From an uncultured Bacteroidota bacterium (GTDB taxonomy: Bacteria; Bacteroidota; Bacteroidia; Chitinophagales; LD1), in contig CAISWS010000309.1 of the NCBI GenBank assembly GCA_903889265.1, forward strand, positions 1-39,361: a stretch of 39,361 nucleotides of DNA, given 5' to 3'. Below, piece by piece: positions 1 to 39,361 of this stretch (positions are counted from its first letter, which is position 1; each line of letters opens with the position of its first letter). The translations under genes were made by a program, and so were the position numbers. Below the pieces are notes generated by a model. That model searched no databases, was not told the DNA's origin, and saw only the letters and a list, made by a program, of their open reading frames with translations.

Positions 1-765
1 AGCAACGAGTACCGCGACATTGCGGCGGTTGTTACTTCCTATAAATTCGATTATGTATTTCACTACGCCGCCGTAGTAGGCGTAAAGCGCACGCTCGAAA
101 ATCCTGTGTCAGTGCTGCACGATATCCAGGGCATTAAATACATCCTCGACCTCTGCAAAAACACCGGTGTTAAACGTATATTCTTCTCTTCTTCATCCGA
201 AGTTTACGGCGAACCGTTTGAGCATCCTCAGAATGAAATGACCACTCCGCTTAACTCGCGTTTACCCTATGCTGTTGTTAAAAACGTAGGCGAGGCATTC
301 CTGCGCTCATACAAACAGGAGTTCGATCTGGACTATACTATCTTCCGTTTCTTTAACACCTACGGCCCAAAACAAAGCAGCGACTTTGTAATGACCCGTT
401 TTATTAAATCGGCTTTACTCGGCGAAAACATTACTATATACGGTGATGGCATGCAAACCCGCACTTTCTGTTACCGGAATGATAATATTGACGCCTGCGC
501 AAGCACACTGTATAACAATCTCCATTTAAATGATACCGTTAACATCGGCAGCGACCATGAAGTTACCATCATAGAACTGGCTAAAATGATTATTGACATC
601 ACCGGTTCAAAATCGAAATTAGTGCACCTGCCGCCTTTGGCAGAAGGTGACATGTCGAGAAGAAAGCCTGACGTTTCAAAAATGAAGAGCCTGTTAGGGC
701 GGCCTATGACCAAGCTAGAAGATGGTATCAGGAGAACTATTGAAAGCGGACAGTATTATTATTAG
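1..765 (+). CDS. NAD-dependent epimerase/dehydratase (SDR family), 5' truncated by window edge
   Basis: The reading frame is open from base 1, so the first ATG-like position in the window is not the start; the N-terminal Rossmann GxxGxxG part lies outside. The visible 254 residues contain HYAAVVGV near the start, an SSSEVYGE strand, and the SDR catalytic YxxxK as YAVVK, followed by FRFFNTYGP, all typical of the extended SDR group that includes dTDP-glucose 4,6-dehydratase, UDP-glucuronate decarboxylase and UDP-sugar 4-epimerases. It should act on a nucleotide-activated sugar in the cytoplasm, feeding surface glycan synthesis. The neighbouring galE and FkbM methyltransferase genes on the same strand support this. 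Substrate cannot be told from the sequence. The C-terminus ends in three tyrosines. Confidence 0.85.
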   Translation, partial: SNEYRDIAAVVTSYKFDYVFHYAAVVGVKRTLENPVSVLHDIQGIKYILDLCKNTGVKRIFFSSSSEVYGEPFEHPQNEMTTPLNSRLPYAVVKNVGEAFLRSYKQEFDLDYTIFRFFNTYGPKQSSDFVMTRFIKSALLGENITIYGDGMQTRTFCYRNDNIDACASTLYNNLHLNDTVNIGSDHEVTIIELAKMIIDITGSKSKLVHLPPLAEGDMSRRKPDVSKMKSLLGRPMTKLEDGIRRTIESGQYYY

Positions 766-864
766 GATAGGCGGTGTGCCGCAAAGCGATGCGCGATAAT
801 TCTGATTTTTCGCAAATCGTAGAGTCGCAAACCGCGCATCGGAAAAAAACTATAAACTCTTTTC

Positions 865-1899
865 ATGTCAGGCACAAAACCCAAAATACTTGTTACCGGT
901 GGCTGTGGTTACATTGGTTCGCACACGGTTGTTGATTTGCTTGAAAATAACTTCGAGGTAATTATTGTTGACAGCAACCTGCGATCTAAACCCGAAACCA
1001 CAAGCCGTATCAGCAAAATCAGCGGGCACCCGGTTGTAAATCATAAAATTGACCTTTGCAATAAAGAGGCAACGCGGCAACTGTTTAAAGAAGCGGGTAA
1101 AATAGATGGTATCATTCATTTTGCGGCACTCAAATCGGTACCCGAGTCGGTTGAAAAACCCTTGCTTTATTATAATAATAACCTCGGCTCGCTGGTTAAC
1201 CTGCTTGAACTAAGCGCCGAGTTTGGAGTTAAGGATTTTGTATTCTCATCATCCTGCTCGGTATACGGCAACACCACTGAACTACCGGTTACGGAACAAA
1301 CTCCTATAGCCACCGCCGAGAGCCCATATGCACGCACCAAACAAATTGGTGAAGATATTATCCGAGACTTTTCAAAAGTATCCGAAAGCCGGTTTGTATT
1401 ACTAAGGTATTTCAATCCTGCCGGCGCGCATGAAAGCGGCGAACTGGGCGAAGACACTACTGATGTCATTACGGCCGTAGTTCCCCGCATTACCGGTACT
1501 GCTCTCGGCAAGTTTAAGGAGTTTGCAGTCTTCGGCTCCGATTACGATACCCGCGATGGCACCTGCATCCGCGATTACATACACGTAATGGATATTGCCA
1601 ACGCGCATACCAAAGCGCTTCAGTACCTGATGGAGGGCCGTAACGAAAGTAAGTGCGAAGTGTTCAACCTGGGCACCGGTAACGGTGTAACAGTTTTAGA
1701 GGCCATACAATCTTTCGAAAAAGTAAGCGGGGTAAAACTAAACTGGAAATTCAGTCCGCGCCGCGCAGGTGATGTGGTAAGCATTTACGCCAATAACAAT
1801 AAAGCCGTGTCTAAACTGGGCTGGCAAATAAAGCGCGACTTGGATACCATGCTTCGCACTGCCTGGCTTTGGGACAAAAAGATGAGCGCCCGTTTATAA
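865..1899 (+). CDS. galE: UDP-glucose 4-epimerase GalE
   Basis: A complete 344-residue protein, the usual GalE length. It starts with the NAD-binding motif TGGCGYIGSH (residues about 11-20), continues with HFAALKSVPESV, SSSCSVYGN, and the catalytic YxxxK as SPYARTKQ, and has the late RDYIHVMDIANAH motif that marks GalE. The reaction is the reversible interconversion of UDP-glucose and UDP-galactose (or the N-acetylated forms) in the cytosol. The gap to the upstream SDR gene is 99 bp, and no clear promoter is visible in it, so the two may be cotranscribed. Start ATG at 865 is the only sensible one before the Rossmann motif. Confidence 0.93.
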   Translation: MSGTKPKILVTGGCGYIGSHTVVDLLENNFEVIIVDSNLRSKPETTSRISKISGHPVVNHKIDLCNKEATRQLFKEAGKIDGIIHFAALKSVPESVEKPLLYYNNNLGSLVNLLELSAEFGVKDFVFSSSCSVYGNTTELPVTEQTPIATAESPYARTKQIGEDIIRDFSKVSESRFVLLRYFNPAGAHESGELGEDTTDVITAVVPRITGTALGKFKEFAVFGSDYDTRDGTCIRDYIHVMDIANAHTKALQYLMEGRNESKCEVFNLGTGNGVTVLEAIQSFEKVSGVKLNWKFSPRRAGDVVSIYANNNKAVSKLGWQIKRDLDTMLRTAWLWDKKMSARL

Positions 1900-1971
1900 T
1901 AAAGTTTGCCGATAAAATTGCCTGAGCTGTAATAAGGCTCATCTGTATTACTTTATTGCGCCTTTCGAAAG

Positions 1972-2001
1972 TTGGGATAAACAGAAATATTAATATTTTT
2001 G
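1972..2001 (+). promoter_or_regulatory. Bacteroidota-type promoter for the FkbM methyltransferase gene
   Basis: TTG at 1972-1974 and TATTTTTG at 1994-2001 match the Bacteroidota -33 and -7 (TAnnTTTG) elements with a 19-bp spacer. The ATG of the next gene is 39 bp downstream of the -7 element. Exact match in sequence; function is inferred. Confidence 0.6.
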
Positions 2002-2039
2002 GGGTCGCTGTAATCATATTAAAACTAATTATTTCACTT

Positions 2040-2972
2040 ATGCTGAAGCAACGAATAAAAAGTGCCATTGTTAAACTTATTGGTTGGATGATGACCTTCA
2101 GGCCGGCTCTGCCAATGTTCAATTTCTTATTCGAATACGGTAGCTCTGGCTTTAGAAGTTTCGTTATAAGGAATGTAAAACAACAGCCTGTCAATTATCT
2201 GTGGAAAGTGAAACTGCTGAACAATAAAACCTTCAATGTTTTTATTGACGACAGCTGGAAATCATGGCAATTTGCATATAACTATAAATGGTATCATATA
2301 GGGGACTCCAAAGTAATGCGCTTGCTGAATGATTATTATCCAATTGACGGCACGTATATTGATATTGGCGCTAATCTTGGTTTAATGACTATGCATGCAG
2401 TGGCCGCAAAAAGGAGGATGGTTCTGTTTGAGCCCAATAAAAGCCTGAATGCTTTTACACAAAAGCAATACTCCGCTAATAATTACAGCAATTACGTTAT
2501 TGAAAATTATTGCTTATCCGATCATGAAGGCACAGCAACTTTTTATGTCTCAGGTTCTTCCTTTCAAAGTAGTTTAAACAAAAACATTGCATTAGCAGAT
2601 AAATACGGAGGATTAGCCGGGGAGATGAACGTTGAGCTGACGACTCTGGATAAATATTTGTCTGCCCGGCCTGATATCAAACCAGTTATTATTAAAATTG
2701 ATGCGGAGGGTCATGATTTTGAAGTACTCAAAGGCGCAGAGAAAACCATCCGGGAATTTCAGCCTGCCGTATTTGTGGAAATAAATTCCGTTGAAAGGCC
2801 GGACATTATCAACTTTATGGAGTCACTCGGATTTAAATCGTTTGGCGTTTCAAGACTTGAAAATGATTATCTCATTCGCCCGGAAAGGAAAAAAGAATTT
2901 GACGACTGTATTGACGCACTCTTTGTGCGTGATAAAGTTCTTCTGGATAAAATAGCCTCTTTTATAAAATAA
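2040..2972 (+). CDS. FkbM family SAM-dependent methyltransferase
   Basis: The 310-residue protein carries the two FkbM hallmarks: the SAM-binding motif IDIGANLGLMT in the first half and KIDAEGHDFEVLKGA in the second, followed by VFVEIN. Members methylate hydroxyl groups of sugars or polyketides, and in glycan loci they usually O-methylate a glycosyl residue. A TTG at 1956 would add 28 residues, but it lies upstream of the -7 promoter element at 1994-2001, so ATG 2040 is preferred. The gene is noticeably more AT-rich than galE before it, and the N-terminal region (about residues 1-80) has no recognised domain. It follows the two nucleotide-sugar genes, which suggests methyl-capping or decoration of a surface polysaccharide. 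Confidence 0.85.
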   Translation: MLKQRIKSAIVKLIGWMMTFRPALPMFNFLFEYGSSGFRSFVIRNVKQQPVNYLWKVKLLNNKTFNVFIDDSWKSWQFAYNYKWYHIGDSKVMRLLNDYYPIDGTYIDIGANLGLMTMHAVAAKRRMVLFEPNKSLNAFTQKQYSANNYSNYVIENYCLSDHEGTATFYVSGSSFQSSLNKNIALADKYGGLAGEMNVELTTLDKYLSARPDIKPVIIKIDAEGHDFEVLKGAEKTIREFQPAVFVEINSVERPDIINFMESLGFKSFGVSRLENDYLIRPERKKEFDDCIDALFVRDKVLLDKIASFIK

Positions 2973-2978
2973 GCAGCA

Positions 2979-4145
2979 TTATTCAAAAAGGTCCTTTACC
3001 CGGTCAAAAAAACCTTTCTCCGTTTTCACACCCGGTTTAGGTTTAAAATTCGGCGATTCCCTCAGCTTTTCAAGCAATTTCCTTTCATCGCTGTTAAGGT
3101 CGGTAGGAGTATAAACGTTTATCAATATTAATTGGTCCCCCTTTCCGTAAGCGTTTACGGCTGGCAATCCCTTACCGTTTAGCCTGAATATTTTTCCTGC
3201 CTGTGTACCGGCAGGCACCTTAAATTTAGCCTTGCCATCAATAGTGGGTACTTCCACAGTAGTGCCTAAAACCGCATCAATAAAACTGATGTGCAGATTG
3301 TAAATCACGTTCTGCCCGTCAATTTCCAAATCGGGGTTTTGTTCTACTTCAATTTGTATAATCAGGTCTCCCGGGGATCCACCATGCTCGCCGGCGTTTC
3401 CTTTGCCACTCATGGAAAGCTGCATGCCATCCTGTACGCCAGGGGGTACATCAAAAGTCAGTGTTTCCTCGCCATAAACCACCCCAAGGCCATTACAGCC
3501 GGTACACTTCTTCGTTATCTGCTGTCCGCTGCCGTTACATGCATAACAGGTCTGGGTGGTTTGCATTTGGCCCAAAATGGTATTGGTTACCTTGCGCACT
3601 ACACCCTGGCCCCCACAAACCGTACATTTGCTTACCGAACTTGCATCTTTAGCACCACTTCCGTTGCAGGTAGGGCACTCAATATGTTTTTTAACCTTTA
3701 CGCTTTTATGCGCTCCGCTGGCAACCTCACCCAGGGTAAGTTTTATCTTAATCCGCAGGTTGCTGCCGCGCTTTCCGCGGGTCCGGCTTTGCCTTCCGCC
3801 ACCGCCGCCAAAAAACGACTCAAACGGATCAAAACCGCCGCCACCGCCGCCACCAAAAATATCGCCGAAGTTGCGGAAAATGTCCTCCACATTTCCATTG
3901 TGGAATCCTCCCTGCCCGCCGTTTACACCCGCATGCCCGAACTGATCGTACGATTGGCGTTTCGCCTCATCACCCAAAACCTCATAGGCCTCTGCGGCTT
4001 CTTTAAATTTCTCTTCCGAAGCTTTATCGCCCTGATTACGGTCCGGGTGATACTTTAACGCCACTTTACGGTACGCCTTCTTAATCTCCTCTTTTGAGGC
4101 AGTTTTCTGAACTTCCAGAACTTCGTAATAATCTCTTTTTGCCAC
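2979..4145 (-). CDS. dnaJ: Molecular chaperone DnaJ
   Basis: The 388-residue protein has the full type I Hsp40 layout: J domain with the HPD tripeptide (KYHPDRNQ, about residues 31-38), a Gly/Phe-rich linker, four CxxCxGxG zinc repeats ([32 protein letters not shown]), and the C-terminal substrate-binding region. It stimulates the ATPase of DnaK. The canonical start [10 protein letters not shown] uses a GTG codon at 4145, visible as CAC on the plus strand; there is no better start nearby. It lies 57 bp downstream of grpE on the same strand, so grpE-dnaJ is probably an operon. dnaK is not in the window. The end is convergent with the FkbM gene, only 6 bp away. Confidence 0.97.
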
Positions 4146-4202
4146 CGTGGTCTAACCTCTGCCTGCAGGTCAAAGGAATTTTGCTTTTAGTTTATTAATT
4201 GC

Positions 4203-4883
4203 TTACTCCGCCTTTTTGCCCACTATTACTTTGGCAAAGCGTATCAGCTTTCCGTTCAGGTAATAACCTTTTTCTACCTGGTCTACTACCTTACCAGCCT
4301 GTTTCGGGTCTGTAACCGGTATTTCGGTAATTGCCTCATGTTCGTCAACATTAAACTCCTTACCAACAGTTTCTATTGGGGTTAATCCTTTAGCCGAAAG
4401 ATTGCTCACCAGCTTATTATATATCAGCTGCATGCCGTTTTTTGCTTCACTATCACCCTCCAGGGCTTTTAACGCACGTTCAAAATCATCCACTACAGGC
4501 AGCAACTCTTTAATAATCTCTTTACTGGCAGTTTGTATGGTCTCCAGCTTTTCTTTAGCCGTGCGTTTTTTATAATTGTCGAAATCCGCATACATGCGCA
4601 CATACTTATCACGCAATTCGTCCATTTCTTTTTTCAACTCAACTATTTCAATGTCCTTAGGGTCAACGGCTTCCTCTTCAAACTCAGCGTCTTCAGGCTT
4701 ATTCTTCTTAAACACATCGTTTATCAGCTTCTCCACCCCATCCAGGGTTTTTCCGGCAAAGGTTTCAGCCTTACCTTTTGCCTGCTGGGCAAATTCCTCA
4801 GCTTTTTCCGAAACTGTATTTTTGATGTCCTCAACCCTGTCCTTCAGGTTGTCTTTTTCGGCATTTCCTTTTTGTTCTTCCAT
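4203..4883 (-). CDS. grpE: Nucleotide exchange factor GrpE
   Basis: The 226-residue protein has a long, highly charged N-terminal helical region (about residues 1-85), then the coiled-coil and GrpE core with YADFDNYKKRTAKE, LLPVVDDFERAL and the C-terminal beta domain ending in V.KGYYLNGKLIRFAKVIVGK. GrpE exchanges ADP for ATP on DnaK. It is somewhat longer than the E. coli protein because of the extended acidic N-terminus. Located just upstream of dnaJ on the same strand. A TAnnTTTG-type element on the minus strand at 4958-4965 is a plausible promoter. Confidence 0.96.
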   Translation of the reverse strand: MEEQKGNAEKDNLKDRVEDIKNTVSEKAEEFAQQAKGKAETFAGKTLDGVEKLINDVFKKNKPEDAEFEEEAVDPKDIEIVELKKEMDELRDKYVRMYADFDNYKKRTAKEKLETIQTASKEIIKELLPVVDDFERALKALEGDSEAKNGMQLIYNKLVSNLSAKGLTPIETVGKEFNVDEHEAITEIPVTDPKQAGKVVDQVEKGYYLNGKLIRFAKVIVGKKAE

Positions 4884-4957
4884 AATTGAGCATTTTTAGC
4901 GCGGCAAATATCTCAAATTCTCTGCCCTAAGTAGAAATATCGCCAAATTGACCAAAA

Positions 4958-4965
4958 CAAAAGTA
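4958..4965 (-). promoter_or_regulatory. Possible -7 element upstream of grpE-dnaJ
   Basis: CAAAAGTA on the plus strand reads TACTTTTG on the minus strand, matching TAnnTTTG. It lies 75 bp upstream of the grpE ATG. No matching TTG at the usual distance was found, so this is tentative. No CIRCE inverted repeat was seen in the interval 4884-5076. Confidence 0.35.
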
Positions 4966-5076
4966 AAATGGCTGACTTATGGGCTGATAACCATCAACAT
5001 TTGAAAATTTGGCAGAGCTATGTCAGGTAATTTGGCTGAAAAATTTCCGTATTGCGTTAGATGTAGACCCGAACCT

Positions 5077-5649
5077 TTAGTTGACCATGTCCTTAACCAT
5101 CTCCTGAAGGGTCGGTATTACCTGGGTTTCAAACCACGGATTTTTCTTCTGCCAGATTTTATTTCTTGGCGAGGGGTGAACAAGGGGCAGGAATTGAGGT
5201 AAATACTCTTTGTAAGATTTTACTGTCTCTGTCAAAGTGGTTTTCAGCTTTTCGCCTAGGTAGTATTTCTGAGAATACTGGCCTATAAGGATAATTAATT
5301 GCACCCCCGGCATTTTGTCCAATAAAAGCTGATGCCATAATGGGGCACACTCAGGCCGGGGAGGCAGGTCGCCCGATTTACCCTTGCCGGGGTAACAAAA
5401 ACCCATCGGCACCAGGGCAAATATCTTCTCATTATAAAATTGCTCCTTATCTACGCCAAACCAACGCCTTAGCTCATTCCCGCTTTGGTCATCCCACGGT
5501 ACACCGCTTTGCTGCACTTTTAACCCCGGGGCCTGGCCTATGATAACTATTTTGGAAATGGTACTTGCCTGTACTATCGGCCTTGGCCCAAACGGCAGAA
5601 ACTGTTTACAGGTTTCGCATGCGCGTATTTTTTCAAGCAACTGCTTCAT
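5077..5649 (-). CDS. Uracil-DNA glycosylase superfamily protein, probable Fe-S type
   Basis: The 190-residue protein has UDG motif 1 as GQAPG (residues 38-42) and motif 2 as HPSPRN near residue 157. Cysteines at 11, 14, 85 and 101 have the CxxC-n70-C-n15-C spacing of the 4Fe-4S ligands of family 4 and related UDGs, so an iron-sulfur cluster is likely. The family removes uracil or damaged pyrimidines from DNA. Family 4 usually reads GEAPG in motif 1; here the acidic residue is Gln, so the exact substrate and catalytic mode are open. It stands between murA and grpE, on the same strand as both; the 77-bp gap after murA contains a C/G-rich hairpin. Confidence 0.8.
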   Translation of the reverse strand: MKQLLEKIRACETCKQFLPFGPRPIVQASTISKIVIIGQAPGLKVQQSGVPWDDQSGNELRRWFGVDKEQFYNEKIFALVPMGFCYPGKGKSGDLPPRPECAPLWHQLLLDKMPGVQLIILIGQYSQKYYLGEKLKTTLTETVKSYKEYLPQFLPLVHPSPRNKIWQKKNPWFETQVIPTLQEMVKDMVN

Positions 5650-5696
5650 AGAAAAACTTTTATCAGCTCAGTGCAGCCCCGCCTTTTGCATTAGTT

Positions 5697-5709
5697 TCCC
5701 CTTCGGGGA
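5697..5709. repeat. TCCCCTTCGGGGA hairpin between murA and the UDG gene
   Basis: A perfect 5-bp stem with a TTC loop, followed by a second GC-rich stretch. It resembles the dispersed C-rich hairpins seen at 16022-16034 in this window and is not followed by a clear T-run, so it may be a repeat unit rather than a strong terminator. Confidence 0.45.
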
Positions 5710-5726
5710 CGGAAGGGGCCGGGCTT

Positions 5727-7034
5727 TTACACCCTCTTTATTTCGGCTCCCAGAGCATTCAACCGCTCATCAATTCGCTGGTAACCCCGGTCAATCTGGT
5801 CAATATTGTTGATGATAGATTTGCCCTCAGCACTCATAGCGGCTATCAGCAATGCCACCCCGGCACGAATGTCGGGCGAGCTCATCGTTATACCCCGCAA
5901 TTTAAATGCCCGGTGCAAACCAATTACGGTGGCCCGGTGCGGGTCGCACAAAATTATCTGCGCCCCCATGTCAATTAGCTTGTCTACAAAAAACAGGCGG
6001 CTCTCAAACATTTTCTGGTGTATCAGTACACTGCCTTTGGCTTGCGTAGCTACCACCAAAACTATCGAAATCAAGTCGGGCGTAAACAAAGGCCAGGGCC
6101 CGTCCGCCACGGTCAGTATCGAACCATCTATAAATTTCTGTATGGTGTAATGCTCCCGGGCCGGCACATAAATATCATCGCCCCGGTATTCCATTTCAAT
6201 ACCCAGCTTTTCAAATACAGGCAAGATATTACCCAGCATATCAATCCGGCAATTCTTGATAGTAATTTCACTTTGGGTCATGGCCGCAAGGCCTATAAAG
6301 CTGCCAATTTCAATCATATCCGGCAACATCCGGTGCTCCGTTCCTTTCAGGTATTCAACACCTTCAATCACCAGCAAATTCGAGCCGCTGCCTGTAATTT
6401 TGGCACCCATGCGTATAAGCATGGCCGTTAACTGCTGCAGGTAAGGTTCGCAGGCGGCGTTGTAAATAGTAGTGGTACCTTTGGCCATTACAGCCGTCAT
6501 AACAATATTGGCAGTACCGGTTACCGATGGCTCATCCAGCAAAACATAAGTGCCTTGCAGGTTACTGGCCTCAGCACTGTAAAATGTTTCGTGACTATCA
6601 TAATTGAATTTTGCACCCAGCTTTTCGAAACCCAGAAAGTGTGTATCCAATCTTCTTCTGCCAATTTTATCGCCACCGGGTTTGGGCATATAGGCCTTTT
6701 TAAAACGGGTAAGCAAAGGGCCCATAATCATAATAGAACCACGCAACGAAGCACCCTTCTTTTTGTAAACGTCTGATTTAAGATAATCGAGGTTTACAGC
6801 ATCCGCCTTAAAGGTATAAGTGTCTTCGCTAAGCTTTTCAACCTTAACCCCCAGGTCCTGCAAAATATCTATCAGGGCCAGCACATCGCGTATGGCGGGT
6901 ATATTGCTGATGGTTATTTTCTCCGGTGTAAGCAGCACGGCACACAGAATCTGCAACGCCTCATTTTTTGCACCCTGCGGTGTAATTTCTCCTTTCAGTT
7001 TTTTTCCGCCTGTAACTTCGAACGAGTTTGCCAT
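5727..7034 (-). CDS. murA: UDP-N-acetylglucosamine 1-carboxyvinyltransferase MurA, Asp at the fosfomycin-target position
   Basis: The 435-residue protein transfers enolpyruvate from PEP to UDP-GlcNAc, the first committed step of peptidoglycan synthesis. It starts MANSFEVTGGKKLKGE and has the catalytic Lys-Asn pair in QGAKNEALQ. The loop that in E. coli reads PGGCTIG, with the fosfomycin-alkylated Cys115, reads PGGDKIGRRRLDTH here, so Cys is replaced by Asp. That substitution is known from other bacteria to leave the enzyme active while making it insensitive to fosfomycin. The frame extends 18 residues upstream to 7088, but ATG 7034 matches the family N-terminus. It lies downstream of the DUF4290 gene on the same strand, with a hairpin between them. 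Confidence 0.95.
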   Translation of the reverse strand: MANSFEVTGGKKLKGEITPQGAKNEALQILCAVLLTPEKITISNIPAIRDVLALIDILQDLGVKVEKLSEDTYTFKADAVNLDYLKSDVYKKKGASLRGSIMIMGPLLTRFKKAYMPKPGGDKIGRRRLDTHFLGFEKLGAKFNYDSHETFYSAEASNLQGTYVLLDEPSVTGTANIVMTAVMAKGTTTIYNAACEPYLQQLTAMLIRMGAKITGSGSNLLVIEGVEYLKGTEHRMLPDMIEIGSFIGLAAMTQSEITIKNCRIDMLGNILPVFEKLGIEMEYRGDDIYVPAREHYTIQKFIDGSILTVADGPWPLFTPDLISIVLVVATQAKGSVLIHQKMFESRLFFVDKLIDMGAQIILCDPHRATVIGLHRAFKLRGITMSSPDIRAGVALLIAAMSAEGKSIINNIDQIDRGYQRIDERLNALGAEIKRV

Positions 7035-7160
7035 GAGTTGTTGTTGGTTGTTGAAATAAATACACTTTAACAACGCTAAATACAACAATGCATTTCTTAT
7101 TGCGAAGGAAAGTTATGCTTTGGTAGAAACAGTGCAATGTGGACTGTATAGTGAAGCCCT

Positions 7161-7192
7161 AAAACAACAAGAGCCAGAAATCCTGGCTCTTG
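7161..7192 (-). terminator. Probable rho-independent terminator after the DUF4290 gene
   Basis: CAAGAGCCAG (7168-7177) and CTGGCTCTTG (7183-7192) form a perfect 10-bp stem with a 5-nt loop. Read on the minus strand, the stem is followed by TTGTTTT, consistent with an intrinsic terminator 23 bp past the DUF4290 stop. murA downstream would then need its own promoter or read-through. Confidence 0.65.
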
Positions 7193-7214
7193 ATTCTAAT
7201 ATCCTGCTTCTGTT

Positions 7215-7928
7215 TTACCCCATCGGCGGCCTTTTCTTAAAATGCTTATTGCGGTTTTTGTTATTGTTATTACCACCGCCTTGCCCCTGGCCTCCACCTC
7301 CCTGGCGGAATTTGTTGTTATTGTTGTTGTTTTTGCGCGGGCCGTTGTTGTCCCTTTTGTCGGGGCCACTCTTCTGGCGGTTAGCACGGCTAAGGGAGTT
7401 AATATCCTGTTCATCCGAAATAACCAGTGCCCCTTTCGATAACAGGCGCAGGTCGTTTTTAATGGTTTCGTCGTTTACGTTTTCCTTGCTCCAGTTCTGG
7501 TATACAAGTTTCATAAAGTTACCTATGCACTGGGTAAAACCTGCCTGCTTTTCAGGGTCTTCGGTTTTAATGGCTTTGGCAACCAGTGTCTCCACATTTT
7601 TACCGTAGTGCTTGTATTTAATTCTCGATTGGGGATAGTGCAAACGCGCCGGCCTCTTTTCAATTTCTGCACGGTCTTTAATAGGGTATGGCGAGTCAAC
7701 ATCCAGTTTATAATCGCTCATAATAAAAAGATGGTCCCACAGCTTGTGGCGGAAATCTTCCACATTGCGCAGGTGGGGGTTTAACTGGCCCATCAGCTCA
7801 ATCAGCTCTTTGGCAAAAATGTTTCTCTTCTCGCGGTCTTTTATTTCCACGCAGGCTTCCACAATTTTTTGCACGTGGCGGCCATACTCTTTAAGCACTA
7901 ACTTGTTTCTGTTCGAATTATAATCCAT
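7215..7928 (-). CDS. DUF4290 family protein with Asn/Gly-rich tail
   Basis: The 237-residue protein begins MDYNSNRNKLVLKEYGRHVQ and matches what I know of the DUF4290 family, a Bacteroidota-restricted family of unknown function often encoded beside murA. The folded part (about residues 1-180) is predicted helical with no catalytic motif that I recognise. The last 50 residues are low-complexity: runs of Asn, Gly-Gln-Gly repeats and basic residues, ending KKRPPMG. This tail is probably disordered and, being basic and Gly/Asn-rich, could bind nucleic acid (inference only). Conserved neighbourhood suggests an envelope or growth-related job, but no function is established. Confidence 0.8.
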   Translation of the reverse strand: MDYNSNRNKLVLKEYGRHVQKIVEACVEIKDREKRNIFAKELIELMGQLNPHLRNVEDFRHKLWDHLFIMSDYKLDVDSPYPIKDRAEIEKRPARLHYPQSRIKYKHYGKNVETLVAKAIKTEDPEKQAGFTQCIGNFMKLVYQNWSKENVNDETIKNDLRLLSKGALVISDEQDINSLSRANRQKSGPDKRDNNGPRKNNNNNNKFRQGGGGQGQGGGNNNNKNRNKHFKKRPPMG

Positions 7929-8104
7929 AGGTATAATTAATTAAATAACGGTATCCGTTTGATAAAATAAAAGGTGTTGCAATAAACCGAAGACAAATTG
8001 AAGACCGGTGTGCGAATTAACAGGTTGGAGCGTTAACACACCCCGGTCAATTGCCTTTCAAATGATTTGAAGACCCAACGAAGATGGTAATTTTTAATGA
8101 GAAT

Positions 8105-8319
8105 GCAAATACCGTGAGAAATTTACCACTAAGGCACGCTTAGAAACTTTCTGAATTAAACCCCAATTCAATTTTACCGCAACAACGCTAAGAGCGCAAA
8201 GATGAATACAAAAGAAATTCTTTTAAAAAAGCATTTTCAATAACCAGCTTCTAAACCTTCGTGCAACTTAGTGCTCTTAGTGCATTAGTGGTAAATTTCG
8301 CTTCGCATTTGGTATTTGC
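8105..8319. repeat. 215-bp inverted-repeat element (MITE-like or palindromic repeat)
   Basis: This 391-bp intergenic gap (7929-8319) has no gene. Outer arms GCAAATACC (8105-8113) and GGTATTTGC (8311-8319), and inner arms at 8119-8137 (AAATTTACCACTAAGGCAC) and 8280-8298, are inverted copies; the inner arms match at 18 of 19 positions. Further inside, CTAAGAGCGC and GTGCTCTTAG also pair imperfectly. The element ends exactly where the stop codon of the surface-protein gene begins. It could fold into a long hairpin and end that transcript. No transposase is encoded. Confidence 0.6.
8187..8220 (+). repeat. Dispersed intergenic repeat, copy 1
   Basis: GCTAAGAGCGCAAAG followed by ATGAATACAAAAGAAATTC. 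Close copies occur at 19096-19130 and 21295-21325, all in plus orientation and all between genes. Confidence 0.55.
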
Positions 8320-10422
8320 TTACGGACAAGTGGGCCCCACAACAGCAGTACCGGTAACCGAATAAGGGAAAGTATTGCCGCGTATAGCACAACCCGCTGC
8401 ACCCCCATTACCCGGCGGACAAACGCCCGTACTACCTATACTGAAGAACCCAACCGCATTACCACCGGCCGAGCCGGCAGCACCCAGGGCCCCGCCATTA
8501 CCACCTGTGCCGGGATAATAAGTAGTGCCAAAACTTAAAAAGCAAGATACACCACATCCACCGGTTGCGCCACCGGTACCGCCCGTAGTGGCAGTTCCGT
8601 TATTACCGGCCGCGCACGATGCGCCACCGCCCCCATTGGTACCTCCCGGGCCAACTGCAGTCCCCGCACCACCACCGCCACCGGTTCCGGCTTTGTCGCT
8701 AAAGCAAGGGTTGCCACCGCTTAATCCGCCACCCGCACCACCGCCACCACCGCCACCGCCAATAGTACCGGTGTTGTTGATAGTAATACCTGCCGACCCT
8801 ATTGAAATAGCATCTCCTCCGGCTTGCCCGTCAACATTCGGGCAATTGGTAAAGGCACCGCCATAACCCGAGTCGCTGCCACCCATACCACCGGCACCGG
8901 CAATAATACCCGCATTGTCTATGGTAATCAGCGAGCCACCGGCAAAATTACCGGTATTCAAAGCAGGTAAAGTAGTGCTCGCGCTGCCAATGGTAACCCC
9001 ATTACCGATATTAACTGTTAACTGTACCGGGCAACTGGGCGAACCTGCCAGCGCCCAAAGGTTAACGTTGTTAGCCGAGGCCGTAATATTCATTACCGAA
9101 GGCGCTACAATTAAGGTGTAGTTGGTAGTGGTTTGCACCGCACCCAAAGTGGCAATAACCGTTACCACATATGTACCTGTTACGGCACACGATGATGACG
9201 TAAACGTAAGCGAAGTATTGCCCGGTATTATCAGCGTAGAGTTACCAAAAGCCGCAGTTACACCTGTAGGTAAACCGGCCACAGTTAAAATAGCGCTTGA
9301 AGTTGTTGCCCCGCACGAGCCCGGGTTGCCTATGGTTACGGTTGTTGCTGCCGTTAATACATTAGGCGCAAAACCCAGCTGGTTAACCGTTGCTGTAAGC
9401 GGTGCAACAGTAAGGTTGTAATCGTAAACAGTAAGCGTGTATGTTAAAGTTTGAATATTGGACCCCGAGGTAGCAAGCAAAGTAATAGTAAACGTACCGG
9501 TGGCTGCACTGGGCAAAGCTGTAAAAGTAACAACTGATACACCGGTAGGCGTAACATAATTGTTTGAAAAATTAACCAACACACCTGCAGGCACACCCGA
9601 TGCCGATAATATTACCGGCGCTGCTGTACCTGAAACCAGGGTTACCGTAAGGGTATCCGACACGCTGTTAAAATTGGTCCTTAAAAGACAATCGCTGTTA
9701 TGGCTTTCGGCAACAGCGTAATCAAACGAGCAAACCGTTTGCCCTACGTTAACCCAGCAGGTACCGTTCCAGAACTGGTGCACATTAAGCACGTTATTGT
9801 AAATGGTTAAACCCACTGCCGGTGCGGTTATTGCATCGCGCTGCGTGGTGGTAAGGCTGGGAAACAAAACCCCCTTGCTGGTACTCTGAATATCCAGTAT
9901 CGCATTGGCATTAGGCGCCGGTTGGTTAATACCTACGGCACCAGTGGTGGTCATACGCGCTACTTCAGTATTGTTTGATTTTATAACAACATCCTGTGCA
10001 TCGGTGGTGCCTACAAAATTACTGGCTGCATTGGTGCCCTGGTTACCACTTATAAGCCAGCCGGCATTAATGGTAGTTTTAATGCCACCGCTGCCATCCA
10101 CTATGGTTATAGTTCCGTTGGGATTATAATAAACGCTGTCCAAATGCCCGCCGCTGGTGCTTACGCAAAGGTTTTTCCAAACAGTTCCGTTATAGAAAAA
10201 ATCGCAGGCGCTATCCATGTCGTACACCACAAGGCCTGTTGCAGGCGTAGCTATGGCCAGGCGCTGAACACCACTCATGCGCGGAACCAGCAAACCCTGG
10301 CTGGTTGAAGTAAGGTCTAATATGGCACTGGCATCAGGATTAGGGGTGCCTATACCAACATTGCTTTGGCCAAATGAAAACTGACAAACGAGGGAGAATA
10401 ATATAAGGTATATATTTCTCAT
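8320..10422 (-). CDS. Secreted surface protein with duplicated N-terminal module, Ig-like repeats and a glycine-rich phage-adhesin-like C-terminus
   Basis: A 700-residue protein with a signal peptide (MRNIYLILFSLVCQFSFGQ). The module VGIGTPNPDASAILDL..QGLLVPRM occurs near residues 21-85 and again near 157-220 as VGINQPAPNANAILDI..KGVLFPSL; such modules are common in Bacteroidota surface proteins. Residues about 230-460 are Thr/Val-rich and look like Ig-type beta repeats. The last about 240 residues begin with NVNLWALAGSPS and VNIGNGVTIGSASTT, then runs of GGGGGG between TIDNAGIIAGAGG and INNTGTIGG segments, a pattern I know from phage tail-tip adhesins of the polyglycine type. No typical type IX C-terminal sorting domain is apparent. 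ATG 10422 is chosen over 10446 because the signal peptide starts there. Confidence 0.7.
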   Translation of the reverse strand: MRNIYLILFSLVCQFSFGQSNVGIGTPNPDASAILDLTSTSQGLLVPRMSGVQRLAIATPATGLVVYDMDSACDFFYNGTVWKNLCVSTSGGHLDSVYYNPNGTITIVDGSGGIKTTINAGWLISGNQGTNAASNFVGTTDAQDVVIKSNNTEVARMTTTGAVGINQPAPNANAILDIQSTSKGVLFPSLTTTQRDAITAPAVGLTIYNNVLNVHQFWNGTCWVNVGQTVCSFDYAVAESHNSDCLLRTNFNSVSDTLTVTLVSGTAAPVILSASGVPAGVLVNFSNNYVTPTGVSVVTFTALPSAATGTFTITLLATSGSNIQTLTYTLTVYDYNLTVAPLTATVNQLGFAPNVLTAATTVTIGNPGSCGATTSSAILTVAGLPTGVTAAFGNSTLIIPGNTSLTFTSSSCAVTGTYVVTVIATLGAVQTTTNYTLIVAPSVMNITASANNVNLWALAGSPSCPVQLTVNIGNGVTIGSASTTLPALNTGNFAGGSLITIDNAGIIAGAGGMGGSDSGYGGAFTNCPNVDGQAGGDAISIGSAGITINNTGTIGGGGGGGGAGGGLSGGNPCFSDKAGTGGGGGAGTAVGPGGTNGGGGASCAAGNNGTATTGGTGGATGGCGVSCFLSFGTTYYPGTGGNGGALGAAGSAGGNAVGFFSIGSTGVCPPGNGGAAGCAIRGNTFPYSVTGTAVVGPTCP

Positions 10423-10503
10423 ACATTTCACAAATTTGACCATCAATGTAAGTATTTTATTTTAATGGGTGGCGTTTTTTTAAACCTGAAGTTGCATGGG
10501 CAA

Positions 10504-11715
10504 TTAGTTATTGTAACTATAGCAGCTATCAATTACTTCGCCCGAAATAAGCTGGTAACCGGTGTGGTTATAATGTAAATCATGCGCCCAGTATAATTGC
10601 CTGGGGTCGGGTTGTGCTGCCAGCTTTGGCAAACAATCAACTACCCTGCAACCTTCAACGCTTTTAAGTTTACTTACCAGCATTTTGTAGTTGGTTAATG
10701 GGGTGTGCAATTCAACCCCCACCGGAAAGGTAATTACAACTACATCAATATTCTTAGCCCTTGCCCAGGGCAAAATATCAGTCTTTAACAGTCCTGTAAT
10801 CTTTTCAATTGCCTGCGCATTTATCTGCTTCTTTTCGGTGGCTGAACGCAGCGTATAATCAAAATCATGCAACTTCATTACACCCAACCTGAAAACATAA
10901 TTCACCGCAAATACAGGTTCCCACCACGGGTGCGCATTATACCGCAACATTCCATTGCTTATAAACCGTTCATTCCCCCCTCTTTCACCCACATCATTTA
11001 TATCGGTTGAATTGACTATAAAATCAACCTGCTTTACCTGGTATTTACGCACCAGTTTTTGCAGCATCATCCAATCAAAAAAAATATCATTTCCCGATAC
11101 CCCGCAATTCATAACATCAGTACCGGTATCATGTGCAGTTACGTATGCCCTTAAAAGTGCGGGTATGCTGCTATCGGCCGGTGCGCCGCATCCTTCGGTA
11201 AAAGAATCGCCCATTACCAGTATAATTTTTTTGTTGCCCACCGGTAATTTACCCCTGAAACCCAGCGCATTGAAGGTGTCATTTTTATAATGATAATCGC
11301 CCACATCATTATCCTTTACCTCACCCGAATCCGGTTCAAGCGTATAGGCATCGTGCCTGCCTTTTACGTATCGTATCCACAGGTTCTCATATTGCTGATA
11401 CCGGTCGGTAAGTATATAAACATCCCCGTTCTGCTCTCCGTAACTAATCGGGTACCTGATAATATACCGTAAGGTAAACTCGGCCGCAAAAAGGGCTATA
11501 AGCAATGTAAACCAGGCAACGCTAACGTTGGCCGAAACATTTAACCGCTTAACAATAAAATAAGAGATAACCCCTGTCAGCGAATACGTATAAACTGTAG
11601 TATAAAAAAACGACTCGCCCAAATACAGCTCAGCATATATCCAGATTCCTAATACCAGGTAAATACCCCAAAACGCCTTTTTATGACCTTTGATAAATGG
11701 AATTACTTTTTGCAT
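10504..11715 (-). CDS. Membrane-anchored SGNH/GDSL-type hydrolase
   Basis: The 403-residue protein has three hydrophobic segments in the first 85 residues (about 12-30, 33-52, 60-82). The SGNH block I appears as VMGDSFTEGCG with the nucleophile Ser, a block with NCGVSGND follows, and the C-terminal block is HDLHYNHTGYQ with the catalytic Asp and His. Members are esterases or O-acyltransferase-associated hydrolases acting on lipid or glycan esters outside the cytoplasm. The large domain after the membrane segments is probably periplasmic. It lies between the surface protein and the sterol-desaturase pair, same strand, with about 100 bp to the latter. Substrate unknown. Confidence 0.75.
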   Translation of the reverse strand: MQKVIPFIKGHKKAFWGIYLVLGIWIYAELYLGESFFYTTVYTYSLTGVISYFIVKRLNVSANVSVAWFTLLIALFAAEFTLRYIIRYPISYGEQNGDVYILTDRYQQYENLWIRYVKGRHDAYTLEPDSGEVKDNDVGDYHYKNDTFNALGFRGKLPVGNKKIILVMGDSFTEGCGAPADSSIPALLRAYVTAHDTGTDVMNCGVSGNDIFFDWMMLQKLVRKYQVKQVDFIVNSTDINDVGERGGNERFISNGMLRYNAHPWWEPVFAVNYVFRLGVMKLHDFDYTLRSATEKKQINAQAIEKITGLLKTDILPWARAKNIDVVVITFPVGVELHTPLTNYKMLVSKLKSVEGCRVVDCLPKLAAQPDPRQLYWAHDLHYNHTGYQLISGEVIDSCYSYNN

Positions 11716-11817
11716 TTGCAGGTATTAAAAAAATCAGTTCGGGCTTCGCCAGGCATAAAAATAAAGTGCTGGTAATGCTACCTGCAAAATAGCATTTAGC
11801 TGGCAATAGATAAATTC

Positions 11818-12711
11818 CTATTTCCCCTCCTTCATATTTCTTCTCAGCGTCTTAGCCCGCAAGTCCGGCCCGTCGTGGCTCCAGCCCGGTGAGTAGAAGA
11901 TATATTTCAGCTTATCTGAAAAAGTTGGTGCCCTTTTTACATCTCTCCACACATCAATGTATTCATGAGACGCAATTTTAAACAGGTTATGGGTGTTAAT
12001 GTTTTTTGTAATGCCATAGATGGGCTTTTCCTCATCCAGCTCAGGCGAAAAGGTGCCAAACATACGGTCCCATATAACCAGTATACCGGCGTGGTTCTGG
12101 TCCAGGTAACGGATGTTGGAGGCATGGTGAACGCGGTGGTGAGAGGGAGTATTAAAAATAAACTCGTACCAGCCCGGCAGCCTTTTAATTAATTCGGTAT
12201 GCACCCAGTATTGATAAATAAGCGAAATACTCATCATCATCAACATCATCAGCGGGTTAAAGCCCACCAGCGGCATCCACAGCCACCAGATGTATTTATA
12301 AAACTGTTCGCCCCAGCTTTGGCGCAACGCAGTGGCCAGGTTTAAGGTTTGCGATGAATGATGATTTACATGCGCCGCCCAAAGTATCCTTATCTCATGA
12401 CTGAAACGGTGGTGCCAGTAAAAAGTAAAATCATCGGCAAAAACTATCAGCACCCAGCTCCACCAGTGCCAGCCTATTTCAAACAAGCGGTATTGGTATA
12501 GCAAAGTGTAAGTTCCATAGGCAAGCCCCTTGGTTAAAATATCAATTACCAGTGAGCCTAAGCCCATGCCAATTGACGACATAGCCTCTTTCGATTCATA
12601 CAGGTTTAAATGTTCGCGCCAATTGATAAAAAGCTCTATCGAAATCAAAATGATAAAGAAAGGAATAGCCCATACTACGGGGTCCTGAAGGGGAGGCATT
12701 GACTTAAACAT
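11818..12711 (-). CDS. Sterol desaturase / fatty acid hydroxylase family protein (copy 2 of tandem pair)
   Basis: A 297-residue integral membrane protein with the eight-histidine di-iron motifs of the family: HHRFSHE, HVNHHS and HRVHH. These enzymes hydroxylate or desaturate lipids using O2; bacterial substrates range from sterols and carotenoids to fatty acyl groups. The protein shares extensive local identity with the upstream neighbour (for example FNTPSHHRVHH and NHAG.LVIWDRMFGTF), so the two arose by duplication. The start codon follows the upstream stop by 3 bp, so they are almost certainly cotranscribed. The protein ends about 120 residues earlier than its partner. Confidence 0.88.
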   Translation of the reverse strand: MFKSMPPLQDPVVWAIPFFIILISIELFINWREHLNLYESKEAMSSIGMGLGSLVIDILTKGLAYGTYTLLYQYRLFEIGWHWWSWVLIVFADDFTFYWHHRFSHEIRILWAAHVNHHSSQTLNLATALRQSWGEQFYKYIWWLWMPLVGFNPLMMLMMMSISLIYQYWVHTELIKRLPGWYEFIFNTPSHHRVHHASNIRYLDQNHAGILVIWDRMFGTFSPELDEEKPIYGITKNINTHNLFKIASHEYIDVWRDVKRAPTFSDKLKYIFYSPGWSHDGPDLRAKTLRRNMKEGK

Positions 12712-12714
12712 AAT

Positions 12715-13980
12715 CTATACGGTTTGGGTTTTATACTCGCTGTTTGCGGCTTGCAATTTAAATTCATCCAGGTAAAAACTAAACCACACCAGCGAAATAA
12801 GTGAAATTACAATGGTTGAAATTCCAAGTGCATTACTGAGTGTTTCATTATTCAACAGAACTATAATTACAACGGCAAGTATAACAATACGGGCATACTC
12901 TAAAAACAACACCCATCGCTTTTTCTCAAATATACCACCAATATTCATCAGCGAAAACACAATAAGCCCGGCCAGCGATACCTTTAATGCAAGGCTATCA
13001 TTAATAGGGCTCTTCCCCTGAAAAACCAGAAAAGAAGTAGACGCTATCAGAATAATAATAAACTGAAACAGCACATAATAATTTAACCCCGGCGAAATTT
13101 CAGTATCGTATTTATGAAACGTCTCTGGCGTTACAGGCTTGGGTTCGCTTACACCGCCTAACTCCTCGGGTTTCCAGCCCGGCATTTTTACCAGCATTAA
13201 AACGGCATGGCCTGCTCCGCGCACTTTCAATAAATCTTTTCCAAGGTCAACCCAGTACTCAAAGTTGGTCCAAATGGGGTTCCAGCTTTTTACCTGTTTG
13301 GTAATGCCATACACCACCTCCTCCTGTTCAGGCTCAAAAGTGCCAAACATGCGGTCCCATATAATTAAAGTGCCTGCGTGGTTTTTATCAATATACTGCG
13401 GGTTAACCCCGTGGTGTACCCGGTGGTGGCTTGGCGTATTAAAAATATATTCAAACGGTGCAGGCATTTTATTTATCAGCTTGGTATGTATCCAAAACTG
13501 ATACAGCGTAATAACCTGCGACACCACAAAAAACATAACCGGGTTAAAGCCCAGCACCGCCAGCGGCAAATAAAAAACAAAAGAGAAAGCGCCCTGATAC
13601 CAGGCCTGCCGCAAGGCCACGGTAAGGTTATACTCTTCGCTTTGATGGTGCACGGCATGGCTTCCCCACATAATACTTATTTCATGCGCTAACCGGTGAA
13701 ACCAGTAATAAAAAAAATCGGCACCAAAAAATAACAGCACATATACCCACCATGCATTCGGTATTTTTCCGTTCAGCGGCGAAATTTCAAACAGTTTAAT
13801 ATAAACCAGCACCGTAAGGGTTTTTAAAAACACACCCGTTACCGTTGAGCCTATGCCCAGGCTTAAATTGGTTACGGCATCGTTAAACCGGTAGTAACTC
13901 AGCTTCTTCATCCTGGTTATCAGCAACTCAACGCCAATAAGCAGAAAGAAAACCGGAATGGCATAAATAATGAGGTTCAT
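12715..13980 (-). CDS. Sterol desaturase / fatty acid hydroxylase family protein with extra C-terminal membrane domain (copy 1)
   Basis: A 421-residue membrane protein with the histidine boxes HRLAHE, HAVHHQSE and HRVHH. After the catalytic domain (about residues 1-290) comes an added region with about four hydrophobic segments (NYYVLFQFIIILIAS, the ALKVSLAGLIVFSLM stretch, VLFLEYARIVILAVV, IVISLISLVWFSFYL), absent from the downstream paralogue. ATG 13980 is preferred over an upstream TTG at 14001. A minus-strand TAnnTTTG-like element lies at 13999-14006, which would give a very short leader. Substrate unknown; an envelope lipid is likely. Confidence 0.88.
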   Translation of the reverse strand: MNLIIYAIPVFFLLIGVELLITRMKKLSYYRFNDAVTNLSLGIGSTVTGVFLKTLTVLVYIKLFEISPLNGKIPNAWWVYVLLFFGADFFYYWFHRLAHEISIMWGSHAVHHQSEEYNLTVALRQAWYQGAFSFVFYLPLAVLGFNPVMFFVVSQVITLYQFWIHTKLINKMPAPFEYIFNTPSHHRVHHGVNPQYIDKNHAGTLIIWDRMFGTFEPEQEEVVYGITKQVKSWNPIWTNFEYWVDLGKDLLKVRGAGHAVLMLVKMPGWKPEELGGVSEPKPVTPETFHKYDTEISPGLNYYVLFQFIIILIASTSFLVFQGKSPINDSLALKVSLAGLIVFSLMNIGGIFEKKRWVLFLEYARIVILAVVIIVLLNNETLSNALGISTIVISLISLVWFSFYLDEFKLQAANSEYKTQTV

Positions 13981-13998
13981 GGTTGGGTACTTGACAAG

Positions 13999-14006
13999 CA
14001 AAGATA
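13999..14006 (-). promoter_or_regulatory. Possible -7 element for the sterol-desaturase pair
   Basis: CAAAGATA on the plus strand reads TATCTTTG on the minus strand, matching TAnnTTTG, 19 bp upstream of the ATG. No TTG was found at the expected -33 distance, so this is weak. Confidence 0.3.
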
Positions 14007-14080
14007 AGAAAAACCAGCCCCATTCATGCTTTACATGTTGGGCGTTGGGCGTGCCCTGCGGGCCCGGGCTATCCGCGGAA

Positions 14081-14151
14081 TTTATCCCGATGCTTCATCG
14101 GGAACTCCGCACTCGCGCCTCGCTGGAGTTTATTCCGATTTTTCATCGGGA
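14081..14151. repeat. Paired CCCGATG-CTT-CATCGGG hairpin repeats
   Basis: The gene-free stretch 13981-14543 holds repeats rather than genes. A 23-bp unit at 14081-14103 (core hairpin CCCGATG ctt CATCGGG) recurs at 14129-14151 with about 20 matching bases (CCGAT..ATCGG). Between them AACTCC and GGAGTT form a further inverted pair. Such units are typical dispersed palindromes in Bacteroidota intergenic DNA. Confidence 0.55.
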
Positions 14152-14399
14152 GGCTTTCCACTACTATCCTTCACGTAGAGCAGCCCCACCTTCCAGTATT
14201 TGCCAGGCTGGAAAGGGGTGGGGGGGTATTTCCACTTTTCACAAAACACCATTGATTATCAATACCAAAACCTCTCAAGACCCCTTTCCATGAAACCCCT
14301 CTTGAGCGTTTTATCTATTTATATTAAAATAAAAATACATGTTATTGCAAGGGTAATCCTCGTTAAAATAAAAGGACCGGTTGGCTGTTTTGCCTTTAA

Positions 14400-14484
14400 G
14401 CCCTGAAAGCGGCGTAATACATCAGCACAGGGTTTCAGCCCTGTGTATATGAAATTAATTTTATGCAGCCCTGAAAGGGCGTAA
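14400..14484. repeat. CCCTGAAAGGGC-type direct repeat flanking a hairpin
   Basis: GCCCTGAAAGCGGCGTAA (14400-14417) and GCCCTGAAAGGGCGTAA (14468-14484) are direct copies. Between them CACAGGG (14426-14432) and CCCTGTG (14439-14445) form a perfect 7-bp hairpin. I read this as a dispersed palindromic repeat family; no coding potential was seen. Confidence 0.55.
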
Positions 14485-14543
14485 GACGGTATTTAGGGTA
14501 TATTAGCAAATGCAATTACCGCAGTCAGGGCACCGGTTTAAAA

Positions 14544-15080
14544 CTACTTCCCTTTTCTATTCCATTTAGGTTCCAGATCTTTGATAAGACGATGTTCAAT
14601 GTATTCACGTAGTTCTTTAGGCGTTATCTCAACAAAAACCAACTCAATTTTTTCTTTATTTAAAACGGCCTTCCTTACAGCGGCTAATTTGGCACCTGTA
14701 TTTTGATGTTTTTGAACAAGATGGTTAATCATCCGCATAAGCGATGTCTTATCGATAGTCTGCCCAACATATTGAAGTTGAGGTTCGCTATTTGGCAGTG
14801 TTGTGTAAAGACCATAAACACCAGCCCGGTCTCTGCAACTTTCTAAAATTCCCCTGTTCAGTACTAATATTTCGTCTTTGTATTTTTTCCATTCATCATC
14901 CGTGACATCAGCAATCCCAACCGGATAATTAATCGCTCGCCGCTCCAAAGGAGATTCAAAAATTTCCCTTACCTCGCCATAAGTGACGTGAAGTTGACTA
15001 ACATCAAAATGTTTAACGTGGAAATGCTCCGGCGCTGCCATTATTTCCGATGTTGTCAAGGCGGGTCTTTTCTTTCGCAT
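14544..15080 (-). CDS. GIY-YIG nuclease-domain protein
   Basis: A 178-residue protein whose C-terminal half fits the GIY-YIG fold: GVYGLYTTL (GIY strand), LQYVGQT (YIG strand), an Arg in the following helix (LMRMINH), the metal-binding Glu in EYIEHRLI, and a terminal PKWN with the conserved Asn. The N-terminal 85 residues are not recognised and may contact DNA. Family members are homing endonucleases, repair nucleases or restriction enzymes. It lies in a patch of remnants and repeats: a truncated DUF2971 gene is directly upstream on the same strand. Likely part of a mobile or defence locus; intactness of this gene is suggested by all key residues being present. Confidence 0.7.
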   Translation of the reverse strand: MRKKRPALTTSEIMAAPEHFHVKHFDVSQLHVTYGEVREIFESPLERRAINYPVGIADVTDDEWKKYKDEILVLNRGILESCRDRAGVYGLYTTLPNSEPQLQYVGQTIDKTSLMRMINHLVQKHQNTGAKLAAVRKAVLNKEKIELVFVEITPKELREYIEHRLIKDLEPKWNRKGK

Positions 15081-15105
15081 GGAAATAAAAATAAGCCATT
15101 ATTAT

Positions 15106-15405
15106 TTAAAATAAAAGCGCATAGGTTTGGGCAAGTGTTGTTTTACCAATGGCGTACACTGTTTTGGTTAGAGTCCAGCATTGACCATAGAAAGCATCAC
15201 GAGATCCAAATTGAAACTCCATTCCATCTGGAAGAATTCCTGTTGAGTTTAGAATGAAATTTTCAAAGGGATCATCCCACTTTTTAGGCTTGACTAACGT
15301 CAATTGCTTTTCTTCAAAAACTTCTACAAATCGCGCAAAACCAAATATGCGATAAAGAGGCCTATCTAAGTCTGAATCCGTAAGATGTATTAAATTATTG
15401 GTCAT
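15106..15405 (-). pseudogene. Truncated DUF2971 family protein (N-terminal part only)
   Basis: The 99-residue ORF starts like the DUF2971 family: LYRIFGFARFVEVFEEKQLTLV, then PKKWDDPFENF and FYGQCWTLTK. Full-length members run to about 250 residues or more, and after CWTL they normally continue into a W-R-I-Y-S motif. Here the frame instead runs into TVYAIGKTTLAQTYALLF and stops. In the neighbouring frame NSVRHW then a stop is readable, weakly like the expected continuation, which suggests a frameshift plus loss of the 3' part. Its start overlaps the stop of the upstream ORF by 4 bp (ATGA), as in a genuine operon, so the truncation is probably secondary. Confidence 0.6.
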
Positions 15406-15704
15406 AAGCCATCAAATAATGTAGGCGGATTTAGGCCGTTAATTATTTCCTCAAAACTTGAAGGGTGCAGCCCTTCATATTCGTTTTGAAGCACTTTTAC
15501 ATAATTCCATGTTGTGCCTGTTAATTCAGTTGCTATTGAACACCAGTTAACCGCTGCGTTATCTTTTAATCTTACTTCAATGTCCTCTCTGCCCATTTGC
15601 GCGAAGCTTATGTATTTGAGCGAATGCGTCTCGCTTCGCTCTATTATGTTTTGTAGCCTCCGGCTATTGTATTTGCATCCCTGCTCGTTGCCTTTTCCCC
15701 ACAC
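15402..15704 (-). pseudogene. C-terminal remnant resembling a DEAD/DEAH or type III restriction helicase
   Basis: The 100-residue ORF opens at a GTG just after an in-frame stop, with no plausible N-terminal domain. Residues from about 35 on (EDIEVRLKDNAAVNWC, TELTGTTWNYVKV, FEEIINGLNPPTLFDGL) resemble the extreme C-terminus of phage- or restriction-type superfamily 2 helicases, which end with a D.WC..A..LTG..W.Y.KV pattern. The helicase core is absent. The stop overlaps the DUF2971 start, so helicase and DUF2971 genes were once translationally coupled. Assignment is from pattern memory and is moderate; the first 35 residues may be unrelated sequence. Confidence 0.45.
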
Positions 15705-15759
15705 CCGGGTTTTAATTCATAATTCATAAATCAGCATTCATAAATAATAACTCACCCTG

Positions 15760-15918
15760 CTATACTTTAGCCCGTGTTTTTGCCTTTCGTGCCATTATGT
15801 TTGCCTGTTTAAGCTTATCGGCCTTAATAAATTCAGAAATAGCCTTTTCCTCCGTTTTAGTTAATGGCCGGGGGTCAACATAAAAATCTACCTCTTTAGG
15901 CTCTCTTATCAGTCCCAT
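15760..15918 (-). CDS. Small ORF, 52 residues, unknown
   Basis: ATG at 15918, stop TAG at 15760-15762. The peptide starts MGLIREPKEVDFYVDPRPLT and is otherwise Lys/Ala-rich and helical (EEKAISEFIKADKLKQ, then ARKAKTRAKV). Composition is coding-like: a sensible start, a hydrophobic-charged alternation and a basic tail. I recall similar MGLIREP-type small proteins in Bacteroidota, but I cannot name a function. Its position at the head of a decayed nuclease/helicase patch makes an antitoxin or accessory role conceivable, without direct evidence. Confidence 0.45.
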   Translation of the reverse strand: MGLIREPKEVDFYVDPRPLTKTEEKAISEFIKADKLKQANIMARKAKTRAKV

Positions 15919-16021
15919 AGTTATTGTTTATAGTACTTGTCAATTAAATTTACAAAAAAAAGAGTGTAATCACCTCCTATATAGCAGTAAAATAACCAAA
16001 AGCCCGGAAGTTGCATTAAGT

Positions 16022-16034
16022 CCCCCTTCGGGGG
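16022..16034. repeat. CCCCC-TTC-GGGGG hairpin after gldH
   Basis: A perfect 5-bp G/C stem just past the gldH stop, within a longer CCCCCTTCGGGGG-ATTTAGGGGG unit. This is a widespread Bacteroidota intergenic unit and may also serve as a transcription stop; no T-run follows it on the minus strand. Confidence 0.45.
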
Positions 16035-16036
16035 AT

Positions 16037-16513
16037 TTAGGGGGCTGCTTTCTCAATCCTCATCCCCACGCTTTTTACGGCAACCAGCGGGTTAACGCGC
16101 ATGTCCTGCGCTATTTTAAAGGTGTATTTGCCGGGCTGGGGGAAAATGGCATTTTGCTGTATCTGCACCTGCATATCGCAGTTATCGCCCAGGCAATCGC
16201 CCAGCCAGCGGCCATCGGGTTCTGATAAAACAAGGTTTACGCGTTTGTCAAAACTCTTACCATCGGGGAAGGTGGTTGTAATCTTTACCCAGGCATTGCG
16301 CCAGTCAAACTGAAACGAATGGCGTACGTTGATGTATAAATTATAGTGCTGGTTGGTGTCTTTTATTTCGGCTACAAAGGTTTTGGCGTCCTCGTATTTC
16401 CACTTGTAACCGGTAACCTGCTGGTTCTCTTCAAACACCCGCGCTTTGTCGCAGCTGGTAAAAGACAATGCGGCAAGCAGCAAAAAAAATCCCAACTTAA
16501 AACCCTTGCCCAT
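16037..16513 (-). CDS. gldH: Gliding motility lipoprotein GldH
   Basis: The 158-residue protein has a lipoprotein signal (GFFLLLAALSFTSC) with the lipidated Cys at residue 21, followed by DKARVFEENQQV, typical of GldH. GldH is an outer-membrane-linked lipoprotein needed for gliding and the type IX secretion system in Flavobacterium johnsoniae. The mature part is a beta-rich domain with two adjacent Cys (CLGDNC) that could pair. It starts only 2 bp after the ricT stop, so ricT-gldH is an operon. The ricT-gldH-holB neighbourhood is itself a recurring Bacteroidota arrangement. Confidence 0.87.
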   Translation of the reverse strand: MGKGFKLGFFLLLAALSFTSCDKARVFEENQQVTGYKWKYEDAKTFVAEIKDTNQHYNLYINVRHSFQFDWRNAWVKITTTFPDGKSFDKRVNLVLSEPDGRWLGDCLGDNCDMQVQIQQNAIFPQPGKYTFKIAQDMRVNPLVAVKSVGMRIEKAAP

Positions 16514-16515
16514 GG

Positions 16516-17688
16516 CTATTTTTTCCTGTTTTGGTTACCCTTGCCATGCCCGCCATGATGTCCCTTGCCCCCACTCCGGCGTTTTTTGCGCTCTTTCTCT
16601 TCCAGCGTGGCAATGGTTACCTGCCCCACTAAATCCTCGTGTTTCGATTCGTCCACCTTCACTTCATCAACAATGGCAAAGTCTTCCAGGCTCTTGGGTT
16701 TTTTGCCACCTTTGTTCATAAATATCAGGTCCTTTACATCCTGTATATCCAGCTTAAAAAAAACTCCGCGTTGCGCATCAAACTCGTACCACATCTGCTT
16801 TTTAAGGATTTCGGTCTTCTTTAAATAAGCAGTGCCCTCTTCGGTTTCAATTCTATCGGCGTGTTTAGGGAAATTGCGGAGGGCATCGTTATACGTGTCC
16901 AGCTCGTAGTTAAGGCAACACTTTAAGCGTCCGCATTGTCCGCTTAGTTTATCGGTGTTAATAGCCAGGTTTTGGTAACGCACCGTTTGCGTGGTAACCG
17001 ATTTAAAATCGTTTAACCAGGTTGAGCAGCAAAGCTCGCGCCCGCAGGTGCCAATGCCGCCAATACGGCCTGCTTCCTGCCGGGCACCGATCTGGCGCAT
17101 TTCAATTTTTACCTTAAACTCCTTGGCATATATTTTAACCAGCTCCCTGAAATCAACCCGGTCATCGGCGGTATAGAAAATGGTTACTTTCTTGTTATCT
17201 CCCTGAAACTCAATATCACCAATTTTCATCTCCAGGTTCATAGAGCGCGAAATAGCCCTTGCCCTTACCATGGTTTCATTTTCCTTGGCACGTATATCAA
17301 CTATGGTTGCAGTGTCCTGTTCGTTGGCAATTCGCAGTATGTTACGGATGGTATCATCGCGCTCGGTTACCTTGCGCTTTTTCATTTGCGATTTTACCAG
17401 TTCTCCCTGCAAGCTTACCTCGCCCACGTCATAACCCTGTGCTGCTTCTACAACAACCAACTGGCCTTTATGCACTTCCAGGTTAGAGGGATTACGGTAA
17501 AATCCCTTGCGCGCGCCTTTTTTAAAGCTTACCTCTACTATATTAAAGTTCTCGTTAAAAGAGATAGGAATATCGGCAAACCAATCGTAAACATTCATGC
17601 GGTTACAACCGCCCGAAGTGCAGCCGCCTTTGCTCTGGCAGCCCGTTACCACCCCATCTTTAGGTGTTGTGCATGTAGTACATCCCAT
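16516..17688 (-). CDS. ricT: PSP1-domain protein RicT (YaaT-like)
   Basis: A 390-residue protein with an N-terminal Cys-rich segment (MGCTTCTTPKDGVVTGCQSKG; Cys at 3, 6, 17, 23 and 28), then the PSP1 domain with GRIGGIGTCGRELCCSTW and GQCGRLKCCLNYELDTY, the signature of RicT. In Bacillus subtilis RicT forms a complex with RicA and RicF that carries iron-sulfur clusters and tunes RNase Y. In Bacteroidota RicA/RicF partners are usually not recognised, so the local role is uncertain. The C-terminus is basic and His/Gly-rich (KGHHGGHGKGNQNRKK). It lies upstream of gldH with 2 bp between. Confidence 0.87.
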   Translation of the reverse strand: MGCTTCTTPKDGVVTGCQSKGGCTSGGCNRMNVYDWFADIPISFNENFNIVEVSFKKGARKGFYRNPSNLEVHKGQLVVVEAAQGYDVGEVSLQGELVKSQMKKRKVTERDDTIRNILRIANEQDTATIVDIRAKENETMVRARAISRSMNLEMKIGDIEFQGDNKKVTIFYTADDRVDFRELVKIYAKEFKVKIEMRQIGARQEAGRIGGIGTCGRELCCSTWLNDFKSVTTQTVRYQNLAINTDKLSGQCGRLKCCLNYELDTYNDALRNFPKHADRIETEEGTAYLKKTEILKKQMWYEFDAQRGVFFKLDIQDVKDLIFMNKGGKKPKSLEDFAIVDEVKVDESKHEDLVGQVTIATLEEKERKKRRSGGKGHHGGHGKGNQNRKK

Positions 17689-17860
17689 ATATGCTTAACC
17701 CCGATGAAGGGGCCGGTATTTTAACAGTTAATAAAAACAACTGGACGAAGCTAAAAGAAAAATTGATTATTTGGGGTGGTTTTAGCATTGAGCTGTGGGC
17801 CTTGTGCTATGAGTAGGACACCCAAAACTCAAAGCACACCACTCATAGCTCAATGCTCAA

Positions 17861-17888
17861 TGCTCATAGCCCAATGCTCATAGCCCAA
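17861..17888 (+). repeat. Two tandem 14-bp units within a low-complexity intergenic patch
   Basis: TGCTCATAGCCCAA at 17861-17874 and again at 17875-17888. Related GCTCAATGCTCAT words surround it from about 17841 to 17900, and TGCTATGAGT (17808 region) pairs with ACTCATAGCT (17841-17850). Intergenic between ricT and holB, possibly slipped-strand expansion. Confidence 0.55.
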
Positions 17889-17891
17889 AGC

Positions 17892-19046
17892 TCATATCCC
17901 AATCTCCACCTCCTCATTCTTAAAAACCGAGGCAATTTTGAACGAGTTGCTCATAAACAGAATCTTGGGATTGGCGTTGCGCTCAATATGGTAATAAAGC
18001 TGGTTGATGATGGTAGCAATGGTTCCAAACTGTTCAGCGCTTAGCAGTTTGCTCAATCCAGTTGCAAATTTCAACTCCTCGCCCTCCAGCTTTTCCGAGT
18101 GGCCGGTAAAGGAAACCATGGCGCATTCACGCAAAAAAAACAAGGCGTATTTCAGAAATATTTTCTGGTTCTCGCGCCCAATTTTGGCAAACTCCTCAAT
18201 CCAGTCAACCAGGTTTTGCCCATTACCGGCCGATGGTTTTAGTTTAAGACTAAAACAGCATTGCAGCCACCGGTGCAGTAGTTTATCGTTATCGCTTTCC
18301 TGCCCATCGGCTATAGATAAGGCGGCGTTAAAATTACCATCGGCAATGCGGGCAATGCGCCGGGCTGCATTTTCATCCATTTCAAATTTCTTCAGCAACA
18401 CCTGCTTTATATCTTCATCATCAATGGCGCCTGCTTTTATAAGTTGTGTGCGGCTTATAATGGTGTTAAGCACCATTTCAATATTTTCAACAATCAAAAT
18501 AAAAATAGTATCAGCCGGTGGCTCCTCAATTACTTTAAGCAACGTATTACCGGCTTCTTTTAAAAACTCCGCCAGCCATATAATCTGAATTTTATACTCC
18601 GACTCGTACGTTTTCAAACTCATGCCCTTAATAATCTCGTGGCACTCCCGCACTGTAATATTACCCTGCCGGTTTTCGGCCTGTATGCTTTGCAACCACT
18701 CGTTTACATTCATGTAAGGGTTGGCAGCAAGGGCGCTGCGCCACTCGGTAATGTAATCGGTACTAATAGGCGGGTCGCCGCTTTTTTTAGGCACCACCGG
18801 ATAGGTAAAATGCACATCGGGATGTATGAACTTGTGATTTTTAGTGCATGAGGCACAAACACCGCATGAGTCATCCTCCATTTTATTCTCGCATTGAATG
18901 TATTGTGCAAGTGCCAAAGCCAGGGTAAGGTTGCCGTTACCTTCAGGGCCTAATAACATCATAGCATGGGGCACCCGGCCCGAGTTGACCATGCCAATTA
19001 ATTTATGCTTTACTTCTTGCTGCCCTACTACGTCTTTAAATTGCAT
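17892..19046 (-). CDS. holB: DNA polymerase III subunit delta' (clamp loader)
   Basis: A 384-residue AAA+ family protein starting MQFKDVVGQQEVKHKLIGMV, a delta'/RuvB-like opening. The Walker A position is degenerate (LLGPEGNGNLTLA, lacking GKT), as in delta' subunits that do not hydrolyse ATP. A zinc-type module has Cys in IQCENK and CGVCASC before HPDVHF. The middle region has LLKVIEEPP and TIISRTQ (the SRC-like sensor motif reads SRTQ here rather than SRC). The C-terminus is the helical clamp-loader collar. It acts in the replisome loading beta clamps. The gap to ricT is 203 bp and contains short repeats. Confidence 0.88.
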   Translation of the reverse strand: MQFKDVVGQQEVKHKLIGMVNSGRVPHAMMLLGPEGNGNLTLALALAQYIQCENKMEDDSCGVCASCTKNHKFIHPDVHFTYPVVPKKSGDPPISTDYITEWRSALAANPYMNVNEWLQSIQAENRQGNITVRECHEIIKGMSLKTYESEYKIQIIWLAEFLKEAGNTLLKVIEEPPADTIFILIVENIEMVLNTIISRTQLIKAGAIDDEDIKQVLLKKFEMDENAARRIARIADGNFNAALSIADGQESDNDKLLHRWLQCCFSLKLKPSAGNGQNLVDWIEEFAKIGRENQKIFLKYALFFLRECAMVSFTGHSEKLEGEELKFATGLSKLLSAEQFGTIATIINQLYYHIERNANPKILFMSNSFKIASVFKNEEVEIGI

Positions 19047-19095
19047 TTTAAATGCTGTTTTAACTTGAAACCAAATACAATTTTACAACAAATAA

Positions 19096-19130
19096 GCTAA
19101 GAGCGCTAAGGGGAATACAAAAGAAATTTC
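19096..19130 (+). repeat. Dispersed intergenic repeat, copy 2
   Basis: GCTAAGAGCGCTAAGGGG followed by AATACAAAAGAAATTTC, near-identical to 8187-8220. It abuts the 3' end of the glutathione peroxidase gene. Confidence 0.55.
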
Positions 19131-19610
19131 TTAGTCCTCTATAGCCTTTAAAATTTCATCACTTAACGGGTCTACTGGTGGGGCGAAAACGTTTATCAGG
19201 TGTCCGCTCTCATCTAGCAGGTATTTTTGAAAATTCCATTCTACCTGGCTATCACTGTAGCCATTTAGTTCCTTTTTGGTAAGAAACTCATAGATAGCAT
19301 CCGGATGCTCTCCCTTAATTTTCACTTTGGAAGTTAGGGGAAACGAAACCCCGAAATTTACCTCGCAAAAGTTTGCTATTTCCTGCTCGGTGCCCGGTTC
19401 CTGTCCGGCAAAATCGTTGCAGGGCAGGCCTATTATCTGCAGCTTATCTTTAAAGTTTTCGTGTAACTCTTCTAACTGCTTATATTGTGGCGTAAGGCCG
19501 CAGGCCGAGGCCGTGTTAACCAGCAAAATCTTTTTGCCCTTATAAGCAGAAAGGTCGAGGGGTTGGCCTTTGATGTCTTTTAATTTGTAGTCATAAACGG
19601 TATTGCTCAT
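19131..19610 (-). CDS. Glutathione peroxidase family protein (Cys type)
   Basis: A 159-residue protein with the family active site: peroxidatic Cys in NTASACGLTPQY, Gln in the GLPCNDFAGQEPG motif, and Trp in VEWNFQKYL. Cys rather than selenocysteine is used, and a second Cys (in NDF motif region, LPCND) is available for resolving; bacterial members are usually thioredoxin-dependent. It reduces hydrogen and lipid peroxides. The frame extends to a TTG at 19628, but ATG 19610 (MSNTVYDYK) matches the family start. It diverges from the next plus-strand gene with about 60 bp between. Confidence 0.92.
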   Translation of the reverse strand: MSNTVYDYKLKDIKGQPLDLSAYKGKKILLVNTASACGLTPQYKQLEELHENFKDKLQIIGLPCNDFAGQEPGTEQEIANFCEVNFGVSFPLTSKVKIKGEHPDAIYEFLTKKELNGYSDSQVEWNFQKYLLDESGHLINVFAPPVDPLSDEILKAIED

Positions 19611-19672
19611 AAAGCCAAAAATAGGCAATCATTTTTGAAGGAGAATTATAAATAGATTTGTTTTCAGCATCT

Positions 19673-20584
19673 ATGAAATTTGCACACGTCATAAACCCCG
19701 TAAACGCCCCGGCCGGCTCCGAGTTATCGGTTATACAACCCATAACCTTTGAGGCCATCAGAAAGGCGCATGAGTTTTGTGAAGGCAAGCCTGAGGTTGA
19801 ACTTTATACCGTTTCATATCCCGAAGACCACCCTATAATCCCTCCTTACTTTAAAAAACTGCCCGACCTTACCCGGTCGGTGCTGGACGTTGCCAAATTC
19901 ACTACCATCCGCAAATATCCGCTGATGATGGATGTGTTTAATGCAGTGTATAATGGCAGCAATGCCGATTACCTCATTTTCACCAATATGGATATTACCC
20001 TGATGCCGCATTTTTATGCAACGGTGGATGATGTTTTAAAAGAGGGTAGTTACGATGCCTTGCTGGTTAACCGCAGGGGCATTTCAGGAAAATACAACAA
20101 AGTTGAAGAGCTGCCTTTAATGTATGCCGAATTTGGCAAGCCCCATCCCGGTTTCGATTGCTTTATTTTTAAAAGAGAACTGCTTGATAAACTGATACTG
20201 GAAAACATTTGCGTAGGCGTATCGTTCAGCGAAGTAGCCCTGGTACACAACCTGATAGCCTTTGCCGAAAAGCTGAAACTGGTGGATGACATGCACCTCA
20301 CCTTCCATATCGGCAGCGAAGTTATGCCCCCGCTTAACCCCGAATATTATGGCCACAACCGCCGTGAGTATGAAACTAAAATTTACCCGCGCCTAAAGCC
20401 GTTATTGGATATCCGTAAATTTCCCTATGCCACTTTACCTTTTTACAAGCGTTTAATGAAGTGGGCTTTAAATCCATCTTTCCGCACTCAGCAGGTGGTA
20501 GAGATGGAGGGGAAGAGTTTTTGGCGGAGGATGAAATACAGGTTTGATGGGGTGAGGTTTGGGTGGTTAGAGAGGTTGAAATAA
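19673..20584 (+). CDS. Unknown protein, possibly glycosyltransferase-like
   Basis: The 303-residue protein begins MKFAHVINPVNAP and has no signal peptide or membrane segment. The segment YLIFTNMDITLMPHFY looks like the DxD-strand region of GT-A glycosyltransferases, and VDDVLKEGSYDALLVNRR and GFDCFIFKRELLDKL would fit the acceptor half of such a fold, but no exact catalytic motif is diagnostic. The C-terminus is strongly basic. A TAGATTTG sequence at 19653-19660 fits a -7 element but would give a leader of only a few bases. It ends 5 bp from the convergent GNAT gene. It lies close to the GT2/acyl operon, so an envelope-glycan role is plausible. Confidence 0.5.
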   Translation: MKFAHVINPVNAPAGSELSVIQPITFEAIRKAHEFCEGKPEVELYTVSYPEDHPIIPPYFKKLPDLTRSVLDVAKFTTIRKYPLMMDVFNAVYNGSNADYLIFTNMDITLMPHFYATVDDVLKEGSYDALLVNRRGISGKYNKVEELPLMYAEFGKPHPGFDCFIFKRELLDKLILENICVGVSFSEVALVHNLIAFAEKLKLVDDMHLTFHIGSEVMPPLNPEYYGHNRREYETKIYPRLKPLLDIRKFPYATLPFYKRLMKWALNPSFRTQQVVEMEGKSFWRRMKYRFDGVRFGWLERLK

Positions 20585-20589
20585 AAAAG

Positions 20590-21237
20590 TTATTTCATAG
20601 TCACCCCCAACTCCTCAACAACCCCTCTATCCGCCTTCTTCATACCCTCTGCTATCCACTCGTCTACCGGGCTTCCCTTTAAAAGCTCAATAAAAGTATC
20701 ATTCCCTTTAAGCCGGATGGCAGCATTGCGCAGGTTTTTGGTTTCGCGCTGGTAAGTTTCTTTTTGCAAAGCATACTCCCAACCCAGGCCGAGTTCTATT
20801 TTTTTGGTGCGGCTAAAGCCAAGAGATGTGTTGTATTTATGGGCCACCTTATTATCGCCTTTTACCTTGGCAAAAACAGTTTGTATGCCAAACAACAGTA
20901 AAAAAACATCCAGCATAGCCAGCGAGGCCATTACGGGTACATCAGTAGCCCAGAATTTTTCTTCGTAAATAAACAGTCCGGAGTAAGCTGTTTTATTTTC
21001 CCAGTCGATGGACGAAATATTTATAAGCCCAACCGGTGACGAATTATATATAATTACGAAAAAGAAATTCTGCTCGTTATCAATTGATTTAAACCACTCC
21101 TGCTGCATAGCTGCAGTTATTTCACCCTTGTAAAACATAAATTGCGCAATCTTCCGGTCGTTACGCCAGTTGCGCACCATTTCGGATTGTTCGGGGAGGA
21201 GCCTTTCAAGGGTAACGCCGTAACGGGTAATTTTCAT
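20590..21237 (-). CDS. GNAT-family N-acetyltransferase (RimJ/PseH-like)
   Basis: A 215-residue protein: MKITRYGVTLERL, then NWRNDRKIAQFM and PVGLINISSID, with the GNAT acyl-CoA region around YEEKFWATDVPVMASLAMLDVFLLLFG and VKGDNKVAHKYNTSLGF. This order resembles RimJ/RimL-type and PseH-type sugar N-acetyltransferases. PseH acetylates a 4-amino sugar nucleotide during pseudaminic acid synthesis. Here it lies downstream of the GT2, KAS III and ACP genes on the same strand, 124 bp away, so it could acylate an amino-sugar using acetyl-CoA or an acyl-ACP. Substrate is inferred from context only. Confidence 0.7.
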   Translation of the reverse strand: MKITRYGVTLERLLPEQSEMVRNWRNDRKIAQFMFYKGEITAAMQQEWFKSIDNEQNFFFVIIYNSSPVGLINISSIDWENKTAYSGLFIYEEKFWATDVPVMASLAMLDVFLLLFGIQTVFAKVKGDNKVAHKYNTSLGFSRTKKIELGLGWEYALQKETYQRETKNLRNAAIRLKGNDTFIELLKGSPVDEWIAEGMKKADRGVVEELGVTMK

Positions 21238-21265
21238 CTGCTTATATTCAAAACAATTTACTGCT

Positions 21266-21280
21266 CCCGCTTAATGCGGG
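21266..21280. repeat. CCCGC-TTAAT-GCGGG hairpin between GT2 and GNAT genes
   Basis: A perfect 5-bp stem with 5-nt loop, directly beside dispersed repeat copy 3. Likely a small palindromic repeat unit. Confidence 0.4.
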
Positions 21281-21294
21281 ATGAGACAAAAGAA

Positions 21295-21325
21295 GCAAAG
21301 AGCGCTAAGGAATACAAAGAAGTAA
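21295..21325 (+). repeat. Dispersed intergenic repeat, copy 3
   Basis: GCAAAGAGCGCTAAGG followed by AATACAAAGAAGTAA, similar to copies at 8187-8220 and 19096-19130. Confidence 0.5.
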
Positions 21326-21361
21326 GCCGAAAATCTTTATTAAATGATATTAATAGCCTTA

Positions 21362-22291
21362 CTACCGTAAAACTTCCCGAATAAGGTACGGCGGTTTTTT
21401 GTGTTGTAAAGCAAAAAGGCGGTTCAGGTATTCGCCAATAATCCCCAGGCTAAAAAGGATGAGGCCGGTGGACATAAATATGGAAACTATCAGGGCCGTA
21501 AATCCAAGCGCCGCACCGGTCGTAATCTTCATATAAATAAAATAGCAAACAAACACCAGGCAAACCCAAAATGAGGCCAGCCCAAACCAGGTCATAAATC
21601 TTAAAGGGATGGTGGTATAACCAAAAATCAGGTTCAGGGTAAGCAACACCAGCTTAAAAATATTGTACCCCGATTGGCCTTCGCGCCGGGGTGCGTGGTG
21701 CACTTCGGCATAACCAATGCTGGTGGTATGCCACGATAGAATCTCATCTAAAAAAGTAAAACTGTGGTTATAGTCTTTTATTTTTTCAATTACGCTGCGC
21801 CGTATCAGTTTAAAGCTGCTTCCCTGGCCCGAGGTGTTCCCAAACTTCTCAAACATAATGGCTACAAACCCACTGCCTATTTTACGTATACTGCTGTGCT
21901 GGCGCTCGTTTTTGTAATACCCGTAAACCATATCTGCATCGTTCTTGCGGGCCTCTTCAACCAAAACGGCAATGTCTTCCGGAAAAAACTGAAGGTCATC
22001 ATCAATGGTAATTATAAAGTCCCCTTTAGCGAACTGAAAGCCGCATAAAAGTGCCTTATGCTGGCCAAAGTTTTTCCTTAAACTAATAGCGGTTATGTGT
22101 TTATTCTCATCGTTTTTAATCTCTCTTATAACCCCCCAGCTTCCATCCGAGCTGCTATCGTTCACCAGCACAATCTCAAAATCAGCACCCATTTTCTCAA
22201 AGGTGGCCGCAATACGGTCGCACAATTCACGCAGCGTTCTTTCGCTGTTGTAAACCGGCACTACTACCGAGTATTCAGGGGTCCACCTCAT
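21362..22291 (-). CDS. Glycosyltransferase family 2, polyprenol-phosphate type, with two membrane segments
   Basis: A 309-residue GT-A enzyme: VVVPVYNSERTL at the N-terminus, VNDSSSDGSW, and the metal-binding DDD in TIDDDLQFFPEDI, followed by GQGSSFKLIRR. Two C-terminal transmembrane helices (about residues 220-245 and 255-290) are typical of DPM1/ArnC/GtrB-like enzymes that attach a sugar to undecaprenyl or dolichyl phosphate at the inner membrane. ATG 22291 follows the upstream stop by 1 bp, a coupled arrangement. It is the third gene of the ACP-KAS III-GT2 set, suggesting a lipid-linked sugar donor used in the same pathway. Confidence 0.87.
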   Translation of the reverse strand: MRWTPEYSVVVPVYNSERTLRELCDRIAATFEKMGADFEIVLVNDSSSDGSWGVIREIKNDENKHITAISLRKNFGQHKALLCGFQFAKGDFIITIDDDLQFFPEDIAVLVEEARKNDADMVYGYYKNERQHSSIRKIGSGFVAIMFEKFGNTSGQGSSFKLIRRSVIEKIKDYNHSFTFLDEILSWHTTSIGYAEVHHAPRREGQSGYNIFKLVLLTLNLIFGYTTIPLRFMTWFGLASFWVCLVFVCYFIYMKITTGAALGFTALIVSIFMSTGLILFSLGIIGEYLNRLFALQHKKPPYLIREVLR

Positions 22292-22292
22292 G

Positions 22293-23345
22293 CTATATCT
22301 CAATCATTTTCGGGCAAATAATATTTTTCGTTTCAATATAGGCACTTCCCCATGATAATCCAACGCCAAAACCCGAAAGCAGTAATTTTACTCTCTCTGT
22401 TTCCAGCTGCTCTCTCAATTCAGACACCATAGTAACCGGTATGGTTGCAGAGCTGGTGTTGCCATAATCGTATAGGCTATATGGCACCTTCTCAGGCGCT
22501 ACTTTCAGTTTTTTACGGATACTTTCCAGCATCAGCAAATTAGCCTGGTGAAAAACAAAGTAGTCAATGCTGTCTTTATCTATTCCTTTTTCCAGCAGCA
22601 GCTTTTCAATATTAGGTGCCACTTCGCGCAGGCCAAAGTTGAATATCTTTATGCCATCCAGCTTCATGTGCAGGTCGTTCCTGGTAATTCCCTTTTCATA
22701 TTCGGTATATTTCAGCTGTTTTTCATTCAACTGGTTCCGGTATCCACCCCCTGGTATTATAATATCGTCAAATTCTTTACCATCCGTTTGCAGGTTAAAA
22801 TGGATAACGCCTTCCTTATCATATTCAAGTGCAGTAGCAGTACCGGCATCTGAAAATAGCGGGGCGGTGCTCTTATCCCGCATCGAAATGGTAGCGGTAG
22901 AAATATCCCCCACCAGCAAAAGGGCCTTTGCTCCTGGCATATTTTGCAACAACCCGCCTGTAATGGATAATCCGTACACATAACCCGAGCAGCCCAGGTT
23001 AACATCAAAAGCAATGCAGGTTTTAGAAAGGCCCAGTTTTTCCTGCAACAGTGAAGCCGTGTTGGGTATTATGTAATCAGGGGTTTGGGTAACAAAAACA
23101 AGCACCCTTACTTCATCCCGGCCCCAGTTTAAACCGGCCAGCAGATTTTCAGCCGCTGCCAAACAAAGGTCTGAAGCTGTAACACCTGCGGGGGCTATTC
23201 TGCGGTATCTGATGCCAACTGTCTTTATAAATAACGCACGATCAGTTTCCGTTAACAATGCAAAGTCATTATTATCTTCAACCTGTTTGGGAACCGCAGC
23301 CGAAATGCCTTTTACCTGTATGTTGGGCACGCTAAAAACAGCCAT
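22293..23345 (-). CDS. 3-oxoacyl-ACP synthase III family protein (FabH-like)
   Basis: A 350-residue thiolase-fold protein with the FabH catalytic triad: Cys in NLGCSGYVYGL, His in FVFHQANLLML, and Asn in YDYGNTSSATIPV. KAS III condenses acyl-CoA with malonyl-ACP. This one is next to a private ACP (3 bp away) and a GT2 rather than to fab genes, which points to a specialised role such as building a short acyl chain for sugar modification. Some homologues instead act as acyl-transfer or polyketide start enzymes, so the exact reaction is open. Confidence 0.85.
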   Translation of the reverse strand: MAVFSVPNIQVKGISAAVPKQVEDNNDFALLTETDRALFIKTVGIRYRRIAPAGVTASDLCLAAAENLLAGLNWGRDEVRVLVFVTQTPDYIIPNTASLLQEKLGLSKTCIAFDVNLGCSGYVYGLSITGGLLQNMPGAKALLLVGDISTATISMRDKSTAPLFSDAGTATALEYDKEGVIHFNLQTDGKEFDDIIIPGGGYRNQLNEKQLKYTEYEKGITRNDLHMKLDGIKIFNFGLREVAPNIEKLLLEKGIDKDSIDYFVFHQANLLMLESIRKKLKVAPEKVPYSLYDYGNTSSATIPVTMVSELREQLETERVKLLLSGFGVGLSWGSAYIETKNIICPKMIEI

Positions 23346-23348
23346 GCG

Positions 23349-23576
23349 TTATTTGTTTTTCACTATTTCAAAAAGCGAAGCAATAGTTCCGGCGTTTTTC
23401 AGGTCTTCGCTCGTTATGGTTTTACCAAAGTCGGCATCTATCATGGCAATAACTATAAGCGCCATCATCGATCCCCATTCATCCAATTTTCTGAATTCCG
23501 TTTCGGGCTTAATTGCTGTTGCACTGGTTTGATTAAAACATCCGGCAAACTTGTTAATGAAGTCTTCTAATTCCAT
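23349..23576 (-). CDS. Acyl carrier protein (stand-alone, specialised)
   Basis: A 75-residue acidic helical protein: MELEDFINKFAGCF, helix II region DEWGSMMALIVIAMID, and FGKTITSEDLKNAGTI. The phosphopantetheine Ser is in WGSMMAL, replacing the usual DSL. Size and the four-helix pattern fit ACP. The upstream frame extends to TTG 23588, but ATG 23576 is preferred. It is 3 bp upstream of the KAS III gene, a dedicated pair distinct from the housekeeping acpP. The weaker DSL motif may indicate a specific partner synthase. Confidence 0.82.
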   Translation of the reverse strand: MELEDFINKFAGCFNQTSATAIKPETEFRKLDEWGSMMALIVIAMIDADFGKTITSEDLKNAGTIASLFEIVKNK

Positions 23577-23822
23577 AATAACCCGCAAGTTAAAAAAGGT
23601 TGGTATGATGACAAACCTTTCATCTCTGTTTGAGATTTTGCCATAAAAATGTAGTGGTCACCCAATATCACAGGTTAGGAACCGGCAGAAATATGATTCC
23701 TACCGGCCGGTTGCCGATTTACCCGCCTTTTACAATTTTAGCCCATGCGTTTCGTCTAACTTCATGAACAGTAAAATATTTATTTAAATTGCGACCGTTA
23801 TTGATAAGAAAAGTGTTTACCC

Positions 23823-26192
23823 ATGCGTCAGTTTTTTGTCATTTTATTATTAAGTGTTTCGTTTAGTCATATAGCATTATCTCAAAAAGCAACCATACAA
23901 GGTAGCATTAAGGATGCCGGTACTGGTGAGTATTTGGAGGGTGCAACAGTGCTTCAGCCACCCACTAACGGCACCACAACCGATATTAGCGGAAATTTCA
24001 AATTAGAGACCGAACCCGGAGATGTTACACTGATTATCAGTTACATCGGTATGAAACAGGATACCATCCATGTTAATGTAAAGCCGGGTCAAACCAAAAC
24101 CAGGGATATTGCTTTAGGCGGCAATAATACCGAGCTGGAAACCATAGTTGTTACTGAAAACAAAGTAGGGGAAAAAATTCAGAAGATAACCCAGTCGGTG
24201 GATGTGATAAAACCGCGCATGCTGGAGGCCAATAACATTACAAATATGGAGGATGCGGTTACCAAGATACCGGGGGTAACCGTGCTTGATGGTTCAATCA
24301 GTGTGCGGGGCGGAAGCGGCTATGCTTATGGGGCTGGTAGCAGGGTTGAATTGGTAATTGATGAAATTCCCTTAATGACCGCCGACCGCCAGGATATTAA
24401 ATGGCCATTTGTACCCATTGAAAATGTGGAACAAATGGAAATGGTAAAGGGCGCATCCAGTGTACAATACGGGGCATCGGCTCTTAACGGGGTTTTAAAT
24501 GTTACCACTGCATATGCACGCGATACGCCTATTACCAGGTTTACCGTATTTTATGAAGGGATAGGCAAGCCCCCTGTCGATTCTTTTAAATGGTGGAAAC
24601 GCGACGGAAAGTTTTTCCAGAACCCAAACACCGCCGGCATGAGTTATTTGCATAGCCAGAAATTCGGTGACTTTGACCTGGTAACCAGCGGCATGTTGAA
24701 AGGCTCGCAAAGCTATTTGCAGGGCGATTACGATTATTACACCCGGTTTAGCGGTAAGTTGCGCTGGCATCCGCGTAAGCTTCAACGATTAACCCTGGAG
24801 TTAGAAGCCAGTTGCCTGTACGATAACAATGGATTTCAGTTTTATTGGCAGGATGCCGGACACCCATATATTCCTGCATCGGGTGTTAACATTGATGAGC
24901 GCTGGTTCTTCGCTTATATTGATCCCAAGTTTAAATACATTGATAAAAAAGGCAACGAACACAAAATCTTTTACCGCGTTTACCGCCAGTCAAACCTGGG
25001 TGGGGTAAGTGGTTTTTGGATCAACTCGGTTTATTACCATTTCAGGCACGATTTTGGAAAATTAGTAAGGCTGTTAGCCGGGGCCGATAATGAACATTAT
25101 AAAGTTATTGATGGTGTTTTGGGAACACATGATGGTGATTATGGCGGAGCTTTTGTAAGCGCACAACTGAACTATAAGTTTTTAACATTAAATGCCGGTG
25201 CGCGCGAAGAATACGTACATGAAGACAGCGTATTTTATCCCACCGTTCCGGTTTTTAGCGCCGGGGCCAGCTTTGAGATACGGAAGTTTAACTATTTAAG
25301 ATTATCTTTTGGGCAGGCCTTCAGGCAACCCAGTATTGCCGAAAGGTTTATACAATATAGCCTGGGAGGGGTTGAAATAATACCCAATACCTCTTTATTA
25401 CCAGAGCGGGGTTATACAACAGAACTGGGTTATAAACGCAGCTTAAAAATCGGAAACTGGTTAGGGTATTTTGATGCATCGGTGTTTTACACCCAGTTTA
25501 AAGATATGATTGAGTTTGTGTTTAATATTGCAGACGTTAATAATACTATAACCCCTTACTTTCAATCGCAGAATATAGCAAAGGCCCGGATTTTTGGCTG
25601 GGAGCTTACGCTTTATGGCGAGGGGCACCTGACACCCAATGTTGACGTAGTTACTTTAATGGGCTACACATACTTTTATGGGGTCGATTTAAATGACCCT
25701 GCCGACCAGTATAATAATAACTTAGGCACTTTCCTTAAAAATGCATTTACCCATTACACACTTAAAACCTACGTTGATGATTATTCATGGAATAAGGAAA
25801 CGGCCGGGATGCTTAAATACCGGAATCCACAACAGTTAAAGGCTGATATTGATTTTATTTTATACAGAAAGGTGCACCTGGGTTCTTCTCTGAAGTACTA
25901 TGGATACATGAGCCAGGTGGATGAAGTTTTTGCTGTTTTTATACCCGGTGTTGACCAATACAGGCAACAAACCAGAAACAAGGGTCAGGCTACCTGGGAC
26001 CTAAGAACAGGTTACGATTTCAACCGGAACCTCGGCCTTAATTTTTTGGTTAAGAACGTGCTGAATAGCTATACAGTTTTCAGGGTTGCCCGGCCTGACT
26101 CTCCGCGGTCTTTTACGGTGCAGCTGGTAGTAAACTTTGGCGGTATGCATAAAGGAAAGTCTATGGCCGCACCACCTATCGGAAACATATAA
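23823..26192 (+). CDS. TonB-dependent outer membrane receptor
   Basis: The 789-residue protein has a signal peptide (MRQFFVILLLSVSFSHIALSQ), a carboxypeptidase-D regulatory-like domain (KATIQGSIKDAG.. to DTIHVNVKPGQT, about residues 22-95), a plug domain (VDVIKPRMLEANNITN, GVTVLDGSISVRGGSG, IENVEQMEMVKGASSVQYG), and a C-terminal 22-strand barrel ending in VNFGGMHKGKSMAAPPIGNI. It imports a large or scarce substrate using TonB. No SusD partner lies beside it, so it is not a typical SusCD polysaccharide pair; a siderophore, vitamin or lipid is equally possible. The 230-bp upstream region has palindromic AACCGGC/GCCGGTT words but no recognised riboswitch. Confidence 0.93.
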   Translation: MRQFFVILLLSVSFSHIALSQKATIQGSIKDAGTGEYLEGATVLQPPTNGTTTDISGNFKLETEPGDVTLIISYIGMKQDTIHVNVKPGQTKTRDIALGGNNTELETIVVTENKVGEKIQKITQSVDVIKPRMLEANNITNMEDAVTKIPGVTVLDGSISVRGGSGYAYGAGSRVELVIDEIPLMTADRQDIKWPFVPIENVEQMEMVKGASSVQYGASALNGVLNVTTAYARDTPITRFTVFYEGIGKPPVDSFKWWKRDGKFFQNPNTAGMSYLHSQKFGDFDLVTSGMLKGSQSYLQGDYDYYTRFSGKLRWHPRKLQRLTLELEASCLYDNNGFQFYWQDAGHPYIPASGVNIDERWFFAYIDPKFKYIDKKGNEHKIFYRVYRQSNLGGVSGFWINSVYYHFRHDFGKLVRLLAGADNEHYKVIDGVLGTHDGDYGGAFVSAQLNYKFLTLNAGAREEYVHEDSVFYPTVPVFSAGASFEIRKFNYLRLSFGQAFRQPSIAERFIQYSLGGVEIIPNTSLLPERGYTTELGYKRSLKIGNWLGYFDASVFYTQFKDMIEFVFNIADVNNTITPYFQSQNIAKARIFGWELTLYGEGHLTPNVDVVTLMGYTYFYGVDLNDPADQYNNNLGTFLKNAFTHYTLKTYVDDYSWNKETAGMLKYRNPQQLKADIDFILYRKVHLGSSLKYYGYMSQVDEVFAVFIPGVDQYRQQTRNKGQATWDLRTGYDFNRNLGLNFLVKNVLNSYTVFRVARPDSPRSFTVQLVVNFGGMHKGKSMAAPPIGNI

Positions 26193-26277
26193 ATTTAGCA
26201 AGGCGGTGTCAATTTGGTACTTCGCCCGTTTTCATATATTTACTGTCAATCCCAACTAAATTTTAAAGCCCCACGTT

Positions 26278-28068
26278 ATGCAAGATTTTACACGCCTCTT
26301 CGACATTATCCATTACCAGGAAGAAAACTATCCGCAGGATGTTGCCTTTGCGGAGAAATTAAACGGGCAATGGGTAAAATTCTCAACCCGTCAGATTATT
26401 GATCAGGCCAATAAAGTAAGCCTCGCACTTTTAAAGCTGGGCGTTAAACCTGCTGATAAAATTGCAACCGTATCAAACAACCGCCCCGAATGGAACATTA
26501 CTGACATTGGCATGTTACAGGTGGGCGCTGTTAATGTGCCGGTTTACCCTACCATCAGCGAGCACGAGTACAAATTCATTTTTAACGACGCCGAAATTAA
26601 ATATGCTTTTGTATCTGATAAAAACCTGTTTGCCAAAATCTCCAGCATCAAAAGCGAAGTTCCGTCACTGATAGAAATTTACAGTTTCGATAAAGTAGAA
26701 GGCTGCAAACATTTCAGCGAATTTCTTGCACTTGCGGATGGGGGAGATTTGCAACAGGTAGAACAGATTAAGGCATCTGTAAAACCAGAAACCTTAGCTA
26801 CCATTATTTACACCTCGGGCACCACTGGTAACCCAAAAGGCGTAATGCTATCGCACAACAATATCGTAAGCAACATAAAGGGCGTATCGCCACTTTTGCC
26901 CCTTGACCCCTCAAAGCAGGTGCTTAGCTTTTTACCCCTGTGCCATATTTTTGAGCGTGTAGTGGTATATGTGTACATGATGCACGGCGTATCGGTTTAC
27001 TATGCCGAAAGTATTGATAAACTTACGGATAACTTAAAAGAGGTACACCCTCACTTTTTTACCACCGTGCCACGCCTGCTTGAAAAAGTTTACATCAAAT
27101 TAGAAGGCGCAGGTGCCAGCCTGACCGGCTGGAAAAAAAACCTGTATGCCAATGCGCTTGAATTTGCCAGAAATTACGATGTGTCTAAACCATTAAGCCT
27201 GGCCGATAAATTAAAGAAGGCGGTTTACGACAAACTTATTTACGTAAAGTGGCGCGAAGCCCTGGGCGGCCAGTGCGAAGGTATTTGCGCAGGTGCTGCA
27301 GCGCTTAATCCGTTATTGGCCCGTGTATTTACCTGTGCAGGTATTCCTATTATGGAAGGTTACGGCCAAACGGAATCATCGCCGGTTATTACCGTAAATC
27401 CTTTCGACCTGAATAAAATATGCTTTGGCACCGTAGGTATGACTATTGAAGGAGTTACCGTGCAATTAGAGCATCGCGAAGGAATGGCCGAAGGAGATGG
27501 AGAGATACTTGCCAAAGGCCCCAACATTATGATGGGCTATTATAAACGCCCCGACCTGACTGCTGAAACAGTTGTAGACGGATGGCTTCGCACAGGCGAT
27601 GTTGGAACCTGGGTGGATTACCGGGGCGGTAAATATTTAAAAATTACCGACCGCGTAAAAGAGTTATTTAAAACCTCTGGTGGCAAATACATTTCGCCGC
27701 AGCAGATTGAAAACAAAATGAAGGAAATTCCTTATATAGAGCAGATTATGGCTGTGGGCGAAAACCGCAATTTTGTTTCGGCCCTGATAGTACCTAACTT
27801 CCTCAACCTTTCAGAATGGTGCCTTAAAAACAGCGTCCATGCTACCACTCCCGATGAAATGGTGAAGAACCCTGAAGTACTTAAACTTTTTAAAAGCGCC
27901 ATTGATGAGAAGAACAAAAATTTTGGCCAGTGGGAAACCATTAAAAAGTTTGAACTGATGCCAAAGGAATGGACTATAGAAGGAGGAGAGTTAACGCCAA
28001 CTACCAAGATAAAGAGGAAGGTGGTGTTGGAGAAATACAAGGATGTGATTGACCGTATTTATTCATAA
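26278..28068 (+). CDS. Long-chain fatty acid-CoA ligase (AMP-dependent synthetase)
   Basis: The 596-residue enzyme has the ANL motifs in order: the phosphate loop TSGTTGNPKGVM, YGQTESSPV (A5), GWLRTGDVG (A7) and the hinge DRVKELFKTSGGKYISP with catalytic Lys region near GELTPTTKIKRK. It adenylates a fatty acid and loads it on CoA. Length and the long insertion after the phosphate loop fit the FAA/FadD15-type long-chain group. It is 85 bp after the receptor gene on the same strand, and could be cotranscribed or have its own promoter (TTTGG and TATATTTA-like words in the gap are imperfect). Confidence 0.92.
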   Translation: MQDFTRLFDIIHYQEENYPQDVAFAEKLNGQWVKFSTRQIIDQANKVSLALLKLGVKPADKIATVSNNRPEWNITDIGMLQVGAVNVPVYPTISEHEYKFIFNDAEIKYAFVSDKNLFAKISSIKSEVPSLIEIYSFDKVEGCKHFSEFLALADGGDLQQVEQIKASVKPETLATIIYTSGTTGNPKGVMLSHNNIVSNIKGVSPLLPLDPSKQVLSFLPLCHIFERVVVYVYMMHGVSVYYAESIDKLTDNLKEVHPHFFTTVPRLLEKVYIKLEGAGASLTGWKKNLYANALEFARNYDVSKPLSLADKLKKAVYDKLIYVKWREALGGQCEGICAGAAALNPLLARVFTCAGIPIMEGYGQTESSPVITVNPFDLNKICFGTVGMTIEGVTVQLEHREGMAEGDGEILAKGPNIMMGYYKRPDLTAETVVDGWLRTGDVGTWVDYRGGKYLKITDRVKELFKTSGGKYISPQQIENKMKEIPYIEQIMAVGENRNFVSALIVPNFLNLSEWCLKNSVHATTPDEMVKNPEVLKLFKSAIDEKNKNFGQWETIKKFELMPKEWTIEGGELTPTTKIKRKVVLEKYKDVIDRIYS

Positions 28069-28119
28069 CTCCTGCATCAGGAAATACTTTATTCTATACA
28101 GAATTAATTATCTTCGGAT

Positions 28120-28372
28120 ATGAGTAAATTCGAAAAGCTACTCTTCAAATTATTGAGTGGTAATGGTGATAAGAATTTCAGTTTCGCAGATTTAGTCAGG
28201 ATATTAGAAACTTTTGGGTTCAGCAATAGAATAAAAGGTGGGCATCACATTTTTTTACAAAGATGGGGTGCCTGAAATTATTAATTTGCAGGAAGGAGAA
28301 TCGGGTAAAGCTAAACCATATCAGGTAAAGCAGGTTAGGGAACTCTTGATTAAGTATAGATTTATTAACTAG
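28120..28372 (+). pseudogene. hicA: HicA toxin gene, frameshifted at a T7 tract
   Basis: Frame from ATG 28120 reads MSKFEKLLFKLLSGNGDKNF and on through RIKGGHHIFLQRWGA, then stops at 28273-28275. Removing one T from the 7-T run at 28250-28256 continues GGHHIFYKDGVPEIINLQ and KAKPYQVKQVRELLIKYRFIN to the stop at 28370-28372, which is a normal 83-residue HicA with the GGHHIF catalytic His. HicA is an mRNA interferase. An intact hicB follows 14 bp downstream. The indel may be real, phase-variable or a sequencing error in the homopolymer. Confidence 0.8.
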
Positions 28373-28386
28373 ACAATTCAATCGGT

Positions 28387-28599
28387 ATGAACTATAAATA
28401 TGAAATAATTATCTATTGGAGTGAAACTGATGCTGCATTTATAGCAGAAGTTCCTGAGTTACCAGGTTGTATGGCTGATGGAAAAACTTATGCCGCCGCA
28501 TTAAAAAGTATACAATCAGTAATTGATGAATGGATAGAGACTGCCCAAACGTTAAACCGCCCTATCCCTGTTCCAAAGGGAAGATTGATTTTTGCGTAA
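28387..28599 (+). CDS. hicB: HicB-family antitoxin
   Basis: A 70-residue protein with the HicB N-terminal fold: YEIIIYWSETDAAFIAEVPELPGCMADGKTYAAAL, followed by a helix around SIQSVIDEWIETA. It neutralises HicA by covering its active site. No separate DNA-binding C-terminal domain is present, which is common in short HicB forms. It is the second gene of the broken hicA pair. Confidence 0.85.
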   Translation: MNYKYEIIIYWSETDAAFIAEVPELPGCMADGKTYAAALKSIQSVIDEWIETAQTLNRPIPVPKGRLIFA

Positions 28600-28696
28600 A
28601 TCCCCGATGGTGTTACGTAGGACAGTTTGGAAACCGGAAGAATAGTTATAAATAATTTCATTATACTTGTCTTTGAAATTTATAATCTAAAAAACA

Positions 28697-29256
28697 ATGC
28701 AACTCTGTCAAAGACTAGTTATCGTTTTGTTAGAAGTTGTTCAATTTGGTTCAATGACTTGGGCATTGATATGGTGGTTTAAAAAAACACTTGAAGTGAA
28801 ACGGTGGGAGCTTCAGTTTATAAAAATTGCAGGCATGCCTTATGTATTTGCGCATTTAATCGCTGCTTTATTTAATCCGCTACCCCCCCTTACGTATATT
28901 GTTTAGGGATCATATTATTATCGTTTGCCATAGTGTTATTTTTTTGGAGTTTCTACTCTTTTAATAAAGCACCATCGGTAGCTTATTCAGGAGAGATATG
29001 CACGCCTCTGAATATATCAGGGCCATACAGGTTTATACGCCATCCTTTTTACACTTCGTATCTTTTAACGTGGTTGGGCGGTACTTTATCATCCGGTTGT
29101 TATTTATTATTTGTTACATTCTTTTCGATGCTGTTTATTTATTACCGCGCTGCTAAAGAGGAGGAGCGGCAGTGGTTGCAAAGTAGCAAGGGGAATTTGT
29201 ACAAAGAGTATAAACACAATACCGGTATGTTCCTTCCAGGCTATAATCTTATTTAA
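28697..29256 (+). pseudogene. Isoprenylcysteine carboxyl methyltransferase-like membrane protein, frameshifted at a C7 tract
   Basis: The first part (ATG 28697) runs through hydrophobic segments to ALFNPLPP and then stops at 28904-28906. From the C run at 28883-28889 the neighbouring frame continues YVYCLGIILLSFAIVLFFWSFYS and the ICMT/PEMT-type motif GPYRFIRHPFYTSYLL, ending at 29256. One added C (7 to 8) joins the two frames into about 186 residues, a normal size for this family. Members methylate lipids or small membrane-bound acceptors. The tail EEERQWL fits the family. Like hicA, the break is in a homopolymer, so it may be an error or a real inactivation. Confidence 0.7.
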
Positions 29257-29260
29257 GAAA

Positions 29261-29932
29261 ATGAAAATACGATTACTTAGTCACAAGACTGATTTATTAA
29301 GTTACTCAGAAAAGTATAAAAAGATCGGGTCATCTTTAGAGGTTGGTACTCCGGTAGTTCCATTGGAGTATTTAAGTAATAATCTTGTATATGGGTTCTA
29401 CAAAAACGGTCAGCAGGTGGCAGGATTTATAATCGGTATAAATGCTCCATTCAGAAGTATAGAAATATTTACCCCTTCAGAGCTAAGGGAGACTTTAATG
29501 GTGTTTTTAAATAATGGCCATGAGGTGTGTGAACTTGCCGGCTTCTGGATACAAGATGACTGCACTGATTTTTTTGATAACATATTTATATGGAATAGCG
29601 TTCGTCAAAAAATCAATATAAAGGGAAAGAAGTTTTTTATGGGAGGTACATTTGTAAAAGGGATGGCAAACTTATGCTCTTTTGCAAGCTATGCACATCT
29701 TATATGTACTGGTAAAGTAAATGACAAGCCAAGTTGGGTTATTATTACCTGGACAAGGTATGCTATCGTTTCGTTATTACAGGTTATTATTTATAAAGTA
29801 ATAAAAGGCATTTATAAGTCTTTAGGACAAAGGATGTCTAATTACATTCAGTTTGACAATAAAGCAATGATTAATGTTGCAAAGGAGCTAAAAAGTGATC
29901 CCTCAACGATAGACATGCTGACTATCTCTTAA
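29261..29932 (+). CDS. Unknown protein, 223 residues
   Basis: ATG 29261 is only 4 bp after the ICMT-like gene, so they form an operon; a longer frame beginning at 29111 overlaps that gene and is not credible. The protein begins MKIRLLSHKTDLLSYSEKYKK, has mixed alpha/beta character with VAGFIIGINAPFRSIEIF and ELAGFWIQDDCTDFFDN, and a hydrophobic segment near residues 160-175 (WVIITWTRYAIVSLLQVIIYK). I do not recognise a family. The strand-strand-helix pattern could be an acetyltransferase-like fold, but no diagnostic residues are visible. The region is AT-rich relative to its flanks. Confidence 0.55.
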   Translation: MKIRLLSHKTDLLSYSEKYKKIGSSLEVGTPVVPLEYLSNNLVYGFYKNGQQVAGFIIGINAPFRSIEIFTPSELRETLMVFLNNGHEVCELAGFWIQDDCTDFFDNIFIWNSVRQKINIKGKKFFMGGTFVKGMANLCSFASYAHLICTGKVNDKPSWVIITWTRYAIVSLLQVIIYKVIKGIYKSLGQRMSNYIQFDNKAMINVAKELKSDPSTIDMLTIS

Positions 29933-30038
29933 TGCATTGTATCTATAATCTCACTACATTTCTTTAACTTTTCTTTTACTCTACCAATTTAATAGATTAT
30001 TCTACCTTCGTAAAAATTAAACACTAAAACTAATAACC

Positions 30039-30677
30039 ATGGCTACTTTAAGACTTGGGGACATAGCCCCCGATTTTACCGCTGAAAGCAGCGAAGGAAC
30101 AATCCATTTTCACGAATGGCTGGGCAACGGCTGGGGTGTTCTGTTTTCGCACCCTGCTGATTTTACTCCGGTTTGCACCACCGAATTAGGTGCCGCTGCA
30201 AAGTATAAAGATGAATTTGCCAAGCGCAACGTAAAAATTGCTGCATTAAGTGTTGACCCGATTGGCAAACACCACGAGTGGATTAAGGACATTAACGAAA
30301 CACAAAACACAACCGTTAATTTTCCATTGATTGCCGACCCGGAAAAGAAGGTTGCCCTGTTATATGATATGATACACCCAAACGCCAGCGAGAACTTTAC
30401 CGTGCGTTCGGTATTTGTTATCGGCCCCGATAAAAAGGTTAAGCTTACGCTTACCTATCCCGCAAGCACCGGGCGTAATTTTGTTGAGTTGCTCCGCGTA
30501 ATTGATAGCCTTCAACTAACAGCTAACTATTCCGTTGCCACACCAGCCGATTGGAAAAGCGGCGAAGATGTAGTTATAGTGCCGGCTGTAAAGGATGAGG
30601 ATATTCCTGCTAAATTCCCTAAAGGGCACACGCGCATTAAGCCCTATTTAAGGACGACTCCGCAGCCAAATAAGTAA
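30039..30677 (+). CDS. 1-Cys peroxiredoxin (Prx6 type)
   Basis: A 212-residue protein with the Prx6 active site HPADFTPVCTTELG, the peroxidatic Cys at about residue 46, and the C-terminal Prx6 extension ending in RTTPQPNK. There is no second conserved resolving Cys in the AhpC position, so it is of the 1-Cys class. It reduces peroxides. It opens a cluster of stress genes (MarR, pirin, YceI, OsmC) on the same strand. A TACCTTCG word at 30003-30010 is a near match to the -7 element. A perfect 8-bp hairpin after the stop (30720-30738) may end this transcript. Confidence 0.93.
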   Translation: MATLRLGDIAPDFTAESSEGTIHFHEWLGNGWGVLFSHPADFTPVCTTELGAAAKYKDEFAKRNVKIAALSVDPIGKHHEWIKDINETQNTTVNFPLIADPEKKVALLYDMIHPNASENFTVRSVFVIGPDKKVKLTLTYPASTGRNFVELLRVIDSLQLTANYSVATPADWKSGEDVVIVPAVKDEDIPAKFPKGHTRIKPYLRTTPQPNK

Positions 30678-30719
30678 AGCAACCTATAGGCATAAGCTCA
30701 CTCCCTGAAGGTATTATAA

Positions 30720-30738
30720 CCCTCTCCTTTGGAGAGGG
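30720..30738 (+). terminator. Hairpin after the peroxiredoxin gene (terminator or repeat)
   Basis: CCCTCTCC-TTT-GGAGAGGG is a perfect 8-bp stem, followed by G-rich GCGGGGTGAGGGG, not a T-run. It is a common dispersed Bacteroidota unit; a stop or attenuating role between the peroxiredoxin and marR genes is plausible. Confidence 0.5.
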
Positions 30739-30762
30739 CGGGGTGAGGGGCATTTGTAATAT

Positions 30763-30792
30763 TTGTATCTACAATAATTATCTCTACCTTTG
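30763..30792 (+). promoter_or_regulatory. marR promoter with overlapping palindromic operator
   Basis: TTGTATCTACAA (30763-30774) is a palindrome TTGTA-N2-TACAA. Its first TTG doubles as the -33 element; TACCTTTG at 30785-30792 is an exact -7 element with 19 bp between. The same layout precedes pirin (31362-31391). Binding by the MarR protein is inferred. Confidence 0.65.
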
Positions 30793-30810
30793 CATCGAAA
30801 CTTTAACGAT

Positions 30811-31296
30811 ATGAAGTTAGAAGATGAAATTATGCAGCAAAGAGGGTTTGCCAGTGAGTACGACAAGGCAATTATCAATATATTTTTTACCAGCAGCTGG
30901 CTTTATAATTTAAATGCCGCCCGCCTGAAAGAATATGGTGTTACGCCCGAACAGTTTAACGTATTGCGCATCCTTCGGGGCTCTTACCCAAAACCCATGA
31001 TGTTGAATGATATATCTGCCCGTATGTTGGACAAATCAAGCAACGCAACGCGTTTAGTAGAAAAACTGAGGCAAAAAGGCTTGGTAAAAAGGGAAATATG
31101 CCCCAATAACCGCCGTCAGGTGGATATCATGATTACGGAAGCAGGCCTTGGCTCGCTTACCGCCATTGACAATGGCTGCCAGGAATGGATGAAATCAGTT
31201 AAAAGCCTGAGTGAGGCAGAGGTGGCCGAGCTAAACCGTATTTTAGATTCGCTAAGAGACCAACAGCCCATAACCGAAGTTGCTCAAAGCCGTTAG
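30811..31296 (+). CDS. MarR-family transcriptional regulator
   Basis: A 161-residue winged-helix protein: the recognition region reads MMLNDISARMLDKSSNATRLVEKLRQKGLVKRE, then the wing with CPNNRRQVDIMITEAG, matching the MarR fold. MarR proteins bind as dimers to palindromes. No N-terminal redox Cys of the OhrR type is present; the one Cys near the wing (EICPNN) is the only obvious thiol sensor. ATG 30811 is preferred over TTG 30790, which overlaps the -7 element. The gene sits between peroxiredoxin and pirin, and its own promoter has the same palindrome as the pirin promoter. Confidence 0.9.
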   Translation: MKLEDEIMQQRGFASEYDKAIINIFFTSSWLYNLNAARLKEYGVTPEQFNVLRILRGSYPKPMMLNDISARMLDKSSNATRLVEKLRQKGLVKREICPNNRRQVDIMITEAGLGSLTAIDNGCQEWMKSVKSLSEAEVAELNRILDSLRDQQPITEVAQSR

Positions 31297-31361
31297 CAAG
31301 CGGCAAAATCGACTTAACATTGAGAAAAATGTTAAAACGCTTAAAAAAAATGAATTAATAG

Positions 31362-31391
31362 TTGTAGATACAATAATTGTATTTACTTTTG
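31362..31391 (+). promoter_or_regulatory. pirin promoter with overlapping palindromic operator
   Basis: TTGTAGATACAA (31362-31373) is a TTGTA-N2-TACAA palindrome, followed by ATAATTGT; ACAATAATTGT is a second overlapping palindrome. TACTTTTG at 31384-31391 is an exact -7 element, 19 bp from the TTG. The layout is identical to that of marR. Confidence 0.65.
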
Positions 31392-31418
31392 TTATCGAAA
31401 TCAAAAAAAGGATTCATT

Positions 31419-32129
31419 ATGAAAAAGATCATTCACCGGGCCGAAGAAAGAGGCTACGCAGATCACGGATGGTTGAAAGCCCATCACTCATTCAGCTTTG
31501 CTAATTATCACGACCCAGGCAAAGTGCATTTTGGAGAGTTAAGAGTATTTAATGACGACAGTATTGCCCCGGGCATGGGCTTTGGTAAACACCCGCATGA
31601 TAATATGGAAATAGTAACCATACCATTATCAGGGGCGGTTAAGCACGGCGACAGCATGGGCAACCAGGGCGTTATTAATGCAGGGGATGTTCAGATTATG
31701 AGTGCCGGAACCGGCATTGTGCATTCAGAGTTTAATGCATCAGCAACTGAGTTTCTAAACTTATTTCAAATATGGGTGTTCCCTAAGGTAAGAAACATTG
31801 AGCCCAGGTACGACCAAAAAACATTTCCGGCTGTCGACCGCAAAGGAAAGTTTCAGGTACTTGTTTCGCCAGATAAGGAAGATGGTTCTATGTGGGTTAA
31901 TCAGGATGTATGGTTCGTACGTGGCGATTTTTCAAAAGGAAGCGATGTAAGCTATGCCCCTAAGTTAAAAGGAAACGGCCTTTACCTGATGGTAATTACC
32001 GGCGAAGTGGAGGTGGCCGGCGAAACGCTTAAAAAGCGCGATGCAATCGGCTTATGGGATTTGGAAAAAGCCGAAATAAAAATAAACAGCGATGCCGAAT
32101 TGCTGATTATAGATGTTCCGATGGTCTGA
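31419..32129 (+). CDS. Pirin family protein
   Basis: A 236-residue bicupin: KIIHRAEERGYADHGWLKAHHSFSFANYHD at the start, metal-binding FGKHPHDNMEIVTIPL and GTGIVHSEFN with the His/His/His/Glu ligand set, as in pirins. Bacterial pirins such as YhhW have quercetinase activity; others tune redox or metabolic enzymes. It is controlled by a promoter with the same palindrome as marR, so derepression under an inducing signal is likely. ATG 31419 is preferred because the longer frame starts inside the promoter. Confidence 0.93.
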   Translation: MKKIIHRAEERGYADHGWLKAHHSFSFANYHDPGKVHFGELRVFNDDSIAPGMGFGKHPHDNMEIVTIPLSGAVKHGDSMGNQGVINAGDVQIMSAGTGIVHSEFNASATEFLNLFQIWVFPKVRNIEPRYDQKTFPAVDRKGKFQVLVSPDKEDGSMWVNQDVWFVRGDFSKGSDVSYAPKLKGNGLYLMVITGEVEVAGETLKKRDAIGLWDLEKAEIKINSDAELLIIDVPMV

Positions 32130-32200
32130 CATAATCACTGTTCTACTGTATTCAAAGCATTAAAATAAATTTCATTCATTAATCTCAAAAAATTAAAAAA

Positions 32201-32743
32201 ATGTCAACACAAGCAGCAACAAAATGGGCCATTGATGGCGCACACTCAGAAATCGGATTTAAGGTAAAACACTTAATGATTACCAACGTAGCGGGTAAAT
32301 TCGACAAGTTCACCGGCAGCGTTGAAGCCGAAGGAGATGATTTTGTAAACGCAAAAATCAGCTTTACAGCTGAAGCAGCTTCGGTAAACACCGGGCAACC
32401 GCAGCGCGATGGCCACCTGCAATCACCCGATTTTTTCGATGTGGCTAAGTTTCCGCATATAAAATTCGAAAGCAGCAAACTTGAAAAAGTAAGTGGCAGC
32501 AGATATGCCCTTACTGGTAACCTAACCGTTCGCGAGGTTACCAAGCCTGTAACATTGGATGTGGAATTTGCCGGCCTTGCAAAAGACCCTTATAACAATA
32601 CCAAAGCTGGTTTTGAAATTACCGGAAAAATTAACCGTACCGATTTTGGCTTAAACTTTAATGCCCCATTGGAAACCGGCGGCGTTTTATTAGGCGAAGA
32701 AATTAAACTGCAAATAGATGCGCAATTAATTAAACAGGCATAA
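32201..32743 (+). CDS. YceI family protein
   Basis: A 180-residue lipocalin-like protein: WAIDGAHSEIGFKVKHLMITNVAGKFDKF, then DGHLQSPDFFDVAKFPHIKFES and the end IKLQIDAQLIKQA, typical of YceI, which binds isoprenoid-type ligands in a beta barrel. E. coli YceI is periplasmic, but no signal peptide is seen here (starts MSTQAATKW), so this one should be cytoplasmic. It is 71 bp after pirin, and probably in the same transcript. Confidence 0.93.
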   Translation: MSTQAATKWAIDGAHSEIGFKVKHLMITNVAGKFDKFTGSVEAEGDDFVNAKISFTAEAASVNTGQPQRDGHLQSPDFFDVAKFPHIKFESSKLEKVSGSRYALTGNLTVREVTKPVTLDVEFAGLAKDPYNNTKAGFEITGKINRTDFGLNFNAPLETGGVLLGEEIKLQIDAQLIKQA

Positions 32744-33001
32744 GCCTTTAAACTTTAGTATAAGTTTTATGTTTTAAATATGGGTTAAATGAAGAGGTCG
32801 CTGTGAAGTTATATTCACGGCGATTTCTTTTTATAGAACAGCGGTTTCGCACGCAGTTAACGGCCGGGAAATACATAAATGCATTTTTGTACTTTTATGT
32901 ATTTTTCTCCGTGCCAAACCGGCTGTTTGTATTATACGGGTATCAAGTGAAAGTGCCTGTTCAAAAATTGATTGTACATTAGCACAGAAAATAAAAACAA
33001 C

Positions 33002-33403
33002 ATGGCAACCATTGCAAACGCCCACATAGGCCGCGACCATTATAAAGTAACTATTAAAGCCGGTAAGAATACGGTAATAGCCGATGAAGGAGAGGACAAA
33101 GGCGGGAAGGACGAAGGCTTTAATCCTTTCGAATTATTTATTGCCTCCCTTGGCGCATGTACCTGCGTTACTGTTAGAATGTACGCAGATAGAAAACAAA
33201 TAAACTTAGAAGAAATAAAAGTTAACCTAAGTTTTGAACGCGATGAGGCAAAGAATGTAACTAACATTACACGTCAGATAGAATTTACCGGTGCACTTAC
33301 CGACGCTGAACGTAACCATTTGATTGAAATTGCAAACAAATGCCCCGTACATAAAGTAATGAGCAATCCTATACATATAGCTACCCAACTGGTTGGTGCT
33401 TAA
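33002..33403 (+). CDS. OsmC/Ohr family protein
   Basis: A 133-residue protein with the two OsmC cysteines: LGACTCVTVRMYADR in the first motif and NKCPVHKVM in the second. The family detoxifies organic hydroperoxides using reactive thiols. ATG 33002 (MATIANAHIGRDHYK) is preferred over an ORF start at 32972. It follows the YceI gene after a 258-bp gap with no gene in it, so it may have its own promoter. It is convergent with the GH27 gene, 13 bp away. Confidence 0.9.
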   Translation: MATIANAHIGRDHYKVTIKAGKNTVIADEGEDKGGKDEGFNPFELFIASLGACTCVTVRMYADRKQINLEEIKVNLSFERDEAKNVTNITRQIEFTGALTDAERNHLIEIANKCPVHKVMSNPIHIATQLVGA

Positions 33404-33416
33404 CAATTGCCGGCCC

Positions 33417-34895
33417 TTACTTACTCAGAGTAAGCACAATCGTTTCATGCGATTGAATCATAAGCGGCAATTTATCTTTCAAGGTTCCTATATCTGCATG
33501 TTTCCAAACATCATGCGCAACACAGGCATCCTGTAATCCTAACAGCGATGCCTTCAGGTCAAATTTCTTTTCGCTGCCGCTGGTATTCAAAACGGCTACC
33601 GCCAGCGAACCATTGCTTAAATGTTTCAAATAAACCCGTATGCCGCCCATCTTATAAATGGGTTTAGCCTGCTCGCCCAGCATGTCCTGGTCAATGGCAA
33701 GCATTTCGGCGTTGGTCAATATGTTTGCAGTAGGCTCGTTCATACTTCTCAGGTCATTACTGGCCAAAAGCGGTGCGCTGAACATGCACCACAAACTAAA
33801 ATGGGTTTGATACTCCGGATCAGTCATACCTTTATACAATCCGTTACCACCGGTGGCCAGTCCTTTGCCATAATTACCTACAATCAGCATATCAGGGTCG
33901 TTCCAGTGGCCAGGGCCGGCATATTTCCATAAATGCTCTTCGCGGTTTAAAATTGCTTTCATACTAAAAACCCAGATACTTGGAAATTTCCACTGGTCCA
34001 TAATGTCGGGGCTAACCCTCCAATAAGAACCCGCTGCTTTTTGCCCCCACTTCCAGGGATGACGAAATCCCCATTCGCATATGCTAAATACTATTGAGCG
34101 GCCCGAATGCTTCAGCGCATTTCCCATTTTTGAATATCGCTCAAACGCAGTTTTTGTTGTAGGCGGCGCGTAGCAGTAATCATATTTCAATAAATCAATT
34201 CCCCATTCTGCGTAAGCTTTGGCATCTATTTCCTCGTATGTATACCCCCCAAACCTTCTGCCGCAGGTCATATTACCCGCGCATGAGTAAATACCCAGTT
34301 TCAATCCTTTTGAATGAACATAGTCCGACAGATATTTCATTCCATGCGGAAACTTCTGAGCGTCGGGCACTGGTCGTCCGAGGCTATCGCGTGTGTCTGC
34401 ATGCCAGAAATCGTCCATATCAATATACTGGTAACCCAGGTCGCGCATACCGGTTTTTACCATGGCATCGGCCATGTCAATAACCATTTGTTCGTCCAGC
34501 GTTTTAGTAAAAACATTCCAGCTGTTCCAACCCATAGCCGGTGTTAGGCACAACGTTTCGCCAATAACAATTTTCAAATCTTCTTCCGATTTTCCTTTGG
34601 CATTACTGGCAGCTACTTTTAATTTATACTCGCCGGGTGTAACAATATTACCGGTAATTATACCCGTTGAAGCATCTAAAACTAAACCCTGTGGCAGGTT
34701 TTTGGCGGTAAAAGTGATAGGGCGCTCACCCGAGGCCGGTACTGTAAAAATAAAAGGCGTGTTAGGATAATTCCCCACCACCTGTGCCCCGTGAAAAACC
34801 GGAATACCCTCAAACAGCACATTTCTATTTTGGGCATAGCAACTTAACTGAACCACCAATGCAGTTAAAAGTATCACAATGTTCTTTCTCATCAT
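33417..34895 (-). CDS. Glycoside hydrolase family 27 alpha-galactosidase, secreted
   Basis: The 492-residue protein has a signal peptide (MRKNIVILLTALVVQLSCYAQ), an N-terminal He_PIG-type Ig domain (ITFTAKNLPQGLVLDASTGIITG), and the GH27 catalytic domain with LTPAMGWNSWN, YIDMDDFWH, the nucleophile Asp in LLKYDYCYAP and the acid/base Asp in HWNDPDMLIVG. It hydrolyses terminal alpha-galactosides. The first in-frame codons reach 35006, but the signal peptide starts at 34895 or 34892. A full polysaccharide utilisation locus is not present around it. Cys after the signal may be lipidated (LSC). Confidence 0.92.
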   Translation of the reverse strand: MMRKNIVILLTALVVQLSCYAQNRNVLFEGIPVFHGAQVVGNYPNTPFIFTVPASGERPITFTAKNLPQGLVLDASTGIITGNIVTPGEYKLKVAASNAKGKSEEDLKIVIGETLCLTPAMGWNSWNVFTKTLDEQMVIDMADAMVKTGMRDLGYQYIDMDDFWHADTRDSLGRPVPDAQKFPHGMKYLSDYVHSKGLKLGIYSCAGNMTCGRRFGGYTYEEIDAKAYAEWGIDLLKYDYCYAPPTTKTAFERYSKMGNALKHSGRSIVFSICEWGFRHPWKWGQKAAGSYWRVSPDIMDQWKFPSIWVFSMKAILNREEHLWKYAGPGHWNDPDMLIVGNYGKGLATGGNGLYKGMTDPEYQTHFSLWCMFSAPLLASNDLRSMNEPTANILTNAEMLAIDQDMLGEQAKPIYKMGGIRVYLKHLSNGSLAVAVLNTSGSEKKFDLKASLLGLQDACVAHDVWKHADIGTLKDKLPLMIQSHETIVLTLSK

Positions 34896-35034
34896 ATCCG
34901 GAATTATAGAGACCAAATATATATTAATCGCACCCGCATAAAGAAACATTAATTCCGTCCTGCACAGGTAGCTTTCAGGAAACTTTGGCGGGTATTTACT
35001 CTTCATTAAAGCACGTAATGCAGAATAGCTTTGT

Positions 35035-35042
35035 TATATTTG
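35035..35042 (+). promoter_or_regulatory. Possible -7 element for the ClC gene
   Basis: TATATTTG matches TAnnTTTG, 55 bp upstream of the ATG. No TTG at the usual -33 distance, so tentative. Confidence 0.35.
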
Positions 35043-35097
35043 CCACAGGGGGTAATTTTATTAATCCGGGAGGGTTAAATGAAGTTATGTAATCCGT

Positions 35098-36426
35098 ATG
35101 AACGAAAGATTCGAAGAGCAGACTACCTTTTTTGTAAGCATTGTAAAATGGATATTTCTTGCAGTTATCATTGGTATATTAGTAGGGCTTTCTACTACAC
35201 TTTTCCTTAAAATACTTGGCTATTCCTCGGTATTTACCTCCCATTTTCAATATTACTATTTGTCCCTGCCTATAACTTTTTTGGTGTGCACGGCGGTCAT
35301 CAATTACCTGGCGCCTCAAAGTAAAGGCCATGGAACCGAAAAGGTAATTGAAGCGGTGCACAAGCGTTCAGGCAAAATACAGGTATCCGTAATTCCGGTT
35401 AAGCTGTTCACTACTATCCTAACTATAGCCAGTGGCGGCTCTGTAGGTAAAGAAGGCCCCAGCGGGCAAATAGGTGCTGGCCTTGCTTCTCTCTTTTCAG
35501 ATATTTTCAGGTTGAAAGATGCCGACCGCCGGAAGCTGGTTATATGTGGCATCAGTGCAGGCTTTGCTGCCGTTTTTGGCACCCCAATATCCGGCGCCAT
35601 TTTTGGTTTAGAAGTACTTTATGTAGGGGCTATTATGTATGATGTAATGCTGCCGTCTTTTATTTCAGGTATTATTGCCTATCAGATTTGCGTCAGCTTC
35701 GGCATCAGCTATTTTCACAGCCACCTTACTTTTATACCTGTCTTCTCTAATTCGTTTTTTCTGATCGTGGTATTAGCCGGAATATTTTTCGGCTCGGTTT
35801 CTTTTCTGTTTATTGAAGCTTTCAGACTGGTAGAGGCCCTGGTTGCCAAATGGAACGTAAACGAGTATCTGCGCAACGTTGTGGGCGGCATAGCATTGGC
35901 AGCCCTTATATTTCTTTTATCAGATAAATACGCCGGCCTGGGAGTCGGGACGATTGAAAGAGAATTAAACGGACAGGAATACGCCTTTTGGTACGATTTT
36001 CTTTTTAAAATGCTATTCACAATTATAACCCTGAGCTTTGGTGGCAGTGGCGGAGTAGTAACGCCCATGTTTTTTATCGGTGTAACCGCAGGTAGCTTTT
36101 TCGCCCAGCTGCTACATGTAGACAACGCCACTTTTGCTGCTATAGGCATGGTAAGCTTACTTTCCGGTGCAGCAAATACCCCAATTGCCGCAAGCATTAT
36201 GGGACTTGAACTTTTCGGCCCAACGGTTGCACCCTATGCTGCCATCAGTTGCGTTATTGCTTTTTTAATGACCGGCCACCGGAGCATTTATCCATCACAA
36301 ATTCTTTCCATGAAAAAGACTGCCAGCGTGCAAGTAAATGTTGGCGGTGAAATGCACGATATCGAAACCTCCATCAGCTCAAAGGCCAGGCATAAGCTCT
36401 ACAGGCCGTGGAAGTTTTTTAAATAA
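35098..36426 (+). CDS. ClC-family chloride transport protein, channel-like residue pattern
   Basis: A 442-residue multi-helix membrane protein with the ClC motifs: GSVGKEGPSGQIGAG with the gating Glu at residue 119, and GSGGVVTPMFF. Aligned to the E. coli antiporter ClC-ec1, the internal proton Glu (E203, in FIIEEMR) is Val173 here (IFGLEVLY), as in eukaryotic ClC channels. Also GHGTE replaces GSGIP at the chloride-coordinating serine. It moves Cl- or another anion across the inner membrane; whether as channel or exchanger cannot be proven. There is no C-terminal CBS domain pair. Confidence 0.9.
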   Translation: MNERFEEQTTFFVSIVKWIFLAVIIGILVGLSTTLFLKILGYSSVFTSHFQYYYLSLPITFLVCTAVINYLAPQSKGHGTEKVIEAVHKRSGKIQVSVIPVKLFTTILTIASGGSVGKEGPSGQIGAGLASLFSDIFRLKDADRRKLVICGISAGFAAVFGTPISGAIFGLEVLYVGAIMYDVMLPSFISGIIAYQICVSFGISYFHSHLTFIPVFSNSFFLIVVLAGIFFGSVSFLFIEAFRLVEALVAKWNVNEYLRNVVGGIALAALIFLLSDKYAGLGVGTIERELNGQEYAFWYDFLFKMLFTIITLSFGGSGGVVTPMFFIGVTAGSFFAQLLHVDNATFAAIGMVSLLSGAANTPIAASIMGLELFGPTVAPYAAISCVIAFLMTGHRSIYPSQILSMKKTASVQVNVGGEMHDIETSISSKARHKLYRPWKFFK

Positions 36427-36451
36427 TACAGCCGACCATATGTTATCATTA

Positions 36452-36796
36452 CTAACCTTTCCAAAAAGTAATGATAAGGCCTCCGGTTACTATAAGCAAA
36501 CCGCCTGTGATTACAGGCAAGCCAGGTACAGCTCTAAAAGCTATAAAATTGATTAACTGCCAAACAATAAACAGCGTGGCTATATACAATCCCACCACCT
36601 GACCAAATTCTACCGGAGCAAGATTAATAGAGATGCCGTATACAAATAACAGAACCGCACCGGTTAACATCAGGCCAATTCGGACCATGCCGGTATTTTT
36701 ATAAATGGCAGTTCTTATCACAGCATCGCCGCTAACTTCAAAAATGGTAGCAATCAGAATAAAAACAATGGGATGTATATTTTGCAAATTCTTCAT
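36452..36796 (-). CDS. Small four-helix membrane protein, SMR-like
   Basis: A 114-residue protein with four hydrophobic segments: IHPIVFILIATIFEVSG, MVRIGLMLTGAVLLFVYG, VVGLYIATLFIVWQLINF and PVITGGLLIVTGGLIITF. Length and the single Glu in the first helix (IFEVSGD) match the small multidrug resistance (EmrE-like) design, where that Glu binds substrate and protons. The sequence otherwise diverges from EmrE, so SMR-like DMT membership is a moderate call. It is convergent with the ClC gene, 25 bp away. Confidence 0.6.
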   Translation of the reverse strand: MKNLQNIHPIVFILIATIFEVSGDAVIRTAIYKNTGMVRIGLMLTGAVLLFVYGISINLAPVEFGQVVGLYIATLFIVWQLINFIAFRAVPGLPVITGGLLIVTGGLIITFWKG

Positions 36797-36917
36797 TGTT
36801 GGTTTTTTAAGCCCGTGTAATTTAAGCTTAAATTAAAACTTGCTTGCCCGATTCAATTATGGTTAGAATTATTTAATCCTGCCAGGATGCGGGGCCTTGG
36901 GTTTTGCAGATAGCACT

Positions 36918-36946
36918 AAAAAAAGAAAGGGGCCGAAGCCCCTTTC
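36918..36946 (-). terminator. Rho-independent terminator after the OmpA-like gene
   Basis: GAAAGGGG (36925-36932) and CCCCTTTC (36939-36946) form an 8-bp stem with loop CCGAAG. On the minus strand the stem is followed by a run of seven T (A7 at 36918-36924 on the plus strand). It lies 47 bp past the OmpA-like stop. Confidence 0.85.
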
Positions 36947-36993
36947 CATCACCCATAAAAACAAAATCCGATGAAAAGAACGATGTGTTACTG

Positions 36994-37857
36994 TTATTTT
37001 TTAACGAGCAACTTAAAGAATTGGTCAAGCTGCGGTAATATGATAATGCGGGTGCGGCGGTTTAACGCACGGCCCTCTTTATCATTATTCGAAGCGAGGG
37101 GGATATACTCGCTTCTTCCCGCAGCCGACATTCTTTCCGGCCTGATGTTATACTGAGTCTGGAGGATTCTTATTACGGAGGTTGCGCGTTTGGTACTCAG
37201 GTCCCAATTGTCAGCCATACAATCCGTATGTATGGGAACATTGTCAGTGTGGCCTTCTACCATAAATTCCATGTCCGGATACGCGTTCAGCACTTTAGCT
37301 ACCTTTCCCAAAACTTTTTTAGCCGCATCAGTAACATTGTATTTTCCGCTGTTAAACAACAGTTTGTCTGATATATCAATATATACTACTCCTTTCTCTA
37401 CCTTAATATTGATATCCTTATCGTTAATATCATTCAACGCGCCTTTCAGGTTCATTACAAGCGCCATATTCAACGAGTCCTTGCGGGCCATGGCTGATTG
37501 CAGCCCCTGGATATAGGAATCTTTCTCGCCAATGGTTTGTAATGATTGTTTCACGCTTTCAGCCTGCTTACCCGACATAACAGAAAGGTCCTGCAGGGTT
37601 GTAAGTACTTGCGCGGTGTTTTGCGTTGCATGGTCTAATTGCCTTTTCAGGTCATCCACCTCTGCCATTAAATTGGTAGCGCGGCTGGCCAACTGGTCTT
37701 TCTCAGCCTGCGCCGACCTTAATGCCTCTTCGCAATTCTTATCCGCATCCGCCGATTTTTTGTATGCAGAGTTTAAAGCATTGAATTTTTTGGAAGTTAC
37801 ACAGGAGGAAAATGCAGATAGAATAATAAAGGCGATAAGAATTTTAAATGCTTTCAT
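36994..37857 (-). CDS. OmpA-family lipoprotein with coiled coil
   Basis: A 287-residue protein with a lipoprotein signal (MKAFKILIAFIILSAFSSC, Cys at 19), a long helical/coiled-coil region (about residues 20-140: CEEALRSAQAEKDQLA, VDDLKRQLDHATQ) and a C-terminal OmpA domain with VEGHTDNVPIHTDC and NWDLSTKRATSVIRIL, which binds peptidoglycan. It should link the outer membrane to the cell wall. The -7 element at 37906-37913 and an AraC-type site at 37935-37968 precede it. Confidence 0.93.
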   Translation of the reverse strand: MKAFKILIAFIILSAFSSCVTSKKFNALNSAYKKSADADKNCEEALRSAQAEKDQLASRATNLMAEVDDLKRQLDHATQNTAQVLTTLQDLSVMSGKQAESVKQSLQTIGEKDSYIQGLQSAMARKDSLNMALVMNLKGALNDINDKDINIKVEKGVVYIDISDKLLFNSGKYNVTDAAKKVLGKVAKVLNAYPDMEFMVEGHTDNVPIHTDCMADNWDLSTKRATSVIRILQTQYNIRPERMSAAGRSEYIPLASNNDKEGRALNRRTRIIILPQLDQFFKLLVKK

Positions 37858-37905
37858 AGCTGCTGGTATTATTTAGATTAGAAACTATTTCGTTCTAACA
37901 CAGGG

Positions 37906-37913
37906 CAAAGCTA
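37906..37913 (-). promoter_or_regulatory. -7 element for the OmpA-like gene
   Basis: CAAAGCTA on the plus strand is TAGCTTTG on the minus strand, matching TAnnTTTG. The candidate AraC site begins 22 bp upstream and takes the place of the -33 TTG, as at an activated promoter. Confidence 0.5.
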
Positions 37914-37934
37914 TGGGACTATTTACAGGCCACA

Positions 37935-37968
37935 TGGCATTTATTATTTGATGTGTGGCACTTTTTAC
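37935..37968 (-). promoter_or_regulatory. Candidate AraC operator, copy upstream of the OmpA-like gene
   Basis: TGGCA at 37935-37939 and 37956-37960 (21 bp apart), followed by CTTTTTAC. It matches the site at 38939-38972 at 29 of 34 positions. Direct half-sites two helical turns apart are the usual AraC-type binding pattern. Confidence 0.6.
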
Positions 37969-37988
37969 GCTTTTACCTTTTTTGGCAA

Positions 37989-38888
37989 TTACCAGTGTGT
38001 AAGCGTTTCCTTTTTTATTTCATTGCGGAATGCAGCCGGCGTAAGGCCACTGTACTTTTTAAAAAACCTGCCAAAGTAGCTGTTGTCTTCAAAGTTGAGG
38101 TCGTATGCTATTTGTGCTATGGTGCTGTCCGAGTGGGTAAGCAGGCGTTTGGCCTCCAGCATCATCCTGTCCCGGATTAACTCTCCGGCTGGCTTGCCTT
38201 TGCGCTTTTTGCAGATGGTATTTAGGTAATTGGCGGTTATATGTAAAAGCTTTGCATAATCGCTGACCGCATGCAGGGTGCGGAAATTTTTATTTACCAG
38301 CGCCTCAAAATCTCTTAGTTGCTCATTAACACCGTCTTTCGCTTTTGCAACAGGAATAGACTGCTCATAAATACGGGTGAGTTCAAACAAAAGTATATTA
38401 ATATACGAGCGGATAATATTCTGCCCGTAGCTGCGGTGGTGCATATGTTCTGCTTCGATGCTTTTGAACAGATGCTGCAAATGTGTGGCTATTTCCTTTT
38501 CTAAGTCAAGGAAGGTGTGCTGATATGCAGTGTTGAAAAACAAGTAGGCACGCAGTTCCTGGTACTGCAGTGTGAGGGAAAAAAACTCCTTGGTAAACAG
38601 GATTACAAAGCCCCTTACACCTTCAAAAGATTTCCAGGCATGTACCTGTCCCGGGGCAATTAAAAAAAGCCGTTGTGGTTTTAGCTCATAATCCTGAAAA
38701 TCTATTACGTGGTGTCCCGTGCCACGGGTTACAAAAAATATAGCAAAGTGATCGTGGCGGTGTGGGTGCTTCAGGTGGTCTATATCGCTTACAAAGTATT
38801 CAAAGCGGTAAAACTCAAAATCCTTTTCAATAGCGGCATTTTTTATCTGCGCAATTTTATATGAGGGGATATTTTCGCTTTTCTTCAT
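37989..38888 (-). CDS. AraC-family transcriptional regulator
   Basis: A 299-residue protein: an N-terminal cupin-like ligand domain (HPHRHDHFAIFFVTRGTGHHVIDF, about residues 35-65) and a C-terminal double helix-turn-helix with ADYAKLLHITANYLNTICK and IAQIAYDLNFEDNSYFGRFFKKYSGLTPAAFR, the AraC/XylS signature. The effector is unknown. The same 34-bp site lies upstream of this gene and of the OmpA-like gene just downstream, so it likely regulates itself and that gene. The stop is 131 bp from the OmpA-like ATG. Confidence 0.93.
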   Translation of the reverse strand: MKKSENIPSYKIAQIKNAAIEKDFEFYRFEYFVSDIDHLKHPHRHDHFAIFFVTRGTGHHVIDFQDYELKPQRLFLIAPGQVHAWKSFEGVRGFVILFTKEFFSLTLQYQELRAYLFFNTAYQHTFLDLEKEIATHLQHLFKSIEAEHMHHRSYGQNIIRSYINILLFELTRIYEQSIPVAKAKDGVNEQLRDFEALVNKNFRTLHAVSDYAKLLHITANYLNTICKKRKGKPAGELIRDRMMLEAKRLLTHSDSTIAQIAYDLNFEDNSYFGRFFKKYSGLTPAAFRNEIKKETLTHW

Positions 38889-38907
38889 TTATGCCAAATC
38901 ACTGCGA

Positions 38908-38915
38908 TAAAAATA
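38908..38915 (-). promoter_or_regulatory. Probable -7 element for the araC gene
   Basis: TAAAAATA on the plus strand reads TATTTTTA on the minus strand, 7 of 8 positions of TAnnTTTG. It lies 24 bp from the operator, close to the 22 bp at the OmpA-like gene. Confidence 0.35.
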
Positions 38916-38938
38916 CTCACTTTTAACCGCGCAGGCTG

Positions 38939-38972
38939 TGGCATTAATTATCTGGTTTATGGCACTTTTTAC
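38939..38972 (-). promoter_or_regulatory. Candidate AraC operator, copy upstream of the araC gene
   Basis: TGGCA at 38939-38943 and 38960-38964 (21 bp apart), then CTTTTTAC, same as 37935-37968. It lies 51 bp upstream of the araC ATG, consistent with autoregulation. Confidence 0.6.
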
Positions 38973-39007
38973 TTTTTCGGTTATTCATATACGCTGTTCA
39001 ACCGTCT

Positions 39008-39361
39008 CTACACAAAAAACCGCTTGTAAAACTGCATGGCGTTTTCATACATCATTTTATGCACCAACTGCCGGGGGGTAAACCCATACCACAACTCTTT
39101 CCGGTATTCGTTTTCTTCCAGGTAATTGATAAGGTCCTCTTGAAACAAAGGCAGTTTGCCAGACGATTCATATGGCTCCATATGAGTTATGGTGCCGTCA
39201 AAATCCGAACCGTAAGCCACCACATCCCATCCGGTAACATCATCCACAGATTTAACAATCTGAAACGCATTATCCCAGAATAATTTGCTGTACTCAGCCC
39301 GCTTTTTGCCCTCATCCTCCAGCGAGGCTATTTTATCAATGGTGTTTTTTCCGCCCAAAAT
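39008..39361 (-). CDS. Peptidase M19 (membrane dipeptidase family), C-terminal part, 5' cut by window edge
   Basis: The frame is open to the window's right edge, so the N-terminus is missing (the codon at 39359-39361 continues the frame). The visible about 117 residues include VVAYGSDFDGTITHMEPYESSG, matching the GSDFDG metal-site region of M19/renal dipeptidases, and a terminal helix with HKMMYENAMQFYKRFF. These zinc enzymes cleave dipeptides. Some M19 relatives have lost metal ligands, which cannot be checked here. It is upstream of araC on the same strand, 119 bp away, the gap holding the operator. Confidence 0.7.
   Translation of the reverse strand: MLGGKNTIDKIASLEDEGKKRAEYSKLFWDNAFQIVKSVDDVTGWDVVAYGSDFDGTITHMEPYESSGKLPLFQEDLINYLEENEYRKELWYGFTPRQLVHKMMYENAMQFYKRFFV

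Follow-up and report, generated by a model that had tools for sequence, protein, structure and literature searches.

A predicted gp38-type polyglycine-sandwich domain at the tip of an exported Bacteroidota protein

When the structure of the phage S16 adhesin was solved, its polyglycine-II sandwich was reportedly called rare. The locus described here raises the question whether a bacterium encodes a domain of this kind on an exported protein of its own, and what such a protein might do. The window, the whole stretch of DNA that was analysed, comprises 39,361 nucleotides of an uncultured Bacteroidota bacterium, and the gene in question occupies positions 8320 to 10422 of its minus strand. It encodes 700 amino acids from an ATG at 10422 to a stop codon at 8320-8322, as judged from the open reading frame call and the equivalent methionine of the orthologues. 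An upstream TTG extends the reading frame to 8320-10446 (minus strand, 708 amino acids); the ATG eight codons further in is likely to be the translation start, and residue numbers used here, such as 454-708, are counted from the TTG of the 708 amino acid frame. The explanation which we prefer, and regard as probable, is that a freshwater Bacteroidota lineage has domesticated a gp38-type receptor-binding domain as part of a fibre-like adhesin which it secretes.

Pfam and NCBIfam scans named no family in the window protein. Its parts all lie on the minus strand. A predicted signal peptide, MRNIYLILFSLVCQFSFG (10369-10422, from sequence and orthologues), would be cleaved before a glutamine and has no lipobox cysteine. 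It is followed by module 1 (10156-10368; NVGIGTPNP...GLLVPR...QR..I..PATGLVVYD...W..LC) with two invariant cysteines, a linker or shaft region (9955-10155) and module 2 (9727-9954). The duplication of N-terminal modules claimed in the earlier note is borne out, as these modules of about 70 amino acids share 48% identity over 64 amino acids (E 4e-21). The Ig-like repeats proposed at the same time correspond to two Ig-like domains supported by the full-length structure model, the first at 9421-9726 (beta-strands in the model, tandem Ig proteins in Foldseek and a weak PF17753 Ig match, E 0.011) and the second at 9088-9420 (model and Foldseek). The C-terminus of 255 amino acids, residues 454-708 (8323-9087), is glycine-rich and was assigned as a gp38-type beta-helix plus polyglycine-II sandwich domain by PHROG, hhalign, AF2 and Foldseek. 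It holds an octaglycine stretch (residues 563-570, 8737-8760) which aligns with the long glycine-rich motif 3 of gp38. The motifs on which a resemblance to phage adhesins had been proposed, NVNLWALAGSPS, GVTIGSASTTLPALNTG, TIDNAGIIAGAGG and INNTGTIGGGGGGGG, all occur in the translation within residues 454-571.

With 36% glycine in residues 520-708 spurious matches are possible, and the tail might be a convergent low-complexity sequence without homology to gp38. A PHROG profile search of the window protein retrieved phrog_10745 (E 2e-14, residues 433-583) and the tail fiber protein family phrog_11439 (E 1.5e-13, residues 470-694), and none of three shuffled C-termini gave a PHROG match. The 67 amino acid stretch of ordinary composition which precedes the glycine-rich part matches by itself, with E values of 5.6e-10 for phrog_10745 and 1.7e-7 for phrog_11439. 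S16 gp38, taken from its genome record, also matches phrog_10745 (8.8e-5), with phrog_11439 being marginal (0.046). When 12 domains of the orthologues were aligned as a profile with six T-even gp38 sequences, hhalign gave 95.4% probability, E 2e-8 and a score of 61.4 over 145 columns, as compared to at most 19.7 in 60 column shuffles and at most 32.5 in 60 shuffles in which every glycine column was kept fixed. A second, shorter family of cellular proteins scored 56.8 in the gp38 profile comparison versus at most 37.4. The C-terminal shuffles and the glycine-pattern controls thus refute chance composition, and together with the separate match of the 67 amino acid segment and the fold match described below they leave a convergent tail barely credible. 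The domain is homologous to phage tail-fibre domains, as the earlier note had suspected.

The window protein has no match to Pfam GP38 (PF05268) at E values up to 1; its domain is therefore classed as homologous, and the protein itself is not counted in the family that Pfam defines. The PF05268 cut-off is exceeded by two phage relatives (L072, L100), two prophage tail proteins (L113, L114) and one protein of the cellular short family (L082, contig C127 of genome G039). Sequence searches of the PDB by phmmer and a mixed profile returned nothing, gp38 being reached only by fold and profile-profile comparison. A tblastn search of phage records with the C-terminus found no match, very likely owing to the low-complexity filter.

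The gp38 crystal structures consist of a beta-helix and a polyglycine-II lattice with loops which determine host specificity (PMC6851490; PMC12892980); glycine-rich motif 3 of S16 gp38 is 151-GGGGGGGG-158 (PMC6851490). An AF2 model of residues 454-708, from an alignment of 16 rows of which four were phage sequences, had a pLDDT of 89.1 and a pTM of 0.85. Foldseek comparison with the PDB yielded PP01 gp38 (9v85; E 2e-11, TM 0.67 by target length for chain C) and S16 gp38 (6f45_D; E 8e-8, TM 0.60) as sole significant matches, the next one having an E value of 3. The TM values are moderate, and two further caveats are that 6f45 may already have been familiar to AF2 and that phage rows were part of its input. 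Twenty viral models matched below 0.001, including some named as Gp38 or as tail fibre proteins. In the full-length model, which is poor at residues 1-240 (pLDDT about 30-65), 6f45 again ranked first. The glycine-helix sandwich anticipated for the tip is thus what the model predicts, and a gp38-type fold is strongly supported by the modelling.

A polyglycine sandwich could also serve a structural purpose. The protein might face the membrane or form part of a matrix, an S-layer-like array or an envelope coat, as has been proposed for mycobacterial PGRS proteins, whose domains, proposed to be polyglycine-II sandwiches, are located at the envelope (PMC9436101). A coat or matrix protein could well be built of Ig-like domains and repeat modules. 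The domain, however, matches the gp38 layout closely, with beta-helix strands ahead of two glycine motifs, then a second strand pair, octaglycine and a closing cap, and we consider a structural role unlikely.

The most likely function is that of an adhesin. N-terminal repeat modules, in some orthologues collagen-like shafts, and the two Ig-like domains would build a stalk. At its tip a lattice of polyglycine-II helices would emerge from a short beta-helix, and variable loops would line the edge of the lattice. As in gp38, these loops would most likely bind an outer-membrane protein or a glycan as ligand, presented by another cell or by a surface, and by such binding the protein would act as an adhesin or recognition factor.

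Comparison of the orthologues is compatible with this picture. Module 2 and the first Ig-like domain are the best-conserved parts, with 74-76% mean pairwise identity, and module 2 in addition has weaker matches to phage structural families (phrog_20787, phrog_25721; 5e-6 and 1.5e-5). Conservation is lowest at the non-glycine positions of residues 517-680, with 36% pairwise identity versus 46-75% elsewhere. The receptor loops between the glycine motifs of gp38 are likewise hypervariable, and the low conservation could be drift instead of selection. The long orthologues vary in their shafts. The number of modules is two or three, and four orthologues have 11 to 43 collagen-like GXY triplets which replace or extend the shaft; these repeats suggest that the proteins may form trimers. 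Eleven cysteines, seven before the tip and four within it, are invariant across 12 orthologues, which is consistent with oxidation of the protein after it has left the cytoplasm.

Export is expected to start at the Sec pathway, given the predicted signal peptide. All long orthologues but one, in which the start is unclear, have X-Gln at the equivalent cleavage site, in agreement with the Q-rule of Bacteroidetes signal peptides (PMC5837995). The earlier note had seen no T9SS sorting domain, and Pfam and NCBIfam indeed find neither type A nor type B on the reading frame. Elsewhere the genome holds at least 150 type A and 45 above-cut-off type B sorting domains, and, judged by position, none falls on the paralogues which share the N-terminal module. 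As the T9SS is present and the sorting domain is absent from the window protein and these paralogues, passage beyond the periplasm is unexplained, and exposure on the surface is presumed from the architecture.

The gene lies among chromosomal housekeeping genes. Its neighbours encode DnaJ, GrpE, an EPSP-synthase-family (MurA-type) enzyme, a DUF4290 protein, an SGNH hydrolase, fatty acid hydroxylases and a DNA polymerase III subunit. The DUF4290 protein (7215-7928) has a low-complexity tail rich in asparagine and glycine, NNNNKFRQGGGGQGQGGGNNNN, and at 11818-14001 two related fatty acid hydroxylase genes adjoin each other, one of which has a weak C-terminal match to alkylglycerol monooxygenase. 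In the genus mate G009 the flanks equivalent to 8110 and 11817 are only about 550 bases apart by blastn, and G001 also has no such segment at this place. The gene and the SGNH hydrolase gene thus form an accessory segment here (8111-11816). The hydrolase gene (10504-11715) has several diverged copies in the genome, with nine matches.

Phage-type domains might be expected of a prophage remnant, or of the tail fibre of a host-encoded contractile injection system or tailocin, and genuine prophage tail proteins with the domain do occur in other Bacteroidota (L113-L116). Nearly all orthologues, however, carry a signal peptide, they are kept in several genera, the neighbours are of the housekeeping type, and the contractile-sheath family PF04984 has no match in the genome, the control being positive in three reference genomes. 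For the tail-tube family PF06841 the control itself was silent. On the strength of the signal peptides, the neighbourhood and the missing sheath the remnant or fibre is largely refuted, and we rate it as highly improbable.

The accessory presence at the locus would also be compatible with a phage-defence factor, an exported receptor-binding domain which would block adsorption, for instance by occupying the phage receptors of the cell itself. A host that releases or displays a phage-type domain could thereby mask the receptor, and a protein without a T9SS signal might work in soluble form or in the periplasm. No defence genes were seen in the neighbourhood, though, the stalk architecture suggests display, and the domain has long been maintained in divergent hosts; we consider a role in defence improbable.

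How widely the gene is maintained became apparent from its cellular relatives. A contig scan with the single window protein found none; relatives came to light in a scan with the conserved middle region. Of 30 genomes of the bacterial family, 23 have the tip domain, in two forms. The long family, the orthologues of the window gene, comprises proteins of 693-872 amino acids from 12 genomes in three genera; its named records are uncultured Bacteroidetes metagenome bins. The short family, of about 490 amino acids, includes a paralogue on contig C499 of the same genome and extends to four other families of the order. Short-family proteins resemble the window protein in having a signal peptide, the N-terminal module in one copy and a glycine-rich gp38-like C-terminus (hhalign 98% to the long family); they differ by a short stalk, hydrophobic loops inserted in the domain, a conserved DUF4412 neighbour and a wider distribution in the order. 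At 13 of 15 loci inspected in the bacterial family, a count limited by contig ends, a DUF4412-type gene adjoins the short-family gene, and in three other bacterial families the short-family gene is again followed by a DUF4412 gene. This argues for a maintained cellular protein and not for a prophage remnant. Contig C499 itself (L012, 2753-4907) encodes a 489 amino acid polyglycine-tip protein followed by the DUF4412 gene, a pair conserved across several families of the order. This short gene also adjoins one whose product combines SprB repeats with a type B sorting domain, and beside the latter gene lies one resembling PorP/SprF by eye.

Module 1 is common to further paralogues in the same genome. 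A family of exported proteins (L013-L017) shares it and has exchangeable C-termini, with collagen repeats, an S74 chaperone or a tail-collar-like part. The Bacteroidota 'tail fiber domain' proteins with collagen and S74 have the same N-terminal module, in this genome on contigs C217 (with Pfam S74 and Collagen), C119 and C340; their C-termini are S74, collagen or other domains instead of the glycine sandwich.

Phage relatives carry the domain too. On viral contigs L070, L072, L098 and L100 it occurs in proteins of 262-408 amino acids, several of them amid virion-structural-looking genes; the number of viral relatives given by the polyglycine-pattern scan is a minimum. The relatives on phage contigs (L070, L072, L098-L100) are 41-47% identical to the window domain in the best-aligned part. 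Prophage-like tail proteins of another Bacteroidota family (L113-L116) have a GP38-like domain at the C-terminus. Among the matches listed, uncultured Caudovirales tail proteins (PHROGs 10745 and 11439; L070, L072, L098, L100, L113-L115) are the closest sequence relatives and share the beginning (NVNLFTLVGSP...GITVSS...GNFPTGS) and the end of the window domain; they differ in that their genes belong to phages or prophages, that they are joined to virion proteins or encoded among these, and that no signal peptide is apparent. The occurrence throughout the bacterial family, the second cellular family and the sharing of the domain with phage tail proteins all go beyond what had been noted earlier.

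A tree built from 38 domains has the long family as one clade (98/95) and the short family as another (100/99), separated by phage sequences. Union of both cellular families in one clade apart from the phages was neither rejected (p 0.26) nor supported, which leaves one or two captures. Because the domain is broadly present in phages, transfer from phage to bacterium is the likely direction. A wider scheme may be put forward tentatively, in which Bacteroidota captured a phage receptor-binding domain at least once, possibly twice, and turned it into a maintained recognition system with diversifying loops, displayed on fibre-like proteins which have the N-terminal module in common, carry exchangeable tips (glycine sandwich, collagen, S74) and exit the cell by some path that does not use the known T9SS sorting domain.

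In literature searches, with subscription journals mostly outside their scope, no report of a gp38-type domain in Bacteroidota surface proteins was found. In the present case two families of exported bacterial proteins have the polyglycine-II sandwich as a conserved component, one of them with an Ig-like stalk. The findings also suggest that Bacteroidota export a class of tail-fibre-like proteins which lack T9SS signals. Should the tip prove to bind a ligand, cells would be seen to employ phage receptor-binding folds for recognition tasks of their own, and the orthologues, which differ in their loops, make specificity testable.

Two known systems may be compared by fold. Mycobacterial PE_PGRS proteins are likewise exported bacterial proteins with a proposed polyglycine-II sandwich (PMC9436101); compared by description, they differ in having a PE domain, of which the Pfam scan of the window protein shows none, in place of signal peptide and Ig stalk, and in their longer repeats. 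T-even gp38 (PF05268; S16 6f45, PP01 9v85) shares with the window domain the beta-helix and polyglycine-II sandwich, the octaglycine motif, the two early glycine motifs followed by a long run of further ones, the GGAAG-type closing cap and the variable loops. It is a stand-alone protein of about 250 amino acids which caps the gp37 trimer via N-terminal helices. The gp37-docking domain with its conserved tryptophan is absent from the window protein, where Ig-like domains and modules precede residue 454, and in place of the gene 37 adjacency seen in phage, chromosomal housekeeping genes surround the window gene. Unlike gp38, the window protein has its domain joined to Ig-like domains and modules that follow a signal peptide, and it is encoded on a bacterial chromosome.
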